This document shows, piece by piece, positions 1-64,000 of a stretch of DNA of 64,000 nucleotides. The translations under genes and the position numbers were made by a program. How positions within the stretch are numbered: position 1 is the stretch's first letter; each line of letters begins with the position of its first letter. The stretch is from assembly GCA_025924315.1 (NCBI GenBank), contig JAICIO010000005.1:1-64000 (forward strand), in the 5' to 3' direction. The notes beneath the pieces are model-generated. The model saw nothing but the letters and a program-made list of their open reading frames with translations, was not told the DNA's origin and made no database searches. The stretch comes from Phycisphaerae bacterium (GTDB lineage Bacteria; Planctomycetota; Phycisphaerae; Tepidisphaerales; Tepidisphaeraceae).

Positions 1-43
1 AATAATACGGATCTCATTTGATCGCGCGCCGACGGTGGCTTTT

Positions 44-120
44 GTAGGGTCCGCTTCAGCGGCCCGGTTATTCGGCTTTTCGAGGCGAAGAAATAACCGG
101 TCCGCTGAAGCGGACCCTAC
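44..120. repeat. Family A paired-hairpin REP element (C type), copy 1
   Basis: The element starts with GTAGGGTCCGCTTCAGCG and ends with its approximate reverse complement. Each arm is itself a hairpin (7-bp stem, TTCA loop on the left and TGAA on the right) headed by GTAG. The arms are separated by a short AT/GC-mixed spacer between GGTTATT and AATAACC. The left arm has one imperfect stem base (GCGGCCC). This is a BIME-like architecture. Confidence 0.9.
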
Positions 121-151
121 AGTGGCGCGCGGGAATTAAGTGGGAGCCGTA

Positions 152-178
152 AAACCGGTGCGCTGCAGCGCACCCTAC
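152..178. repeat. Family A half element (G type)
   Basis: Only the right arm of family A is present here (ACCGGTGCGCTG, then CAGCGCACCCTAC), with a TGCA loop instead of TGAA. It lies directly upstream of the acetyltransferase start and shows that single hairpins can persist alone. Confidence 0.8.
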
Positions 179-191
179 GAAAGAATTGTTC

Positions 192-950
192 ATGAGCATA
201 ACGACGGACCAGATCGTTGAAGGAATTCGAGCGTTGGGCGTTCGCCCCGGAGATTTGCTCCTTGCACACACCTCGCTGAAAAGTTTTGGTGAGGTGGAAG
301 GCGGCGCTGCTGGGGTTGCGGACGCGCTCGTGCAGTCGGTTTTGCCCGGCGGAACCGTGTTCGTTCCGACGTTCAACTTTTCGCAAGTACCATGGGATCG
401 CAATGCGACGCCGTCGCTCACCGGGGCGATCACCGAAGCGTTTCGCAAGCGGCCGGATGCGTTACGCAGCGATCATCCGACGCACGCAGTGGCCGGTATT
501 GGTCCGCTCGCGGGCGAGATCCTCGCGGATCACGACAAGCATCATCCGTTCGGTGAAGAGAGTCCGCTGTGGCGATTGTGGAAGCGCAACGCTTGGGTGC
601 TGCTCATCGGATGTCGGCATAACTCAAGTTCGATGATTCACGTCGCGGAGGAAGTCGTCGGTGTGCCGTATCTCAACCGCACGCGCACGCAAAAGGTCAT
701 CACGCCGCACGGGACGAAGGAAGTGACGCTGCGGCGGCCGAACTGCAGCAAAAGCTTTAATCGCGTTGACGCGCCGCTTCGAGGATCGAGCAAGATCATC
801 GATGGCACGATCGGTCCGTCAAAGGTGATGCTGATGCGATCGCAGGACATCGTCACCGTCGCAAGCGAAATGCTTCGCCGCGATCCGATGGCGCTTCTAT
901 GCGACGCGGGGACGTGCGAGGTGTGCGACGAGGCGCGCACTTATCGATAG
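192..950 (+). CDS. AAC(3)-family N-acetyltransferase
   Basis: This protein belongs to the Antibiotic_NAT/AAC(3) family, acetyl-CoA-dependent enzymes that acetylate the 3-amino group of aminoglycosides; many environmental members have unknown substrates. Visible family features are the early LLAHTSLKSFG motif, GGTVFVPTF near residue 55, and the HPTHAVAGIG stretch around residue 100. The length (about 252 aa) fits the family. ATG 192 is chosen; a TTG six bases earlier is also in frame. The upstream 190 bases are almost entirely REP sequence, so the promoter is not obvious. Whether it confers resistance cannot be judged from the sequence. Confidence 0.85.
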   Translation: MSITTDQIVEGIRALGVRPGDLLLAHTSLKSFGEVEGGAAGVADALVQSVLPGGTVFVPTFNFSQVPWDRNATPSLTGAITEAFRKRPDALRSDHPTHAVAGIGPLAGEILADHDKHHPFGEESPLWRLWKRNAWVLLIGCRHNSSSMIHVAEEVVGVPYLNRTRTQKVITPHGTKEVTLRRPNCSKSFNRVDAPLRGSSKIIDGTIGPSKVMLMRSQDIVTVASEMLRRDPMALLCDAGTCEVCDEARTYR

Positions 951-960
951 CAGGGGTTCG

Positions 961-1018
961 CCGCTTGCGGCTTAGCGGGGAGTAAAGCGGCTTGTGTTTT
1001 CCGCTAAGCCGCAAGCGG
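961..1018. repeat. Inverted repeat, CCGCTTGCGGCTTAGCGG family
   Basis: A perfect 18-bp inverted repeat (961-978 and 1001-1018) encloses a 22-bp spacer. Each arm contains a small GCCGC-TT-GCGGC type hairpin next to TTAG. A second copy lies at 10103-10156 and a fragment at 27966-27987. Confidence 0.85.
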
Positions 1019-1044
1019 CTGAGTCGTGCCACAAAAGAGAAGGA

Positions 1045-3000
1045 ATGCCGGAACCGAAGCGAGCCATCACTTTCCGCGCCGTTCTCATCGGTTCGCTCTT
1101 CGTCGCGCTCATCTGCGGAATCACGCCTTTCAACGACTGGATCCTCGCCAACACGCCGATGGTCGGCAGCTATCTGCCGCTGTGCGTCGTGCTGCTGTTT
1201 TTCGTACTCACGATCGGTGTGAACGGCTTGCTCCACCGGTTCGCCCCGCGGCGCGCGCTGCGCGGAACCGAGCTCGCGGTGATCATGGTGATGTCGCTCG
1301 TCGCCTGTAGCATCCCCGGGCAGGGGCTGATGCGCCCGTTTCTGCCGACGCTCGTTTCGCCGCTGTTTTACGGGCGCGATTACCCGCATTACTGGCAAAA
1401 TTTCCTGGGCATGCATCTGCCGACCTGGCTCTTCCCGGTGAAGGATCTGGCGACGGCGCCGTCCGATTCGAATGTCGTCGATTTTTATGGCCGCGTGCAA
1501 CCGGGCAGCGCGATTCCTTACTCCGCCTGGATCATTCCGCTGCTGGGTTGGGGCATTTTCATCGCCGGCCTGATGACAACGCTCGTCGCGATCGCGTATC
1601 TCGTCCGCGTGCAGTGGGCGATGAACGAGCGGCTGCCGTTCCCCGTCGCGCAGCTCGAGCTGGCGCTGATCGAAGAACCGAAACCCGGAAACTTTCTCAA
1701 CGATCTCTTTCGCAGCCGGGTCTTCTGGCTCGGCCTCGGCGGCGTATTCGTCATCCAGTGGCTCGCGGCGCTGCATCTGTATCTGCCAGGGTATTTCCCG
1801 GGGATTCCGCTCGGGTATCAGCTCAGCGATGTGCTCTCTTCTGCGCCGTGGGTGTATCTGCCGCCCTACGTCAAAAGCGCGACGATCTACTTCACCTTCG
1901 TTGGCATCGCCTACTTCATCCCCGCCCGCACGGTCTTCAGCCTGTGGGCGATTTACCTCATCGTCCGCGCGTACGAGATGTTCGCGCATCAACAGATCGA
2001 AATCCCCCGCGAGGCGTGGGACGACCAGCATTTTGGCGCGTGCGTGGTGTATGTCGGCGCCGTTGTCTGGATCGGACGGAAGCATTGGAGCACGATCGCG
2101 CGCCAGTCTCCGCTCGTCGGAATCAGCGCGCTGATCGGCATCGGCACGATGCTCGCGTGGCTCATCCTCCTTGGCGTGCATCTGTTGATGGCGCTGCTCA
2201 TCGTCGGCGTGATTCTTCTTGCGCAGATCGTCGTCGCGCGTGTCGTCGCGGAAACGGGCCTGCCGTTTTTCCGCTCGACCGTCACGTCCGGTCAGATCTT
2301 CAGTCTCTTCCCTTCGAGCACCTGGAGCACGCGCGATCTCTTCTTCGCGGGCGTGTTCACGATCAACGGCGGATATACGACCCGTGAAGGATTGCTCACG
2401 TTTGCGGAGCATGGACTGCGCGTTTCAGATGGCGCGGGGGTGGGATCGCGAGATCGTTCGAAGCTGGCGGCGCTGATGGCTTGGTCGCTGATCTTAGGTT
2501 TTGTGGTATGCGCCACCTCGTCGCTTCACTGCTATTACACGTACAGCGCACCCCTCACGCAGCGCGAGCGGACGCTCGAGAATCCGCAGGCGTTGCAAAC
2601 GCTGCCGATGGAGGAAATCGTCGGGCCGGTGCAGAGCGCGGGCCGGCCGTTTCCACCGAAAGCGCACAGTCCCGCCCTCAACTTGTCCGTTGGTGTGGGG
2701 ATCACGCTGCTGTTGCAGTTGATGACGTGGCGATTCGCGTGGTGGCCGTTCCTGCCGGTGGGATATCTCGGTTGCAATACCTACTACATTCACGCGGCGT
2801 GGTTCAGCCTGATGATCGGCTGGCTTGTGAAAGTGCTCATCCTCCGCTTCGGTGGGGCAACTTTTTATCAGCGTTGGCGACCCTTCTTCATCGGCCTCAT
2901 TTTCGGCGAGGCCTTGGCAGCGGCAACTGTTCTGGTCGTAAATTTAATTCTCGCTTCCCGCGGTCTCGATTATCCTCCCATCCGGTTATTACCGACATAA
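1045..3000 (+). CDS. DUF6785/DUF6784-type integral membrane protein
   Basis: This is a large polytopic membrane protein (about 651 aa) with long hydrophobic segments throughout, beginning at residue 10 and continuing to the C-terminus. It resembles the DUF6785/DUF6784 proteins common in Planctomycetota and Verrucomicrobiota, whose function is unknown. Recognisable stretches include GITPFNDWI near the N-terminus and ETGLPFFRSTVTSGQ in the middle. ATG 1045 is preceded by a purine-rich GAGAAGGA sequence; a GTG at 994 would place the N-terminus inside the upstream repeat and is less likely. The CBM9-like gene follows after 10 bases, so the two are probably co-transcribed. Confidence 0.75.
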   Translation: MPEPKRAITFRAVLIGSLFVALICGITPFNDWILANTPMVGSYLPLCVVLLFFVLTIGVNGLLHRFAPRRALRGTELAVIMVMSLVACSIPGQGLMRPFLPTLVSPLFYGRDYPHYWQNFLGMHLPTWLFPVKDLATAPSDSNVVDFYGRVQPGSAIPYSAWIIPLLGWGIFIAGLMTTLVAIAYLVRVQWAMNERLPFPVAQLELALIEEPKPGNFLNDLFRSRVFWLGLGGVFVIQWLAALHLYLPGYFPGIPLGYQLSDVLSSAPWVYLPPYVKSATIYFTFVGIAYFIPARTVFSLWAIYLIVRAYEMFAHQQIEIPREAWDDQHFGACVVYVGAVVWIGRKHWSTIARQSPLVGISALIGIGTMLAWLILLGVHLLMALLIVGVILLAQIVVARVVAETGLPFFRSTVTSGQIFSLFPSSTWSTRDLFFAGVFTINGGYTTREGLLTFAEHGLRVSDGAGVGSRDRSKLAALMAWSLILGFVVCATSSLHCYYTYSAPLTQRERTLENPQALQTLPMEEIVGPVQSAGRPFPPKAHSPALNLSVGVGITLLLQLMTWRFAWWPFLPVGYLGCNTYYIHAAWFSLMIGWLVKVLILRFGGATFYQRWRPFFIGLIFGEALAAATVLVVNLILASRGLDYPPIRLLPT

Positions 3001-3010
3001 GGATTTCTGA

Positions 3011-4111
3011 ATGATTGAATTCGCGAAGTCGCTTTCGAAGTCGCTTGTCGGTTTCGCAGATCAAACGCGTATCGATCTGCGAAACCGCCGAGCGATGGCG
3101 CGAGGTGCATCCGTCATTGGCGCCGCTTTGATTTTGTTCGCATCTTTCGCGCGAGCCGACGAAGCGCCAAAGATCGCCGAGTATCTCTGCTATCGCACCA
3201 CCGATGAGCAGATGAAAATCGACGGCAACATCACCGACGTCGAATGGGCGAACGCGCCGTGGACCGGCGATTTCGTCGACATCGTCGGCAAATCCACTTC
3301 GCCCAAGCCGCAATTTGCCACGCGGGCGAAAATGCTCTGGAGCGACACGACGCTCTACATCGCCGCCCATCTCGACGAGACCAATGTCTCCGCCAAGATC
3401 AGCGACCACGACGGCGAGCTCTACACCGGCAATGCTTTCGAAGTCTTCATCGATCCCGACGGCGACAATCAGAACTACGTCGAGCTCGAGATCAACGCCC
3501 TCAACACGACGATGGACCTCACGATGGACAAGCCCTACCGCGATCGCGGAAAGCCGGATCTGTCGTTCGAGCTCACCGGCATGAAAACGGCTGTGCATGT
3601 CGAAGGCACGCTAAACAATTCGAATGACACCGACCGCGGATGGGATATCGAGATCGCCATCCCGTTTTCAGCGCTTCAATCGCTTGCAAAGAAGCCCGCG
3701 CCGAGTGATCAGTGGCGGATCAACCTCGCGCGCTCGGAGTATGTCGATGAAAAGACGTCAAAGTACTCCGTCTGGTCCCCGCAGGCGGAGATGAACATGC
3801 ATGCGCCCGAGCGATTCGGTTACGTGCAATTCACCGAAGAACCACCGGGCAAAGGCGTCTTCAAGCCCGATCCGACCGCCAACGCCCGCCTCGCCCTTTT
3901 CAAGCTCTATCACGCCCAGCGCCTTTATCGCTACAAGAACAAGCACTGGGCGACAAGCCTGAAGGACATGAACTTCACGTCGGATCTGCCGATCGATTTC
4001 CACGGAACCCCGCAAGCCTGGACCGCGAGCGTGACGGTGAAAGGACCGAAGCCGATGATCGTCTCCGTCGATCAGGAATCGCATGTGCGCGTGCAATCGA
4101 GGACACCCTGA
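3011..4111 (+). CDS. Secreted CBM9-like carbohydrate-binding domain protein
   Basis: The mature part (residues about 55-270) matches the carbohydrate-family-9-like binding fold: KIDGNITDVEWANAPW at the start of the domain, LYIAAHLDE, and EVFIDPDGDNQNYVELEIN. This domain is found in xylanases and, as here, in stand-alone secreted proteins. A signal peptide with hydrophobic core SVIGAALILFASFARA is present. If translation starts at ATG 3011 the signal has a long n-region; ATG 3095 gives a conventional one and is an equally plausible start. It sits 10 bases after the DUF6785 gene and before a transporter, suggesting carbohydrate handling. This function is inferred. Confidence 0.8.
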   Translation: MIEFAKSLSKSLVGFADQTRIDLRNRRAMARGASVIGAALILFASFARADEAPKIAEYLCYRTTDEQMKIDGNITDVEWANAPWTGDFVDIVGKSTSPKPQFATRAKMLWSDTTLYIAAHLDETNVSAKISDHDGELYTGNAFEVFIDPDGDNQNYVELEINALNTTMDLTMDKPYRDRGKPDLSFELTGMKTAVHVEGTLNNSNDTDRGWDIEIAIPFSALQSLAKKPAPSDQWRINLARSEYVDEKTSKYSVWSPQAEMNMHAPERFGYVQFTEEPPGKGVFKPDPTANARLALFKLYHAQRLYRYKNKHWATSLKDMNFTSDLPIDFHGTPQAWTASVTVKGPKPMIVSVDQESHVRVQSRTP

Positions 4112-4118
4112 GAGAGCC

Positions 4119-4220
4119 GGTGGCACCGACATTCCTGTCGGTGATCGGGCGCGGTACTCCGCGACCGACATGGGTCGATGAGTACATCGCCCCATCACAG
4201 ACAAGAATGTCTGTGCCACC
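4119..4220. repeat. Paired-hairpin repeat, GGTGGCACCGACA family
   Basis: The left arm GGTGGCACCGACATTCC contains the hairpin CACCGACA-TTCC-TGTCGGTG. The right arm holds CACAGACA-AGAA-TGTCTGTG followed by CCACC. The two stems differ in sequence but each is internally complementary, which again indicates selection for structure. Confidence 0.75.
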
Positions 4221-4279
4221 GATAGTATGACCAAAATCGGTCACTTCGTTACGATGGCATCAACCGAAGAGGACAGCCG

Positions 4280-5629
4280 ATGACGACAATCGCCGTGAGT
4301 GACGATCTATCGCAAACGCCCCTGAACATCCGCGTGAAGTTGTCGATCATGATGTTCCTGCAATACGCGATCTGGGGCGCGTGGCTGCCGCTGTTTTTCG
4401 CGTTTCTGACCGGCTATCGCGGACTCACGCCGGAGAAGGCGGCGCTGCTCTTTTCGATCGGCGCCGCCGGCGCGCTCGTCGCGCCGTTCCTCGCGGGGCA
4501 GATTGCCGATCGCTGGTTCAACACTGAAAAGTTCCTCGGAATCAGTCATCTGATCGGCGCGGTGCTTGTGTGGAGACTGGCGGACGTTTCGAGCTACGGC
4601 GAGCTCATCGTTTATTCAGTTCTGTATTCCGTGATCTACGCGCCGACGCTCGCGCTCACCAACTCGCTCGCGTTTCATCACCTGGTCGATCGCGACAAGG
4701 AATTCGGCAAGATCCGCGTGTGGGGGACGATCGGATGGATCGTCGTCGGCATCGCGATCGGCCAGTGGCTGCTCTATCGCCATTCGCAGGGCGCAACGCC
4801 GGCGGAGATCTCGCACTCGCAGGTTGCGGGCATGGGCGACAGTCTCCGGCTGAGCGCCATCCTCGGCGTATTGATGGGAATCTTCTGCTTCCTGCTCCCC
4901 CCAACGCCTCCGCGGCGCGATAAGCAGAATTTCGCCGCGTGGGAAGCAACCCGCGAAGTGTTTCGCAGCCGCGCGCTGCTCGTGCTGTTTTTCGTCTCGT
5001 TCGTGATCGCCTGCGTGCACCAGTTTTATTTCGTGCTGACTGCGCCGTTCCTCCAGAGCACGATTCAAAGCTCATCCGCCGCTGGGGTGGCGAAAGGAAT
5101 CAACCGCATCTTCGGTGTGGGCGGCGGCGGGCTCATGACCATCGGGCAGATCTCGGAAATGTGCGTGCTGGCGCTCATGCCGCTGATCGTGAAGAAGGTG
5201 TCGTACAAGGCACTGCTTTGTATCGGCGTGCTCGCCTACACGCTTCGCTTTGCCGTCTTCGCCTATCTGCCGCATCCAGCGACCGTCATTCCGGCCTTGG
5301 CGCTGCACGGCATCTGCTTCGGCTGCTTCTTCTTCATCGCGTTCATCATTGTCGATGAACTGACGACGAAGGACGTTCGCGCCAGCGCCCAGAGCCTCTA
5401 CGGCCTGATCGTTTTCGGGTTGGGTGTCGTGGGCGGAAACCTGCTCTCGGGCTACATCTCGTCAATCAGCAAAACCGACGGCGGATTGAGCTACGCGCGG
5501 ATGTTTGGGATTCCGATGTGGATCTCGCTCGGCTGCCTGGTCGTGATGGCGATCTTCTATCCGGCTCGAGCGGCCCGCCGCGAGGTGGTGGAATCCGCCT
5601 TTCCGGTAGTCTCGCCCGCGAGCGAATAA
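4280..5629 (+). CDS. MFS transporter, nucleoside:H+ symporter type
   Basis: A 449-aa, 12-helix-type transporter. The N-terminal segment (MFLQYAIWGAWLPLF, residues about 26-40) followed by GLTPEKAALLFSIGAAGALVAPFLAGQIADRWF is characteristic of the nucleoside:H+ symporter (NupG-like) branch of the major facilitator superfamily. An inserted glycine-rich loop (GVGGGGLMTIGQ) lies between helices 7 and 8. A GAGGA ribosome-binding sequence precedes ATG 4280. The substrate cannot be fixed from sequence; the neighbouring CBM9-like gene leaves sugars possible. Confidence 0.8.
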   Translation: MTTIAVSDDLSQTPLNIRVKLSIMMFLQYAIWGAWLPLFFAFLTGYRGLTPEKAALLFSIGAAGALVAPFLAGQIADRWFNTEKFLGISHLIGAVLVWRLADVSSYGELIVYSVLYSVIYAPTLALTNSLAFHHLVDRDKEFGKIRVWGTIGWIVVGIAIGQWLLYRHSQGATPAEISHSQVAGMGDSLRLSAILGVLMGIFCFLLPPTPPRRDKQNFAAWEATREVFRSRALLVLFFVSFVIACVHQFYFVLTAPFLQSTIQSSSAAGVAKGINRIFGVGGGGLMTIGQISEMCVLALMPLIVKKVSYKALLCIGVLAYTLRFAVFAYLPHPATVIPALALHGICFGCFFFIAFIIVDELTTKDVRASAQSLYGLIVFGLGVVGGNLLSGYISSISKTDGGLSYARMFGIPMWISLGCLVVMAIFYPARAARREVVESAFPVVSPASE

Positions 5630-5692
5630 TCGCATTGATTGTTAGGTGTCTGTTCGATAAGATGCAGTGTGCGAGGCGGCCCCTTGGCCCGA

Positions 5693-5721
5693 GCGCAACA
5701 TGGCGCAACATGGCGCAACAT
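5693..5721. repeat. Tandem 10-bp repeat (GCGCAACATG x2.9)
   Basis: Three consecutive copies of GCGCAACATG, the last lacking one base, lie upstream of radA and are followed by an AT-rich stretch. The repeats could be protein-binding sites or simple slippage products. Confidence 0.8.
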
Positions 5722-5824
5722 AATTTTTTCGCGGCAATCGGCGATGTTTTTATAAGTGCTGATAGTAAATAGTTTTATGAATACACTAAGAATTGCAAAT
5801 ATAATCGCGTGTTGCGCGCGCTAA

Positions 5825-7321
5825 ATGGCCAAAACAAAGACCCAATTTCTCTGCAACAGCTGCGGAAGTCTTCATCCGAAATGGATGGGAAAATGTCCCG
5901 ACTGCGGAACGTGGGACGGCCTGCAGGAGTTCAAAGCCCCGACGCCCGATGCGCGCAAGCCCATCGGCGGATCGAATGCGACCGGCGATCTCGTGCAGGG
6001 CGCCGAGCCGATGCCGTTGCATGAGATCGACACCGACGACGCGCCGCGAACGCCAACGGGAATTGGGGAATTCGATCGCATCCTCGGCGGCGGGATTGTC
6101 CCGGGCAGCGCGGTTCTCGTCGGCGGCGAGCCGGGGATCGGCAAATCAACTCTTTTGCTGCAGGTCGCAAATGACCTGGCGGCCGGCACGGGCGCAGCCG
6201 AGGCGCTCCTCAGCAAATCCGATCGCTTGCTCAAGAAAAACGGCCTGCGAGCGACCAGCGGAAGCTCGCAGTTGGCCACGATCAGCGAACCGGCCTCTGA
6301 TGCCGGCATCAAAGTGCTGTACGTGACGAGCGAAGAATCGGCGCGACAAACGAAGCTTCGCGCGTCGCGCCTTGGTGTCACGAGCTCAAACCTTCTCGTC
6401 CTCGCCGAGACGAACGTCGAGCGCATCATCAACCAGATCCACAAAGTTCAGCCGGCGGTCGTGATCATCGATTCGATTCAGATGATTTATAAGCCCGACG
6501 TTCCCGCGGCCCCGGGTTCCGTTACGCAGCTGCGCGATTGCTGCATGGAGCTGGTTTACCTCGCGAAGATGAGCCAGATCGCGGTGGTGTTCGTCGGCCA
6601 TGTGACCAAGGCCGGTACCCTCGCGGGGCCGAAGATCATCGAGCACATCGTCGACACCGTCGTCTATTTCGAAGGCGATCGCTTTCATTCGCACCGCATC
6701 GTCAGGTGTGTGAAGAACCGCTTCGGCAGCACGCACGAGGTCGGGCTGTTTGAGATGACCGGCGAAGGGCTGCGCGAGGTGACCGATCCCGGGAATCTGT
6801 TCGTCGAGCAGCACGGCGACGCGGGCCCACCGAGCGGCAGCGTCATTACCGCGGCGATGCAGGGCTCGCGGGTTTTGCTCGTGGAAGTGCAGGCGCTGAC
6901 CGCATCCAGCGTCATCGGCGCGGCGCGACGAAAAGTAAGCGGCGTGAGCAGCGACCGCGTCGCGATGATCATCGCGGTGCTTGAGAAGCGCGCCGAATTA
7001 CGACTGGCGGCCGAAGACGTTTTCGTGAACGTCGCGGGTGGTGTGAAGGTGCAGGAGCCCGCGATCGACCTCGCGGTCGCACTCGCGATCGCGTCGGCCC
7101 ACATCAATCGTCCCCTGCCACCGGGAACATTCGCGGTCGGTGAATTGGGATTGGGCGGAGAGGTGCGGAGCGTTCCACAACTCGAGACGCGCTTACGCGA
7201 AGCGAGCCGGCTCGGCCTGGGCCATGCGATCGTCCCGCCGCTGGGGTCGAACATTCCAAAACTGGGAGGGATGGCGCTGCATGAAGTGCGACGCCTGTCA
7301 CAGGCGATGGCGGATTTGTGA
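5825..7321 (+). CDS. radA: DNA repair protein RadA
   Basis: RadA is a hexameric RecA-like ATPase that drives branch migration during recombination. Visible in order: an N-terminal zinc finger (C10, C13, C24, C27), Walker A GEPGIGKST (residues 101-109), VLYVTSEES, Walker B VVIIDSIQM, the RadA-specific KNRFG motif (CVKNRFGSTHEVGLFEM), and a C-terminal Lon-protease-like domain. The protein is 498 aa, longer than the usual roughly 450, because about 40 residues are inserted between Walker A and the VLYVTSEES strand. The upstream region is AT-rich and holds 10-bp tandem repeats. Confidence 0.96.
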   Translation: MAKTKTQFLCNSCGSLHPKWMGKCPDCGTWDGLQEFKAPTPDARKPIGGSNATGDLVQGAEPMPLHEIDTDDAPRTPTGIGEFDRILGGGIVPGSAVLVGGEPGIGKSTLLLQVANDLAAGTGAAEALLSKSDRLLKKNGLRATSGSSQLATISEPASDAGIKVLYVTSEESARQTKLRASRLGVTSSNLLVLAETNVERIINQIHKVQPAVVIIDSIQMIYKPDVPAAPGSVTQLRDCCMELVYLAKMSQIAVVFVGHVTKAGTLAGPKIIEHIVDTVVYFEGDRFHSHRIVRCVKNRFGSTHEVGLFEMTGEGLREVTDPGNLFVEQHGDAGPPSGSVITAAMQGSRVLLVEVQALTASSVIGAARRKVSGVSSDRVAMIIAVLEKRAELRLAAEDVFVNVAGGVKVQEPAIDLAVALAIASAHINRPLPPGTFAVGELGLGGEVRSVPQLETRLREASRLGLGHAIVPPLGSNIPKLGGMALHEVRRLSQAMADL

Positions 7322-7606
7322 TTATGGTGATTGGTGATTGGGCGTGATGGAACTAGCGATTATTGATTAGATCGATGCGCGAGAAGGCGTAGCGAGCGCC
7401 TTGGGAGGGCGAGGCTCCTGCCGAGCCGTTTTTGTGGATCCAGGCAGAAACGGCTCGGCGGGAGCCTCGCCCTCCCGCTACACCAAAACGCGCGCGGCTT
7501 TAGTGATTAATGAAGCAGTCGACGCCCTTCTTGTTATTCACTAATCAATAATCACTACCGACTCACGAATCACTCCTCACTCACGCATCAATCACCAATC
7601 ACCAGC
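7322..7606. repeat. Composite intergenic repeat: GGTGATTGGTGATTGG arms around another element
   Basis: The left flank (7322-7370) is rich in iterated GGTGATTGG / GATTATTGATTAG words and the right flank (7500-7606) carries the reverse-complement words (AATCACCAATCACCA). The centre holds a different inverted repeat (7389-7481). The arrangement reads as one repeat family inserted into another. No gene is seen in this 285-bp stretch. Confidence 0.7.
7389..7481. repeat. GTAGCG-GGAGGGCGAGGCTCC inverted repeat
   Basis: Arms 7403-7431 and 7448-7476 are nearly perfect reverse complements (GGGAGGGCGAGGCTCC, then GAGCCGTTT). Both ends carry GTAGCG. The left arm has about eight extra bases after GTAGCG. 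This is another GTAG-headed paired-hairpin family. Confidence 0.8.
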
Positions 7607-7607
7607 T

Positions 7608-8129
7608 TCACGATCCCGACGCGCCCATCTTCTTCCGCAGTTCCACCAGCTGCTCATACACCTTCGTCACCGCCTCCGGAACCACGCGCACGTCGCCCAC
7701 GACGCTCATGAAGTTCGTATCGCCCGCCCATCGTGGAACGATGTGCTGATGGAGATGGCCGGGCAATCCGGCGCCGGCGCACTTGCCCAGATTAATGCCG
7801 ACGTTGAATCCCTGCGGCGACATTGCCCGTTTTAACAGCTTGATCGCTTCGATGGTTTGCACTTGAAGGTCGGCGGCCTGCTCGTGCGAGAGGCTTTCCA
7901 TCTCCGGCTCGTGCATCCGGGGAGCCACGAGCAGATGGCCATTCGTGTAAGGGAAGAGGTTCAGCAGAACGATCGATAGATCCGTCTTCCACAAAATGTT
8001 CAACTGCTTGTACTTGGATTCGTCAGCGTCCGCGGCCTGGCATAAAAAGCACGGCGCATTGGCGTTGTCACGGTTCTTTTCGAGCGAGCGGATGTATTCC
8101 ATCCGCCACGGTGCGTGCAGGCTCTCCAT
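7608..8129 (-). CDS. HIT-family nucleotide hydrolase/transferase
   Basis: The histidine-triad motif HLHQHIVPRW is present near residue 130, preceded by LNLFPYTNGHLLVAPRMHE, as in the AP4A phosphorylase/HIT branch of the GalT superfamily. Such proteins cleave nucleotide phosphoanhydrides or phosphoramidates. The N-terminal SLHAPWRMEYI is the family's usual beginning, so a start at 8129 (or 8138, three residues earlier) is preferred over longer in-frame starts up to 8204. A Cys pair (APCFLC) near residue 25 may bind zinc. The gene stands alone between a repeat block and a divergent PEP-CTERM gene. Confidence 0.88.
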   Translation of the reverse strand: MESLHAPWRMEYIRSLEKNRDNANAPCFLCQAADADESKYKQLNILWKTDLSIVLLNLFPYTNGHLLVAPRMHEPEMESLSHEQAADLQVQTIEAIKLLKRAMSPQGFNVGINLGKCAGAGLPGHLHQHIVPRWAGDTNFMSVVGDVRVVPEAVTKVYEQLVELRKKMGASGS

Positions 8130-8264
8130 GCCGCGCATCTTACCGAAGCACATCGATCGCGCCTCCACCGCGACCGAGCGCAAATTTTTTACAAATTCCC
8201 GCAATGACCGTGGAATTTACTTGAGTGTTGCTGCACAATGCGAGGCACATAGGAGCCGGAGTTT

Positions 8265-8999
8265 ATGCGTCAAGGGAGAATGATCCGCAGACTATCTGCG
8301 CTGGTGGGACTTGGGCTGACTTTGTCGGTCACGAGTGCGCGTGCTGCTTACGTCGATCTCACGAGCACCGGGAGCGTTGAGTTCAACAACGCCTGGTTCT
8401 TCGTCAACGACGACCACGACGCCAATCCGTCGAATGCGTTCGTGCGAATTCAGGCACATCAAGGCACCGTCGAATCCGGTTACAACAACAACGGGCCGGT
8501 CAGCGCCGACACCAAGTCCGGCAGCTATCTGCTGAAACTCAGCCAGCTCCCAATCGTGCAATACCAGGGCAACTCGTACTACCGATTTTTGCTCGACATC
8601 GGCGAGCCGCAGAGCGCGAGTCAGAAGACCATTTCGCTCGACGACCTGAAGCTATATTCGTTCCCAATCACGCCGGGCAACGACACGAAGGCGTTCGGCA
8701 CGGAGACCGGCTTCACGCTTCGTTACAACATCGACGTTGGCGCGACCGACAACGACATCAAGCTCAGCGACCGCAGCAACGGTCAAGGAAAGAACGACAT
8801 GGTCGCGCTGATCCCGACGTTCTACTCCGCCGACGATCAGTGGATCATGCTCTATTCGAAGTTCGGCGAAAAAGCGCCCGCCCAGGGAAGCTTCGAAGCC
8901 TGGAAGATCACGGCGACGGTCGTGCCGGAACCCATGACGATGATGCTGATCCCCGCCAGCGCGATGCTCCTGCTGGCACGTCGTCGGCGCCAGGCATAA
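8265..8999 (+). CDS. PEP-CTERM sorting domain protein
   Basis: A secreted protein of about 244 aa: signal peptide (LSALVGLGLTLSVTSARA), a middle part without a recognised domain, and a C-terminal PEP-CTERM signal consisting of VPEP, a hydrophobic stretch (MTMMLIPASAMLLL) and the basic tail ARRRRQ. In PEP-CTERM systems an exosortase processes such tails during export; no exosortase is in this window. ATG 8265 follows AGGAGCCGGAG; ATG 8280 with AAGGGAGA is an alternative start. Family A repeat copy 2 follows the stop by 27 bases. Confidence 0.85.
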   Translation: MRQGRMIRRLSALVGLGLTLSVTSARAAYVDLTSTGSVEFNNAWFFVNDDHDANPSNAFVRIQAHQGTVESGYNNNGPVSADTKSGSYLLKLSQLPIVQYQGNSYYRFLLDIGEPQSASQKTISLDDLKLYSFPITPGNDTKAFGTETGFTLRYNIDVGATDNDIKLSDRSNGQGKNDMVALIPTFYSADDQWIMLYSKFGEKAPAQGSFEAWKITATVVPEPMTMMLIPASAMLLLARRRRQA

Positions 9000-9026
9000 T
9001 CACACGCAAAACTCAGAAAGGGGTTT

Positions 9027-9098
9027 GTAGGGTGCGCTTCAGCGCACCGGTTATTCCGCGCGCACGAAAAATAACCGGTGCGCTGAAGCGCACCCTAC
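9027..9098. repeat. Family A REP element (G type), copy 2
   Basis: Both arms are of the G type (GTAGGGTGCGCTTCAGCGCACC and its complement). The right GTAG head (read on the minus strand) overlaps the 3' end of the ParA gene and supplies its TAG stop codon at 9095-9097. Confidence 0.92.
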
Positions 9099-10015
9099 GA
9101 TGCGACCTTCGTCGTGATCGGATTCGATTGGATCGACGGACTGATCGTCACTTCCACTTTCGGTGTCGGAGCAATCGGAGCAACTTGAGGCTCGGGAGTC
9201 ACTTGAACAGCAGGCGCTGTCGCCGGCGTCATCGCGTCAATTTCCTTCGCGAGCGCCCGGTAATCGGCCGCGCCGTTGCTCGTGGGACCATACGCGATGA
9301 TCGTCTGTCCAAAACTTGGCGACTCCGCAAGCTTGATGTTCCGGCGAATCTTGCTGTCGAAGATCTTCGCCCCGGCCCACGGCAACGGCTTGCCCTTCGC
9401 CTGCTCGATGAACGCGTTCAGCTCCGCGACGACTTCGCTCGTCAGCTTCGTCTGCGAATCGAACATCGTCAGCACGATCCCGCTGACCTTGAGCTTCGGA
9501 TTCATCCGCCGGTTCACGATCTGCACCGTCTCAAGCAATTTCGCGACGCCCTGCAGGGCGAGGAAATGCGGCTGCATCGGGATGATCACTTCGTTCGCGC
9601 ATGACAGCGCGTTGACCGTCAGCAACCCGAGCGACGGCGGGCAGTCGAGCAGGATGTAATCGAAGTCGTGCTGCGCCGCTTCAATCGCCCTTCGCAAGAC
9701 GAGCTCGCGACCGGGAACGCTCGCCAGCTCGATGTCCGCCGCGGCGAGGTCAATGCTGCTGGGCACGAGCGCGATGTTCTCGTCATCCACGCGGTGCATC
9801 GCTTCGAGAAACGTCTTCTCGCCGAGCAGCACGTCGTAAAGCGAGATGACTTCCGGCGTGAGGTTGATGCCGTAGTTGATCGTGAGGTGCGCCTGCGGGT
9901 CGAGATCGATCAGGCAGATCTTTCGTCCCATCTCCGCCAGCGCCGCGCCGAGATTGACGCAGGTCGTCGTCTTTCCCACCCCGCCCTTCTGGTTCATCAG
10001 CGCGATGATGCGCAT
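9095..10015 (-). CDS. ParA-family ATPase (orphan)
   Basis: Deviant Walker A KGGVGKTT at residues about 10-17, the conserved NQKGGVGKTTTCVNLGAALA start, LIDLDPQAH, and the YILLDCPPSLG Walker B region identify a ParA/Soj-type P-loop ATPase used in chromosome or cargo positioning. ATG 10015 has GGAGG five bases upstream. No parB or other partition gene adjoins it. The last 45 or so residues are a Pro/Ala/Val-rich low-complexity tail that runs into the repeat, and the stop codon lies inside the REP head, so the native C-terminus may have been altered. Confidence 0.9.
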   Translation of the reverse strand: MRIIALMNQKGGVGKTTTCVNLGAALAEMGRKICLIDLDPQAHLTINYGINLTPEVISLYDVLLGEKTFLEAMHRVDDENIALVPSSIDLAAADIELASVPGRELVLRRAIEAAQHDFDYILLDCPPSLGLLTVNALSCANEVIIPMQPHFLALQGVAKLLETVQIVNRRMNPKLKVSGIVLTMFDSQTKLTSEVVAELNAFIEQAKGKPLPWAGAKIFDSKIRRNIKLAESPSFGQTIIAYGPTSNGAADYRALAKEIDAMTPATAPAVQVTPEPQVAPIAPTPKVEVTISPSIQSNPITTKVAS

Positions 10016-10102
10016 GGCCACCTCCGTGTGTTGGGCGAGATTATAGGGGAAAATGGTGATTGTTGATTGGGGATTGAGGAAGAAAATGTGTCTTTCGTTC
10101 CG

Positions 10103-10156
10103 GCCGCTAGCGGCTTAGCGGGAGGATCAGACCGTTCCCGCTAAGCCGCAAGCGGC
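10103..10156. repeat. Inverted repeat, CCGCTAAGCCGCAAGCGG family, copy 2
   Basis: Arms 10103-10122 and 10137-10156 are reverse complements with one mismatch. Same family as 961-1018, here between the ParA and DUF72 genes. Confidence 0.8.
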
Positions 10157-10168
10157 CAGGAGCCCAGA

Positions 10169-11125
10169 CTACTTTTTCTTCCGAATCGCAGGCCAATGCT
10201 CGCGCGCTTCTTCCCCGACGATTCCCTCCGGCTCCTTCGGATGATCCTTGCTCCAATCCACACCGAGCCGGCGACACAGCGCCAGCGCATCGAAGGGCGC
10301 CTTCACCTTTGCGTCGTTGTCGAAGTAGACGAAGACGTCGCGCGACTTGCGATGCGAGGGCTCACGATCCGTAATGCATCGCTTATCGCACGGCTGTTTC
10401 CCGACCCGCCATTCCTTCATCCGCGCCGCCCACCAGTCGAGCGCTTTGTCGGTGTAGCCGCTCACATACAGCTCTTCATCGCCATGAAGTCGCGCATAAA
10501 TGAAGTCGGCGGTCACATCCTCCGCATAAGGCCACTTCCGCGCCGTGTCGGCGAACACGAACGCGATGTTGTGCTTCCGCAGCAGCTGCATGAACTCGGG
10601 GACCATGAATGATTGGTGCCGGATCTCGACCGCGTACCGGAGCTTTCGCTTTTTGTCCGTCTTCGTGTACGCGCGGCCCTTGAGCTTGTCGTTGTGCTCC
10701 TTCGCCAATTCCGCCGCGGACTCAGTATCGCGCGGGAGGAGCTCAAAGAACTCACTGAAACGCGCTTCGTTGTACGCAAAGCCCGGCGGAAATTGCCAGA
10801 GGATTGGCCCGAGCTTTTCCTTCAGAGCGAGCACACCGGATGCGAGGAAATTCGCCAGCGGCTCGCGCACGTCCTTCAGCTTCTTCATGTGTGTAATGAA
10901 CCGCCCGCCCTTCACGGAGAAGATGAAGTTCTCCGGCGTCTGCTCGTACCAAGTGCGATAGGAACTGGGTCGTTGGAGTGAGTAGAACGACCCGTTGATC
11001 TCGATCGAGTTGAACGTCTTGCTCGCGAACTCAAGCTCGCGTTTCTGCGTGAGGTCCTTCGGATAAAACGTGCCCCGCCACGGCGTATACGTCCAGCCTG
11101 AAATGCCAATGCGCGTCTCGGCCAT
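10169..11125 (-). CDS. DUF72 (YecE-like) protein
   Basis: The DUF72 TIM-barrel family is recognisable from RIGISGWTYTPWRGTFYP at the N-terminus, FNSIEINGSFYSLQRPSSYRTW, FSVKGGRFITHMKKL and GPILWQFPP. The length of 318 aa is somewhat above the usual 240-290 because of an insertion (residues about 140-160, Lys/Glu-rich) and a Lys-rich tail. The biochemical role of the family is not settled. It is an apparently monocistronic gene bounded by repeats on both sides. Confidence 0.9.
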   Translation of the reverse strand: MAETRIGISGWTYTPWRGTFYPKDLTQKRELEFASKTFNSIEINGSFYSLQRPSSYRTWYEQTPENFIFSVKGGRFITHMKKLKDVREPLANFLASGVLALKEKLGPILWQFPPGFAYNEARFSEFFELLPRDTESAAELAKEHNDKLKGRAYTKTDKKRKLRYAVEIRHQSFMVPEFMQLLRKHNIAFVFADTARKWPYAEDVTADFIYARLHGDEELYVSGYTDKALDWWAARMKEWRVGKQPCDKRCITDREPSHRKSRDVFVYFDNDAKVKAPFDALALCRRLGVDWSKDHPKEPEGIVGEEAREHWPAIRKKK

Positions 11126-11181
11126 CGAACGCTAATTGTGTGCGCCCCATCTCGATTTCGGCAACCGACGATTGAGTTCCA

Positions 11182-11256
11182 GTAGGGTCCGCTTCAGCGG
11201 ACCGGTTATTTCTTTCCGTGCGCTATCAGTAACCGGTCCGCTGAAGCGGACCCTAC
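11182..11256. repeat. Family A REP element (C type), copy 3
   Basis: Complete family A element with C-type arms. The 3' end of the TIGR02206 gene runs into it, so one arm is translated as the last residues of that protein. Confidence 0.92.
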
Positions 11257-11940
11257 GAGAACTCGCGCGACCTCCCACGGCAGCATCAGCAATGCCATCG
11301 CGAGCTGTCCCAGCAGAAAGATCCACACAATCCGCAGCGGCCACTTGCCGAGATAATCGACGATCGATGTCTGTTTCGTCATTGCGTCGCCGACGTAGCC
11401 ATAATTCGCGTGCAGCCGGATGTCGAGCGGAATGATGATCGCGAGATATCCGATGCCGATGAGCGTTACCCAACCGTAATCGCGCCACGTCGGCCGATAT
11501 CCACGCGCCACGACATCGTAGATCGGCACGCCGATCACGATGGTGTGATTGATCCAGTACATCCAGAAGCCAAATGTCGCGGGGCCGATGACGAGGTCCG
11601 GCGTGATGATGCTTTGCGTGCTCAGACCGATGCCCCAGAAATAGAGCAACGCACGAAAGGCCCGGATGCGGGTCAGCAAAACAATCGGGACGCACAGCCC
11701 CGCCAGGTTGCAGATGTGAATCGGTAGCGCAACCGACGGATCAAACGATCCCGGCAGCATCCAGCGTCCGTGATCAATCGTCCAGAACACGACCGCGACA
11801 ATCGCCAGCGTCCAGTCGAGCGCGCGACTTTTCGGCGTCCCTTCCCACTTTCGGCCCAGATAGATGATCAGCGCCGTAAACGCACCGAGCATTACCAGCA
11901 TCAGCAGGTGCATCAACGAAAAGGAATGGAAATCGGACAT
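11206..11940 (-). CDS. TIGR02206 (YwaF-type) membrane protein with REP-encoded tail
   Basis: An integral membrane protein of 244 aa with several hydrophobic helices. LPIHICNLAGL in the third helix region and NHTIVIGVPIYDV fit the TIGR02206/YwaF family of unknown function. The final residues (VGSASADRLLIAHGKK) are exactly the translation of a family A repeat arm and spacer, so the repeat has replaced or extended the original C-terminus and supplies the stop. The last membrane segment ends just before this tail, so the protein is probably still functional. Confidence 0.85.
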   Translation of the reverse strand: MSDFHSFSLMHLLMLVMLGAFTALIIYLGRKWEGTPKSRALDWTLAIVAVVFWTIDHGRWMLPGSFDPSVALPIHICNLAGLCVPIVLLTRIRAFRALLYFWGIGLSTQSIITPDLVIGPATFGFWMYWINHTIVIGVPIYDVVARGYRPTWRDYGWVTLIGIGYLAIIIPLDIRLHANYGYVGDAMTKQTSIVDYLGKWPLRIVWIFLLGQLAMALLMLPWEVARVLVGSASADRLLIAHGKK

Positions 11941-11953
11941 GTGCGAGTTGCGC

Positions 11954-12016
11954 GTTTAGCCCCCGCGGCCACGCGGGGATTTCCCGTCGCGCCCCACGTG
12001 ATCGCGGGGGCTAAAC
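11954..12016. repeat. TTTAGC-headed inverted repeat (CCCCCGCG stem)
   Basis: GTTTAGCCCCCGCG at 11954-11967 and its exact reverse complement at 12003-12016 bound a 63-bp element that contains an inner hairpin (CCCCGC-GGCCAC-GCGGGG). It belongs to the TTTAG-headed group also seen at 12641, 19536, 38217 and 45118. Confidence 0.8.
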
Positions 12017-12027
12017 GATCACCCGCA

Positions 12028-12579
12028 TCATTCGCGGACGAAGTAGAGCTTGTTGTCTTCGAGCTTGTAGAGCATCGGGGCGACGATCACCTTCGGATAG
12101 CGGCGACGCAGTCGATCCGCCTCGCTCTTCACGAAGTCAAGCTCGTTGCCGATCTCAAACAGCGGCGCGTAGGCGTCAAACTGGCGCTCGGCCTGGTCGC
12201 GCGTCCATCCGCCATTCTCCATCAGCCCGGTGATGAACGCCTCGCGGCGGCTCATCAGGTTGCTCATGCGGCAGTTCGTGTGCACGAGCAGCGCGATCGC
12301 CCGCACGCCCGCGGAGATCGCCATCGAAACCTTGAACTCGCTATGCCGCAGATTCCCGCCACCGGAGCGGATGATGTACGCGAAGTTTTCCGGCATGTGC
12401 AGATGCTTGCGGCTGTCCATGCACATCCCGACCAGCAGCTTGGCGTTGTCGTACGGGTCGAATGGGCGATGGAGGTTGTGGTACTCGATCAAATCGCCGA
12501 TGGGCGTGCCCCGATAGGGTGCGGGAATCTCTTCCGGACGGGTCACGGTGATCAGGTTGTCGGTTTCGAGGTCAGTCAC
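12028..12579 (-). CDS. Beta-carbonic-anhydrase-like protein
   Basis: The protein carries the beta-carbonic-anhydrase zinc signature: CMDSR (Cys ligand plus Asp-Arg dyad) near residue 53, IIRSGGGN where true enzymes have RNAGN, and HTNCR for the His-X2-Cys ligand pair. The usual glycine after the second Cys is Arg here. At 183 aa it is short, lacking the long N-terminal helices of many beta enzymes. CO2 hydration is plausible because all three zinc ligands are kept, but the divergence leaves room for another activity. The start is a GTG. Confidence 0.75.
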   Translation of the reverse strand: MTDLETDNLITVTRPEEIPAPYRGTPIGDLIEYHNLHRPFDPYDNAKLLVGMCMDSRKHLHMPENFAYIIRSGGGNLRHSEFKVSMAISAGVRAIALLVHTNCRMSNLMSRREAFITGLMENGGWTRDQAERQFDAYAPLFEIGNELDFVKSEADRLRRRYPKVIVAPMLYKLEDNKLYFVRE

Positions 12580-12640
12580 AGCATGGGACAGGATAGTGAT
12601 TTTCGCGGGAATGTCATTGTTCGATCGTATGAATCACCTC

Positions 12641-12720
12641 ATTTAGCCGAGGGGGCTTGCCCCGCGCGAAACGTCATTCGCCTCCGCGGGGTCCGCGCGG
12701 GGCAAGCCCCGCGGCTAAAT
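12641..12720. repeat. Non-autonomous copy of the RAYT-end repeat
   Basis: The left end ATTTAGCCGAGGGGGCTTG, CCCCGCGCGAAACGT and the right end (GGGGCAAGCCCCGCGGCTAAAT) closely match the inverted repeat that encloses the transposase at 28207-28883, including the bases just inside the repeat (GCGCGAAACGT). It looks like an internally deleted, MITE-like copy. Confidence 0.85.
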
Positions 12721-12723
12721 GGG

Positions 12724-13227
12724 TTATAAAGTCTCTTCATACACCCGCGCTGTTCGATCGTCGAAGCAGCAGAAGAGCACCTCGTCAATCTGTGGGTGTT
12801 TATCGAGAAACTCGCGCACTTCCCGCACCGCGATCTCGGTCGCACGCTTCAATGGAAACCCGTAAATACCGGTGCTGATCGCGGGGAACGCAATCGAGTG
12901 AATCTTGTGATCGATCGCCGTCTGGAGCGCGTTGCGGTAACAATTCGCAAGCGACTCGTCTTCGCCATGCCCGCCGCCGTCCCAGACGGGACCGACCGCA
13001 TGGATTACATACTTCGCGGGCAGGTCATAACCTTTTGTCAATCGAACTTCGCCCGTGGGGCATCCGCCGAGCTTTCGGCATTCGTCAAGCAGCTTCGGAC
13101 CCGCCGCACGATGGATCGCGCCATCAACCCCTCCGCCACCAAGCAGAGACGAATTCGCCGCGTTCACGATCGCATCGACCTCGAGCTCCGTGATGTCGCC
13201 TTCGACGATTTTGATTTGTTCAGGCAT
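12724..13227 (-). CDS. Macro-domain ADP-ribose hydrolase (YmdB-like)
   Basis: The whole 167-aa protein is one macro domain: [27 protein letters not shown] (residues about 17-43), [25 protein letters not shown], and [13 protein letters not shown], which form the ADP-ribose pocket. YmdB/MacroD-type members deacetylate O-acetyl-ADP-ribose or remove mono-ADP-ribose. Catalytic Asn and Asp equivalents (NAAN, GGVDGAI) are present. The stop codon lies four bases after a TTTAG-type repeat. Confidence 0.92.
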
Positions 13228-13249
13228 CGCGGCATTTTAAAAAGAGATA

Positions 13250-13340
13250 TCGCGAAGGCGCGAAGACGCGCGAAGGTTCGCGAAGAAACCTTGTTCAAAT
13301 CCTTCTTCGTGAATCTTCGCGTCTCTTCGCGCCTTCGCGA
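13250..13340. repeat. Inverted iterated CGCGAAGG repeat
   Basis: The left arm is made of iterated CGCGAAGG/CGCGAAG words and the right arm is their reverse complement (CTTCGCG words). It belongs to the group of short-word iterated inverted repeats seen also at 35899, 43232, 43579 and 44198. Confidence 0.7.
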
Positions 13341-13355
13341 CAGAATTCTTCTGAA

Positions 13356-13772
13356 TTAGATATAAAACGGATACATCGGATACGCATATCCCGGTGCCCA
13401 GAAGGGCCCGAAGCCGTAGTAGCCATACACGCGCGAGAAGTACTCCTCGTTGATCAGCTCCGGATCGTAGTGCGGCGCCGACATCACATCCTGTCGCGTG
13501 CGGTCGACGTGAACGACGTTGTTCTCGATCTTCTTGATCGCATCAACCGGAATGAGAAAGCGCGTCTCACCGATCCCGAGGAATCCACCGGATGCGACTT
13601 CGATGAAGCGCACGTGCTTCTGCGTATCGTCGATGAGCAACTCTTCCACGTCGCCAATGTCATCGCCATTCGAATCGACGACCTTGCGTCCACGAATATC
13701 CTCTGCGGGCTGCGCGAGGGCGAGGTCGGTCTGCCCAAGCCGGAGCAGGGTTGCGTTTGCGGGCATCGTCAT
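13356..13772 (-). CDS. PRC-barrel domain protein
   Basis: A 138-aa cytoplasmic protein. Residues about 20-95 form a PRC barrel (DIRGRKVVDSNGDDIGDVEELLIDD, then VRFIEVASGGFLGIGETRFLIPVDAI), a small beta domain used in RNA processing factors and stress proteins. The C-terminus is rich in Tyr, Pro and Phe (YGYYGFGPFWAPGYAYPMYP), which is unusual. GGGAGG precedes the ATG by four bases. The partner is unknown. Confidence 0.88.
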   Translation of the reverse strand: MTMPANATLLRLGQTDLALAQPAEDIRGRKVVDSNGDDIGDVEELLIDDTQKHVRFIEVASGGFLGIGETRFLIPVDAIKKIENNVVHVDRTRQDVMSAPHYDPELINEEYFSRVYGYYGFGPFWAPGYAYPMYPFYI

Positions 13773-13953
13773 GGGGCCTCCCGTTAAAACAACTTCCCTT
13801 CATAGAATCTGCTTACAAACGACGCGCCGCAGAAGTTGCCGCCTCCGGAATGCCCGAAATTCCATGGGATGTACAGGCGAATTGGCTGAATGTATTCATT
13901 ACTTTCAGGCTGTTGCTGATTCGAAGCGTCGCTCGGCCGCCATCGTGTCGCAC

Positions 13954-14310
13954 ATGTGGTTTCGGAAGCGCAAGACATTGCCGCCGGAGGTGCGCGAGAA
14001 GATCCTCGCCTCGAAACCCATACGCCGCGCTGACAGCACCCTGAACCGATCGCGCGTGACCATTCCGATCGCCCCGCGCCGCGGCTTTCTCTTCCGCATT
14101 CCTGAAGGCGCAACCAAAACATTCGAGCTCGATGCGATGGGACTCTTCGTCTGGACTCGATGCGACGGTGAGACGACGGTCGAGCAAATCGTCGAAGAAT
14201 TTGCCGAAAACTTCGCCATCGATCGCCACCGCGCCGAAGCCTCGACGCTCGAATTTCTCAATCTCCTCGCCGGCCGCGCGCTCGTCGCTCGCAAGGTCGA
14301 ACCCGGCTAA
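13954..14310 (+). CDS. PqqD-family peptide-chaperone-like protein
   Basis: A 118-aa protein whose C-terminal two thirds read as a PqqD/winged-helix RiPP-recognition-type domain: FELDAMGLFVWTRCDGETTVEQIVEEFAE and LEFLNLLAGRALV. In RiPP pathways such domains bind the leader peptide for a radical-SAM enzyme. No radical-SAM or precursor gene is adjacent, so this is a stand-alone member; similar orphans are common in Planctomycetota and have no proven role. The stop is nine bases from the pncB start, suggesting co-transcription with the NAD salvage genes. Confidence 0.8.
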   Translation: MWFRKRKTLPPEVREKILASKPIRRADSTLNRSRVTIPIAPRRGFLFRIPEGATKTFELDAMGLFVWTRCDGETTVEQIVEEFAENFAIDRHRAEASTLEFLNLLAGRALVARKVEPG

Positions 14311-14319
14311 GATTCCTCC

Positions 14320-15798
14320 GTGCAACCGCTCTCGCAGCTTTACAAACACTCGCTCGCACTGCTGACCGATCTCTATCAGATCACGATGGCCTACGGCTAT
14401 TGGAAGAGCGGCCTCGCCCTGCGCAAGGCGGTGTTTCATTCGCTCTTCCGCAGCAACCCGTTCGCCGGCGGATACGCCATCTGCTGCGGACTCGAATACT
14501 TTCTCGATTACCTCGAGCAGTTTCATTTCGACGAATCCGATCTGAGCTATCTCGCGAAGCAGAAAGGCAACGATGGCAATCCGCTCTTCGAACGCGGCTT
14601 CATCGACTATCTCCGCGATCTGAAATTCAGCGTCGATGTCGATGCGATCCCCGAAGGCACCGCGGTCTTTCCGGGTGAACCGCTCGTGCGCATTACAGGT
14701 CCGCTCATTGAGTGCCAGCTCATCGAAACTCCACTGCTCAACATCGTGAATTTCCAGACGCTGATCGCGACGAAGGCGGCGCGGATTTGTTTGGCAGCGC
14801 AAGGCGAGCCGGTAATCGACTTCGGCCTGCGCCGCGCGCAAGGGATCGACGGCGCCCTGACCGCCGCCCGCGCCGCATATGTCGGCGGATGCACCGGCAC
14901 GAGCAATGTGCTCGCGGGGAAGCTGTTCGACATTCCGGTGAAAGGCACGCACGCGCACAGCTGGGTCATGACCTTCGACACGGAGCTCGAAGCGTTCGAA
15001 GCGTACGCGAAGGCGCTCCCGAACAATTGCGTGTTTCTCGTTGATACGTACGACACGCTCGAAGGCGTGCGACACGCGATCGAAGTCGGCAAGCATCTCC
15101 GCCAACGCGGACATGAAATGATTGGCATTCGCCTCGACTCCGGCGACCTCGCGTATCTCAGCATCGAAGCGCGCAAGATGCTCGACGCCGCCGGCTTTGA
15201 AAAGGCCGGCATTCTCGCGAGCAACGATCTCGATGAAAACGTCATCACGAGCCTCAAGCAGCAAGGCGCGACGATCGCGGTGTGGGGCGTCGGCACGCGG
15301 CTGGTCACCGGCGGCGAGCAGGCGGCGCTCGGCGGAGTCTATAAATTGTCTGCCGTCCAGGATGAGCGCGGCCAGTGGCAGAATCGCATCAAACTGTCCG
15401 AGCAAACCGCGAAGGTTTCGGTGCCCGGCGTGCAGCAGGTGCGACGCTTCTCCGACGAAAGCGGGTTCATCGGCGACGCGATTTACGACCTGCACTCGAA
15501 CATTCCCGATGCGCCGACGATCATCGACCCGAGCGATCCGATCCGGCGAAAGACCTTCTCTGCGCAGTCGAAGTGCGAAGACCTCCTCGTGCCCGTCGTA
15601 AGAAATGGAAGAATCACTTATGACATCCCCCCGCTCGCAAAGGTGCGCGAGCGATCGCTCGATCAGTTGAATCACCTTCACGCGGGGATGAAGCGATTGA
15701 TCAACCCGCACCGTTACCCGGTCGGCCTCGAACGCGGGCTGTTTGAAACGCGCGCGGCGATGATCGAGAAGCTGAAGGCGGGGAGGGAACAGAAATGA
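14320..15798 (+). CDS. pncB: Nicotinate phosphoribosyltransferase
   Basis: The enzyme converts nicotinate and PRPP to nicotinate mononucleotide, the entry step of NAD salvage. Family features: LLTDLYQITMAYGYW at the N-terminus, FHSLFRSNPFAGGYAI, DFGLRRAQGIDGALTAARA, the GTSNVLAG and GTHAHSWVM segments holding the substrate-binding residues, and IGIRLDSGDLA. The length of 492 aa matches the longer bacterial form. The start is GTG 14320; no in-frame ATG is closer. It overlaps pncA by four bases (ATGA). Confidence 0.95.
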   Translation: MQPLSQLYKHSLALLTDLYQITMAYGYWKSGLALRKAVFHSLFRSNPFAGGYAICCGLEYFLDYLEQFHFDESDLSYLAKQKGNDGNPLFERGFIDYLRDLKFSVDVDAIPEGTAVFPGEPLVRITGPLIECQLIETPLLNIVNFQTLIATKAARICLAAQGEPVIDFGLRRAQGIDGALTAARAAYVGGCTGTSNVLAGKLFDIPVKGTHAHSWVMTFDTELEAFEAYAKALPNNCVFLVDTYDTLEGVRHAIEVGKHLRQRGHEMIGIRLDSGDLAYLSIEARKMLDAAGFEKAGILASNDLDENVITSLKQQGATIAVWGVGTRLVTGGEQAALGGVYKLSAVQDERGQWQNRIKLSEQTAKVSVPGVQQVRRFSDESGFIGDAIYDLHSNIPDAPTIIDPSDPIRRKTFSAQSKCEDLLVPVVRNGRITYDIPPLAKVRERSLDQLNHLHAGMKRLINPHRYPVGLERGLFETRAAMIEKLKAGREQK

Positions 15799-16391
15799 AA
15801 GCACTGATTCTGGTCGATCTGCAAAACGATTTCTGCCCGGGCGGCGCGCTCGCCGTGCCGGAGGGCGATCAAGTCATTCCGCTCGCGAACGAATTGCAAA
15901 AACAGTTCGATCTCGTCGTCGCGACGCAGGATTGGCATCCGCGGGATCACGCGTCGTTCGCGTCGAATCATCCTGGCCGAAAGATCGGCGACGTCATCGA
16001 GCTCGATGGCCTGCCGCAGGTTCTTTGGCCGGATCACTGCGTGCAGAACACGCCGGGCGCGGAGCTGGTTGCATCCCTCGATAAAACGAACATCGCCCGT
16101 GTCTTCCAGAAAGGCACCGACCGCTGCATCGACAGCTACAGCGGATTCTTCGACAACGGCCACCGCAAGGCGACGGGACTCGGGAACTATCTCAAGTCGA
16201 AAGGCGTGACCGAGGTGTACGTCTGCGGCCTCGCGACGGATTACTGTGTGAAGTTCACCGCCTTGGATGCGGTGCAACTCCGATTCAAGACGCACCTATA
16301 CGCGAATGCGTCGCGCGGTGTAGATTTGAAGCCCGGCGATGTCGATCGCGCGATCGAAGACATGAAACAAGCGGGCGTCGAAGTGAAGTAG
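15795..16391 (+). CDS. pncA: Nicotinamidase
   Basis: Nicotinamidase hydrolyses nicotinamide to nicotinate, feeding pncB directly upstream. The isochorismatase-fold features are complete: LILVDLQNDFCPGGALAVP with the catalytic Asp, the metal-site DWHPRDHASF, the QVLWPDHCVQNTPGAE segment, and the nucleophile Cys in GLATDYCVKFTALDA. A four-base overlap with pncB indicates translational coupling. The TAG stop is the TAG of a GTAG-headed repeat that begins at 16388, so the native C-terminus may have been cut or altered; the length is nevertheless normal. Confidence 0.96.
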   Translation: MKALILVDLQNDFCPGGALAVPEGDQVIPLANELQKQFDLVVATQDWHPRDHASFASNHPGRKIGDVIELDGLPQVLWPDHCVQNTPGAELVASLDKTNIARVFQKGTDRCIDSYSGFFDNGHRKATGLGNYLKSKGVTEVYVCGLATDYCVKFTALDAVQLRFKTHLYANASRGVDLKPGDVDRAIEDMKQAGVEVK

Positions 16392-16456
16392 CACGGGTTT
16401 TCAACCCGTGCGGTTTTTTGGCCTATCAGAGTGCACGAGTTGAAAACCCGTGCTAC
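16388..16456. repeat. Family B paired-hairpin REP (GTAGCACGGGTT)
   Basis: GTAG followed by the hairpin CACGGGTT-TTC-AACCCGTG, a short spacer, then the complementary arm ending GTGCTAC. It supplies the pncA stop codon and directly precedes the gamma carbonic anhydrase gene. A second, interrupted copy is at 43564-43712. Confidence 0.88.
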
Positions 16457-16461
16457 GAATC

Positions 16462-16974
16462 ATGCAGCACTTTCGCAAAATGCCCGGCGGCTATTACGTC
16501 GCCCACAACTGCACCGTGGTCGGTGACGTCACGATCGGCGAGCACTCGAGCTTCTGGTTCAACGCGGTCGTGCGGGGCGACGTCGCACCGGTGAAAATCG
16601 GCAAACGTGTGAACGTCCAGGACTGCGCCGTCGTTCACTGCGACACCGATGTCCCGAACATTATCGAAGACGACGTCGTCATTGGACACAGCGCCATCGT
16701 TCACGGCACGCACGTGGGCAAAGGCTCGCTCATCGGCATGGGCGCGACGCTCCTGAGCCGCACAAAGATCGGCAATGAATGTTTGATTGCCGCCGGTGCT
16801 GTTGTTCCGCCGGGGTTGGAAGTGCCGGATCGGATGGCCGTCATGGGTGTCCCCGGGAAAATCGTCCGCCCCGTAAAAGAGGAAGAACTCAAATACATGC
16901 GATGGCTCACCGAGCATTACGTCGAACTGGCGGAAAAGTACGTAACCGACGGGTTTCGAGACTGGACGAAGTGA
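16462..16974 (+). CDS. Gamma-carbonic-anhydrase family protein
   Basis: A left-handed beta-helix protein of 170 aa with hexapeptide repeats. The metal-binding region is intact: FNAVVRGDVAPVKIGKRVNVQDCAVVHCD and IGHSAIVHGTHVGKGSLIGMGA hold the expected histidines. Many family members of this YrdA/PaaY-like branch are annotated as carbonic anhydrases without proven activity. ATG 16462 is taken as start because a GTG at 16450 would lie within the upstream repeat. It is followed by an iterated GGTGATTGG repeat and dnaX. Confidence 0.9.
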   Translation: MQHFRKMPGGYYVAHNCTVVGDVTIGEHSSFWFNAVVRGDVAPVKIGKRVNVQDCAVVHCDTDVPNIIEDDVVIGHSAIVHGTHVGKGSLIGMGATLLSRTKIGNECLIAAGAVVPPGLEVPDRMAVMGVPGKIVRPVKEEELKYMRWLTEHYVELAEKYVTDGFRDWTK

Positions 16975-16977
16975 TGC

Positions 16978-17038
16978 TGGTGATTGGTGATTGGTGCGTG
17001 AGGAAAGGGTCTTTTCAAGCACCAATCACCAATCACCA
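16978..17038. repeat. GGTGATTGG iterated inverted repeat
   Basis: TGGTGATTGGTGATTGGTGC on the left and CACCAATCACCAATCACCA on the right frame a short spacer. Further copies are at 21731-21792, around 7322-7606, and as a half at about 10053-10078. Confidence 0.8.
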
Positions 17039-17108
17039 TGTTTGTTTCCTGGCGCTCGATCCGACATCGCTTTTCATCTTCCCCGATCGCACCTAAAATC
17101 CAGATCCA

Positions 17109-19076
17109 ATGTCCTACACCGTCCTCGCCCGCCGATACCGCTCTGGAACGTTCGACGAAGTCGTCGGGCAGGATCACGTTGCGCAGACGTTGAAGAAAGC
17201 GATCGAGTCCGGCCGCCTCGCGCACGCGTATCTTTTTTGCGGCACGCGCGGCACGGGTAAGACGTCGATGGCCCGGATCCTCGCCAAATGCCTCAACTGC
17301 GAAAGCTTCGATAAGCCCACGACGACGCCCTGCGGGAAATGCAGCTCCTGCCAGGGCATCGCGCGCGGCGACGACATCGACGTGATCGAAATCGACGCCG
17401 CCAGCAATACCGGCGTCGATAACGTTCGCGACATTATCGAGAACTCGCAATACCGCCCCGCTCGCGCACGCTTCAAGGTCTACATCATCGACGAAGTGCA
17501 CATGCTCTCGAAGAGCGCTTTCAACGCGCTGCTCAAGACACTGGAAGAACCGCCGAGCCATGTGAAATTCATCCTCGCGACGACCGAGCCGGAAAAAGTG
17601 CTGCCGACGATTCTCAGTCGCTGCCAGCGCTACGACTTCCGCAACATCCCCACGCGCGAGATCGCGGATCATCTCAAGGAGATCTGCAAAAAGGAGAAGA
17701 TCAAGGCGGAGGAGGACGCGCTGATGCTCGTCGCCAAGGCGGGTGTGGGCTCGATGCGTGATTCGCTTTCTCTGCTCGATCGCCTGCTGTCGATCGGCGA
17801 GAAAGAGCTGACGGTCGAAATTATCGAACAACTGCTCGGCATGCCGCGCGCCACCGCCATCTTCGAGCTCACTCAATCCATCGGCGAAGGCGATGTGAAG
17901 CAGACGCTCACGCGCGCCGACAAGCTGATCCAGAACGGCCTTTCGCCGGATACCCTGCTCCCCTCATTGGTCGATCACTTGCGGAACCTGATGATTCTTG
18001 GCGCGGTCGGCGGTGATACCGACATGATCGAGGTGCCGGGCTTGTCGATGAAGGAATTGAAGGAGCAGGCGGATCGGTTCGATCCGATCGTGCTGACGCA
18101 GGACATTACGATCCTCGAAGAGCTGCGTCGCCAGCTGCGCACGAGCCAGGCGGGCCGGGCGCTGCTCGATGCGACACTGGTTCGACTGGCCTTGGCGGAG
18201 CAGTTCACGAAGATTGGCGAATTGCTCGATCAAGTCAGCGGAAACGGTGCAACTTCAACTGGCGCCGCAAGGCCCGTTCAAAAAAAAAAGCCTGAAGTAG
18301 TCGAGGCGGACGCGAGAGCCGCGGTTGTCGCGGCGATGACGCCAGCACCAATGCCGGCATCCGAAGCGATTTCACCGGTCACTGTTTCGGCGGCGCCTCA
18401 AGTTACCACCACGACGATTACGCTCGAAGAAGACGAAGACGACGATCTCCCGCGGCCGGGAAAGGTCTGGGACAACTCCGGCCCCTCGCTCGCGGAGCTG
18501 CTCAAGCAGCAGGTTAATGTGAGCGTGCCGACGACTCCCGTGCCTGTGGCGGTGCAACCGATCACGGCCCCCGACGCAGCAATAAACATTGAGCCCGTCG
18601 CGGTCGAAAACCTGCCGGAAGTGTGGCAAAAACTCTTGGACGTGCTCAACGCAAAGAGCGCTGGCCTTCCCCCGCTCCTCGCCAATGCGCAGCTCGTCGG
18701 CATCGAAGAAAACCAGGCGATCATCCGCTTCCCGCACCGCGAAGCGTTCAGCGCCAGAACGCTCGATCGCAACGGCAAGAAGGACATCGTGCGCGACGCG
18801 CTGTGCGCTGTCGTCGGACAGAGCGTCGGGCTGAAGATCGATCTCGCGCCGCCCGATGAGACCGACAACGAGCCAGCGGCCTCACCTTCGGTGAGGCCGG
18901 CTCCCGCGCCGCGCGTGCAAAAACCGGTGGCGCCTGAACCCGCACCGTTGCCCGAGACGCCGATGATCCGTCTCACAACCGAACTCCGCGACGAGCTTCG
19001 GCAAAAGAATCCGCTCATCGATTCGCTCGTGCGCGAGCTCGGTGCCGAAATCGTCAAAGTTGAGCCCGCGACGTGA
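17109..19076 (+). CDS. dnaX: DNA polymerase III subunit gamma/tau
   Basis: The clamp-loader ATPase of the replicase. N-terminal VLARRYRSGTFDEVVGQDHV, Walker A GTRGTGKTS (residues about 45-53), a four-Cys zinc module (CLNC...CGKCSSC), DEVHMLSKSAFNALLKTLEEPP and the SRCQRYDF sensor are all present. Domain III ends near residue 385. The tau-specific C-terminal part (acidic/Pro-rich linker, then a polymerase-binding-type domain) follows. A run of ten A bases at codons 391-394 is a likely slippage site that would give a shorter gamma form. ybaB follows downstream. Confidence 0.96.
   Translation: MSYTVLARRYRSGTFDEVVGQDHVAQTLKKAIESGRLAHAYLFCGTRGTGKTSMARILAKCLNCESFDKPTTTPCGKCSSCQGIARGDDIDVIEIDAASNTGVDNVRDIIENSQYRPARARFKVYIIDEVHMLSKSAFNALLKTLEEPPSHVKFILATTEPEKVLPTILSRCQRYDFRNIPTREIADHLKEICKKEKIKAEEDALMLVAKAGVGSMRDSLSLLDRLLSIGEKELTVEIIEQLLGMPRATAIFELTQSIGEGDVKQTLTRADKLIQNGLSPDTLLPSLVDHLRNLMILGAVGGDTDMIEVPGLSMKELKEQADRFDPIVLTQDITILEELRRQLRTSQAGRALLDATLVRLALAEQFTKIGELLDQVSGNGATSTGAARPVQKKKPEVVEADARAAVVAAMTPAPMPASEAISPVTVSAAPQVTTTTITLEEDEDDDLPRPGKVWDNSGPSLAELLKQQVNVSVPTTPVPVAVQPITAPDAAINIEPVAVENLPEVWQKLLDVLNAKSAGLPPLLANAQLVGIEENQAIIRFPHREAFSARTLDRNGKKDIVRDALCAVVGQSVGLKIDLAPPDETDNEPAASPSVRPAPAPRVQKPVAPEPAPLPETPMIRLTTELRDELRQKNPLIDSLVRELGAEIVKVEPAT
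18280..18300 (+). other. Candidate programmed slippage site in dnaX
   Basis: Ten consecutive A bases (18280-18289) are followed by G, which creates the A-AAA-AAG heptamer used in E. coli dnaX. In the -1 frame the next codons are GCC TGA; in the +1 frame they are AGC CTG AAG TAG. Both alternative frames therefore stop within a dozen bases, giving a product of about 395 aa, the size expected for gamma. A GCCGCG/CGCGGC hairpin lies at 18318-18334. Confidence 0.65.
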
Positions 19077-19101
19077 CGCGCAAGCGGCTACCGCCGCGTT
19101 C

Positions 19102-19122
19102 GCGAGGGCAAGATGCCCTCGC
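19102..19122. repeat. Single hairpin GCGAGGGCA-AGA-TGCCCTCGC
   Basis: A nine-base-pair perfect stem with an AGA loop in the dnaX-ybaB spacer. No T-tract follows, so it is more likely a single REP-type hairpin than a terminator. Confidence 0.55.
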
Positions 19123-19195
19123 CACGCTGAAAAGATCACACGCTCTCAGAATGACAGCTCGGGTGTTATGGGTAAGGCCAAATAAGGAAACTGTG

Positions 19196-19528
19196 ATGTT
19201 TGACATGTTCAAAAACCTCGGAAAGCTCCGCGAAATCCAGTCCAAGATGCAGCAGATGCAGGAGGAGATGGCGCGCAAGCAGGTGACGGCGGATGCAGGC
19301 GCCGGCATCGTTACCGCGACCGTCAATGGTCGCATGGAGCTCGTCAAAATCCGCATCGACAAGAGCAAGATCGACGTGAACGACACGGAGATGCTCGAAG
19401 ATCTGATCACCGCCGCGGTCAGCGCCGCCCAACGCAAAGCGGCGGAGGCAATGCAGGAAGAAATGTCGAAGATGGCGGGCGACATGGGCCTGCCACCGGG
19501 GATGCTTCCGGGCAGCGGTGGGATGTAA
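19196..19528 (+). CDS. ybaB: YbaB/EbfC nucleoid-associated protein
   Basis: A 110-aa protein of the YbaB/EbfC family, small dimeric DNA-binding proteins that are usually encoded between dnaX and recR. It starts MFDMFKNLGKLREIQSKMQQ, with the coiled helical segment, followed by VTATVNGRMELVKIRID and ending in a Met/Gly/Pro-rich tail. ATG 19196 has AAGGA at a good distance; the longer in-frame start at 19073 would run through repeat DNA. recR is missing from its usual place downstream, where a repeat and an opposed amidohydrolase gene lie. Confidence 0.93.
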   Translation: MFDMFKNLGKLREIQSKMQQMQEEMARKQVTADAGAGIVTATVNGRMELVKIRIDKSKIDVNDTEMLEDLITAAVSAAQRKAAEAMQEEMSKMAGDMGLPPGMLPGSGGM

Positions 19529-19535
19529 GAATTAC

Positions 19536-19604
19536 GTTTAGCCGCGAGCTTGCTCGCGATTCTTTTTCGCACGAACATCATCGCGAGCAAGCTCGCGGCT
19601 AAAC
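19536..19604. repeat. TTTAGCCGCGAGC paired hairpin, copy 1
   Basis: A perfect 24-bp inverted repeat: 19536-19559 and 19581-19604. Each arm is GTTTAGC followed by the hairpin CGCGAGC-TT-GCTCGCG. A near-identical element is at 45118-45185. Confidence 0.9.
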
Positions 19605-19610
19605 AAGAGA

Positions 19611-21245
19611 TCATTTCGCGACGTATCCGGGGCCATAGAGCGGCACGCCCGGCAACGCGTCGGTCATCTTCCCGTCCTCAAACACAACGTTCCCGTTCAC
19701 AATTACCGCGTCGATGCCAACCGGATACTGATGCGGCTGCTCGAACGTCGCCATGTCCGCGACCTTCTCCGGATCGAAGATGGTCACATCCGCCCAATTC
19801 CCGACTTTAATTGTCCCGCGATCCTTGAAGCCGAAAACCATCGCGGGCTGTGAGGTCATCTTCCGCACGGCATCTTCGAGGGTGATGACCTTTCGCTCGC
19901 GGACGTATCGCCCGAGGACGCGCGTGTTCGTCCCGTAGCCGCGCGGGTGCGGCATATCTCGGCCGAACTGGCGCACCCCGCTGTCGGATGCGATCGACAC
20001 GATCGGACACTTCATGATCGTTTCGACTTCCGATTCATCCATCGTATGAAACACGCAGGACGCCCCGCCGGCGAGGTAAATGTCGATCGCGGCGCGGTAT
20101 TGGTCCTCCATCGTCACGTCCGGCGGCTGATCGCTTGTCTGCAAAAGTTCCTTCGTGGTCGCCTGCTGCTTTCGCGCGATCGCGACTTGCTTCAGGTTGA
20201 GCCCCGCGTACGTCGGGAAGCCGCGGCACGACGCGATCACGACGTACGACATGTCCTTCCGCGTGCGCGAGCCTTCGAAGTTCTGCTTCATCTCGTCGAG
20301 AACTTTCCGCAATTGGGCGGGATCACGCAAAATGCGCCGCGCCTCATCTCCGCCCTTCTCCAGCACCCAATCCGGCAACAGAGTCGAGATCGTCGTGCTC
20401 GATGCCGTGTACGGATATTGATCGAGCCACACGTCCTCGCCCGCGTCGCGCGCCGCCAGCACCTTCTTCAATGTGCTGTCGCTGCCGAGCTTCATCGCGA
20501 TCGTGTGCGGAAGTTTGAAATGCGAGATCTCAACGCGGCACTTCGCTTCGCGGCCGACGCGCAGGGCTTCGTCGATCGCATCCATCACCGCGCCGCTTTC
20601 CGACCGCATGTGCGTCGCGTAAATCCCACCAAAACCAGCGGCCACTTTTTGCAGCTCGATGATCTCTTCCGTGCTGCTGAACTCCCCCGGCGTGTAGATC
20701 AAGCCTGTCGAGAAACCGACGGCCCCTTCGACCATCGCCTGCCGCACGATCCCCTTCGCGCGCGTCATCTGCGCGACCGTCAACTCACCCGCCTTGTCGC
20801 CCTTCACTTCGCGCAGAATCGAGTTGTGCCCGATGAGCGTCGCGACATTGATCGCGACGCCATTCTTTTTCAGGTGATCGAAATACTCCCCCGGATGCAG
20901 CACGCTTCCGCCGCAGTTACCGACGACGATCGACGTCACGCCGTCGCGAACAAAGTTCTCCGCATGCGGGAGCCGGTAAAGATCCGTGTCGGCGTGCGTG
21001 TGCACGTCGATGAAGCCGGGCGCGACGATTTGCCCTTTGGCATCGATTGTTGTCGTCGCGTCGCCCGAAACTGCGCCCATCGCAACCACGCGGCCGTCCT
21101 TGATTGCGATGTCACCAGCAACGCGCGCCCCGCCCGTGCCATCGATAATCGTGCCGTTCTTGATCAAGAGGTCGACCTGCGCCCCCGACGCGATCGCCGA
21201 CGCGATCAGCACAAACAGCCCGAAAAGCCATCGATGAAACTGCAT
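19611..21245 (-). CDS. Exported D-aminoacylase-type amidohydrolase
   Basis: Metal-dependent amidohydrolase of the N-acyl-D-amino-acid deacylase group, 544 aa. After a signal peptide (WLFGLFVLIASAIASGA) come DLLIKNGTIIDGTGG, the metal-site GFIDVHTHADTD, VGNCGGS, the EISHFKLP region, and the C-terminal GNWADVTIFDPEKV beta-sandwich. The family removes N-acyl groups from D-amino acids or dipeptides; export suggests peptidoglycan-derived or environmental substrates. ATG 21245 is preceded by GGAGAT and starts the signal peptide; the much longer in-frame extension to 21767 is a shadow of the divergent gene. Confidence 0.9.
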   Translation of the reverse strand: MQFHRWLFGLFVLIASAIASGAQVDLLIKNGTIIDGTGGARVAGDIAIKDGRVVAMGAVSGDATTTIDAKGQIVAPGFIDVHTHADTDLYRLPHAENFVRDGVTSIVVGNCGGSVLHPGEYFDHLKKNGVAINVATLIGHNSILREVKGDKAGELTVAQMTRAKGIVRQAMVEGAVGFSTGLIYTPGEFSSTEEIIELQKVAAGFGGIYATHMRSESGAVMDAIDEALRVGREAKCRVEISHFKLPHTIAMKLGSDSTLKKVLAARDAGEDVWLDQYPYTASSTTISTLLPDWVLEKGGDEARRILRDPAQLRKVLDEMKQNFEGSRTRKDMSYVVIASCRGFPTYAGLNLKQVAIARKQQATTKELLQTSDQPPDVTMEDQYRAAIDIYLAGGASCVFHTMDESEVETIMKCPIVSIASDSGVRQFGRDMPHPRGYGTNTRVLGRYVRERKVITLEDAVRKMTSQPAMVFGFKDRGTIKVGNWADVTIFDPEKVADMATFEQPHQYPVGIDAVIVNGNVVFEDGKMTDALPGVPLYGPGYVAK

Positions 21246-21302
21246 GAGATGTATCTCCGGCAGATTGAATCTTCCCCGTGATTGCCGCCGCGAATTATAA
21301 CG

Positions 21303-21734
21303 ATGCCGGTTCAATCGGTCATGAAAGGCCCCTGGGAGCAAATCTTCTGGCTGGTGATCCTCGCGATCCCGATCGCCTGCATCGCGCGCACGGTCGTATT
21401 CGAAGAGGTCTTCCGGGAGCCGCGCGAGTGGTGCGAGAAGCGCAGTGAGAAGTGCCGGCATCTGCTCGAGCGGAAGTTCTTCTACCTCTTCACCTGCGAA
21501 TACTGCTTCAGCCATTGGGTGACGCTTTTCTTCCTGATCCTCACTCGGTTCAAGCTCCTGATTGACGACTGGCGCGGCTACATCATCGCATTCTTCGCCC
21601 TCGTCTTCGTCGCCAACGCATACCTCAATCTCTACTCCCGGCTGCGCGTCGACATCACGAAGAACAAGCTGGAGACCAAGAAGATCGAGGAAGAAGTCGG
21701 CCAGGCGCCGCAGCCGAAGAATAAGGTCGCGTGA
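21303..21734 (+). CDS. Membrane protein of unknown function with CEYC motif
   Basis: A 143-aa protein with two or three hydrophobic segments (IFWLVILAIPIACIARTVVF; WVTLFFLILT; GYIIAFFALVFVANAYL) and a cytosolic Lys/Glu-rich tail. Between the first segments sit a Cys/Arg-rich loop and FTCEYCFSHW, reminiscent of the conserved cysteines of DUF1360-type proteins, though I cannot confirm the family. Divergent from the amidohydrolase gene. The stop TGA at 21732-21734 lies in the first bases of an iterated repeat. ATG 21321 is an alternative start. Confidence 0.7.
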   Translation: MPVQSVMKGPWEQIFWLVILAIPIACIARTVVFEEVFREPREWCEKRSEKCRHLLERKFFYLFTCEYCFSHWVTLFFLILTRFKLLIDDWRGYIIAFFALVFVANAYLNLYSRLRVDITKNKLETKKIEEEVGQAPQPKNKVA

Positions 21735-21792
21735 TTGGTGATTGGTGACTGGTGCGTGACAGGTCATTCACCAACCCAATCACCAATCACCG
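21731..21792. repeat. GGTGATTGG iterated inverted repeat
   Basis: Left arm GTGATTGGTGATTGGTGACTGG and right arm CCAATCACCAATCAC enclose a short spacer. The stop codon of the preceding gene is formed by the first TGA of this element. Confidence 0.75.
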
Positions 21793-21858
21793 GTTTCGAT
21801 TGAGTCAGGCCGGGAAAGCGCCTAAAATGTGCCGGTGTCGTGACGGATCGCACGCCGC

Positions 21859-23652
21859 ATGCAACGAACACGGATGTACACATCACGCCGTTGGAACCTG
21901 GCCGAGCCAGACGATCGCGCGCGCGAACTCGCCGAGCGACTCAAGACGTCTCCACTCATCGCGCAGGTGCTCCTCAACCGCGGAATCAGTGAGCTCGAGG
22001 ACTGCCAGAATTTCCTCCGCCCGAGCCTCAAATGTCTGCACGATCCGGCGACGATTCACGATTTGACCAAGGCATCCGAACGCGTCGCGAAGGCCATTCG
22101 CGAGCGCGAGAAGATCGTCATTTATGGTGATTACGACGTCGATGGCATCACCGCGACGGCGATTCTTTGGCACGCGATTCGACTCCTCGGTGGTCACGCG
22201 GATTACTACATCCCGCATCGCATCGATGAAGGCTACGGCCTGAACGCAACCGCGATCGAGCAGATCTGCAGCGACGGCGCGAAGCTGATCATCACCGTCG
22301 ATTGCGGGATCACCGCGGTTGGGCCCGCGAAGGTCGCCCGCGAGCGCGGGGTCGATCTGATCATCACGGATCACCACGAATGGCACGAGGTGGCCGCCCC
22401 GCTCACCGATGGCGAAGCGACGCACGAGCCGATTCTGCCAAGCGCTTTTGCGATCGTGCATCCGCGGCTTCAGTTCAACGGCGCGGCGTATCCGAATCCG
22501 CATCTCTGTGGCGCGGGCGTCGCGTTTAAGCTCGCATGGGGCGTGGGGCTCGCGATGTCCGGTAGCGCGCGCGTGTCGGAATCCTTCCGCAACTTTCTCG
22601 TCGAAGCGACGGCGCTGGCGGCATTAGGAACGATCGCGGATGTCGTGCCGCTCGTCGGAGAGAATCGGATACTCGCGCACTACGGTCTGGGCGGGCTGAA
22701 GCACAGCAAGCTCAAAGGCATTCGCGCGCTGATCGATTCTGCCGGTTTGAACGGCCAGAATCTCGACTCGTATCACGTCGGTTTTCTGCTCGCGCCGCGC
22801 TTGAATGCCGCGGGTCGGATGGGGCACGCAAAACTAGCGGTCGAGATGCTGACGGCCGCGGACGAACCGCGCGCGGAGGAGATCGCGACGTATCTCGAAG
22901 AGCAGAACCGCGAGCGGCAGGCGATGGAGCGCGACATCCTCGAGCAGGCGCTGCACCAGGCGGCGGAGCTGAAGCTCGACACTGGCGACAGCCGCGCGAT
23001 CGTCCTCGGCGGCGAAGGCTGGCACGCGGGCGTCATCGGCATCGTCGCGTCGCGCATTGTCGATCGCTTCCACCGACCGGCGATTATGGTGGCGCTGAAC
23101 AACGGCATCGGCCAGGGAAGTGGGCGATCGATCAGCGGATTTCACCTCGCCCGAGCACTGGAAGCATGCGGCGAGCATCTCGAGGCCTTCGGCGGACATG
23201 AGATGGCGGCAGGCCTGAAAGTCCGCACGGAAAACTTCGAAGCATTCCGTCACTCCTTCACGGACCACGCCACCAGGATGCTCGCGCCCGAGCAGCTCGT
23301 CGCCGAATTAAAACTGGACTGCCTCGCGGACCTTCAGAATGTCACCGAGGCATTGGTCAATGATCTGAAGCGCCTCGGCCCTTTCGGTCATGGCAACCGT
23401 AAACCGATCCTCTGCTGCAAGGGCCTCACGCTTTCCGGGACGCCCCGCCGGGTGGGAAAAGCAGGGGATCACCTGCAGCTTTACGTGCGCCAGGGGAATG
23501 CGCAGATGAAGTGCATCGCCTTCGGCGCGGGCGAGCTATTCGATCGCCTCCAACCGGGCACGACGATCGACATCGCGGTCGAGCCGCAAATCAACGAATT
23601 CAACGGCCGAATCAGTGTCGAGCTGGAAGTGAAAGATTTGCAGTTCGCGTGA
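21859..23652 (+). CDS. recJ: Single-stranded-DNA exonuclease RecJ
   Basis: RecJ degrades single-stranded DNA 5' to 3' in recombination and mismatch repair. The DHH phosphoesterase motifs are all present: VIYGDYDVDGITATAI (near residue 90), IITVDCGIT, LIITDHHE, and the DHHA1-type half with GEGWHAGVIGIVASRI, plus RLNAAGRMGHA and GGHEMAAG. The length of 597 aa is typical. ATG 21859 is used; ATG 21874 is also possible. Confidence 0.95.
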   Translation: MQRTRMYTSRRWNLAEPDDRARELAERLKTSPLIAQVLLNRGISELEDCQNFLRPSLKCLHDPATIHDLTKASERVAKAIREREKIVIYGDYDVDGITATAILWHAIRLLGGHADYYIPHRIDEGYGLNATAIEQICSDGAKLIITVDCGITAVGPAKVARERGVDLIITDHHEWHEVAAPLTDGEATHEPILPSAFAIVHPRLQFNGAAYPNPHLCGAGVAFKLAWGVGLAMSGSARVSESFRNFLVEATALAALGTIADVVPLVGENRILAHYGLGGLKHSKLKGIRALIDSAGLNGQNLDSYHVGFLLAPRLNAAGRMGHAKLAVEMLTAADEPRAEEIATYLEEQNRERQAMERDILEQALHQAAELKLDTGDSRAIVLGGEGWHAGVIGIVASRIVDRFHRPAIMVALNNGIGQGSGRSISGFHLARALEACGEHLEAFGGHEMAAGLKVRTENFEAFRHSFTDHATRMLAPEQLVAELKLDCLADLQNVTEALVNDLKRLGPFGHGNRKPILCCKGLTLSGTPRRVGKAGDHLQLYVRQGNAQMKCIAFGAGELFDRLQPGTTIDIAVEPQINEFNGRISVELEVKDLQFA

Positions 23653-23675
23653 CAATGCACGACAAGCATGTCTTC

Positions 23676-23753
23676 GTAGGGTCCGCTTCAGCGGACCGGT
23701 TATTCGCTTTTCTGAAACAGAATAAATAACCGGTCCGCTGAAGCGGACCCTAC
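23676..23753. repeat. Family A REP element (C type), copy 4
   Basis: Complete GTAGGGTCCGC-type element between recJ and the transaldolase gene. Both arms are C type. Confidence 0.92.
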
Positions 23754-23808
23754 AGGTAACCTGAAATTGCGCGTACAATAATAGCATCTCAAAAACGAGG
23801 TCATCGTC

Positions 23809-24864
23809 ATGTCACTTCAATCCATCATTCAGGCTGGTACCAAAGTTTGGCTCGACGGCGTCGAGCCGAATGACGTGCGGAAGAACCGCGCTCGCGGAAT
23901 TACCGGCGCGACGTCCAATCCGATCATCATCTCCGAAATCATCAAGGCCGGCGGGCTCGATGAGCAGATTTCGAAGATGCTCGAGACTGGCGACGACGAC
24001 AGTACCATCGCGTGGAAGCTGACCGACTACCTTGTGCGCGACGCGCAGGAAGTGTTCCGCCCGGTATGGGAACAGACCAAGGGGGATGACGGCTACGTGA
24101 GCTTCGAGCTCGATCCGCTGCTCGAGGATGTTCAGAACCCGACTCCGCGGAAGGAGGCGGTGAAGAAGTATGTCGAGCTGGCGAAGAAGTGGTCGGCGGG
24201 TCACAAGAATCGCATGATCAAGGTGCCGGCGACGGATGCCGGCCTCGATTCGATGGAAGAGATCGCCGCCAACGGCACGACGATTAATGTGACGCTGATC
24301 TTTTCGGAGCGGCAATACAAGATCGCCCGCGACAACATCTGGCGCGGCGCGCAGCGGCGCAAGGAAGGGCTCGAGAACTTCAAAAGCGTTTACAGCATCT
24401 TCATCTCGCGCGTGGACGTGTACACGGAAAAGAACGAGCCGGACCTGAGCAAAGACGCGCAGGGAAAAGTCGGCCTGCTCAACGCAAAAGAGCTGTGGAA
24501 GATGAACAAGGAATTCTGGGCGGACAAGAAACTGCGCCTGAAACAGGAATTCATCTTCGCCAGCACCGGGAAGAAGATGAAGTGGCAGGCCGACGACTAT
24601 TACGTCGAGGCCCTCGTCGGGAGTGACATTCAAACCAATCCGCCCGCGACCAACGAATTCGTCGCGAGCAATGACAAGCAGTACCAGCGCACGGTCGATC
24701 AATTTCCGCCGAAAGCGATCATCGATGAGATCTACAAAAAAGTGGACATGAACAAGATGGAGCAAAAGCTGATGGAAGAGGGGACGCTGAAGTTCGCGGA
24801 TCCACAGAAAGCGCTGCTTAAGCTGATTGGCGAGAAGCGGAGTCAGCTGACGACGGCGAAGTGA
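23809..24864 (+). CDS. Transaldolase-family protein
   Basis: A class I aldolase of 351 aa. IIQAGTKVWLDGV and GITGATSNPIIISEIIKAGG are the N-terminal transaldolase signature, and NRMIKVPATDAGLDSMEE contains the Schiff-base lysine. ATTINVTLIFSE-type sequence (NGTTINVTLIFSERQY) follows. Such enzymes move three-carbon units in the non-oxidative pentose phosphate pathway. The C-terminal extension is Lys-rich and longer than in the minimal forms. GAGGTC precedes the ATG. Confidence 0.92.
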   Translation: MSLQSIIQAGTKVWLDGVEPNDVRKNRARGITGATSNPIIISEIIKAGGLDEQISKMLETGDDDSTIAWKLTDYLVRDAQEVFRPVWEQTKGDDGYVSFELDPLLEDVQNPTPRKEAVKKYVELAKKWSAGHKNRMIKVPATDAGLDSMEEIAANGTTINVTLIFSERQYKIARDNIWRGAQRRKEGLENFKSVYSIFISRVDVYTEKNEPDLSKDAQGKVGLLNAKELWKMNKEFWADKKLRLKQEFIFASTGKKMKWQADDYYVEALVGSDIQTNPPATNEFVASNDKQYQRTVDQFPPKAIIDEIYKKVDMNKMEQKLMEEGTLKFADPQKALLKLIGEKRSQLTTAK

Positions 24865-24884
24865 CGGGTCTCGATCGAAGCGAA

Positions 24885-24963
24885 CCCGCGGAGCTGCGCT
24901 CCGCCGCTAACTATGGAGAGGGCGATTGATCCCATATTTAGCGGCGGAGCGCAGCTCGGCGGG
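24885..24963. repeat. Inverted repeat, GGAGCTGCGCTCCGCCGCTAA family
   Basis: Arms 24885-24910 and 24938-24963 are 26 bp with a single mismatch. Each contains a GAGC-type inner hairpin and ends in TTAG/CTAA at the centre-facing side. Located between the transaldolase gene and ruvA. Confidence 0.85.
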
Positions 24964-24992
24964 CTCTGCACCTGCAAGGACGCACCGATTTC

Positions 24993-25631
24993 ATGATCTC
25001 CGCAATCACCGGAACCCTGAAGCGCGTGGACGAAGATCGCGTGCACGTGCAGATGGGAAACATCCTGTTCGAGCTGCTCGTCCCCGCGGCCGATATTCAG
25101 CAGCTCGAAGCGAGCGTCGGAAACGAGCTGACATTCCACACGATCTTTTACCTGCAAGGTGATGCGAGCGGCGGAAATATCGAACCGCGATTGATCGGTT
25201 TTCTGCGTCCGGAGGATAAAAAGTTTTTCACGCTCTTTACAACGGTCAAAGGAATCGGTCCGCGCACGGCACTTCGCGCGCTGACGGTGCCGGTGGGCGA
25301 GATCGCACAGGCGATTGAATCACGCGACGGCCGCGCGCTGGTGAAGCTCGACGGAATCGGCAAGCGCACAGCAGAGCTCATCATCGCGGAGCTTGCCGGA
25401 AAGGTATCGAACTTCGCATACCCAATTTCGATTCGGGAAGGTCAACCGGCGCGGGGCGCGATCCGGCGATCACCCGAAGAAGAAGACGCGATCTCCGCGT
25501 TGCTCTCGCTCGGCGAGCGACGTACGGACGCCGAGCACCTCGTCGATCGCGCGCGGGCAAGCGGCGCGAAGCTCACGACGCCCGACGCGATCGTGCGCGA
25601 AGCGATTCGCCTGCGCGGCGTCAGAGAATAA
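24993..25631 (+). CDS. ruvA: Holliday junction branch migration protein RuvA
   Basis: RuvA binds four-way junctions and recruits RuvB. The N-terminal OB fold (MISAITGTLKRVDEDRVHVQMGNILFELLVP), two helix-hairpin-helix motifs (TTVKGIGPRTALRAL and VKLDGIGKRTAELII) and the C-terminal domain III (DAISALLSLGERRTDAEHLVDRA) are all visible. 212 aa is normal. An AAGGA sequence lies upstream of the ATG. ruvB and ruvC are not adjacent. Confidence 0.95.
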   Translation: MISAITGTLKRVDEDRVHVQMGNILFELLVPAADIQQLEASVGNELTFHTIFYLQGDASGGNIEPRLIGFLRPEDKKFFTLFTTVKGIGPRTALRALTVPVGEIAQAIESRDGRALVKLDGIGKRTAELIIAELAGKVSNFAYPISIREGQPARGAIRRSPEEEDAISALLSLGERRTDAEHLVDRARASGAKLTTPDAIVREAIRLRGVRE

Positions 25632-25646
25632 GGAAACGGCGTATTC

Positions 25647-25722
25647 GTAGGGTGCGCTTCAGCGCACCGGTTATTCCTTCCGGACCCAGAACAAATAACC
25701 GGTGCGCTGAAGCGCACCCTAC
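25647..25722. repeat. Family A REP element (G type), copy 5
   Basis: Complete element with GTAGGGTGCGC-type arms between the convergent ruvA and sugar-phosphate isomerase genes. Confidence 0.92.
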
Positions 25723-25733
25723 CAATCCAGATC

Positions 25734-26615
25734 TCAAACGCCTTTTAAGAACGCCTGCGAATTAAGTAGTCCCGCCTTTTCGCCTTCCTCGCCGGTATTA
25801 AAATTCTCGTCTTCGAGCTCGATGCTCACGACGCCCTTGTAACCCGCGTCCTTCAGGATCGTGAAGGCTTCACCCCAGCGCGTCTGGCCGTGGCCGGGAA
25901 TGGTGTAGCGCCAGGTCCATTCGCCGAAGCCATGGCCTTTGGCGAACGTGGCCGGCTGCGTGCCGTATTCATACAGCGCTTCGGGCACCATCTCGGTGTC
26001 CTTCGCGTGGACGTGGAACACGCGCGGGGCGAACTCGCGCAGAAAGCGGATGTGATCCACGCCGAGGCGGATCAGGTGGGATGGATCGTAGTTGATGCCG
26101 ACCGCGCTTCCGCCGATGTCTTTGATGAAAGTGCGATAGGTCTCGGGCGTGCAGCAGAGGCTGCTCAGGTACGGCCCGCCGCCGGGCCAGCCTTCGATCG
26201 CGATTTTCGCGCCGGCGTTCTCGGCGGCGTCGAAGATCGGCTTGTAACTCTCGACCGCGAGCTTGTAGTTCTCGCTGCGCTTCTTCGCGTGATCGCCGGG
26301 GATGATCACGGTGAAGAAAATCTTCGCGCCATTCGCGCTCATCTCTTTCACATAGGCGACATTCTTCTCGATGATCTCGCGGCGCTTGCCTTCATCATTG
26401 TGCATGATGTTGCCGAGGTCGAGCAGGTCGGCCGAGCCGAGCTTGATGCCGTTCGTCTTCAGCGCGTCGAGGTCCGCCTTCGTTGCGCCGCCGAGGTCGA
26501 TCGACTCAAAGCCGTTTTCCTTCGCCCACTTCGCGAGGGCGCCGGCGTCTTTCTTCTGCCAGTCCGTCCATCCGCGACGAAAACCGATTGGGAAATTTCC
26601 AGTGCGCGTGGTCAT
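25734..26615 (-). CDS. Sugar phosphate isomerase/epimerase (TIM barrel)
   Basis: A 293-aa AP-endonuclease-2-like TIM barrel, the fold of sugar isomerases and epimerases. Metal-site motifs: KIAIEGWPGG (Glu), GINYDPSHLIRLG (Asp/His), VFHVHAKDTEM (His) and SIELEDENF (Glu). Substrate unknown; planctomycetes encode many paralogues in carbohydrate catabolism. ATG 26615 has GGAGATTAACG upstream; longer in-frame starts translate the adjacent repeat and are rejected. The next gene upstream on the same strand is separated by family A copy 6. Confidence 0.88.
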   Translation of the reverse strand: MTTRTGNFPIGFRRGWTDWQKKDAGALAKWAKENGFESIDLGGATKADLDALKTNGIKLGSADLLDLGNIMHNDEGKRREIIEKNVAYVKEMSANGAKIFFTVIIPGDHAKKRSENYKLAVESYKPIFDAAENAGAKIAIEGWPGGGPYLSSLCCTPETYRTFIKDIGGSAVGINYDPSHLIRLGVDHIRFLREFAPRVFHVHAKDTEMVPEALYEYGTQPATFAKGHGFGEWTWRYTIPGHGQTRWGEAFTILKDAGYKGVVSIELEDENFNTGEEGEKAGLLNSQAFLKGV

Positions 26616-26632
26616 CGTTAATCTCCTGTTTT

Positions 26633-26708
26633 GTAGGGTCCGCTTCAGCGGACCGGTTATTCGCCTTTTCCACAGAAAAAGTAACCGGTCCGCTGAAGCG
26701 GACCCTAC
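26633..26708. repeat. Family A REP element (C type), copy 6
   Basis: Complete element lying between the isomerase start and the end of the methyltransferase gene, only 17 bases upstream of the isomerase ATG, so it would be in that gene's 5' leader if the two are co-transcribed. Confidence 0.92.
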
Positions 26709-26742
26709 GGAAAGACGGGAAGGATAACGCGATGGAGCGCAT

Positions 26743-27549
26743 TCACAAGGTTGGTCGGAGACGTACCACGAGCGCCGGCGGAATCTCCGGGCGCTTCGCC
26801 CAGCTGAAGGCATTTTTGCCCTTCGCGTCCATCTCGAAGGTTGGCTCTTCGAACGCGTCAACGACGAAGCCCGCCTTGAAGCACGCGCCGAGCAGCGCGC
26901 CAATCGGTCGGTGGAACATCCAATGCGGCTCGGGCTGATGAAGGATTCCGTAATTGAGGTACGGCGCGGGTGTCGCGTATCGAGTGATCTTCACGCCGAA
27001 GATTTGCTTTGGCTTTCCGCCCGGTTGAATCAGATCCGACGTGAGCGTGGTTTCGATCGAGTTGAAGGCGGGATGCGAGACGCTGAAGACGAACCTGCCG
27101 TTTGGCTTGAGTAATTTTCGGATGACACGCAAGAGCGGATCGATCTCCGCGAGGTCCATCAATGCCATCGATGATACCGCGGCGTCGAAGCGAGCTTCGC
27201 TGCCGAGCGATTGCGTCAGTTGCGCTTCGTTCGTCGCGTCGATGACGTGGTATTCGATTGGCGGCGCGTCATCTGTCACATAGCTTTTCGCGCGATCGAT
27301 GAAGATGCTTGCGCCATCGAAGGCGACGACCTTCGCGCCGCTGGCCGCGAGGCGACGAGCGTAGTTTCCATTTCCGCAGCAGGCGTCCAGGACGGTTTCG
27401 CCGGGCTTCAGATCGAGCAATCGATCGGTCGTCGGCATGATCAGGACCTGCTGGAAATCATTTCCTTCGCCGATGTAATCGTTCCAGAAATCGGCGATGC
27501 GATTCCAGATCGCGGTGGGGTCTTCGGGAGGGTTGGGGGTGTCGCTCAT
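26743..27549 (-). CDS. Class I SAM-dependent methyltransferase
   Basis: A 268-aa Rossmann-fold methyltransferase: VLDACCGNGNYARRLAASGAKVVAFDGA (motif I and post-I, residues about 53-80), FDAAVSSMALMD (motif II) and LLKPNGRFVFSVSHPAF (motif III). Substrate unknown. It overlaps the upstream gene by four bases (ATG within its stop region), so the two form an operon. Confidence 0.9.
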   Translation of the reverse strand: MSDTPNPPEDPTAIWNRIADFWNDYIGEGNDFQQVLIMPTTDRLLDLKPGETVLDACCGNGNYARRLAASGAKVVAFDGASIFIDRAKSYVTDDAPPIEYHVIDATNEAQLTQSLGSEARFDAAVSSMALMDLAEIDPLLRVIRKLLKPNGRFVFSVSHPAFNSIETTLTSDLIQPGGKPKQIFGVKITRYATPAPYLNYGILHQPEPHWMFHRPIGALLGACFKAGFVVDAFEEPTFEMDAKGKNAFSWAKRPEIPPALVVRLRPTL

Positions 27550-28181
27550 GCGGAGTATTGCTTGAGGATACCCGCGATGGGCTTGAGTTTCGCGGGTCGC
27601 TTTCCGCGGCGCGTCGCGCCGGCGACCGGAACGTATTCCAGCTCACGATTTTCCCGCACGCACCGCAGCATCAACCCGCCACGCGACATGTCGCCGCGAC
27701 CGACGAACTCGATGGGGAAGTGCAGGCGGTCACCCAGGACGTCGAGGAGGATATCGACGTATTTGCCCGATGCGACGCTTCCCAAAAGCACGACTTGTCC
27801 ATCCGAACCGATCTTTTTCGCGAGCTTCGATACTGAATCTTCGAGCGGCTTGCGATAACGATGATCGTCAGCGTCAATCGGCACGCATCCCATTGTTCTG
27901 AGGTCATCGATCGTGACGTACTCATCCGGCCGCACGAGTCCGCGATTCGTGGTGATCACCTGCTGCCCCGCTAAGCCGCGAAGCGGCTGGGCGAATTGGT
28001 TCGCGTACGTGAGCTTGCCACGAAAATACAATCCGCTCAGAAACGAAAAGACTTCCCCGAGCTTCGCGCCTTTGGGTGTGCGCAGTTTGAGCGCAAGCTC
28101 GAATCGCGCCGCGTCGCGATAGAGCAGCTTGGCGCGCTCGCCTCCACAATTCGCAGGAGAAAGAAGAAAAATGCGACTCAC
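27546..28181 (-). CDS. Conserved protein of unknown function
   Basis: A 211-aa soluble protein. The N-terminus SRIFLLSPANCGGERAKLL, followed by LGEVFSFLSGLYFRGKLTYA, QVITTNRGL, VVLLGSVASGKYVDILLDVLG and FVGRGDMSRGGLMLRC, looks like a conserved family I have met without a known function. The GSVASGKYVD stretch could be a phosphate- or nucleotide-binding loop, but that is a guess. Bases 27966-27987 inside the gene match the CCGCTAAGCCGCAAGCGG repeat family, encoding the AQPLRGLAG stretch. It is translationally coupled to the methyltransferase downstream. Confidence 0.75.
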   Translation of the reverse strand: MSRIFLLSPANCGGERAKLLYRDAARFELALKLRTPKGAKLGEVFSFLSGLYFRGKLTYANQFAQPLRGLAGQQVITTNRGLVRPDEYVTIDDLRTMGCVPIDADDHRYRKPLEDSVSKLAKKIGSDGQVVLLGSVASGKYVDILLDVLGDRLHFPIEFVGRGDMSRGGLMLRCVRENRELEYVPVAGATRRGKRPAKLKPIAGILKQYSA

Positions 28182-28206
28182 TCAAATCCTCGTCAATGAC
28201 CACATT

Positions 28207-28883
28207 ATTTAGCCGCGCGGGCTTGCCCCGCGCGAGACATCCGGATTAGAGAGCATTCGTACGCACGAACGACCACTTCTGTTTTGGCTTTCCTTCCTTC
28301 TCGGGATTATGTTCGACATAGGTGATCGCGCAATCAACATACTCCTCTGAATCGACGAAAATCTTCCAGTATTTCTGCGCCCATGGTGACGGAAGAGAAC
28401 CGTCTTTAAGCTTCACGAAATCGAAAGGATGCAACCCTTCCCGCTTCAGCTGTTGCGTCGCTCTTCCTTTCAGGTGCGAAACAATCTGAGCAATCGGTCG
28501 ATCATTCCGCCCGATGATGAGGTGCACGTGATCTGGAAGAATCGCGCACGCGAGGATCACGTAGCCTGACTCTTCACAGGCGGTCGCGAATCCTCGTGCG
28601 ACGGCACGGGCTTGAACGCCCGTTAATAGGACAGGTGGATATCTGAGTGATTCCTTTGCTCGCAGTCTTTCCGCGCGATCATGCGGGGCATACGCGACGG
28701 ATTTGTCAGTATCGACCTTCGTCGCGGGCCCGTATCGGAAGAGTTCCCAGGATGCGACCCACTCGGACCATGAGCCTCTGGGATCATTAGGTAACCAGAA
28801 TCCGTAGAAGCTGATGATCACATGGTACGCGAGCACCATTTGACCTCCCACGTTTCGCGCGGGGCAAGCCCGCGCGGCTAAAT
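28207..28883. mobile_element. RAYT unit bounded by perfect 29-bp inverted repeats
   Basis: ATTTAGCCGCGCGGGCTTG and ten further bases at 28207-28235 recur as an exact reverse complement at 28855-28883. The 677-bp unit holds a single gene, a REP-associated tyrosine transposase. Each end contains a GC-rich hairpin with a CTTG-centred loop and a TTTAG head. A MITE-like derivative is at 12641-12720. Confidence 0.85.
28246..28839 (-). CDS. REP-associated tyrosine transposase (RAYT)
   Basis: A Y1/HUH-type transposase of the IS200/REP-associated family, 197 aa. The HUH motif appears as LPDHVHLIIGRND near residue 105, and conserved surroundings include FYGFWLPNDPRGSW at the N-terminus, YVILACAILPDHVH, and YVDCAITYVEHNPEKEG near the C-terminus. 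A catalytic Tyr is expected in the helix after the HUH strand or near YVEHNP; I cannot fix which. ATG 28839 has a strong GGAGGT just upstream and is preferred to the longer start at 28896, which would read through the flanking repeat. RAYTs cut and move REP hairpins as single strands. Confidence 0.9.
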   Translation of the reverse strand: MVLAYHVIISFYGFWLPNDPRGSWSEWVASWELFRYGPATKVDTDKSVAYAPHDRAERLRAKESLRYPPVLLTGVQARAVARGFATACEESGYVILACAILPDHVHLIIGRNDRPIAQIVSHLKGRATQQLKREGLHPFDFVKLKDGSLPSPWAQKYWKIFVDSEEYVDCAITYVEHNPEKEGKPKQKWSFVRTNAL

Positions 28884-28900
28884 GGAAGTATCGCACGACG

Positions 28901-29470
28901 TCACTTCTTCAGGAAGTTTGCGAGGAGTTTCTCGCCTTGTTCGGTGAGGAAGCTCTCGGGGTGATATTGCACCCCTTCGAGGGGCCAGGTTTTGTGACGC
29001 ACGCCCATGATCTCATTTTGGTCGGTCCAGGCGCTGATTTCGAACTCGGGCGGAAGCGTGCCTTGGCGGATGATGAGGCTGTGGTAGCGCGTGGCAGTGA
29101 AGGGGTTGGGCATGCCGACGTAGAGCGTTTTGTTGTCGTGATGTATTTTGTCAGTCTTGCCGTGCATCAGACGTTCGGCGCGGACGACGTCGGCGCCGCT
29201 GACGAAACCGATGCATTGATGGCCCAGGCACACGCCGAGGACCGGGAGTTTCGGGCCAAAGTGCCGAATGATGTCGTTGCTCACGCCGCCTTCTTTCGGC
29301 GTGCACGGGCCAGGGCTGATCACGATGTGCGTGGGTTTCAGCGCCTCGACCTCGGCGACCGTCACCTTATCGTTTCGGAAAACTCTAAGCGGCTGGTTGC
29401 GATCGAGCTCACCGAGCTTTTGCACGAGGTTGTAGGTGAAGGAGTCGTAATTATCGATGAGGACGATCAT
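28901..29470 (-). CDS. trpG: Anthranilate/aminodeoxychorismate synthase glutamine amidotransferase
   Basis: The class I glutamine amidotransferase subunit that supplies ammonia for anthranilate (TrpE) or aminodeoxychorismate (PabB) synthesis. Family landmarks: MIVLIDNYDSFTYNLVQKL, VISPGPCTPKEGG, the nucleophile Cys in GVCLGHQCIG, and the His-Glu pair in VQYHPESFLTE. 189 aa from ATG 29470 is normal; the longer ORF is not. trpE or pabB is not adjacent, so the enzyme may serve both pathways. Confidence 0.94.
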   Translation of the reverse strand: MIVLIDNYDSFTYNLVQKLGELDRNQPLRVFRNDKVTVAEVEALKPTHIVISPGPCTPKEGGVSNDIIRHFGPKLPVLGVCLGHQCIGFVSGADVVRAERLMHGKTDKIHHDNKTLYVGMPNPFTATRYHSLIIRQGTLPPEFEISAWTDQNEIMGVRHKTWPLEGVQYHPESFLTEQGEKLLANFLKK

Positions 29471-29636
29471 TCCAGCCAAATCATAGGGGGCATGAAGCGC
29501 GGAGCAAGTGCGAAGCGCTCGGGTCATCGTTTGCGGTTTTGCGGATCCGGGCATGTTGATCTGCGAAACCGCAAGCGAACTCGTGCTGACTCCTTAACCC
29601 TGACAAAGCTCGACTGCTTCGAGTAACCTCTCGCCC

Positions 29637-30365
29637 ATGCTTGCGGATGTGGATTATGCGAATCCGATGGTGTGGTGCATCCTGATTGGGTGGATCATCT
29701 CCGTCGTGTTGCACGAGTTTGCGCATGGACTCGTCGCGTATCTGGGTGGGGATTACACCATCCGCGAGCGCGGGGGCCTTTCGCTCAACCCGCTGCAGTA
29801 TGTGAACCCGGTGATGAGCATCATCCTGCCGGCGATTTTTCTGCTGGCGGGTGGGATTCCGCTGCCGGGCGGCGCGACGTACGTCCGGCGCGATCTTTTG
29901 CGAAACAAAGAATGGCAGTCGGCGGTTTCGCTTGCGGGGCCGGCGATGAATTTCATTCTGTTCATCGCGTGCCTGTTGCCGCTGCATCCGAAGTTCGGCT
30001 GGGTGGACTACAGCGTCTCTCCAACTCAGTGGCCGAATGGGCAAGTGTTCCTCGGCGCGATGGCGGTGCTGCAGCTGATCTCCGTCGTGCTGAATCTTGT
30101 GCCCGTTCCACCGCTGGATGGTTTCGGCATTCTTGCCCCCTTCATGCCCGCTGATTTGCGAAGGCAAGTAACCACTCCGCCGCTTAGCACGATTCTCTTC
30201 ATCGGCTACTTCATCATTCTGTGGAAGACGCCGTGGGCGTTTGACGCGACGATTCGCGCTTTCATCGCGGTCGCGCGGTGGCTCCATGTCGATGACATCA
30301 GCACGATCGCGATCCTCGATTGCTTCTGGATCGCATTGTTCGGTCACCCCGTCATCGGTTCCTGA
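29637..30365 (+). CDS. Site-2-protease-family (M50) metalloprotease
   Basis: An intramembrane zinc metalloprotease of the M50B group, 242 aa with several membrane segments. HEFAH (residues about 23-27) is the zinc-binding HEXXH, and LNLVPVPPLDGFG near residue 158 is the second catalytic motif containing the Asp ligand. Rhomboid-like or PDZ domains are absent, so it is the minimal type often encoded alone. Substrate unknown. Confidence 0.92.
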   Translation: MLADVDYANPMVWCILIGWIISVVLHEFAHGLVAYLGGDYTIRERGGLSLNPLQYVNPVMSIILPAIFLLAGGIPLPGGATYVRRDLLRNKEWQSAVSLAGPAMNFILFIACLLPLHPKFGWVDYSVSPTQWPNGQVFLGAMAVLQLISVVLNLVPVPPLDGFGILAPFMPADLRRQVTTPPLSTILFIGYFIILWKTPWAFDATIRAFIAVARWLHVDDISTIAILDCFWIALFGHPVIGS

Positions 30366-30384
30366 TCGAACTCGCAACCCGCGC

Positions 30385-30417
30385 AAAAAAACGGCTGACG
30401 CTTGGTAGCGTCAGCCG
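30385..30417 (-). terminator. Rho-independent terminator on the minus strand, no gene attached
   Basis: The 10-bp stem CGGCTGACGC/GCGTCAGCCG with a six-base loop (30392-30417) is followed, on the minus strand, by seven U (A run at 30385-30391). The M50 gene ends just before it on the other strand, and no minus-strand gene lies upstream. Confidence 0.65.
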
Positions 30418-30570
30418 CGGGCTATGGGGTTCCGACCCGGGGTTTCACGGGTGTGGTGGGTCGGAAATGCGCGGGCAAAATAAAATCAGGCGAGCCTCTT
30501 CAAACTCTTTCCAATCTCAAACTTTGTCTCGGCCTCGCATATTCAAAGGCCATTCGACTCGCCTGATGCT
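30392..30570 (-). ncRNA. Candidate structured noncoding RNA
   Basis: On the minus strand, ATCAGGCGAG and CTCGCCTGAT (30558-30567 and 30485-30494) pair around an inner GGCC...GGCC hairpin (30531-30551), followed by a U-rich stretch, a TTCCGACCC/GGGTCGGAA hairpin (30430-30466) and finally the strong terminator at 30385-30417. No ORF of the region (30366-30860) looks real. The 5' end is unknown and no Rfam family is recognised. Confidence 0.35.
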
Positions 30571-30860
30571 GGAGAAGGAACAAAGCCCGTGCCTCACACA
30601 TCACGAAAAAACAATTTCACGTTCAACGCTCGCGGAGAGCGGTTTTGAGGGGCACAGCGCGGATCAAGCCGCCCCCTTTCGTCGTGCGTGGCCGGACAAT
30701 CCCGCCAAAGTTGCGCTGGTTGTAAACGACGCGCCACTCTTCATGCACATGTTAGAAACAATGAGACGTGCTTTACAGAACGGTAACATCCGGTTGCCTG
30801 AGCGCGTTGAACACTCTACGCTATAGAAGTCAGTGGTTGCGTGCAGCAGGAGGTAGGTCC

Positions 30861-31115
30861 ATGGCGCCAGACGTAAGCCAAGACCAGCTAGTCCTGATCA
30901 AGATCGACGGCATGCACTGTCACAAGTGCGAGCGGACCATTCAGCAGGCGCTCGCATCGCACGCCGGTGTGCGAGAAGTCGAAGTGGACTTCAACAGTGG
31001 TCAGGCGTCCGTGCTCTTTGATCGGGGAACAGTCACCGTCAATGAACTGATGAACGCCGTCAATGAGGCGGGATATCGGGCCACCAGTTTCGTCCAAGGC
31101 GACAACCAGAGCTGA
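30861..31115 (+). CDS. HMA-domain metal-binding protein
   Basis: An 84-aa heavy-metal-associated domain: KIDGMHCHKCERTIQQAL contains the metal-binding Cys-X2-Cys, and the alternation of strands and helices (VREVEVDFNSGQASVLFD, VTVNELMNAVNEAGYRA) is typical of CopZ-like chaperones and of the N-terminal domain of copper ATPases. ATG 30861 has GGAGGTAGGTCC upstream. The next ORF overlaps it by 53 bases in another frame and encodes the membrane part of a P-type ATPase, so the pair may be a broken or separated ATPase gene. Confidence 0.9.
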   Translation: MAPDVSQDQLVLIKIDGMHCHKCERTIQQALASHAGVREVEVDFNSGQASVLFDRGTVTVNELMNAVNEAGYRATSFVQGDNQS

Positions 31116-31590
31116 AGAGCCAGCGGCGGCTCCGATCGATCGCATTTCCGAATTCCGACGATTGCTGAACCGTCCGCTCGCGGAACGCGTGCGCGAGTAT
31201 CGATATCGGTGCGCGCAGTGCGTGATCTTCGGATTGCCGGTTCTTGCGCTGCAATGGTTTGGTCCTCGGTTGAGTTCGGGACCCGAAGAAGCCGCGCGCT
31301 GGGTGCCGATTCTGCAGGCGGTTCTTGCTGGTTGGATCTGCTACGTCGGTGCGCTGCCGATGGTTGTCGAAGGAATGATCGGCTCCGGCTGGATGGTGCG
31401 AAGCAATCTCGTTGTCTCGGCTGCAACGATAATCGCATATCTGTATAGCGGCGGCTCGCTCGTGCTCGGGCTCATTCACGGGCATCCGGGTTATCGGACG
31501 CTATTCCATGTCGTTGTGATCACGCTTGTTGTGTGGAATGCCCTGGGTTGGTCGGTCACGCTGCGTCTTCAAAAGCAAGAACAGAAATAA
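31063..31590 (+). CDS. P-type-ATPase-like membrane domain lacking the ATPase part
   Basis: The 175-aa product has a soluble N-terminus and about four membrane helices (CVIFGLPVLALQWFG; ILQAVLAGWICYVGALPMVV; LVVSAATIIAYLYSGGSLVL; TLFHVVVITLVVWNALGW). Their order and the LVVSAATIIAYLYSGGS pattern resemble helices A-B-1-2 of P1B metal ATPases that follow an HMA domain. No CPC motif, actuator, DKTGT or nucleotide domain follows. The stop TAA lies at the edge of a family A half repeat (31586-31615), so truncation by repeat insertion is possible. The true start within the overlap is uncertain. Confidence 0.55.
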   Translation: MRRDIGPPVSSKATTRAEEPAAAPIDRISEFRRLLNRPLAERVREYRYRCAQCVIFGLPVLALQWFGPRLSSGPEEAARWVPILQAVLAGWICYVGALPMVVEGMIGSGWMVRSNLVVSAATIIAYLYSGGSLVLGLIHGHPGYRTLFHVVVITLVVWNALGWSVTLRLQKQEQK

Positions 31591-31615
31591 CCGGTCCCGC
31601 TGAAGCGGACCCTAC
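31586..31615. repeat. Family A half element (C type)
   Basis: Only the right arm is present (AATAACCGGT, then GCTGAAGCGGACCCTAC), with one inserted C in the stem. It provides the TAA stop of the preceding ORF. Confidence 0.8.
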
Positions 31616-31870
31616 GCGCGTTACTCGACGCTTTGGTCATACACCTTTCCTGTCTTTCACTCGGACTCACGAAAAAACCGGGGGACACGTCCGTAATTCC
31701 CGGCACGTCTTCGAAGCGCGTGTAGGTTTGCTGCGAGCAGCACCTCGGGGCTTGTGGTTCTCACCTCCCTTGGCGGTCACGCTCACGTTCTCGCGCGGGG
31801 TTCCGATCGACGCCGATCGTGCGCGCCGAACGTCTCGCACCAAATCGGGCCGTTGCCCAGGAGTGTTCGC

Positions 31871-32596
31871 GTGATCTCTACCATCGTTCGCCGGCTTACG
31901 GCGATTGTTCCGCTCTTTGTCTGCACGGTCGCCATGGCTTCGCCGTGGACTGTGCCCAGTGGCTCGCTCAACAGCGACATCAACTATTCCAACGGCCACA
32001 ACGACACCGACAAGTTCGGCGATCCCGTCATCACGGACGGGTTCACGTTCTTCCCGGCCGACTTCACCGCCAGCAGCACGTTCTTCCTCTCGCCGGGTGA
32101 AGCGCACGACACCGCCGCGGTCACACTTTCGCCGCTTAACGGCAAGCAGATCCACACCGTGCACGCGGACCTGGCCGGCGACTATTCGACGCTCGGCTTC
32201 CTTTCCAGCGCCGACTACAACACGACCCTGACCGCGACCAATGTCGCGACTTCGGAAGTGAAGAGCGTGACGTTCTCGTCGGATTCGCTGTCGGGCGCGG
32301 GCATCTTCACGCACTCGCTCGATCTGAATCTTCCGAGCGGCTGGGCGGGCGATGTGATGGTGCAGCTCTATGCTCAGCTGAATGCGACGGGCGGATTTAG
32401 CATTCCGCTCGGCCCGGTCAACAACTTAGACCCGAACCTCGACTTTAGTGGCGCTGCGGACATCCAGCTGAAGGTTGCGAACCTGACGGCCGGCACGAAC
32501 GCGGTTGTCCCCGTTCCCGCCGCGATTGCGACTTTCCCGATGCTCGCGGGTATCGCGGGTATCGCCCATCGCAAGTTCCGCGGGAAGAAGGCCTGA
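31871..32596 (+). CDS. Secreted protein with VPxP-type C-terminal sorting signal
   Basis: A 241-aa exported protein: signal peptide (LTAIVPLFVCTVAMA), an Asn/Thr/Ser-rich beta-type body with no recognised domain, and a C-terminus made of VPVPAA, a hydrophobic stretch (TFPMLAGIAGIA) and a basic end (HRKFRGKK). The tail is a variant of PEP-CTERM. GTG 31871 is preferred because AGGAG sits nine bases upstream; the ORF is open further upstream but without features. A strong terminator follows at 32624. Confidence 0.75.
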   Translation: MISTIVRRLTAIVPLFVCTVAMASPWTVPSGSLNSDINYSNGHNDTDKFGDPVITDGFTFFPADFTASSTFFLSPGEAHDTAAVTLSPLNGKQIHTVHADLAGDYSTLGFLSSADYNTTLTATNVATSEVKSVTFSSDSLSGAGIFTHSLDLNLPSGWAGDVMVQLYAQLNATGGFSIPLGPVNNLDPNLDFSGAADIQLKVANLTAGTNAVVPVPAAIATFPMLAGIAGIAHRKFRGKKA

Positions 32597-32623
32597 GAAC
32601 TGATCGGACTTGTAATGTAAATC

Positions 32624-32656
32624 GGCGCGGCCCGCTTAAGCGGGCCGCGCCTTTTT
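32624..32656 (+). terminator. Rho-independent terminator
   Basis: A perfect palindrome GGCGCGGCCCGCTT/AAGCGGGCCGCGCC (32624-32651) is followed by TTTTT. It ends the secreted-protein gene 28 bases after its stop. Confidence 0.85.
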
Positions 32657-32711
32657 GCGCTTCCGTCATTCCGAGCGAAGCGAAGAATCCCGATTTCGAG
32701 AGCGACTCCCC

Positions 32712-34142
32712 TTAAACCTTGAGCGTGACTTCCGCCCCCAGATGCTCGCGATAACGTGAGCGAATCGGCTCGACGACCTCGGTTACGAATCGCTCCACCT
32801 GCTGCGGCGCTCGACCGACGAATTTCTTTGGGTCCATCACGTCACTGAGGTTGATCTTCGCGAAGGCGCTGTCGACCTTCAGCCGATCGAGCAGATCATT
32901 TGGTTTTCCATACATTTTCACCTGCTCCGCGGCGGCGAGGGAATGCAGGCGGATCAGCTCGTGCAGCTCCTGGCGATCGCCCCCGCCGCGCACGCCGGCC
33001 ATCAGGATCTCTTCCGTCGCCATGAACGGCAGCTCGCTCATGACAGCCGCCTCGATTACCTTGGGGTAAACAACGAGCCCGCGGGCCACGTTCACGACGA
33101 TCTGCAGACATCCATCGATGGCGAGGAACGCTTCGGGCACACTCAGTCGCTTGTTCGATGAATCGTCGAGCGTCCGCTCGAACCACTGCTCCGCCGCGGT
33201 TTGAAGTGGGGAATTGGCGAGGCTGATGACGAAGCGCGCCAGGCCCGTCGCGCGCTCGCAGCGCATGGGATTGCGCTTGTACGCCATCGCGCTCGAGCCG
33301 ACCTGCTCTTCCTCGAACGGCTCTTCGAGCTGCTTTATCCCCGCCAGCAGCCGGATGTCGTTGGCGAAGCGATGCACGCTGGTCGCGACGCCGGCGAGAC
33401 AGTTCACGATCTGCGCGTCGATTTTTCTGGGATACGTTTGACCGGTGACGGTGAAGCTCTCTGCGAAACCGCAAGCGGCGGTGACGCGCTTATCGAGCTC
33501 GTCGACCTTTGCATGGTCGCCATCGAAGAGCGCGAGAAACGATGCCTGCGTGCCGGTCGTGCCCTTCACCCCGCGGAAGCGAAGCGTCGCGAGGCGGTGT
33601 TCGATTTCTTCGAGATCGATCGCGAGGTCCTGGGCCCACAGCGTCGCGCGCTTGCCGACGGTTGTGAGCTGCGCCGGCTGAAAGTGCGTGTAGCCGAGCG
33701 TCGGCAGATCTTTCCACTTCATCGCGAAACTTGCGAGGGCGTCGATGGCGTTCGCAAGCCTCGCCGCGACGAACTTCAGCGCGTCGCGCATGATGATCAG
33801 GTCTGCGTTATCCACGACGTACTGCGACGTCGCGCCGAGATGAATGATCCCCTTCGCGGCGGGCGCCGTTTCTTCGAACGTGTGGACGTGCGCCATCACA
33901 TCGTGGCGCAGGCGCTTCTCCCACTGTGCGGCTTTCTCGAAGTCGATCTCATCGAGCTTGGCCTGCATCTGCTTGAGCGCGTCATCGCTAATCCGATCGA
34001 GGCCGAGCGACTTCTCCGCCCGCGCCAGCTCGAGCCACAATCGCCGCCAAAGCGAAAACTTCTGTTGCGGCGAAAACAGCCGCAGCATCTCACGGCTCGC
34101 ATTCCGCGCCGCGAGGGGAGATTCGTAGGTGTCATATTGCAT
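32712..34142 (-). CDS. purB: Adenylosuccinate lyase
   Basis: Acts twice in purine synthesis, splitting SAICAR and adenylosuccinate. At 476 aa with [11 protein letters not shown] near the start, [33 protein letters not shown], and the superfamily signature [15 protein letters not shown] (catalytic Ser loop, near residue 290), it resembles the longer, eukaryote-like purB form. The start is only six bases after the vapC stop on the same strand, with no promoter-sized gap, so this essential gene appears to be the third gene of the vapBC operon. Confidence 0.95.
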
Positions 34143-34148
34143 AAAGCG

Positions 34149-34556
34149 CTATCTTGCTCGCGGCACATACAAGCGGATGGGAATGTGCTGCGCATAGTTG
34201 CTGAAATCTTTGTCCGTCGTGTAAATGTCCAAGTCTTCTCGCACAGCAATCGAGCAAATCAGAAAATCCATGTGGTCGCCTTGCACGCCACGGGTTCGAC
34301 AGGCGTTGAAGAGCTCCGCGGCACGCTCATAATCTTCTGTGCCCACCGATAGGTCCGGAAAACTGCGAAGCTGCAGGCGCAGTCGTTCGAATTGCTGTTT
34401 CGCGCGGATTCCGGAAAGAACTTCCTGGCGGATCGGACCCACCAACCGTGCGCGACCTTCTTTCACCAGGGCGGCAAGCTCTGCAGATTCCGCATTACGA
34501 CTGCTCCTGCGCCGAAGCGCCAGCGACCAGATGCTGGTATCGATTAGCACGTTCAT
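34149..34556 (-). CDS. vapC: VapC-family PIN-domain ribonuclease toxin
   Basis: The PIN fold is clear in a 135-aa protein: VLIDTSIWSLALRR (first Asp), QEVLSGIR (Glu), GDHMDFLICSIAVRE (third acidic pair) and YTTDKDFSNYA (final Asp). VapC toxins cleave tRNA or rRNA when the antitoxin is lost. It overlaps the vapB gene by four bases and is followed after six bases by purB. Confidence 0.93.
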   Translation of the reverse strand: MNVLIDTSIWSLALRRRSSRNAESAELAALVKEGRARLVGPIRQEVLSGIRAKQQFERLRLQLRSFPDLSVGTEDYERAAELFNACRTRGVQGDHMDFLICSIAVREDLDIYTTDKDFSNYAQHIPIRLYVPRAR

Positions 34557-34753
34557 CGGCGCTTCCGAGCTGCTTTGTAGTCGTAATCTGGATCGTAGTC
34601 GATCGTTCCAAACAGCTCAGTGATTTTCGCCTGCTCACGGCGCTGAATGTATTCCTCAAGCGCTTGAGTGACGGTGGCCTTCTTTGTTTTCAGCCCGCCA
34701 ACCCGCTGCGCCTTTGTCAGCAGGTGATCATCGATCTGAAGATTGGTCGCCAT
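34553..34753 (-). CDS. vapB: VapB-family antitoxin
   Basis: A 66-aa antitoxin with a short ribbon-helix-helix-like N-terminus (NLQIDDHLLTKAQRVGG; KKATVTQALEEYIQRREQ) and a toxin-wrapping tail ELFGTIDYDPDYDYKAARKR, typical of VapB proteins paired with PIN toxins. ATG 34753 is the usual start; a GTG two codons earlier is possible. The 430-bp upstream region would carry the autoregulated promoter. Confidence 0.9.
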   Translation of the reverse strand: MATNLQIDDHLLTKAQRVGGLKTKKATVTQALEEYIQRREQAKITELFGTIDYDPDYDYKAARKRR

Positions 34754-35184
34754 GCTCACACACTATGCGACACATTCACGTGTGTCTACTGAGGAGCGTT
34801 GGCTTTTGCGCGGTTCGGCCTCAATGCGACACGGCTCGCGATCGTCAATGCGTAACTCCTTGTCCCGCCTCATCTCTGCCGCGTCGAAGATTTCTTCTGT
34901 TGCAAGGCGTTGCACCCCGTTGCATCGGTTGCGATTCAATTGGATCCCCAAGCGTTACGTTCCCGCCCCCTAGTCTCTGGTGTTGTTGCGCGAATCGGGG
35001 CGAAGGCGCGCAACGCGCGCGGCGTAAAGCGTTAGTCCGACGGGAGATAAATTTCTTCAAGTTGTAGTTTTTGCGTTTTGGGCCGTTGCGCGTTTAAAGC
35101 GACAGCGCGCAACGGGGTGGGTGAAATCGGGGGTGGCGATTTGTAATTGCTCGTGCCTCCGAGCGCTTCTACGATCAAGCCGAT
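34754..35184. other. Intergenic region with two GTTGCGCG inverted repeats
   Basis: Divergent spacer between vapB and the DUF4230-like gene. Two related inverted repeats are seen: GTTGCGCG/CGCGCAAC at 34985-34992 and 35007-35014, and CCGTTGCGCG/CGCGCAACGG at 35083-35092 and 35106-35115. They could be operator sites or fragments of a repeat family. No ORF here looks real. Confidence 0.5.
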
Positions 35185-35886
35185 TTGGAACCTGTTCTCG
35201 CACAACCCACGGTCAAACCGCCCCGGCGATGGCGCGCGCTCGCCTGGGGGTACCTCGCCATTGTCGCGGTCGTCGCGGTGACCGTTTTCGCGGTCATGTC
35301 GTACCAGTCGCGGCGAGTGGTGCCGGCGAGTCAGTGGGCGAGTGATCTCGATGAGAATGGTCACATCCGCCCGCTCACCGAAGTGCTCGAACTGACGCGG
35401 CAGCTCAAGCTCGTCACGGTGAAGATCAACGCGCGCGTCCCCGCGACGGTGACCGATCGCCGCCGCGTGATCGGTGAAGCGACGGCGAGCATCGAAGTGC
35501 CGGTGACCTATCAATACGGCGTCGATCTCTCGGCGCTGCCCGTGCACGCGCTGACGTTTCAACACATCTCGCAGCATTACGTGCTGACCGTCCCGCCGCC
35601 GACGATGCTGAGCTGCGAAGTGGACAATTCGAAAGCGACGAAGGAAGAGCTCGAAGTCTCGACGTGGCGGTTCAAGCGGCTCAATCAGGACCTGCTCGTC
35701 GCCGCTCATAAGAAAGTGGAAACGGAAGCGCGACGGCAAATGCTTTCGCCGGAACAGATGGAAGAAATCCGCAAGCTCACGCGCGAGCAGCTCGAGCGAT
35801 TGGTCAAAGCGCTGATCACGGATGACAAGCCGCTGGAAGTGCGATTCGAAGAAACGCCCGAATCGACCGCGTCCGGAGCGCGGTGA
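35185..35886 (+). CDS. DUF4230-like membrane-anchored protein
   Basis: A 233-aa protein with one N-terminal membrane helix (ALAWGYLAIVAVVAVTVFAV) and an extracytoplasmic part. ELTRQLKLVTVKINA and EATASIEVPVTYQYGVDLSAL resemble DUF4230 proteins, whose function is unknown; the C-terminal 70 residues are helical and charged. The only good start is TTG 35185. A partner membrane-protein gene follows on the same strand after an iterated repeat, and the pair may act together. Confidence 0.65.
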   Translation: MEPVLAQPTVKPPRRWRALAWGYLAIVAVVAVTVFAVMSYQSRRVVPASQWASDLDENGHIRPLTEVLELTRQLKLVTVKINARVPATVTDRRRVIGEATASIEVPVTYQYGVDLSALPVHALTFQHISQHYVLTVPPPTMLSCEVDNSKATKEELEVSTWRFKRLNQDLLVAAHKKVETEARRQMLSPEQMEEIRKLTREQLERLVKALITDDKPLEVRFEETPESTASGAR

Positions 35887-35898
35887 ATAAAATTCAAG

Positions 35899-36048
35899 CC
35901 GCAGATAAACGCAGATGGACGCAGATTGAAATGGATTGCCCTCGAATCTCACGAATTGACACGAATGAAATTGCTTTGATTCGTGCAGATTCGTGTGATT
36001 CGTGGAAAACAACTTTTTTCATCTGCGTTTATCCGCGTTCATCTGCGG
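35899..36048. repeat. Nested iterated inverted repeat (GCAGATAAACGCAGATGG / CACGAATTGACACGAATG)
   Basis: The outer arms are GCAGATAAACGCAGATGGAC at 35901 onward and the complementary ATCTGCGTTTATCCGCG at 36021 onward. Inside, CACGAATTGACACGAATGA faces ATTCGTGTGATTCGTGG. The element is a symmetrical nest of two iterated-word families between two cooperating-looking genes. Confidence 0.75.
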
Positions 36049-36070
36049 TTGATTCCTTCGTGGATTTGAA

Positions 36071-37192
36071 ATGATTCGCCGAATCTGGAAATCCCGCTGG
36101 TCGATTGTTCGGCTCGCGATCGCGATCGTGCTGCTGGTGGTCGCGCTCTCGGATAATCCGGCCCGGATGGTTCGCATGCAGCTGGCGGCGATGCGTTCCT
36201 ATGACTATCTCGGCGAGGCGCACCGGCTGCGGATGGAGAAGCGGTATGGCGAGGCGCTGATGGTGATCGACGAAGGGATCACCGATGCGTCGCCCGATGT
36301 CGCGCAGCCGATGCTCGCGGAGCGGGAGCTCATCGTTTCGGAGCGCGACAGCATCTATCGGCGGATCAAGGACGTCGGCAGGGGCGCGTTCACGGGTCGT
36401 GGTGATAGCGTTGAAGAACTGGTCGGAGCGGTCGGGGCGGACATGCTTGTTGTCGGCGATGTGCGCGATCTGCTGCTGCAAAGCGCACACTTTGCGATCG
36501 ATGGTGAAGCAGATCCGGTGATCTTGTCGCTCTCGGGGATTGGCCTGGCAACGACGGTCGCGCCGGAGATCGATTGGGGCGTTTCGCTGCTGAAGATCGG
36601 CAAAAAGATGGGCGCGATCGGCGGACGCCTTGGTGAAACGCTTGTCGATCTCGCCAAGCGCAGTGCGAAGATGGGCCGCGAAGACAAGGAGCTGACGAAG
36701 GTCGCGGAGAATGTTGGCGAGATCGCCGCGCACAGCTCGCCCGCGGGCGCGATTCGGCTGATGCGCTTCGCGGACGATCCACAGGATATCGAGAAGATCG
36801 CGAAGTTCGTGAAGAAGGAGCGAAGCGCCGCGTTCGCGTTGCACCTCGCGGGCAAGGAAGGCGTGCGCTTGATCAAAGACGATGCGGAGGCGGGCGAAGC
36901 CCTCATCGTCGCAACGAAAAAAGGCGACCGCGGAATGGCGTGGCTGCGAAGCGGAAACGCGCGGCTGTTCCGTCCGCACCCGCTGATCGGTTTGACCAAA
37001 GGGATCTACAAAGGGAACGCGCCGAAGCTTCTGAATCGAGTGGTCAGCGACTATTTCGATCCGCTCGGGATCTGGATCATCGTGGGATTGGCGGGTTGGA
37101 TCTGCCTCGAAGCGTGCATCCTCTGGACGCGATTGATCACGCCGAGTCCGACGCCATTTGCCGTGCGCGAGGCGGCACTTCAAGTTGCGTAA
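36071..37192 (+). CDS. Membrane protein of unknown function
   Basis: A 373-aa protein with an N-terminal membrane helix (VRLAIAIVLLVVALSD), a long soluble helical middle, and a C-terminal helix (GIWIIVGLAGWICLEACIL). The middle has a small TPR-like start (YLGEAHRLRMEKRYGEALMVIDEGI) and repeated Ala/Lys/Glu-rich helices. I do not recognise the family. Because it follows the DUF4230-like gene with only a repeat between, the two are probably transcribed together. Confidence 0.7.
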   Translation: MIRRIWKSRWSIVRLAIAIVLLVVALSDNPARMVRMQLAAMRSYDYLGEAHRLRMEKRYGEALMVIDEGITDASPDVAQPMLAERELIVSERDSIYRRIKDVGRGAFTGRGDSVEELVGAVGADMLVVGDVRDLLLQSAHFAIDGEADPVILSLSGIGLATTVAPEIDWGVSLLKIGKKMGAIGGRLGETLVDLAKRSAKMGREDKELTKVAENVGEIAAHSSPAGAIRLMRFADDPQDIEKIAKFVKKERSAAFALHLAGKEGVRLIKDDAEAGEALIVATKKGDRGMAWLRSGNARLFRPHPLIGLTKGIYKGNAPKLLNRVVSDYFDPLGIWIIVGLAGWICLEACILWTRLITPSPTPFAVREAALQVA

Positions 37193-37210
37193 AAGTAGCC
37201 ATAACACGAC

Positions 37211-37285
37211 GTAGGGTGCGCTTCAGCGCACCGGTTATTCGTTTCCGACGGGAAGAAATAACCGGTGCGCTGAAGCGCACCCTAC
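37211..37285. repeat. Family A REP element (G type), copy 7
   Basis: Complete G-type element between two convergent genes (the membrane protein and a pseudopilin). Confidence 0.92.
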
Positions 37286-37301
37286 TTGCGCTATCATTGG
37301 A

Positions 37302-38111
37302 TTACGGATGGCGGAAGTTCCAGATCAATGTTTGTCGTGGATCTTTCGGCGCGCCTTGGGTGGTTAAGTCATCATTCACGTATTCGAAGTACCAAGTCAT
37401 GAATTTCGATTTGCCGGAGCCGGAGCTGTAGTTGAAAAGTGGCTGCGTGATGCTGGCAGCGTGACCATCGGCGAAGCACACGTTCGCGGCCTTGTTTCTA
37501 TCGTGACGCACGCCGACTGATCCTTCGTCGCCGTCAAAAGCCGACGAAAAGCTATCACTGGATAGCGGCGGGAGAACAAAGCAGCAATCGATCGAAATAC
37601 CATCGAAGTAAAGCACGGTCCGCGCTGAGTCGTGGATTCTGCTTACGCGCGTCCAATACGGATTCGCCTTTGTTCCACCGAAATAGGTATTCATCTTGAA
37701 CGTGCGCGATCCGTTCCCGCCAGTCACCGTCGTGTTCTCGCCGAACGATTGGTAAACGGGATCCTGCTTTAAGAGCGTGTAGTTTCGGATTTTGGCGCTG
37801 CCGCCCGACACGTCCTGAATGTTTCGCTGAAGGTATGAGTCCAATGCGTTGAACCACAGAACCTGCTGTGCGATACGACCGACGGGATCGCCACTGCCTG
37901 TTGGTTGCGGATAGGTTTGCTTATTCTCCGCAACGTACATCGCGGTTGCGATACCTACCTGCCGGAGATTGCTGAGGCACTGGACCTTGGCCGCTTCGGC
38001 GCGCGCTCCACTCAGCACAGGCAGAAGCAGCCCGATCAGAATCGCGATGATGCCGATCACGACGAGCAACTCGACCAAGGTAAACCCGCGGGGCTTTCGC
38101 TGCTTCTTCAT
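37302..38111 (-). CDS. Type II secretion/type IV pilin-like prepilin (H-X9-DG type)
   Basis: A 269-aa prepilin with the class III signal [19 protein letters not shown]: cleavage after Gly, then Phe and the hydrophobic helix. The C-terminal part contains [15 protein letters not shown], the H-X9-DG motif of planctomycete pseudopilins (DUF1559-like group). Such proteins are very numerous in Planctomycetota and may form pili or a secretion pseudopilus. ATG 38111 has GGGAG upstream; the longer ORF start is discarded. Confidence 0.9.
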
Positions 38112-38216
38112 GGATACTCCCTGCATCACACACAGCCCCAAGTCAACGTCAGGGCGTTCCCCGTTCTAACAACTAAGCGTACGCAACCCGTCACTGTTCA
38201 GCGCTTCGTTTGTATT

Positions 38217-38262
38217 GTTTAGCGGCGGCCCGCAGGGCCGGCCCTGCGGGCCGCCGCTAAAC
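38217..38262. repeat. 46-bp perfect palindrome, TTTAGCGGCGGCCCG
   Basis: GTTTAGCGGCGGCCCGCAGG on the left is matched exactly, with no spacer, by the right half. It has the TTTAG head of the repeat group but no loop between the arms. Located in the upstream region of the 38111 pseudopilin gene. Confidence 0.88.
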
Positions 38263-38511
38263 GGCGCACGCTCGCTAACCCCATCAGAACCGCCGCGGCG
38301 CGCGACTTATTCGCCGCCGCCCGCATGAATCATGAAATCTTGCCCTGGGCGCACGTGCACTCGCTGGGCGCCGGACCTGGCCGGCGCCGCGGAAGTTCCT
38401 TCTTCGCGTTGCAAAAGAGAACGAAGCGAACGAGTGGTTCGGCCGATTCATGGCCGCTCGAATCCGCCGGATAATATAACACGCGCGGTCGAAAAGCGCG
38501 CCTCTTCTATA

Positions 38512-38555
38512 TTCCAAAAACAAACGAAAGGGTTCCCTGTGTTAGAGGAAACCCC
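38512..38555 (-). terminator. Probable terminator of the pseudopilin gene
   Basis: On the minus strand GGGTTTCC...GGAACCC forms a stem with one bulge, followed by TTTCGTTTGTTTTT. It lies 33 bases after the 38588 stop codon. Confidence 0.65.
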
Positions 38556-38587
38556 TTCGCGATTGTTATCCCTTTACCCGTTGTGCC

Positions 38588-39688
38588 TTACGGAACCATG
38601 TACGGCGTTTGAGGGGTTCCGCTGAAGTACGTGTTCACCACGTCTTTGTAGGCCTGCGAGTTGTCGATGGTCATTTCGCAGCCCTTCGGTGCCCAGTACG
38701 CCGGATTCGCCGCCTGCAGGTCGCCGAGCAGTTCGACGTGGCCATCGAAGAACCCGAAGTTGCCCTTGTAGGTATCGGCGTTCTGGAATGGCCGCTGCGT
38801 GCCGTGTCGGAAGGCGATCAGTCGCGGCTCGACGGTCGGCGAAACCGCACCATTCCCCGGAGCGGTCGAACGATTCCATGAATTGGTGAATGCGCTCCAT
38901 GGACCCGCGTCGGCGTGCATGCCGCCACCAGCCGAGAGATACGCGAAGATCACCGTCGGCGCGGCCGTCGCGGTGGTGAAGCGAGCGCCGTCACCGATGA
39001 AGATCTTCGATGACGCCTGCCCCACCTTCGCGACTTTCGGAATGTACGATGGCGGGTTGTTGTACTCGGGACGGCAGTAGGTTCGCGTCGAGCCCTGCGC
39101 GCTCGAGCCGGCGCCGGCGGATCGCTTTCGAATTAATCCGAAGATCGTGGCGGTGTTGTACGACACGTTCAGGCCGGTGGGGTAGACCGTCATTGCCGTC
39201 GTACCGGAGCCGGTGGAGGTATAAAAGAACGTATTTTCCGGGCACTTGAACGAGCCGAAATCGTTGAGGTCATGAAATCGCTGTTCGCGCGACGCAGACG
39301 TCGGGCCGTCGTCAAATGCGATTCCCATCACCTTCGCGATGGGCGAGGTCCAGTCCCAGTTCTCCGTGATGACCGGGCAATTCGTGTTGCCGAAGGTGAA
39401 CGGCTGGTTGCCGTTGGCCTGCACGTCCGGTTGCTGGAATGGGTCGGTGTAAATGAACCGCGCCGAGCTGAAGCAGTTGCCGACGATGTAGTCGTTGTTC
39501 TGCGCGGCATACATTCGCATGCCCTGGCAGATGGTTCTGAGATTCGCAGCGCACTGGATCGTGTTGGCCGCTCGCCGAGCTTTACTGAGCGCGGGAAGGA
39601 GAATCGAGATCAGCAGCGCGATGATCCCGATGACGACGAGCAGCTCGACCAGCGTGAAACCTCGATCCATCTTTCGAACGTTCTGCAT
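38588..39688 (-). CDS. Prepilin-type protein (H-X9-DG type)
   Basis: A second prepilin, 366 aa: [20 protein letters not shown] at the N-terminus, then [25 protein letters not shown] typical of planctomycete pseudopilins, and [29 protein letters not shown] near the C-terminus, a longer variant of the H-X-DG motif. ATG 39688 has GGGAGG at a good distance. It is encoded downstream of a small membrane protein on the same strand, probably as an operon, and ends at a terminator. Confidence 0.9.
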
Positions 39689-39717
39689 ACGGCCTCCCGT
39701 GTGTGGTTCTAAGTTCA

Positions 39718-40206
39718 TTATTCCGCCGCCGGGTGTGACCGAGGATTTGCTTTCCATTCGGCCTCCGTGGGTGGCGGTTTAGCGCCCGATTGCGGCGCGG
39801 GATTTCGGACGGTAACGAGCCGCCCGCAGTCCGGGCAGAACGTCGGCTCGGGGAGCTTTCGGTAGGAATTGAGCAATACCGGATAGGGTGTCGGCCTGAT
39901 TTTCCCCTCCTTCGTCCAGTAGCACATTTCCGCGGGATATCCGGTGTTTTTCCCGCTGAAGGGTGAAGGCGCGGGGATCTTCGACGTCGCCGTCAGCTCA
40001 TACTGATAAGGCTTGAGCGTTTCCGCGCAGATAAACGTGCGCGTGTTCGCGAAGTTCTGAATCTCACTGGAACCGAACGATCCTTTGATCGAGAAAAATA
40101 CGACGCCGAGTGCAATTAAGATAAAGGCGATGGTTACGCCTTTGCCCGCGTTGCTGTTGAGAAACTCTCGAACGCCTTGTGAACCCCTCTGCGCTTCTTC
40201 GCCCAT
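39718..40206 (-). CDS. Single-pass membrane protein with CPDC motif
   Basis: A 162-aa protein: short cytosolic N-terminus, one helix ([18 protein letters not shown]), and an outer part carrying several Cys residues ([29 protein letters not shown]) that may bind zinc. I do not recognise a family. ATG 40206 follows AAGGTGG. It is 29 bases upstream of a prepilin gene, and similar small proteins beside planctomycete pseudopilins suggest a link to that apparatus (inference). Confidence 0.7.
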
Positions 40207-40682
40207 GAAACCACCTTCGCTCCCTGAAGTTTGATTCGTATTGATCCCGCGCGAGCGTTCCGTTGAGCGCGCTAGCCCCGCGCGCAGAATCGGCACCTTC
40301 CCCGGCGCGACTTTTATGCAATCTAGCTAACGTGAACGGCGGCGAACAAATGAAAATGGACGGCGCGCAGCCGTCTATTCCGAGCGCCCAGTCTATCAGA
40401 ATAACAAATGGACCCCCGCAATTATTTCCTTTCACAACAAGATATCCGCAATAAAGAACATCGTAAACTTGCTGTCGAACGCACGTTTCTGAGGGGCTTA
40501 CCTTTGGCGCATACAATCTTCTGAAAAACGCGCGTTGTACCTCACACGAGCGACCTCTACGCCCGTTCGCGTGTGGCGAACGGCTCAAGGGAACGTTCGT
40601 CCGATCGGCGATTATTTTCCCGGTGATTGATTCGCATCCCTTCGCGCTTGTCGCAGTCGCGATCCCCTTCGACAATCCACCC
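40207..40682. other. Divergent intergenic region
   Basis: About 475 bases between divergent genes. Only one clear structure is seen, CCGTTCGC-GTGTG-GCGAACGG at 40563-40583, an 8-bp stem without a T-tract. Promoters for both directions must lie here but none is convincing by eye. A GTG at 40623 could extend the YihY gene upstream. Confidence 0.4.
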
Positions 40683-41690
40683 ATGGCCCGGCTGATCGAT
40701 GTCCCCATCGTCGTTCGACGAATCGGTTGGCGGGAGTTCCTGCGCCGCGTGCGCCGTGAAACGATTGATGATGACCTGTTCATGTTCGCCGGCACGCTCG
40801 CATATTCCTGGCTGCTGGCGATCTTTCCCTTCTTCATCTTCCTCTTCGGTTTGCTTCTCTACCTGCCGGCCCCGGTGAAGAGCCGAACGCTCGACGAAGC
40901 GCACGTTTTTCTCGCGACGCTGATCCCCGATCGCGCCGCCGATGCGATCTGGGACGCGATGAACGTCAAGGCGCGCATGCACGCGACGCCCCAAAATGGC
41001 TCGGTGCTGTTTCTAAGTCTGTTCATCGCGCTATGGGCCGCGAGCGGTGGCATCACCGTGACGATGGCGGCGCTCGACAAATGTTATGAACAGCCGCACG
41101 TGCGGGTGTACTACAAGCGCCGGCCGATGGGTTTCGGGCTCACGTTGCTCGTGTCGATGCTGGTGATCGTGATCATCGTGCTGATGCCGATGGGCACGAT
41201 CTTCCGCCAATCGATTTTGCTGCATGGGGCGCATGCGGTTTCAACGGGAACGGTATGGTTGTTCGACTTCCTCCGCGGAGCGCTCGCGGTCTCATGTGCT
41301 TTTCTAATTCTCGCGCTGATCTATCAGTATGGCCCCTGCGTGAAGCGCGTGTGGCGCAGCGTGACGCCGGGGGCGGTCTTCTGCATGGTGGTGTGGGTGC
41401 TGCTCGGTTCCGTGTTCCGCTACTACGTCAACGACTACAGCAGGCATTACAAGGAGACGTACGGCAGCGCGTGGTGGGTGGTGGTGCTGCTGTTCATGTT
41501 CTATCTCGACGCGCTGGTGCTTTTGATTGGCGCCGAAATCAACAGCGAGATTGAGTACGAAATCCTCGGCGTGACAAGAGGCTCAAACAATTTCTGCACG
41601 GCCGAACGTGCGATGAAGAAATACCAAACGCCAAAGGTTGAAGCAGCAGAAGTTGCCGCGCAACAAACGATTCCGGATGGATCTGATTAA
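40683..41690 (+). CDS. YihY/BrkB-family membrane protein
   Basis: A polytopic inner-membrane protein of about 335 aa. DDDLFMFAGTLAYSWLLAIFPFFIFLFGLL, ALWAASGGITVTMAALDKCY, a YGPCVKRVWRSVTPGAVFCMVVW segment and the closing FYLDALVLLIGAEINSEIEY are conserved family landmarks. Transport or envelope functions have been suggested for YihY; none is certain. ATG 40683 lacks a strong ribosome site, and GTG 40623 is an alternative. Confidence 0.88.
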   Translation: MARLIDVPIVVRRIGWREFLRRVRRETIDDDLFMFAGTLAYSWLLAIFPFFIFLFGLLLYLPAPVKSRTLDEAHVFLATLIPDRAADAIWDAMNVKARMHATPQNGSVLFLSLFIALWAASGGITVTMAALDKCYEQPHVRVYYKRRPMGFGLTLLVSMLVIVIIVLMPMGTIFRQSILLHGAHAVSTGTVWLFDFLRGALAVSCAFLILALIYQYGPCVKRVWRSVTPGAVFCMVVWVLLGSVFRYYVNDYSRHYKETYGSAWWVVVLLFMFYLDALVLLIGAEINSEIEYEILGVTRGSNNFCTAERAMKKYQTPKVEAAEVAAQQTIPDGSD

Positions 41691-41702
41691 CGCACGAGCC
41701 TT

Positions 41703-41776
41703 GTAGGGTCCGCTTCAGCGGACCGGTTATTTGACTTTTCGAACAGAAGTAACCGGTCCGCTGAAGCGGACCCTAC
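41703..41776. repeat. Family A REP element (C type), copy 8
   Basis: Complete C-type element in the convergent space between the YihY and oxidoreductase genes. Confidence 0.92.
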
Positions 41777-41792
41777 AAAGCATCAACGATGC

Positions 41793-43136
41793 TCAGACGA
41801 TTTCATATCCCTTGCGCTGCTCGCGCGCGAGGAAGCCGTTGGCCTGCTGATCGCCGACGATCTGCTGCTTCGTTGCGTCCCAGAAGATCTCGCGATTGAG
41901 GCGCATCGCGATGATCGCGAGATGGCACGTCGTGAGATTCCGCGTGTGGCTGAAGACGTCCGAGCGCGGCTGGCGACGCGTGCGCGTGCAATGCAGGAAC
42001 TCCGCCATGTGGCGCTCCGGTGGTTGCGGCATGCTCGTATCCGTCGGCGGAAGGAACAGCGGATCTTTCGGCAGCGGTTTCGTCTTCAATTCATCAAATG
42101 CCTTGCCGATGATCTTCTCGCGGTTGCAGAAGAGCGTGCCTTCGTCGCCTTCGAAGAGGATGCCATTGTCGCCGGGGAAACCGGGCAGCTGATCGTGCAG
42201 CAGCATCTCCACGCCGTTGGCGAACTTGATCCGCACGCCGAACTTCGTCGCGGTGTTGTACTTGTTGTCCTCCGTCGGCCAGCCGTCCTTCATCGGCACC
42301 GGCCGATCGACATTCATCACCTCGAGCGAGATTGGCCCGGGAAGATCCGGCGCGACCGCCCACTGCGCGATGTCCACATGATGCGCGCCCCAGTCCGTCG
42401 CCATGCCGCCGGAATATTCGTACCACCAGCGAAACGTGAAGTGGCAGCGCTCCTTGATGTACTCGTGCGCCGGCGCCTGTCCCTGCCACCGATCCCAGTC
42501 CAGACTTTTCGGAACCGGCGAGGGTTTGAAACCCTCCGGCGTGTTTTTCTGCGGCTGCGGACCGACGCACACCGTCACGCGCTTGATGTTGCCGAGTCTG
42601 CCCGCATGGACGAGCGCGACCGGCGGAAGGAAGTGATCGTCATTCCGCTGCCACGTGCCGACCTGCACGATTCGGCTCGTCTGCCGCACCGTATTCCGCA
42701 GCAGCGCGCACTCCGCCACGGTCAGCGTCGCTGGCTTTTCCAGATACAAATCCTTCCCCGCCCGCATCGCATCGACCGCGATCTTCGTATGCCAGTGATC
42801 CGGCGTCGCGATGAGGCAAACATCCACATCCGGCCGCTCGAGAATCTCGCGATATTCCTTGGTGACGAAAGCCTTCCCGCCGCAGAGTCGTTTGTTGAAA
42901 TCCGCCGAGTGATCCTCATCCACATCGCACAGCGCGACCAGCTCGATCCCGCGCTTGCCGAAGAACTGCGTATGAAACCCCGCCATCCCTCCGCAGCCGA
43001 TGATCGCGAGCCGCGTCTTCTTTGGTTGCGTGCTCGCCGTCGTCTGCGCTCGCGCGACAGGCGCACTCGCCAAAACCGGCGCCGCTGCCACTGCGCCCGC
43101 GGCCTTCATCACATCACGTCGGGAAAGTTTGCTCAT
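41793..43136 (-). CDS. Tat-exported Gfo/Idh/MocA-family oxidoreductase
   Basis: An NAD(P)-dependent sugar-type oxidoreductase of 447 aa carrying a twin-arginine leader (SRRDVMKAAGAVAAAPVLA). LAIIGCGGMAGFHTQFF is the dinucleotide-binding loop, followed by LVALCDVDE, VDVCLIATPDHWH, and GKDLYLEKPATLT with the catalytic Lys-Pro. WWYEYSGGMATDWGAHHVDIAQW is the typical substrate-side His motif of planctomycete and Bacteroidetes members. Exported versions probably act on extracellular glycans. ATG 43136 has AGGAG upstream. Confidence 0.92.
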   Translation of the reverse strand: MSKLSRRDVMKAAGAVAAAPVLASAPVARAQTTASTQPKKTRLAIIGCGGMAGFHTQFFGKRGIELVALCDVDEDHSADFNKRLCGGKAFVTKEYREILERPDVDVCLIATPDHWHTKIAVDAMRAGKDLYLEKPATLTVAECALLRNTVRQTSRIVQVGTWQRNDDHFLPPVALVHAGRLGNIKRVTVCVGPQPQKNTPEGFKPSPVPKSLDWDRWQGQAPAHEYIKERCHFTFRWWYEYSGGMATDWGAHHVDIAQWAVAPDLPGPISLEVMNVDRPVPMKDGWPTEDNKYNTATKFGVRIKFANGVEMLLHDQLPGFPGDNGILFEGDEGTLFCNREKIIGKAFDELKTKPLPKDPLFLPPTDTSMPQPPERHMAEFLHCTRTRRQPRSDVFSHTRNLTTCHLAIIAMRLNREIFWDATKQQIVGDQQANGFLAREQRKGYEIV

Positions 43137-43231
43137 GATTCTCCTGTAGTTGTCCATGCTACAGGAGATCGTATTGGATGTTGAATCAAAGGTGCAAAAG
43201 CGTACTCGCGACACCGGCTTTCAGTTTTTCG

Positions 43232-43346
43232 ACCCGTGCATTATTTTTCCACGAAGGACACGAAGGAACACGAAGAAGAATTCCCCCGCCTTTCATTTGT
43301 GTCCCTTCGTGTTCATTCGTGGACAATCCTCTTCCGCAGATCCACG
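43232..43346. repeat. 115-bp direct repeat with iterated ACACGAAGG inverted words, copy 1
   Basis: From ACCCGTGCATTATTTTTCC to the CTTCCGCAGAT end, this block recurs 347 bases downstream (43579-43693) with only a few differences. It contains ACGAAGGACACGAAGG words facing CCTTCGTGTTCATTCGTGG. Confidence 0.85.
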
Positions 43347-43384
43347 GGGGTATTTTCGCAGTTTGCTTCTCGAATAGGTGACAC

Positions 43385-43567
43385 ATGAACGCAGAAGAAC
43401 AGAAAGCGTGGGCGACGAAAGTCGCTGTTTTGGCAGTTGACGCCTTGGTCGACGCACGCCTCATCGATCAGACCGTATTCGAACAGGCAGCGCGCATTGT
43501 TGAGGAAGAGATCTGTGTGCGGCTGGCGCTGGGCGATTATCCTCCGCCTCAGGCAGCGAATGAGTAG
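43385..43567 (+). CDS. Small protein of unknown function between direct repeats
   Basis: A 60-aa, acidic, helical protein (TKVAVLAVDALVDARL; FEQAARIVEEEICVRLALGD). I recognise no family. It is probably real because it has a plausible GGTGAC sequence before the ATG, sensible composition and codon use like its neighbours. It sits between two near-identical 115-bp repeats, and its TAG stop is the head of a GTAGCACGG repeat, so its end may have been moved by the insertion. Confidence 0.6.
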   Translation: MNAEEQKAWATKVAVLAVDALVDARLIDQTVFEQAARIVEEEICVRLALGDYPPPQAANE

Positions 43568-43712
43568 CACGGTTTTTAACCCGTGCATTATTTTTCCACG
43601 AAGGACACGAAGTAACACGAAGAAGAATCCCCCCGCCTTTTATTCGTGTCCCTTCGTGTCCATTCGTGGACAATCCTCTTCCGCAGATGCACGGCTTGAA
43701 AAGCCGTGCTAC
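43564..43712. repeat. Family B REP (GTAGCACGG) interrupted by the second 115-bp repeat
   Basis: The left arm GTAGCACGGTTTTTAACCCG and the right arm GCACGGCTTGAAAAGCCGTG plus CTAC are separated by copy 2 of the ACACGAAGG block (43579-43693), indicating one family nested in another. The GTAG head forms the stop codon of the 60-aa gene. Confidence 0.8.
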
Positions 43713-43721
43713 CTTACCGCC

Positions 43722-44186
43722 GTGATTCAACAGCTCGACCACATCAACATCGTTGTTCGCGATCTCGATCGCATGGTGGATTTTTACACGCGGGTGCTCG
43801 GCCTGCGCGAGACCAAGCGCGTGACGATCAGCGGGAAATGGATCGACGAAACCGTCGGCCTCACAGACGTCCTCGGCGACGTCGTGTATCTCGACCTTGA
43901 AACCGGCCCGCGGATCGAATTGATCGCCTATCGCCGCCCCACCAGCGCCGCGCCGCCCGGGCTCGACCGCGCCAACACCATCGGCTTTCGCCACATCGCC
44001 TTCCGCGTGGACGACATCGACGCCACCGTCGCCAAGCTGCGCGCGAGCAGCACGAAGTTCTTCAGCGACATCCAGCGCGTCCCCGACACGCAGGTCACCT
44101 ACACCGGCGGCGTCCGCAAGCGGCTGATCTATTTCCAGGACCCCGAAGGCAATCTGCTGGAGTTGTGCGAGTACAAGGCGGGGTGA
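43722..44186 (+). CDS. VOC-superfamily (glyoxalase-like) protein
   Basis: A 154-aa vicinal-oxygen-chelate protein: QQLDHINIVVRDLDRMVDFYTRVLGL (first metal His and beta-alpha start), ETVGLTDVLGDVVYLDLETGPRIELIAY, GFRHIAFRVDDIDATVAKLRA (second half with His), and RLIYFQDPEGNLLELCEY (terminal metal Glu). This is the methylmalonyl-CoA-epimerase/glyoxalase-I-like type; the substrate is unknown. The start is GTG 43722, ten bases after a repeat. A degenerate copy of its 3' end is found at 44781-44846. Confidence 0.88.
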   Translation: MIQQLDHINIVVRDLDRMVDFYTRVLGLRETKRVTISGKWIDETVGLTDVLGDVVYLDLETGPRIELIAYRRPTSAAPPGLDRANTIGFRHIAFRVDDIDATVAKLRASSTKFFSDIQRVPDTQVTYTGGVRKRLIYFQDPEGNLLELCEYKAG

Positions 44187-44197
44187 TCGGAATTCTT

Positions 44198-44275
44198 AGC
44201 CACGGATGAACACAGATGAACACGGATTTGTTGTCCACGAATGATGGCGAAGCGAATCATGCCGAATGGACACGA
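44198..44275. repeat. Iterated ACACAGATGAACACGGAT-type repeat remnant
   Basis: CCACGGATGAACACAGATGA and ACACGGAT followed by TTGTCCACGAATG and TGGACACGAAGGAAT form an incomplete inverted iterated-word element after the VOC gene. Confidence 0.6.
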
Positions 44276-44327
44276 AGGAATCCGCGGGCGAGGCGTGGCG
44301 TCGACTCAATCATACACGGATGACAGA

Positions 44328-44738
44328 TTACCAGTGCAACTGCCCTGTGGCCGCGCACCACAGAATCAAGCAGCTCATCAGAATGGCCATCAGAGGAAAC
44401 GCTAGTAGCGCAATATTAGGAGAGATGGTGTACCACGTGTCGAGCGATGCGCGGGCGGGCTTTGGAAACAGACCGGAATACCGCTCGGAGGACTGCTCGG
44501 TAAAAGAACCCTGTTGATCAATTTGTGCGATCCCATAAGCGATGGCCAGCACGATCCCGTAGTACGCTGGCCAAGCCAAGGCGAGCGCCATCACCGCGAG
44601 AATCCGATTTCGCGACGCGATCATCACAACATCGGTCACGATGAATGCGACTTCGGCGATCGTCGCCAACACGATAGACAACTTCAGGCACCATCGCCGA
44701 ATTGCCCACGGACGTTTCGCCTGCTCGCCGGATTGCAT
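44328..44738 (-). CDS. Small multi-pass membrane protein, unknown
   Basis: A 136-aa protein with about four hydrophobic segments (LSIVLATIAEVAFIVTDVVM; ILAVMALALAWPAYYGIVLA; NIALLAFPLMAILMSCLIL). No family recognised. It lies in a low-density region of repeats and fragments and may be a recent arrival. Composition is a little lower in GC than the neighbours. Confidence 0.55.
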   Translation of the reverse strand: MQSGEQAKRPWAIRRWCLKLSIVLATIAEVAFIVTDVVMIASRNRILAVMALALAWPAYYGIVLAIAYGIAQIDQQGSFTEQSSERYSGLFPKPARASLDTWYTISPNIALLAFPLMAILMSCLILWCAATGQLHW

Positions 44739-44780
44739 ATGCTATCGCGATTCTACCGTCAGCCTCGCCGTTCCGCATTC

Positions 44781-44846
44781 CGGCTGATCTATTTCCAGGA
44801 TCCGGGAGGCAGTCTACCGGAGTTGTGCGAGCGCAGGGGCGGTTGA
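44781..44846 (+). pseudogene. Duplicated 3' fragment of the VOC gene
   Basis: Sixty-six bases match the last 66 bases of the VOC gene (44121-44186) at an offset of exactly 660, with about a dozen substitutions, and end with the same TGA. The encoded peptide RLIYFQDPGGSLPELCE keeps the reading frame but has no upstream domain. Confidence 0.75.
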
Positions 44847-44868
44847 ACTCTTAGCATGGTACACTAAC

Positions 44869-45081
44869 GTGGAACGGCTGTTCTGGTGTCTAATGATCGC
44901 CGCTTTGCTCACCATGCCCATCACGGAGATGGCGCGCTCGATCATTCACAAAAGACGTGAAAGAATTCAGGGAATCGGGGGAACCCAGGACATTTTCATG
45001 ATCGGCGTGCTCGTGTTCTTCGTCCTTACTGTTGCGACGATCGTCACCGCAATTGTTGGGAATGTGTTCCCGCGCCGGTAG
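44869..45081 (+). CDS. Putative small two-helix membrane protein
   Basis: A 70-aa ORF from GTG 44869 with two hydrophobic segments (LFWCLMIAALLTMPITEMA; FMIGVLVFFVLTVATIVTAI) separated by a basic loop (IIHKRRERIQG). No family is recognised, and there is no strong ribosome-binding site, so it could be spurious. Confidence 0.4.
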   Translation: MERLFWCLMIAALLTMPITEMARSIIHKRRERIQGIGGTQDIFMIGVLVFFVLTVATIVTAIVGNVFPRR

Positions 45082-45117
45082 ATGACCGAGGAGCACGAGG
45101 CGGCTCGGGCTGTGCGC

Positions 45118-45185
45118 GTTTAGCCGCGAGCTTGCTCGCGAGTTTTTTAAGCAGAAAAACCACGCGAGCAAGCTCGCGGCTAAAC
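45118..45185. repeat. TTTAGCCGCGAGC paired hairpin, copy 2
   Basis: Perfect 23-bp inverted repeat, same family as 19536-19604. The TTTAG head on the minus strand supplies the TAG stop (45180-45182) of the beta-strand-repeat protein gene. Confidence 0.9.
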
Positions 45186-47162
45186 GGCTATGCGGGACGC
45201 ACGTCTCGGGCGCTTGAGCAACCTGGACATCATCATCAGTGATACGAGGCCGAACGTTCCCGGCTCGGGGGCGGCGGAGTAGTGAAGGATCACGCCGCTT
45301 GCGTTCCCGAAGAGGCTCCATGAACCGCCGGGCGCGCCGTCCGCGCCGGATTGGTCGTTGCTCACGTGGTCGTAGACATCAAAGAGGCTCGGGTCGATCG
45401 TTACCCCGCCGCTCCTGTTCACGATCAGCCAGTCGTAGTTCAGGGATTTGTCGAAGTGGGCGATCGTCCCGTCCGTCGCGCCGGTGACATCGATCTTGAA
45501 TCTGCTGCCGGTCGTCAGCGCCGTGAGATCGAGCGAGCCGTTGAGCTGCAGCTGGTCGTATTTGCTACCGGCCGACGACTGCAGTTGGTCGCTGGCGTCG
45601 CCGATCTCGATCGAAAGCGTTCCGCCGCCGATCCAGGTCTGGTCGTTGGTCTTGAGGATTCCGACGCCATTGTCGCCCGGCGCGAGCGTCCCGCCCTTGT
45701 CGATCTTCACCGACCGCGAGATGGAACCGGTCCCCATGAGCACGCCGGTGTTGGCGTTCACGCCGTCGCCCACCGTCACCGCGCCGCCGCCACTTGTAAG
45801 CGTGCCATTCACGATGAGCTTTCCGGCGGTCACGTTCGTCGTGCCGGTGTAGGCGTTCGACGCGGTCAGCGTCGTCGATCCGCTGCCGACCTGATACAGG
45901 TTCCCCGATCCGCTGATCGCATTGGCGACGCTGTACCCGTCGCTGCGGTTGAAGACGAGCTTGCTGTTGTTGACGACGTTCCCGCTGCCGAGCACACCGC
46001 TCGTTCCGCCGTCGCCGACCTGCAGTGCGCCGAGGCTGATCGTCGTGTTGCCCGAATAGGAATTGTTCGACGAGCTGAGCACGAGCGTTCCCGCACCCGC
46101 CTTGGTCAGCCCGCTGATGCCCGCGATCGGCGCGGCGATCTTCGCGGTGTGCGCTGCGTTCGTGACAGTGATGGTGTTGCCCAGGGGTGCAAGCGTGATC
46201 GAGCCGCCGCCGTCCGTGAGTTGGTAGCCGTCGGCGTCGAACTGCAGACCATCTTCGGTGGAGACAGCGGCGGCGACACTGACGGTACCGCCGGTCCCCG
46301 AGAAGATCGCTTTGCTCACGGACGCCCACGCTTTGATGCCTGTGGATCCGGTGGAGCTTTCCGTCCAGTTGTTGGCCGTCGTGTTCCACGTGCCCGACGT
46401 ACCGTTGCTTCCGACGCCGGATGAATTGCCGTTCAGATCCCAATACAGCGGAGCGTAGTTAAAGGTGATGCTGAAGTCGTCGATGGCGAGGCCATCGTCG
46501 GCGTTGGTATCATCGGGATCGGACCAGCGAAGGTAGATTGTTCCGCCTGCGGCCACCGAACTGCCGGGCGTGTACAGTCCGCCGCGACCGGTGGTGAAAT
46601 TCCCCGAGACATTTCCGTCGAGTGCAGTCCCGCTGCCACTGTTCACAGGGCTCACAAAATTGAAGGAGCTCCCCATCGCCACGAAACTGCTTCCGTCTGA
46701 GCTGTAGTTCGCGCTGAGCGTGTTGGTGACCGCCGAAGCGCCGTGACGCCACTGTTCACCCGTGTAGTTGATCGTGAAGGAAAGAATGCTTGCGCCGGCG
46801 TTGTTGGCGGCCCGAAATTCCGTCTCGCGTTCTACTCCACCCGATGCAAGCGAGCCAAGCGCGCGGTCCCCGCTATTTCCGTAGTTGAAGTTATTCCCAG
46901 AGGTTGCCGCGCCCGAGTTTGCGGCAACCGTGGTAGTGCTGGCGGAGCCGTCGGTTCCGACGAACCATCCGGTGGGGGCGAGGTTCCCGGCCGTGCCCAT
47001 AATGTCGAAGTTTTCGCTGTAGGTGCGCGTGGTCTGCGAGATCTGTGCCCGCGTTTGTCCCGCAAGGATCGCTGTGGTTGCGACGAACATCCAAAGCGTG
47101 AGTGCCCAACGTCGGTACAAGCTGGATGCTTTCCCCATTTCAATCGCTGCGTCTGCGCGCAT
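45180..47162 (-). CDS. Autotransporter-type beta-strand repeat PEP-CTERM protein
   Basis: A 660-aa exported surface protein. After the signal (LTLWMFVATTAILAGQTRA) comes a beta-rich region with TYSENFDIMG and IYLRWSDPDDTNADDGLAIDDFSI, like a lectin/laminin-type module of about 190 residues. Then follow autotransporter-associated beta-strand repeats (SGLTKAGAGTLVLSS; YSGNTTISLGALQVG; YTGTTNVTAGKLIVNG). It ends in APEP, a hydrophobic segment and RPRRASR. The stop codon lies in a TTTAG repeat, which may have trimmed the basic tail. Three such genes follow one another here. Confidence 0.88.
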   Translation of the reverse strand: MRADAAIEMGKASSLYRRWALTLWMFVATTAILAGQTRAQISQTTRTYSENFDIMGTAGNLAPTGWFVGTDGSASTTTVAANSGAATSGNNFNYGNSGDRALGSLASGGVERETEFRAANNAGASILSFTINYTGEQWRHGASAVTNTLSANYSSDGSSFVAMGSSFNFVSPVNSGSGTALDGNVSGNFTTGRGGLYTPGSSVAAGGTIYLRWSDPDDTNADDGLAIDDFSITFNYAPLYWDLNGNSSGVGSNGTSGTWNTTANNWTESSTGSTGIKAWASVSKAIFSGTGGTVSVAAAVSTEDGLQFDADGYQLTDGGGSITLAPLGNTITVTNAAHTAKIAAPIAGISGLTKAGAGTLVLSSSNNSYSGNTTISLGALQVGDGGTSGVLGSGNVVNNSKLVFNRSDGYSVANAISGSGNLYQVGSGSTTLTASNAYTGTTNVTAGKLIVNGTLTSGGGAVTVGDGVNANTGVLMGTGSISRSVKIDKGGTLAPGDNGVGILKTNDQTWIGGGTLSIEIGDASDQLQSSAGSKYDQLQLNGSLDLTALTTGSRFKIDVTGATDGTIAHFDKSLNYDWLIVNRSGGVTIDPSLFDVYDHVSNDQSGADGAPGGSWSLFGNASGVILHYSAAPEPGTFGLVSLMMMSRLLKRPRRASRIAV

Positions 47163-47300
47163 GGTTCACCCCAAGACTTGCCCCTATCGATCATCGGTGG
47201 ACATGTTGAAGTGGAAAAGTATCGAGACGTGAGCGGGATTACCAAAAAGAGCGAACGTTCACGACATTAAATTGGGAAAGGTGTTCCACCGAGCAGCGCG

Positions 47301-47337
47301 AAAAAAAAGGCCCGGATCGGAAGTTCCGATCCGGGCC
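47301..47337 (-). terminator. Rho-independent terminator
   Basis: A 14-bp perfect stem (GGCCCGGATCGGAA/TTCCGATCCGGGCC, 47309-47337) is followed on the minus strand by eight U. It ends the 1174-aa protein gene. Confidence 0.92.
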
Positions 47338-47363
47338 GCTGTCCGTTCCGGCACACCCCTGGC

Positions 47364-50300
47364 TTAGGCGCCCGCCGCCACTCGCCGCCGGGGGCGGCGG
47401 GTGAGGGTCGTCATCAGGGCCAGGGCCAGGAGCGCGGTGCTGGCGGGTTCGGGGGCGGCGGAGTAATTCAATAGCACGTTGTCGCCGTCGGCCGTGATCG
47501 TGAACGCGCCGTTCTGGGCGCCGGGGTCATTCGTCGCCGTGATGTCGTTGGTGAAGCCGGTGGTGAGGATCTGGAAGACGGCGGGGTCGATCGAAACGGG
47601 GCTGGTGGTGGTGGCGATGATCCAGGAATAGTTCTGCGTCTTGTCGAAGTTCTGCGCGTCACCGGGCGTGTTGCCGGCGGTAAGCGAACGCACGTCGATG
47701 GTGAAGGTGTTGCCGCTCGTTGACGTGACGGCGAGCGCGCCGCTGAGCTGCAGCTGGTCGAAGCCGGCGCCGGCCGTGCCGGCGGCGTCGTTCACTTCCC
47801 ATACATAGGTTCCGCCCTGTCCCCATTCCTGATCGCCGAGCGAGAGCGCGCCGGGGCTGCTCCCTGGCGAGACGGTGGCGGTATTGGTGATGATCGTTTT
47901 GCCGGCGACCGTGCCGCCGCCGGAGAGGGTTTTGCCGGGGGCGACGGTGAAGCCGGTGGCGCCGAAGTCGGAGATGTCGAACGTGCTGCCTGCTTCGACT
48001 TTCACGGAGCTGACGATGCTGCCGGTGCCCGCGAGGAAGAGCGTGCCGCCGGTGATGTGCGTGAGGCCATCGTAGGTGTGAACGTTGTTGAACGTCGCGA
48101 CGCCAAGGCCGGCCTTGGTGTACGACCCGCCGGCGCCCGACATGATGCCGGGATAGCCCGCGGAGGAATTATCGGCGCCCGAGGTGAGCGATCCGCTGCC
48201 GAGCGTGACGCTGCCGGCGCCGGAGAGCGCGCCGATCGTGTCGCTGTGTCCGTTGACGTCGAACGTCGCGACGGGGGCGATGTGAACTGCGGTGGAATCG
48301 GAGAGGACATCGTCGGCGCCCAGGCGGAGCGTGCCGTGGTTGATGAAGGTTGCGCCGGTGTAGGAATTCGATCCGCTAAAGGTGGCGACGCCGTTGCCCG
48401 CTTTCAAGAAGACGCCGCCGACGCCGGACATATTACCGGAGTAGGTGGTTGAGGCGTCGTCTCCGCCGGCGGTGAGCGCGCCCGCGCCGAGAACGACGCT
48501 GCCTGCGCCGGCGAGCGAGCCGATGGTTTGGCTGGTGCCGTTAAGGTCGAAGGTCGCGGGCGCAGCGACGGTGACGTCGGTGGAGTTGGAGAGGACGTTG
48601 CTCGCGCCCATCACGAGCTGGCCGTTGTTGATGTTCGTCGCGCCGGTGTAGGTGCTCGCGCCGGAGAACGTGGCGACGCCGGTGCCGGCCTTGTTGAAGC
48701 TGCCGGCGCCGATCATCACGCCGGAATACGTGGCGGAGGTGTTTGCGCCCCAGGTGAGCGCGCCGGTTGCGCCGAGATCGGTGGTGCCGGCGCCGGCGAG
48801 CGAACCGATCGTGTCGGTGTTGCCGCTGAGATCGAACGTCGCGCTGCCGGCGACGGTGACGGCGGTGCTGTCGGAGAGAACGTTGTTTGCGCCTTCGCGC
48901 AGGATCCCGGCGTTGATGTTGGTTGCGCCGATGTAGGTGTTCGCGCCGCTGAAGGTGGCGACGCCGTTGCCGATCTTGGTGAAGAAACCGTTTCCGCTGA
49001 TCACACCCGAGAAAGTCGTGGACGTGTCATCAAAACCGGCCGTCAGCGCCGAGCCGGCATTCCCGAAGGCGACGCTGCCGGCACCGGCGAGCGAGCCGAT
49101 CGTATCGGTGATGTTGTTCGCGAGCGCGAGCGTCGCGCTGGCGGCGATCGTGACGGCTGTCGAGTCGGAAAGCACATTGCTGGCGCCCAGACGCAGATTG
49201 CCGCCATTGATAAAGGTCGGCCCAGTGTACGAGTTGGCGCCTGCGAGGTTGAGCGATCCGACGCCGGTCTTTACGAACGTTCCGCCAGTGCCGCTGATTA
49301 CACCCGTGAAGTTGGATGACGTATCACCCGCGATGAGCGTGCCGCTGCCGAGGGTGATGCTTCCGGCGCCGGCGATGGAGGAAACGGTTTCCGTGTTGTT
49401 CGCGAGATCGAGCGTGCCGGTGACGCTGACGGCGGTGGTATCGGCGAGGCGCTCGCTGGAGGCGAGGCGCAGGGTACCGACGTTGACCGTAGTGGCGCCA
49501 GTGTAGGTTTGCGCGTTGGTGAACGTTGCGACACCGCTACCGGCTTTGGTGAATCCGCCGGCGCCGCTGATGACGCCGTCGTAGGTCCAGCTCGGCGTCG
49601 CGCCTGCGGTCAGCACGCCGTTCGTGCCCGTCGTCACACTTCCGCTGCCGGTGAGCGCGCCGCTCGTGACGGTGCGGGTGTTGACGTCGAAGACGGCGGG
49701 GCTCGCAATGTTGATGTTGGCGGCGTTGGTGAAGACACCATTCGCGCCGAGGCGGAGCGTGCCGTCGTTGATGAGGACGTTGTTGATCGAGCTGCCCGCG
49801 CCGCTGAGAGTGGCGACGCCGGTGCCGTTCTTGTTGAACGTGCCGGTGCCGGTAACGGTGCCGGCATACGTGCCGGAGCTGTTGTCGCCATAGGCATTGA
49901 GCGTCCCCGCGCCGACCGCGACAGTGCCGCCGCTGCCCGAGAGCGTCGCGATCGTCAGCGCGTGACCGTTCAGATCGAGGCTTCCGCCGTTCACGACGAC
50001 GTTCGACGTGCTGTCCAGGGCATTGTCGATGCCGAAGCGAAGCGAGCCCGCGCTGACAATGGTTGTGCCAGTGTACGTGTTCACCTTGACGAAGGTCTCG
50101 ACGCCGCTGCCGGCTTTGGTGAACGTTCCCGAGCCGCTCATCACGCCGGAGTAACTCGTCGAGGTGTTGTCACCACCGGCGGTGAGCGCGCCGTTCGTGC
50201 CGAGCGTGACGCTTCCGCCGCCAGCGAGCGAGCCGATGGTCTCGGTCTTGCCGTTCACATCAAACGTTGCGACGTTTGCAACGGTGACGGCGGATCCATC

Positions 50301-50888
50301 CGGCACGACGCCGCTGTTCCCAAGGCGCAGCGTGCCGGCGTTGATGGTTGTCGCGAGCGAGTAAGAGTTGTTGCCGAAAAGCGTGAGGTCGTAGGTGCCA
50401 CTCTTCGTCAGGCCGCTCGGATTGCCCGCGTTGCGATCGCTGATGATTCCTTGATAGAGCACCGCGCCGCTTCCCGCGCCGGTGAAGAAGATGATCGTGC
50501 CGTCGCCTTGTATGTTGGTCGTGATGTTGACCGTGCCGCTGCCGCCCTGATCGATTCCGGGGTTTGTGCCGGAGAGGCGTAGCTGATTTCCGGTGATGCC
50601 GATCGATCCGCTGCCGGTGAACAGCATCTTGTTGATGACGCTGAGCGCCGCGAGGTCGTTGTTCGCGTTGTAGTCCGTCGTGCCGCCGAAGGTAAGCGTC
50701 GATGTGTTGGCGCTGGCGGGCGTGCCACCGAGCCAGTTGCTTGTGAGGCTCCAATTGCCGCTGGTGGGCGCCGTCGCAGATCCGCCGGGACCGAACCAGG
50801 TGTACGCGATTGCGAAGCTGTTGCTCGTGATGCAAACCGACGCGACGAGCGCAGTGATGAAACGCGCGCGAGTGAGACGGAACGACAT
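47364..50888 (-). CDS. Large autotransporter-type beta-strand repeat PEP-CTERM protein
   Basis: A 1174-aa secreted repeat protein. A signal peptide (FITALVASVCITSNSFA) is followed by about nine repeats of 75-85 residues, each with a pattern like GAGSFTKAGTGVATFSGASTYTGATNINNG, LRLGASNVLSDS and ATFDLNG. These autotransporter-associated beta-strand units form a parallel beta helix. The C-terminus holds APEPAST, a hydrophobic stretch and RRPRRRVAAG, the PEP-CTERM signal. ATG 50888 has AAGGA eight bases upstream. DNA repeats within the gene make recombination between units likely. Confidence 0.92.
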   Translation of the reverse strand: MSFRLTRARFITALVASVCITSNSFAIAYTWFGPGGSATAPTSGNWSLTSNWLGGTPASANTSTLTFGGTTDYNANNDLAALSVINKMLFTGSGSIGITGNQLRLSGTNPGIDQGGSGTVNITTNIQGDGTIIFFTGAGSGAVLYQGIISDRNAGNPSGLTKSGTYDLTLFGNNSYSLATTINAGTLRLGNSGVVPDGSAVTVANVATFDVNGKTETIGSLAGGGSVTLGTNGALTAGGDNTSTSYSGVMSGSGTFTKAGSGVETFVKVNTYTGTTIVSAGSLRFGIDNALDSTSNVVVNGGSLDLNGHALTIATLSGSGGTVAVGAGTLNAYGDNSSGTYAGTVTGTGTFNKNGTGVATLSGAGSSINNVLINDGTLRLGANGVFTNAANINIASPAVFDVNTRTVTSGALTGSGSVTTGTNGVLTAGATPSWTYDGVISGAGGFTKAGSGVATFTNAQTYTGATTVNVGTLRLASSERLADTTAVSVTGTLDLANNTETVSSIAGAGSITLGSGTLIAGDTSSNFTGVISGTGGTFVKTGVGSLNLAGANSYTGPTFINGGNLRLGASNVLSDSTAVTIAASATLALANNITDTIGSLAGAGSVAFGNAGSALTAGFDDTSTTFSGVISGNGFFTKIGNGVATFSGANTYIGATNINAGILREGANNVLSDSTAVTVAGSATFDLSGNTDTIGSLAGAGTTDLGATGALTWGANTSATYSGVMIGAGSFNKAGTGVATFSGASTYTGATNINNGQLVMGASNVLSNSTDVTVAAPATFDLNGTSQTIGSLAGAGSVVLGAGALTAGGDDASTTYSGNMSGVGGVFLKAGNGVATFSGSNSYTGATFINHGTLRLGADDVLSDSTAVHIAPVATFDVNGHSDTIGALSGAGSVTLGSGSLTSGADNSSAGYPGIMSGAGGSYTKAGLGVATFNNVHTYDGLTHITGGTLFLAGTGSIVSSVKVEAGSTFDISDFGATGFTVAPGKTLSGGGTVAGKTIITNTATVSPGSSPGALSLGDQEWGQGGTYVWEVNDAAGTAGAGFDQLQLSGALAVTSTSGNTFTIDVRSLTAGNTPGDAQNFDKTQNYSWIIATTTSPVSIDPAVFQILTTGFTNDITATNDPGAQNGAFTITADGDNVLLNYSAAPEPASTALLALALMTTLTRRPRRRVAAGA

Positions 50889-51325
50889 GATGACCATCCT
50901 TCCCAAGGATTCGAGAGCACACCGCGACGTGAAATCGCGGCGTGCCTCGACGCATTTTCAAACCCGGGTCGAAAACGTTCGGCCCAAGGGATGGGAGTGG
51001 CGGAAGTGTTCAAGCGATCGGCCGAACCCAACGTGCCCGCGTCGGTGAGATCAGTTCACGGTTCAGTGAGCAGCGCGCATCCGGTGCGCGGTGGAACAGG
51101 GAACCAATGAACTGCCAATCGAAGAAGCCCGACATGTATCGCCACGGCCCCTGCGAAGCATTGCCGTCAGCAATGTTCCGCAACCCTCGACGTCACCTTA
51201 GGGAATGGCGTCCGATAATGCCAATAAATTGCGGGCTTCTGACAGATTTTTGCAGCAAGATCGTAAAAGGAAAGGCCCGCCAGCGCGCACTGGCGGACTC
51301 AAAGCGTTTTGATATGTCGATCCAA
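50889..51325. other. Intergenic region between two repeat-protein genes
   Basis: Holds the promoter side of the 1174-aa gene and the 3' side of the next. A small hairpin GCATTGC-CGTCA-GCAATGT lies near 51160-51176. No believable ORF is seen. Confidence 0.5.
51262..51296 (-). terminator. Probable rho-independent terminator
   Basis: CCGCCAG/CTGGCGG stem (51277-51296) with a six-base loop, followed on the minus strand by GCCTTTCCTTTT. Ends the 810-aa gene. Confidence 0.65.
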
Positions 51326-53758
51326 CTACGCGGAGACGGGCTGCCGTCGTGGCCGCCGACCGAGCCACCCGCCAATCCCGATCGCCAAAAGCGTCATCGA
51401 GCCCGGCTCTGGGGCGGCGGAGTAGTGAAGGATCAGGTCCGTGTTGCTGTTGCCGAGCAGGATGCTCCACACGCCGTCGGGCGCGCCGTTTACGCCCGTC
51501 GTGTCATTGCTCACAAAATCGTTGAGCATGAACTGGTCCTGGTTCATGTGGAAGTTCGTGACGCCACCATCGGCCGTCGCGATGACCCAATCGTAGTTGT
51601 GGGTCTTGTCGAAGTTCGCGACGTCGGTTGTGCCACCGTTCGGCGAGGTGATATCGATATTGAACTTGTTTCCCGAATCCGCCGAGATATTGAGCACCCC
51701 CGTGACGTGGATCTTGTCGAAGATGATGCCGGCCTGCAAACCGGTCGTGTCGCTGGCATCGTTCACTTCCCAGAGATAGTGACCGGTGTTGCCGAAGTCC
51801 ATCGCGTCGGCGGTGATCACGCCCGGACTGTCGCCGGGCGAAATGGTCGCGCCGGTGTTGATGTTCACCTTTCCTGAAACGGTGCCTTTGCCCGAGAGCG
51901 TTTGGTTGGCCGCAATGGTGAATCCGCCACCTCCATTGAAGTCTGTGACGTCGAACGTCGTCCCGCTGCTGACGTGAATCGAACCGGCAATGTTTCCGGT
52001 ATTTTTGAGCGTGACCTTGCCGTTCTGGATGTCGGTGAGACCGGCGTAGGTATTCGAACCGGAGAGTATTTGAACGCCTGAGCCAGCTTTGATGATCCCG
52101 CCAGTTCCGGAGATCACGCCAGCGAACGAACCCGAGAGATTGTTGTTGCTGTTGCCAATCGTGAGAACGTTGCTTCCAAGCGTCACGTTTCCCGTATTGG
52201 ATACGGCGCTATTCAAAGCACCAATGGTCTGACTTGCGCCGACATTAAAGGTCGCGTCGGTGCTCAGCGTGACGTTGGCCAGCGAACCGAGCGCATTGTT
52301 CACGTTGCTGTTGACCGTGCCGCCAGTAATGTTTACGGCAGTCCCATCGACAAGACTGCTGGCCGCAGTTCCCAAGGTGAGCGCCCCGCCGCCACCCGTG
52401 CTGATCGTTTTGGCCGCGCCAGTATCATTTAGCGCACCGAGCGTCACGGCGCCCACACCACTACCGTGCGTATTGTTCAGCGCGAAGCTGATGTTGTCGT
52501 TTAATGTCGTCGGGCCGAAGATCAATGAACCGGTCGCGTTCGCGCTGTAATTCGTCCCCTGGTTCACGGTCAGAGTGAGGGTGTTCACGCCCAACACGCC
52601 ATCGTTGACGGTCAGATTGCCCAACGCGTGTGTGTTCGATGAGCTACCGGATGTCCCAGCATCGGGCGTGATCGCAACGTTGCCGGCAACCGTGGTCGAT
52701 GTGGTGAAAGTGGACCCCGTCGTAACACGCAGCTGCAACGTTCCAGCGGTCAATGTAATCGGTCGCCCGCCGGTGCCGTTCGGATTTCCGAGTGCGTTTG
52801 CATTGCTTAAACGGAGAACCGTGGTACTCGAGCCGTCGAGGTTCCATGAACCAGCGTAAGCGGCGGCTCCGGCAGATCCACTACTGATCACCGTTGTTCC
52901 AGGGCCACTGACGGTGATGGAAGATGACGCATTTCCCGTTTCAATGAACGTGCTAATGGTCAGCACATCGCTGCTCGTTGCAGTCGCAAACGTCACAGCA
53001 GCACCGTTGCCGATCGAAGGAGAGCCGCTGTTACTATAGCTGGAGTTCGCTCCGCCGGAACCGAGCAGCATGGCGCCATTATTCAACGTGAGATTTGTTG
53101 CGATGAGCGCAACATTTGAGAGATCCAGCGTACCCGCACCCACGCCACCCACAGTCACGGCGCCAGTGCCCAGCGCGGAGGCATTCGATATGCGAAGAGT
53201 TCCGCCGGTGATTGTCGTTCCACCGGAGTAGCCGCCGCCACCACTGAGCAGAAAGACGCTGTTACCGCTTTTCGAGATGGCCGTCTTTCTCGACCCATTG
53301 CCATCGCCAAAAGTGCCGGACAACGTCAATACACCCGTGCCGTCTCCATCGAGCGTTATCGTGTGGGTGTTGTTCGAGCCGCTGTTGTTTGGGATCACGA
53401 AGCCATTGGCGATGCTAATCGCGCTTGACGAAGATTGGTTGATCTCAACGCCAACTTGATTGTTGAACGAGGATCCAGTCAGCGAGAAGGCGCCTGCCGA
53501 ATTGTTGAATGTCAACGAATGTACGATCATCGGCGACGCGATGTCTTGATTGATACCGCTGATATTCGTCGTGCCTGCGAAAATCAAATCGGTTGTTGCA
53601 CTGCTTGATGGGAGGGACGACCAGTTTGCCGAATTGCTGAAGTTCAGACTGCCTGCGCCGGTTGCTGCACCTGTCCAAGTGGACGCAGCATGTGCAGACA
53701 TTGCCGCAAGCGACATTGTCGCGCTCGCCAAAATCAACCGTGTTTTTCGACTAGGCAT
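51326..53758 (-). CDS. Autotransporter-type beta-strand repeat PEP-CTERM protein
   Basis: An 810-aa exported protein: signal (LILASATMSLAAMSAHA), STWTGAATGAGSLNFSNSANW (the usual first unit of this class), several beta-strand repeats (YSGGTTITGGTLRISNASAL; YAGLTDIQNGKVTLKNTG), a C-terminal block shared with the other two proteins (GHYLWEVNDASDT; NYDWVIATADGG), and the PEP-CTERM end APEPGSMTLLAIGIGGWLGR. The shared C-terminal block, about 200 aa in all three, suggests duplication. Probably a cell-surface or S-layer-associated protein (inference). Confidence 0.9.
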   Translation of the reverse strand: MPSRKTRLILASATMSLAAMSAHAASTWTGAATGAGSLNFSNSANWSSLPSSSATTDLIFAGTTNISGINQDIASPMIVHSLTFNNSAGAFSLTGSSFNNQVGVEINQSSSSAISIANGFVIPNNSGSNNTHTITLDGDGTGVLTLSGTFGDGNGSRKTAISKSGNSVFLLSGGGGYSGGTTITGGTLRISNASALGTGAVTVGGVGAGTLDLSNVALIATNLTLNNGAMLLGSGGANSSYSNSGSPSIGNGAAVTFATATSSDVLTISTFIETGNASSSITVSGPGTTVISSGSAGAAAYAGSWNLDGSSTTVLRLSNANALGNPNGTGGRPITLTAGTLQLRVTTGSTFTTSTTVAGNVAITPDAGTSGSSSNTHALGNLTVNDGVLGVNTLTLTVNQGTNYSANATGSLIFGPTTLNDNISFALNNTHGSGVGAVTLGALNDTGAAKTISTGGGGALTLGTAASSLVDGTAVNITGGTVNSNVNNALGSLANVTLSTDATFNVGASQTIGALNSAVSNTGNVTLGSNVLTIGNSNNNLSGSFAGVISGTGGIIKAGSGVQILSGSNTYAGLTDIQNGKVTLKNTGNIAGSIHVSSGTTFDVTDFNGGGGFTIAANQTLSGKGTVSGKVNINTGATISPGDSPGVITADAMDFGNTGHYLWEVNDASDTTGLQAGIIFDKIHVTGVLNISADSGNKFNIDITSPNGGTTDVANFDKTHNYDWVIATADGGVTNFHMNQDQFMLNDFVSNDTTGVNGAPDGVWSILLGNSNTDLILHYSAAPEPGSMTLLAIGIGGWLGRRPRRQPVSA

Positions 53759-54345
53759 TTTTCACTCACTTCCCAATACGGACCCGTGCGCGCGGAATCT
53801 GCGCCGGCAGGTTCCCGCTGCACAATCTTGCTCAATTCAAATCACTCTGATGTGTTTGCCCGCGATGCCCCTGGCGAGACTAAAATCAGTCCTAGGTCGG
53901 CACCCAAACAAGGCTCGAGCGGCCCCACGCCGTTCGCATATTTCGCACCCGTATTCCTGCGAAAGTTGGTACCTCAAGACCCGTACCGCCCCAAAGACTT
54001 TCACGCACTGGAAGTTACTCGCGATAATAAGGAATACCAGTAATTCTGTGCGCCTCTTGCTGTGCATCTGCCTGCGTTCTCATTCGCCAGGTTCTCCAAA
54101 CGGTAAAGTCTCCGAAATCCAACAGATGCATCAAGATAGCTTGAGGGGTCGGGTCCACTAAAAGTGCAAAAAGTCTGCAAAAATGTGCATAAACAAAACC
54201 GGTCGACTATCATGGCAATATCCCGTTAATCGCGCTCGGTGACCCGCCGATAGAAAAGCAACGCGGGCCGCGGGCGGCAAGTCTGGAAGCCACCGGTGGT
54301 GGGTACTTTCTCGCGAACTGGACGATCCGGAAGGCCCGATAACTT
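53759..54345. other. Long leader region before the polysaccharide operon
   Basis: Nearly 590 bases without a credible gene. At 54161-54197 an A-rich block repeats TGCAAAAA-like words (GTGCAAAAAGTC, TGCAAAAATGTG, CATAAAC) with roughly helical spacing, a possible operator. From 54231 to 54330 the GC-rich leader contains short complementary segments (ACCCGCC, GGGCGG; CCACCGGTGG) that might fold. No known riboswitch class was recognised. Confidence 0.4.
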
Positions 54346-55584
54346 ATGGCTGCGCGCGTCTTAGAAATCGACCTCGCGAAACCCCTTGCGCCAATTCCGA
54401 CGCAGGTGAAATATGGCGCGTACTGGTGCCTGATCCGCTTCGGACACCGGCCCGTCGGATGGGTGCGCTTCCGCCGCGCAATCGTCGGGAACTGGATTCA
54501 ACCCGATTACCTCCGCGGACTCATCGCGGAGCAGATCGGCCCACAGATCATCGACGCGATGCACCGCGGGCCGCAGCTCTCCAATGACCTGCCCCACACT
54601 CCGCCGATCTCGGTCATCATCTGCACGCGCGAGCACCCGTATCAGCTTCTCGCGCAGCTCAAGAGCCTGCGCAAGCTCGTCTATCCGGAGTGGGAAGTGA
54701 TCGTCGTCGACAACGCCCCGGTCACCCACCGCACGAAATACATCTGCGACGAATACTTCCACAACGTGCGCTACGTCCTCGAACCGCGCAAGGGTTTGGA
54801 CTATGCGCGCAACACCGGTTGGAAAAACGCGAGGCACGGAATCGTCGCCTACACCGATGACGATGCGTACGTCGATCCGTACTGGCTGCGCGCGATCGGG
54901 CAGGCCTTTAAAGACCAGCGCGTCAACTGCGTCACTGGTATCACGTTTCCGATGGAAATCGAGACCGACGCGCAGGAGCATTTCGAGCGCTACGGCGGAA
55001 TGCAGCGCGGCTTCACACGGCGCGTTTACAAGCCGGGCACCTGGAGTCCATTTTTCCCGCTCGGTTCAGGGCGATTCGGCGCCGGGGTGAATCTCTCGCT
55101 GCGCAAGAGCGCGCTTGAGGCGATGGGCGGATTCGACGAAGCGCTCGACGTCGGCAGCCTCGCGCGCGGCGGCGGCGATCTCGACATCATGGCCCGCAGC
55201 ATTCGCGACGGCGGGCATCTCGTCTACGAACCGGCCGCGATCGTCTGGCACCAGCATCGCAAAACGATGGCGCAATTGCGCAAGCAGATGTTCGATTATG
55301 GATGGGGCTTCTGCGCGTACGTCGCGAAACATTCGCAGGATCTGGAATTGGGCAACCAGAGCCTGCGCATGCTCAAGAAGTGGACGAAGGAATGGGGCTT
55401 GCGCCGCCTGCGGAAAAACTTCCGCCTCGCGACGCGTTTCCGTGCGCACTTTCCGGTTCATTTGATTCTGATTGAGATCCTCGGAGGGATCCTCGGCCTG
55501 CGGGCTTACAAGAGGTCGGTGCGGCATGTGCAATCCGTTGCCATGCAAAGTCGTCTTGCTGCACTGCGGGAGAAGGCAGCTTGA
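54346..55584 (+). CDS. GT2-family glycosyltransferase
   Basis: A 412-aa inverting glycosyltransferase with a GT-A fold: ISVIICTREHPYQLLAQLKSL (residues about 87-107), VIVVDNAP, RKGLDYARNTGW, and AYTDDDAYVDPYW containing the metal-binding DXD. It lacks membrane helices apart from hydrophobic C-terminal patches. The first 80 residues form an extra module (EIDLAKPL, LIRFGHRPVGWVRF) also found in the next gene's product. It begins a five-gene overlapping operon for surface polysaccharide. Confidence 0.92.
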   Translation: MAARVLEIDLAKPLAPIPTQVKYGAYWCLIRFGHRPVGWVRFRRAIVGNWIQPDYLRGLIAEQIGPQIIDAMHRGPQLSNDLPHTPPISVIICTREHPYQLLAQLKSLRKLVYPEWEVIVVDNAPVTHRTKYICDEYFHNVRYVLEPRKGLDYARNTGWKNARHGIVAYTDDDAYVDPYWLRAIGQAFKDQRVNCVTGITFPMEIETDAQEHFERYGGMQRGFTRRVYKPGTWSPFFPLGSGRFGAGVNLSLRKSALEAMGGFDEALDVGSLARGGGDLDIMARSIRDGGHLVYEPAAIVWHQHRKTMAQLRKQMFDYGWGFCAYVAKHSQDLELGNQSLRMLKKWTKEWGLRRLRKNFRLATRFRAHFPVHLILIEILGGILGLRAYKRSVRHVQSVAMQSRLAALREKAA

Positions 55585-57041
55585 GAATCCAACTCGAAGA
55601 AATCGACCTGATGCAGCCTTGGCCAACGCTGAAGCTGCAGGAGGGATACCATGCCATCCGCGTGATCGTCCGCATCGGCGTGGTTCCGATCGGCGAAGTA
55701 ATGACGCGACCCGCCGTCAGCCGCCGCGTCACCCCCCGTCGCCTGCGGCGTCGCATCGCGAAGAAACTCACGCCGCACATTTTGAAGCAACTCGCGCGCG
55801 CCGCTGTTGCATCCGGACCCGATGCGATGAAAGCCTCCGGCGTCGAGGCGCCCATCCTCAGCGGGCCGTCCAACGTTCCCCGCGCGCGTGCGTTCGTCCG
55901 CGAGCGGATTCTGCTGGAGACCGGGCTCCCCAAACCGTACTGCGACTGGGTGCGCATCAGCACGGAAAATGAGAATTACTGGCTCCCGCCGGTGACCGTC
56001 GCGATCTGCACGCGCGATCGGCCGGAAGAACTCGAGCGCTGCCTCGAGAATCTGAAGACGCTTGATTATCCCGACTACGACGTGCTCGTCGTGAACAACA
56101 GCAAAGATCCCGGCCCGACACGCGAAATCGCCGAACGATTTGGCGTGAGCTATACGCGCCAGCCGAAGGCGGGCCTCAGCCGCGCGCGCAACACCGCGCT
56201 CAAAGTCGCGCGCGCCGATTGGGTGGCCTTCACCGACGACGATTGCCAGCCCGAGCGCAACTGGCTCCGCGAGCTCGTGCGCGAAACGCAGGACGGCAAC
56301 TGCAAATGCGTGACCGGCCTGGTTCTTCCCGCGCAGCTCGAAAACGCCGCGGAGATCGCATTCGAACTCTATGGTGGACTGGGCCGCGGATATGTGCCGA
56401 TCGTTTTCGATCCGCTCTTCCGAACGCGCATCCGCACCGCGCCCGCCCCAACCTGGCGCATCGGCGCGGGTGCGAACATGCTGCTCGACGCGACCTTCGT
56501 GCGCGACTTTGGCTACGATGAAGATCTCGGCCCCGGCGGAATCGGTGGCTGCGGCGAAGACACCGACGTGTTCTATCGCATCCTGCGCTGGGGTCAGACG
56601 ATTCATTACAACCCGCGCGCGATCGTTCACCACTTCCATCGCTCGTCGCCCGAAGCGCTGCGCAAGCAGGTTTACAGCTACGCCGTCGGACACGCCGCGT
56701 ATCATTGGCGATGCTTCTGGCGCTATCGCGATTATCGCTCGCTCATTCACCTGTTCTGGCATTTGCCGAACTGGTGGCGGCGGAATCTGAAGCTCGCGCT
56801 CAAAGGTAAAACGACGTATCCGTTTTCGCTCATCGCACTGGAAATTCGCGGCACAATTCGCGGGCCGATCGCATATTCAGGTGTTAAGATTCGTCGTTTC
56901 GTTCGCTTCGCCTGGGACGTGCTCCGCGGGCATCACAAGCTTCAGGCCCCGCGACTGGTCAGATCCGGACATCTGGCCGATGATCAACGTAGTGAAAAAC
57001 ATGGCGCTGCCGCTGTCAAAAAGCCTATCCGAGCTGCCTGA
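55581..57041 (+). CDS. GT2-family glycosyltransferase
   Basis: A 486-aa second GT2 enzyme: VTVAICTRDRPEELERCLENL, VLVVNNSKD, KAGLSRARNTALKVARADWVAF and the TDDDCQPERNW metal motif near residue 220. The N-terminal 90 residues share the module of the preceding protein (EEIDLMQPW; IVRIGVVPIGEV). The TTG start overlaps the previous stop (TTGA) and is preceded by GGGAGAAGG. The 3' end overlaps the permease gene, so translation is coupled. Confidence 0.92.
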   Translation: MRIQLEEIDLMQPWPTLKLQEGYHAIRVIVRIGVVPIGEVMTRPAVSRRVTPRRLRRRIAKKLTPHILKQLARAAVASGPDAMKASGVEAPILSGPSNVPRARAFVRERILLETGLPKPYCDWVRISTENENYWLPPVTVAICTRDRPEELERCLENLKTLDYPDYDVLVVNNSKDPGPTREIAERFGVSYTRQPKAGLSRARNTALKVARADWVAFTDDDCQPERNWLRELVRETQDGNCKCVTGLVLPAQLENAAEIAFELYGGLGRGYVPIVFDPLFRTRIRTAPAPTWRIGAGANMLLDATFVRDFGYDEDLGPGGIGGCGEDTDVFYRILRWGQTIHYNPRAIVHHFHRSSPEALRKQVYSYAVGHAAYHWRCFWRYRDYRSLIHLFWHLPNWWRRNLKLALKGKTTYPFSLIALEIRGTIRGPIAYSGVKIRRFVRFAWDVLRGHHKLQAPRLVRSGHLADDQRSEKHGAAAVKKPIRAA

Positions 57042-57840
57042 GTATCGTCACGTTCTGGCGAACCTCGTGCTGCGCGACCTGAAGGTGAAATATCAGCTCG
57101 CCTCGCTCGGATTCGTCTGGTCACTGCTCTATCCCGCGATTCTGCTCGGCATCTATTTTGTGATCTTCAGCCGTGTCGTCAGATTCGGCGAACAGTTCCC
57201 ACATTATTGGGCACTGCTGCTGAGCGGGATGATCGCGTTTCAATTCATCCAGGGCGGGATCGTCGACGGGATGTACAGCATCCGAAAGAACAGCACGATC
57301 ATCCGCAAGGTGTATGTGCCGATGGAGATCCTGGTGATCGCCGGCGTGACGGTGAAGCTCGTCGAGTTTCTCCTGCAGATGACGATCGTGATAACGCTGC
57401 TGGCGATTCTGCATCACGGCACGATCTACGAGTTCTCCGTCTTCAAAACGCTCGCGATCCTGCCTGCAGCGATTTTGCTGACGTATGTGTTCGTGCTCGG
57501 CGTGTCGCTTCCTTTGGCGGCGATGGCGGTCATCTATCGCGATCTCGATCACATCGTGAACCTGGTGATGCTCGGGTTGTTCTATTTGACGCCGGTGTTC
57601 TGGGCATCGCAGAAGATCGCGGGAAGCAAATACCTTCCTCTGCTGGCGCTCAATCCCGCCGCGGGTTTCATCGAGCTTTTCCGCGGGCCGCTCTATTTCG
57701 GGCACTGGCCGTCGAACCCGGCGGTTGGTGGATCGCCCGCGGCGACGTGGAGCATCTGCATCTTTTTCGCCTTCGGCTCACTGCTCGCCGGTCACGCGAT
57801 GTTCGATCGTTACAAGCATCTGCTCGCGGAGGTTGTATGA
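56980..57840 (+). CDS. ABC-2 polysaccharide export permease
   Basis: The membrane subunit of a Wzm/TagG/KpsM-type exporter, about 286 aa: VLANLVLRDLKVKYQLASLGFVW before the first helix, six hydrophobic segments, and ALNPAAGFIELFRGPLYFG near the end, the family's conserved periplasmic region. It overlaps the upstream GT gene by 62 bases; ATG 57001 is an alternative start. The ATPase gene follows with an ATGA overlap. It moves undecaprenyl-linked glycan across the inner membrane (family knowledge). Confidence 0.93.
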   Translation: MINVVKNMALPLSKSLSELPEYRHVLANLVLRDLKVKYQLASLGFVWSLLYPAILLGIYFVIFSRVVRFGEQFPHYWALLLSGMIAFQFIQGGIVDGMYSIRKNSTIIRKVYVPMEILVIAGVTVKLVEFLLQMTIVITLLAILHHGTIYEFSVFKTLAILPAAILLTYVFVLGVSLPLAAMAVIYRDLDHIVNLVMLGLFYLTPVFWASQKIAGSKYLPLLALNPAAGFIELFRGPLYFGHWPSNPAVGGSPAATWSICIFFAFGSLLAGHAMFDRYKHLLAEVV

Positions 57841-58655
57841 CCGTAGCAGATGCAACCATTCCGAACGTCGTCGCTTCGCCATCGCCTGCGACCGGACACG
57901 AGCCGGCCATTCAGTGCGTCGATGTCTGGAAACAGTACTACTACTACTCGCACCGCCCGCGGAAGATTAAGGAGGCGCTGGGGCAGATGATTCTGCGCCG
58001 CAAGCGCCCCGCCGCAGGCCCGCAGTGGCAGCTGCAGAATTTCAATCTCACGGTTTATCCCGGCGAAACCGTCGGCGTCGTGGGCCACAACGGCGCAGGC
58101 AAATCCACGCTGCTTAAAATCCTCTCGCGGATTCATGCGCCAACGCGCGGCACCGTGAAAATCAACGGCCGACTCAGCGCGATCATCGAGCTCGGCGCCG
58201 GTTTCCACGAAGACCTCAGCGGCCGCGAGAATGTGTATCTCGCCGCCAGCTTCATGGGACTTCGCAAGCGCGAAGTGGACAAGCTCTATCCGTCGATCGT
58301 CGATTTCTCCGAGCTCGGCGAGCACATGAACACGCCGGTGAAATATTACTCCAGCGGCATGCAGGCGCGGCTCGGCTTTTCCATCGCGGTGACGGTCGAT
58401 CCGGCGGTGCTGCTCGTCGATGAAGTGCTCGCCGTCGGGGACGCGAAATTTCAGCCGAAGTGCAAGGACAAGATCCGCAAGTTCCAGCACGACGGCAAAG
58501 CGATCCTGCTGGTGAGCCACGACCTCGACACCGTTCGCAACATCGCCCAGCGTGTGATCTGGATGATGAATGGGCAGATCATGGCCGAAGGCGATGCCAA
58601 CGAAACGATCAACGCCTACCTCGAGCATTACTGGCCGGGATGCACCAAGAAGTAA
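57837..58655 (+). CDS. ABC polysaccharide export ATPase
   Basis: The 272-aa nucleotide-binding subunit: Walker A VVGHNGAGKSTLL, the exporter-specific LSAIIELGAGFHEDLSGRENV, signature YSSGMQARLGF, Walker B VLLVDEVLAVGD and the His switch LLVSHD. It has no C-terminal carbohydrate-recognition domain, so it resembles KpsT/TagH/RfbE rather than the longer Wzt with reducing-end recognition. The first 25 residues are extra. GGAGG precedes ATG 57837, which overlaps the permease stop (ATGA). Confidence 0.94.
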   Translation: MTVADATIPNVVASPSPATGHEPAIQCVDVWKQYYYYSHRPRKIKEALGQMILRRKRPAAGPQWQLQNFNLTVYPGETVGVVGHNGAGKSTLLKILSRIHAPTRGTVKINGRLSAIIELGAGFHEDLSGRENVYLAASFMGLRKREVDKLYPSIVDFSELGEHMNTPVKYYSSGMQARLGFSIAVTVDPAVLLVDEVLAVGDAKFQPKCKDKIRKFQHDGKAILLVSHDLDTVRNIAQRVIWMMNGQIMAEGDANETINAYLEHYWPGCTKK

Positions 58656-60604
58656 AACCATCCGATTCGGCGATCGAGACCGACGTACCTGTGAAACCGC
58701 CCACAAGCTGGGGCTGGCGCATCGTCGCGTTCGCGGTCGCGATGTGCGTCTGCCTCGTTCCGATCCGCGCGCGCGTCGTCGGCTGGGACTGGTTCTGGTG
58801 GCTCGAACCGCGAACCAACGCGGCAAAAGTCATCGTCAGCGCGTGCTACGACGTCCTCTTCGTCGCGGGATTCACGCTCTTTTTTCTCGGGCTCGTCGCG
58901 CTGCTGCGCAAAAAACCTCGCGCGCAGAAGCGGCTGTTCTACGCATATCTCGCTCTCGCGATCCTGATCGTCGGGTTCTGCATCGCGAACATCGACATCG
59001 TCACGATGCTGAGCCGGCCGCTGAATTATCAGTGGCTGTATTACTCCGGTTTCCTGATGAGCCGCGACGCGCGCGATGCGATGAAGTCTTCCGGTTCGGG
59101 CGGGTTCATCGTAACGCTCGCATGGTTCGCGTTGATGCTCATTCTCCTTGGCGAAGGCCTCTTTCAAGCCGCGCGGTGGAGTGTGAGGCGCTATCCGCGA
59201 GTGCGCTTTGCGCTGGTTCCGATGCTCGTGCTGCTCGTCGCGTATCTCGCGTATTCGAATTACTGGCTCACGACGCGCCTCTGGCCGATGCAGAAGCTCG
59301 TCAACCCGGTTTGGGCGCTGGGCGAGTCGCTCGTCGAGTCGATGGATGCGCCCGAGCTGTACACGATGAAGACGCCGGTCGCGCCCGACGACGTGCGAGC
59401 GCTGGGCGAACGTTCCGCCACAACGCAGGCGACCTCTTCGGCGCCCCACGATCCCGCCGTCAAGAACGTCATCGTCTACGTGATCGAATCCCTGCCCGCG
59501 GAGTATGTCGACCTGTATGGCGCGAGCGCCGGTGCCACGCCGAACCTCATGCGACTCAAGCCGCACTCCGCGATCATCGACGGCATCTACGCGCATGCGC
59601 CCGCGACGACCAAGACGATGGAGTCGCTGCTCTGCTCGATCTATCCGCTGATCTCTTATCGCACGATCACGCAGGAGCGGCCGGATCTGCCCGTCGCTTC
59701 GATCCCTTCAGAGCTGAAAACGCTCGGCTATCGGTCCGCGTTCTTCTCGTCCAACGATCTCAGCTTCCAAAACTGTGGCGGGTTCCTGAAGAACCGCGGG
59801 TTCGATTATCTCGAGGACTATCACAACCGCGGAAACGGAAAGCCGCAGTTCACCAGCGAGTGGTCGTACCTACACGGCACCGATGAAATGTCGACCGTGA
59901 AGTCGATGCTGCAGTGGATCAACGGAGACAGCAGCCAACCGTTTTTCATCATGTCGTGGACGATGATGACGCATTATCCGTACTACACGGTCGGCCCGGC
60001 GATCGACTTTCACGTGACCGAGCCGAAGTTCAACAAGTACCTCAACGCGCTTCACGCGGAAGACGCGGCGCTCGGATTCCTGATCGATTCGCTGAAAGAG
60101 AAAGGCCAGCTCGATTCAACGCTCGTGATCGTGATCGGCGATCACGGCGAAGCGTTCGGCCAACACGATCAGTGGGGACACGGCGCCTGGATCTATGAAG
60201 AGAACATTCGCGTGCCGATGATCCTGATCAACAGCAAGCTCTTTCACGGCGAGAGGTATCGCAAAATCGGCGGAATGGTGGACGTCGCGCCAACGATCGC
60301 GGATCTGTTGCAATTCAAATCCGCGGACACCTGGCAAGGCCGCAGCTTGTTCGCGAGCGACCGAACGAATCGCGTTTACTTCTTCGCCCCGTGGTCGGAT
60401 CTGATGTTCGGCATGCGCGACGGCGACATGAAGTACATCCTCAATGCGTCGCACAACCGATGGGAAATGTACGACCTGGCGAATGATCCGCACGAAACAA
60501 AAAACATCGCAGCCGCACATCACAACGACGTCGCGAATGCCCTCAATCACATCGCGGCGTGGGTGCAGTATCAGAAGTCATTTCACGAGCGGCTGCTGAA
60601 GTAG
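58640..60604 (+). CDS. Membrane sulfatase/LTA-synthase-like enzyme
   Basis: A 654-aa protein with about five N-terminal membrane helices followed by an extracytoplasmic alkaline-phosphatase-superfamily domain. VKNVIVYVIESLPAEYVDLYG holds the first metal Glu, HAPATTKTMESLLCSIYP the nucleophile region, and VIGDHGEAFGQHDQWGHGAW the Asp-His metal pair. The architecture is that of phosphoglycerol or phosphoethanolamine transferases (LtaS/MdoB type), so it may decorate the exported glycan. Its start overlaps the ATPase gene by 16 bases, and its TAG stop is the head of a family A repeat. Confidence 0.9.
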   Translation: MHQEVKPSDSAIETDVPVKPPTSWGWRIVAFAVAMCVCLVPIRARVVGWDWFWWLEPRTNAAKVIVSACYDVLFVAGFTLFFLGLVALLRKKPRAQKRLFYAYLALAILIVGFCIANIDIVTMLSRPLNYQWLYYSGFLMSRDARDAMKSSGSGGFIVTLAWFALMLILLGEGLFQAARWSVRRYPRVRFALVPMLVLLVAYLAYSNYWLTTRLWPMQKLVNPVWALGESLVESMDAPELYTMKTPVAPDDVRALGERSATTQATSSAPHDPAVKNVIVYVIESLPAEYVDLYGASAGATPNLMRLKPHSAIIDGIYAHAPATTKTMESLLCSIYPLISYRTITQERPDLPVASIPSELKTLGYRSAFFSSNDLSFQNCGGFLKNRGFDYLEDYHNRGNGKPQFTSEWSYLHGTDEMSTVKSMLQWINGDSSQPFFIMSWTMMTHYPYYTVGPAIDFHVTEPKFNKYLNALHAEDAALGFLIDSLKEKGQLDSTLVIVIGDHGEAFGQHDQWGHGAWIYEENIRVPMILINSKLFHGERYRKIGGMVDVAPTIADLLQFKSADTWQGRSLFASDRTNRVYFFAPWSDLMFGMRDGDMKYILNASHNRWEMYDLANDPHETKNIAAAHHNDVANALNHIAAWVQYQKSFHERLLK

Positions 60605-60674
60605 GGTGCGCTTCAGCGCACCGGTTATTCATTTCGCGCACAAAAAATAACCGGTGCGCTGAAGCGGACCCTAC
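60601..60674. repeat. Family A REP element, hybrid arms, copy 9
   Basis: The left arm is G type on both sides of its stem, while the right arm reads GGTGCGCTGAAGCGGACC, half G and half C type, so its stem has a mismatch. The GTAG head supplies the stop codon of the sulfatase gene. Confidence 0.9.
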
Positions 60675-60690
60675 ACGAGAAGACTCGGCG

Positions 60691-62085
60691 TCATTTCACC
60701 AGCACGCCGCGGCGCGGGAGCGTCAGCGGATCGTTTGATTCGTCGTAGTGCAGCTCGGCGTTGCCTTTGATCGTCAACGATTTGCCGACCGCCCAGCCGG
60801 AGAAATCCGCCGGCGGGTTCTGGGCATTGCCGTTGTAAGTGATGTCGGTCAGCGGCGCATAAATGTGAGCGTTCAGTGACGAGCTGATCCTCATCGTGGT
60901 GTTCGCGCCCGTCATGCTGATGTATAGAGCACCCGGGGGCGCAGGATACGGGTTCGAGATTGAGCCACCGTCCTGAAGGAAGTTTCCATTCACGTAAAAC
61001 TGCACCGTCTTTTGGGCTGTGCCGCCGAGGATCTTCAGCACCCCGCCGTTCATGGAGAAATCTTTATTGAGGTAGATCTTCGCAGGGGCGGTAATGTTGA
61101 GGACCACGTTATTGCTACTCAACGATATCGAGTCGAGCACAAATGACCCGGTCGAGAAGGTCGCAACACTACTGCCTGTGAGCTTAAGCGTCTTTCCTTT
61201 GACGAGATTGGCGGGCGTGATCGTGCCGGTTGAGCTGGCGGGCGGAGTGTACGCATCCGGCGGAAAGACCAGCGGCGTGTCCAGCGGGGCCTGCCAGCCC
61301 GTGATCGTCGAATTCTTATTCGAATCAACGAGATGACCGACGCCGGGTCTTGCGTCACCATTAATGTTGACGGTTCCGCTCACAGTGATATCGCCATTCG
61401 ACGAGACCGAGCTCGTATCATCCGCGTGGCCTGGGTTGTACGCGCCCGCGGCGGCGTTGTAGCTGTCAGTTGCGGTCGTGCCGACGAAGTTCACAAAGTC
61501 GAGCCCGACAAAACCGAATCCGCGCGTCCCACCGGCGACCCACGCAGTCGCAGGCGTCGTAATTTCGGATTTGGTCACACCGAGCACCGCCGCGAAGGTG
61601 AGATTGACCTGGTTTCCGCGCGCGGTGAGAAACTTGGTCGTGACGCGCAACGCATTGGCCGCGCCCTGCGGCACGTTAACCCCACCAATCGTTCCCGGGA
61701 CGGCTGCGAATGTCTTCGCGGCGAGGATCTGCTTGCCTTTCGAGTCGAAGAGCGCCACGGGACTCCACAGGCCGTACTCGACGTCGGAAGCGGGATCGAT
61801 CTCGATGGACTTGTTGTCCGCGATGTTCTTCGCACCGATACCGACAACAGTTTGATCGGTGGTTTTGGTGTCGTTGTCGGGAAGAGTGTCGACGCCTGCA
61901 AGCGCGCCGGCGTCGGCGGCGTTTTGCAGTTGCTCATGCGTTGAGCGCACGCGTCCCAGATCGACGGCGAGGGAAACCATGCCGATCAACGTCAGCATCG
62001 CAACGCCGACATAAACGATCGACACCCCACGTCGAGATGTTCTTCGCAACCGCGCGCGACGCGCATCAGAAATCGCTACCCACAT
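60691..62085 (-). CDS. TadG-like pilus-associated protein
   Basis: A 464-aa protein with an N-terminal helix typical of TadE/TadG-like proteins (RRGVSIVYVGVAMLTLIGM), then SLAVDLGRVRSTHEQLQNAADAGALAG, the conserved opening of the TadG-like domain. The C-terminal half (from about residue 230) is a beta-rich DUF7305-like part with LVKGKTLKLTGSS and FYVNGNFLQDGGSI. It is part of a tad locus that continues to the right. AAGGAGCGGGCC precedes the ATG. Confidence 0.88.
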   Translation of the reverse strand: MWVAISDARRARLRRTSRRGVSIVYVGVAMLTLIGMVSLAVDLGRVRSTHEQLQNAADAGALAGVDTLPDNDTKTTDQTVVGIGAKNIADNKSIEIDPASDVEYGLWSPVALFDSKGKQILAAKTFAAVPGTIGGVNVPQGAANALRVTTKFLTARGNQVNLTFAAVLGVTKSEITTPATAWVAGGTRGFGFVGLDFVNFVGTTATDSYNAAAGAYNPGHADDTSSVSSNGDITVSGTVNINGDARPGVGHLVDSNKNSTITGWQAPLDTPLVFPPDAYTPPASSTGTITPANLVKGKTLKLTGSSVATFSTGSFVLDSISLSSNNVVLNITAPAKIYLNKDFSMNGGVLKILGGTAQKTVQFYVNGNFLQDGGSISNPYPAPPGALYISMTGANTTMRISSSLNAHIYAPLTDITYNGNAQNPPADFSGWAVGKSLTIKGNAELHYDESNDPLTLPRRGVLVK

Positions 62086-62278
62086 GGCCCGCTCCTTCTC
62101 TTATCACGAGCCTAAAACAACGCTCGGAAGTGAAGGACGAATTGTAACATCTTGCGAGGCAAATTCCGAAAATTCTCAAATTATTCGGCAGATTTCGCTC
62201 CCCTCCGACGTGAATTGGGGCGCTTTCCGTTCTGAACCAACGCCGACCGGGCGGGCTGGGGACCGAGGACCGCTCGCA

Positions 62279-62314
62279 AGAACAAAGGAAGCGGCCCTTT
62301 GTGCGGCCGCTTCC
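62279..62314 (-). terminator. Rho-independent terminator
   Basis: GGAAGCGGCC/GGCCGCTTCC stem (62287-62314) with an eight-base loop is followed, on the minus strand, by TTTGTTCTT. It ends the tadC-lipoprotein unit and separates it from the tadG-like gene. Confidence 0.75.
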
Positions 62315-62377
62315 GGTTCACCAGATTCTCCAAACCGCGCGCCCAACGTGCCGCGCGGTGTATTTGCAAACTGCTTG

Positions 62378-62917
62378 CTACTTGTTCATCGGCGTCTCCG
62401 TCGTCGAACCATTGGGCGTGATGCCCACGCCAATGATCCGTTCGTTGCGCTCGTCCTTCTCGCTGCTCTCGGTCTTCTGCATGCGCGAGAGACCCTCCGT
62501 CGCGGCCATCGTCGCGTTCGGATTCGGACCGGCCGCGACTTTGATGTTCTGACCGGTCGCGCCCGCATCCTTGAGATACTTCGTGACGGCGTCGACGCGC
62601 GCCGCGGCGCCGTCGTCGACGTTCACGTAAACGGTCGCGGGACCGTTGCTCTTCTGCACGATCGCGTTGAGTTTCGTGCGGCCGAGCTCGTTGAGCGAAT
62701 TGCCCTCGAAGTGCGAGCTGTTGAGCGTCGCGTCCGCCGCGGCGCCGGCCATCGCTTGTCGCTCCATCACTTCATCGACCGACAGCGTGCTTTGCTGATC
62801 GGTCGTGAATTCATCGTGCGTCTGTGCGGGCGTCATGCACCCCGACAACACCAACAGCGCGCCTACGCACGCGAATGCGCCAATCTTCCGGCCAACCAAG
62901 CGAGTGGATGCGTTCAT
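62378..62917 (-). CDS. Tad-locus lipoprotein of unknown function
   Basis: A 179-aa lipoprotein: basic start, hydrophobic segment and lipobox LVLSGC, then an Ala/Thr/Asn-rich mature part. RVDAVTKYLKDAGATGQNIKVAAGPNPNATM near the C-terminus looks like the helix-strand unit of an OmpA-like or CpaD-like domain, but this is a weak resemblance. ATG 62917 has AGGAA upstream; 62929 and 62944 are alternatives. Its place after tadC suggests an outer-membrane Tad component (inference). Confidence 0.75.
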   Translation of the reverse strand: MNASTRLVGRKIGAFACVGALLVLSGCMTPAQTHDEFTTDQQSTLSVDEVMERQAMAGAAADATLNSSHFEGNSLNELGRTKLNAIVQKSNGPATVYVNVDDGAAARVDAVTKYLKDAGATGQNIKVAAGPNPNATMAATEGLSRMQKTESSEKDERNERIIGVGITPNGSTTETPMNK

Positions 62918-62949
62918 AGGGTTCCTCATCTTCCCATTTCCCATTCGAG

Positions 62950-63912
62950 CTAGCGGTTCGCAAAAAGCGGGCTCCGGTAGAACAGGATGAAGGCGGGCCC
63001 GCCCAGCACCACCAGCACCGTTGGAAAAATAAACAGCACGACTGGAAAGGCTAATTTTACCGTAGTTTTCGCGGCCTGTTCTTCAGCCATATATTGCCGC
63101 TTCGTGCGGAGGCTCTCGGCGAAGACGCGCAGCGCCGCGGCGATGCTCGTTCCAAAGCGCTCCGCCTGCACCAGCATCGCCGCGAGCGATTGCAGCGACG
63201 AGCATCCGGTGCGATGCCCGAGATTGCGCAGCGCTTCGATGCGCGACAGTCCGATGCGCGTTTCCATGTGCGTGATCCCCAGTTCCTGCGAGATCTCCGG
63301 ATGCGCCAGTGCAATCTCATGACCGACGCGTTGAATGGAAGCATCAAGCGTCAGGCCGGCCTCGACGCAAACGACCATCAAATCGAGCACGTCCGGCAGC
63401 GACGATTCAAGCTTGCGACGCCGCGCTTTGATGCGACCCGAGAGCCACAGCAGCGGGAGTGTAAAGCCCAGCAGTCCCACGAAGCATGCAGCGCCGATAC
63501 TCAGAACAGGTTGTTGAAGCGAGAGTGCGATCAGCCCGCCGGCGAGCAACCCGCCCAGCAGAAGGATTATCCGCGTGCCCATGAAGAGATGCGTCGCGGA
63601 ATTCGAATACATCCCCGCGAAGGCGAGTTTCTTTCGCAAGCGCGATTGCTCTTCGCGCTGCTTGGGCATGAGCGGCGCCGCGGCCGCGCGACTGATCCGA
63701 TTGATCAGCGGCGCGAAGACGCCTTCTTTCGGAATGTCGTCCACCTCAATGCTGCGCGTTGGAGACTTGAGTCGATTCTTCAGCGGGTTTTCATCGCGCC
63801 TCAGCAGCAGGCCGAGCAACACCCACGCCATCACGAACACCGCCAGAAAGAGCAGGATCGCGAAGAGCTGTTGCTGATTTAGAAAATCGATGTTCGGCAT
63901 AACAACATCCAT
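62950..63912 (-). CDS. tadC: TadC, type II secretion F-family inner-membrane protein
   Basis: A 320-aa inner-membrane platform protein of the Tad pilus: one N-terminal helix (LFAILLFLAVFVMAWVLLGLL), a cytosolic loop with LINRISRAAAAPL, two helices, and the T2SSF domain with SLPDVLDLMVVCVEAGLTLDASIQRV and LVQAERFGTSIAAALRVFAESLRTKRQ, the family hallmark. The C-terminal helix ends VLVVLGGPAFILFY. It lies 12 bases after the end of tadB, with which it works in the membrane. Confidence 0.93.
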   Translation of the reverse strand: MDVVMPNIDFLNQQQLFAILLFLAVFVMAWVLLGLLLRRDENPLKNRLKSPTRSIEVDDIPKEGVFAPLINRISRAAAAPLMPKQREEQSRLRKKLAFAGMYSNSATHLFMGTRIILLLGGLLAGGLIALSLQQPVLSIGAACFVGLLGFTLPLLWLSGRIKARRRKLESSLPDVLDLMVVCVEAGLTLDASIQRVGHEIALAHPEISQELGITHMETRIGLSRIEALRNLGHRTGCSSLQSLAAMLVQAERFGTSIAAALRVFAESLRTKRQYMAEEQAAKTTVKLAFPVVLFIFPTVLVVLGGPAFILFYRSPLFANR

Positions 63913-63924
63913 CAACGACTTGGG

Positions 63925-64000
63925 TTACATCTGGACGCGCACGATTCTCCGAATCGTGATCAGTCCCATGATCTGAAGGAAAATTCCGCCCAGCAGCAGA
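63925..64000 (-). CDS. tadB: TadB, C-terminal end only
   Basis: The last 25 codons of a gene that continues beyond the window on the minus strand. The peptide LLLGGIFLQIMGLITIRRIV followed by RVQM and TAA is a hydrophobic helix with the basic end seen at the C-terminus of TadB proteins. Position before tadC supports this. Confidence 0.75.
   Translation of the reverse strand, partial: LLLGGIFLQIMGLITIRRIVRVQM

Follow-up and report, generated by a model that had tools for sequence, protein, structure and literature searches.

What is the 677-bp unit at 28207-28883 of the window (the whole 64,000-nucleotide stretch of Phycisphaerae bacterium contig JAICIO010000005.1 that was analysed), in which a HUH/Y1 gene lies inside exact 29-bp inverted repeats: a mobile element bounded by its own ends, or a RAYT gene placed between the repeats on which it acts? 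The second answer is very probably right: the unit is best explained as a REPtron in which the RAYT acts on its cognate REPs and spreads REPINs in trans; its gene is itself mostly inherited in place.

The RAYT gene and its hairpin ends

The arms of the inverted repeat (28207-28238 and 28852-28883) match perfectly along 29 nt and at 97% along 32 nt, and 613 nt lie between them. Each 29-bp arm (ATTTAGCCGCGCGGGCTTGCCCCGCGCGA) is a hairpin in which a TTTAGC foot is followed by an 8-bp stem and a 5-nt loop, and a single arm taken as single-stranded DNA has a folding energy of -12.4 kcal/mol (z -3.4). Single-stranded hairpins with such a foot are built like REPs (repetitive extragenic palindromes) and unlike simple terminal repeats, which makes the ends REPs and the unit, a RAYT with an inverted REP on either side, a REPtron. 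Its parts are as follows:

28207-28235, plus strand: left REP (29-bp repeat arm, ATTTAGCCGCGCGGGCTTGCCCCGCGCGA), the exact inverse of the right arm, folding alone as single-stranded DNA
28246-28839, minus strand: RAYT-type HUH/Y1 gene of 197 amino acids with HVH motif, Y175 and N-terminal motif YGFWLPNDPRGSWS (open reading frame, domain and profile matches)
28844-28849, minus strand: GGGAGG resembling a Shine-Dalgarno sequence, in the gap between right REP and gene and 4 nt ahead of the ATG (sequence)
28855-28883, minus strand: right REP, with the left-REP sequence on the minus strand (inverted-repeat match, hairpin fold)

The coding sequence runs on the minus strand from the ATG at 28839 to the stop at 28246. 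The gap from the right REP to the ATG measures only 15 bp, GGGAGG included, and leaves no room for a promoter. A trpG-like glutamine amidotransferase gene on the same strand terminates just ahead of the right REP, and read-through would be the simplest way for the RAYT to be expressed.

The observation in the earlier note that exact repeats with a TTTAG foot enclose a transposase gene is borne out, with 29 of 29 nt matching between the arms and the enclosed open reading frame matching PF01797 (Y1_Tnp; 32.2 bits, cut-off 23). The best NCBIfam match is to the REP-associated tyrosine transposase (REP_Tyr_transpos, NF047646), which is matched at E<=1e-3 by every one of the 35 clade members and outscores the transpos_IS200 model (29 bits, cut-off 55); at 49.9 bits the protein falls short of the curated NF047646 cut-off of 80, and this counts against the REPtron reading. 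In an alignment of 35 relatives, H105 and H107 (the HVH motif) and Y175 are invariant (numbered with the residue preceding the ATG as 1), as are most residues of the N-terminal block YGFWLPNDPRGSWS, which lies outside the Pfam Y1 match. The description of a RAYT-type gene with substrate-type repeats at its ends stands. A profile search reaches 4er8, the structure of E. coli TnpA-REP on a REP hairpin, at E 1e-4, together with several IS200 transposases; 4er8 is also the best Foldseek match (E 1e-3) of a structural model (AlphaFold2, six sequences), which is weak (pLDDT 57), so that this second match was taken as supportive. Matches to the RAYT at E<=1e-20 occur in 8 of 294 genomes sampled across the phylum and some match at E<=1e-3 in 34 of 61 relatives; the strong named matches from a contig search are all to Planctomycetota, which makes a planctomycete host probable.

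A chance repeat is ruled out by a flank-swap control: inverted repeats scoring at least 16 are found in 19 of 33 clade members when the two flanks of the same locus are compared, against 2 of 122 swapped pairs from related loci, and the window locus scores 29. The remaining 14 of the 33 members have no strong flanking inverted repeat, which counts against the REPtron reading.

The 12641-12720 palindrome and other dispersed repeats

Nearby in the window lies a gene-less relative of the unit:

12641-12720, plus strand: REPIN of the same REP family as the RAYT unit, two inverted REPs and a short core (covariance model 94.0 bits, family alignment)

The earlier note had seen in it the same ends and inner bases as in the unit, and hence an internally deleted derivative mobilised in trans. 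It does have the foot and the bases GCGCGAAACGT in common with the right arm of the unit (35 nt, 94%), but its arms CCGAGGGGG and CCGCGGGGC are not identical to the unit arm CCGCGCGGG, and its inner core GTCATTCGCCTCCGCGG matches other REPINs (as Bertels and Rainey, PMC3116915, use the term), not the RAYT unit. The family consists of ~80-bp elements, 19 extracted copies of which can be aligned end to end; they share a core, consensus GACGTNANTCNGCTCCGCGGCG, that is missing from the RAYT unit past its first bases. The covariance model places 58 REPINs in the 6.57-Mb assembly at E<=0.01, 40 of them with at least 60 bits, a count that comes from 150 scored candidates and may be too low, and whose weakest entries may belong to sister families. 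Flanks vary from copy to copy. The palindrome is thus one of ~40-58 REPINs with a common core that is absent from the unit: the relative is real and its spread in trans plausible, but its origin as a deletion derivative is out.

The most alike pair of REPINs still differs at 4 of 83 columns, so recent amplification gets no support, a further point against the REPtron reading. The slight divergence of all REPIN copies, together with the single-copy gene, would fit a degenerate or domesticated RAYT kept for some other host function and not acting on REPs any more; we think this improbable, since the HUH motif, the tyrosine and the reading frame are intact and the unit ends are not only exact but identical to the commonest REP form of their own family in the genome.

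Further hairpins with related feet are found in the window, those from the repeat search being given without strand:

11955-11978, plus strand: REP from a second family with a TTTAGC foot, of the same sequence as the REPs around a paralogous RAYT on contig C130 (sequence match)
19537-19603: REPIN-like pair from a third family with a TTTAGC foot, TTTAGCCGCGAGCTTGCTCGCG (repeat search)
45119-45184: another REPIN-like pair from this third family (repeat search)
38218-38261: two inverted hairpins of a fourth TTTAGC type, TTTAGCGGCGGCCCGCAGGGCCG (repeat search)
24882-24966: two inverted hairpins of a further type, with TTAGC, GTTAGCGGCGGAGCGCAGCTCCGC (repeat search)
41-120, 9025-9098, 11180-11256, 23674-23753 and 25644-25722: REPINs with a GTAG foot
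26631-26708, 37209-37285, 41701-41776 and 60599-60674: further REPINs with a GTAG foot

The GTAG-foot REPINs belong to a second, far larger family with the canonical foot (GTAGGGTSCGCTTCAGCGSACCGGTTA); with <=2 mismatches allowed, the genome has 775 of its REPs, and a reversed-pattern control gives 0. No RAYT-like gene that was inspected has this family at its flanks, so the family may be an orphan, or the draft may lack its RAYT. The sole IS200-type TnpA seen in the genome (L123, ~1316-2050, G000:C56) sits between two REPs of a GTAG REPIN and recalls ISPpu9 in the REPs of P. putida. The RAYT-like genes L124 and L125 (G000:C7 and C16) have other flanking repeats (AACGGTGTCGGGTACCGTTTTTT; TTAAAGGGTCCTGTCCCCTTTAATTAAAGGGGACAGGACCCTTTAA). 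A REP-like palindrome (CCCCGCTAAGCCGCGAAGCGGCT) of the type that flanks the clade B RAYT L031 occurs at 27968-27990, within the open reading frame 27546-28181, and similar palindromes lie at 10072-10187. Repeated blocks of ~285-288 nt with 60-75% likeness lie in 48000-50500 and are probably part of a gene for a repetitive protein of the surface type.

REP specificity and residence of the RAYT gene

With <=2 mismatches allowed, the window REP occurs 25 times in its own genome and 0 times in 60 relatives, none of which is congeneric. The C130 paralogue, 44% identical to the window RAYT, has its own exact 29-bp ends (TTTAGCCCCCGCGGCCACGCGGGG), and REPs of this type number 27 in this genome and 0 in the 60 relatives. 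Likewise, in the relatives, the REP around the G013 RAYT is present in 34 copies in G013 only, and that around the G014 RAYT in 32 copies in G014 and 9 in G006; a few variants of the latter also occur in four more genomes, of which the present one is one. The G006 and G014 RAYTs fall in the same well-supported subtree. REP copies being mostly confined to the genome of their own RAYT, the stem-loop is largely private to each RAYT. The foot is shared: of 33 clade members, 20 have TTTAGC upstream in the sense direction and 18 have it downstream in the antisense direction, where ~0.5 would be expected. GTAG is not enriched in the same flanks (5/33 and 10/33, against ~15-16 expected), and with its TTTAGC foot the unit falls outside the GTAG subclasses of RAYT/REPtron. 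Clade B RAYTs, which have other repeats (CGCTTGCG-type), were left aside from this analysis.

Strong hairpins close to gene ends can act as terminators or mRNA stabilisers. The hairpins could on that account be host elements, with the placement of the gene between two of them incidental, and published work does credit REPs with host functions (PMC3733652). This reading is hardly credible given the agreement of repeats within but not between loci in the flank-swap comparison, the directional foot conserved across the clade, and the C130 paralogue with its own REP type.

The constant foot and largely private hairpin, with several such systems coexisting in one genome, make the clade a natural experiment in how RAYT nucleases tell their own REP from others, the foot serving as a common guide and the stem-loop as an identity tag.

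Does the unit itself move? The earlier note took its perfect ends as a sign that it may, and proposed a search for further copies of the 677-bp unit. That search found no second copy in the genome, the closest paralogues being 57, 53 and 44% identical in protein. Near-perfect ends of other sequences are also seen in paralogues and relatives, and two inverted flanking REPs are the reported norm for RAYTs (Nunvar 2010, PMC2817692). For these reasons perfect ends are no evidence that the unit moves at present. RAYTs with exact ends are commonplace, and the same caution holds for them. REPtrons, moreover, reportedly do not appear to transpose as units (PMC6006769), and the RAYT gene itself does not look mobile here.

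The surroundings of related loci bear on the same point. The downstream neighbour gene of the window RAYT has no homologue in 26 relatives, and the window RAYT has no neighbour in common with the other RAYT loci examined. G006 and G014, from two genera of the family, carry sister RAYTs (65% identical; L146, 6011-6535, and L147, 3615-4220) between tyrS and nadB (names from our reading of translated open reading frames) in collinear surroundings, which argues for long residence at this site. The two genes are in opposite orientation, which suggests an inversion in place; two independent insertions into the same gap are also possible. In G010 and G012, the RAYTs both follow one shared gene (63% identical) and are just 38% alike. 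What the earlier note had named as evidence against a moving unit, fixation at the same site in distant relatives with diverged ends, is thus borne out in part by relatives: at tyrS-nadB a RAYT persists at a shared site, and the second pair, in G010 and G012, has one neighbour in common.

In the genome of the window, a RAYT unit of another subclass with inverted REPs GTGACACGGGCTTTCAGCCCGTGC (L127, 1148-1841, G000:C124) lies in frame within a DinG-like helicase open reading frame, directly after the TSATL motif; the frame has ~256 residues more than E. coli DinG. This unit and the inverted tyrS-nadB sisters are the grounds for a further proposal, to which we attach a minor but real chance, that the clade switched its guide from GTAG to TTTAGC and can still sometimes move or invert as a whole cassette via its two inverted REPs; if true, it would run counter to the idea that whole REPtrons do not move. 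The same two loci, which indicate that RAYT units may sometimes be inserted or inverted, and the exact ends would also suit an active IS200-like insertion sequence, in which the 677-bp unit moves whole by its perfect ends and the REPINs are internally deleted MITEs. This is improbable, because the unit is single-copy, with its nearest paralogue at 57% and a position in the middle of a 129-kb contig; because the REPIN cores are common to REPINs and not to the unit, and the REPIN arms are not identical to the unit arms; and because near-perfect ends are frequent in diverged relatives.

Proposed mechanism and comparison with known systems

The hairpin-footed ends, the invariant HVH and Y175, the 4er8 matches, the host-private REPs, the conserved foot and the single-copy gene together lead us to the REPtron reading, from which we infer how binding, cleavage, movement in trans and expression would proceed. 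The RAYT, expressed through read-through from the upstream trpG-like gene, would bind a REP while it is single-stranded and folded, with TTTAG(C) read as the guide tetranucleotide and identity given by the stem-loop. The catalytic tyrosine would cut and rejoin single-stranded REP DNA, and paired REPs (REPINs) would thereby be copied or moved in trans to other sites, while the RAYT gene would mostly be inherited in place and co-evolve with its REPs. TnpA-REP binds and cuts single-stranded REP, mostly at CT, and A3 and G4 of its GTAG foot are thought to select CT (PMC8266576); the TTAG of the present foot retains A3 and G4, so that cleavage at CT is predicted for the window RAYT.

Among IS200/IS605 TnpA elements, the HUH/Y1 family and hairpins at the ends are shared with the unit; an active insertion sequence would be expected in multiple near-identical copies, whereas the genome search gave no exact copies of this one, and the transpos_IS200 score is 29 against 55 bits. 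TnpA-Y1 class 3 (Quentin 2018, PMC6006769) is likewise mainly planctomycete and acidobacterial, REPtron-like, with a foot other than GT[AG]G and extended N-terminal conservation; its foot is CnGA and its signature Y----Q, as opposed to TTTAG(C) and YVEHNP here, and membership is excluded by these differences.

The TIRtrons/TIRYT of Di Nocera 2013 (PMC3733652) are also RAYT-like genes, with terminal inverted repeats unrelated to GTAG REPs, and their broad definition fits the unit; some TIRtron repeats are self-complementary and repeated in the genome, and R. baltica is among the species treated. The motif reported as shared is GGGGWSAS, common to only part of the described repeats, and it is not found by eye on either strand of the arm ATTTAGCCGCGCGGGCTTGCCCCGCGCGA; TTTAG does not appear in the text of the paper, and the unit may overlap with the TIRtrons described there.

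The closest likeness in anatomy is to REPtron/RAYT systems (Nunvar 2010, PMC2817692; PMC3116915; Corneloup 2021, PMC8266576), with which the unit shares a HUH/Y1 gene with its tyrosine between inverted REPs, many dispersed inverted REP pairs (REPINs), one single-copy RAYT per REP type and a foot 5' of the stem-loop; the 8-bp stem resembles the 8-bp palindrome of the S. maltophilia REP. It differs from them in its TTTAGC foot in place of the GTAG/GTGG (GT[AG]G) of the canonical subclasses, which counts against the REPtron reading, in its score below the NF047646 cut-off, in its modest copy number, and in the N-terminal block (PRGSWS motif and following residues) outside the Pfam Y1 model. What is new is thus a planctomycete-type RAYT clade with a TTTAGC foot instead of GTAG: a gene between its own hairpins with dispersed REPINs is a known arrangement, found here in a little-described planctomycete-type branch and with an unusual hairpin tag.
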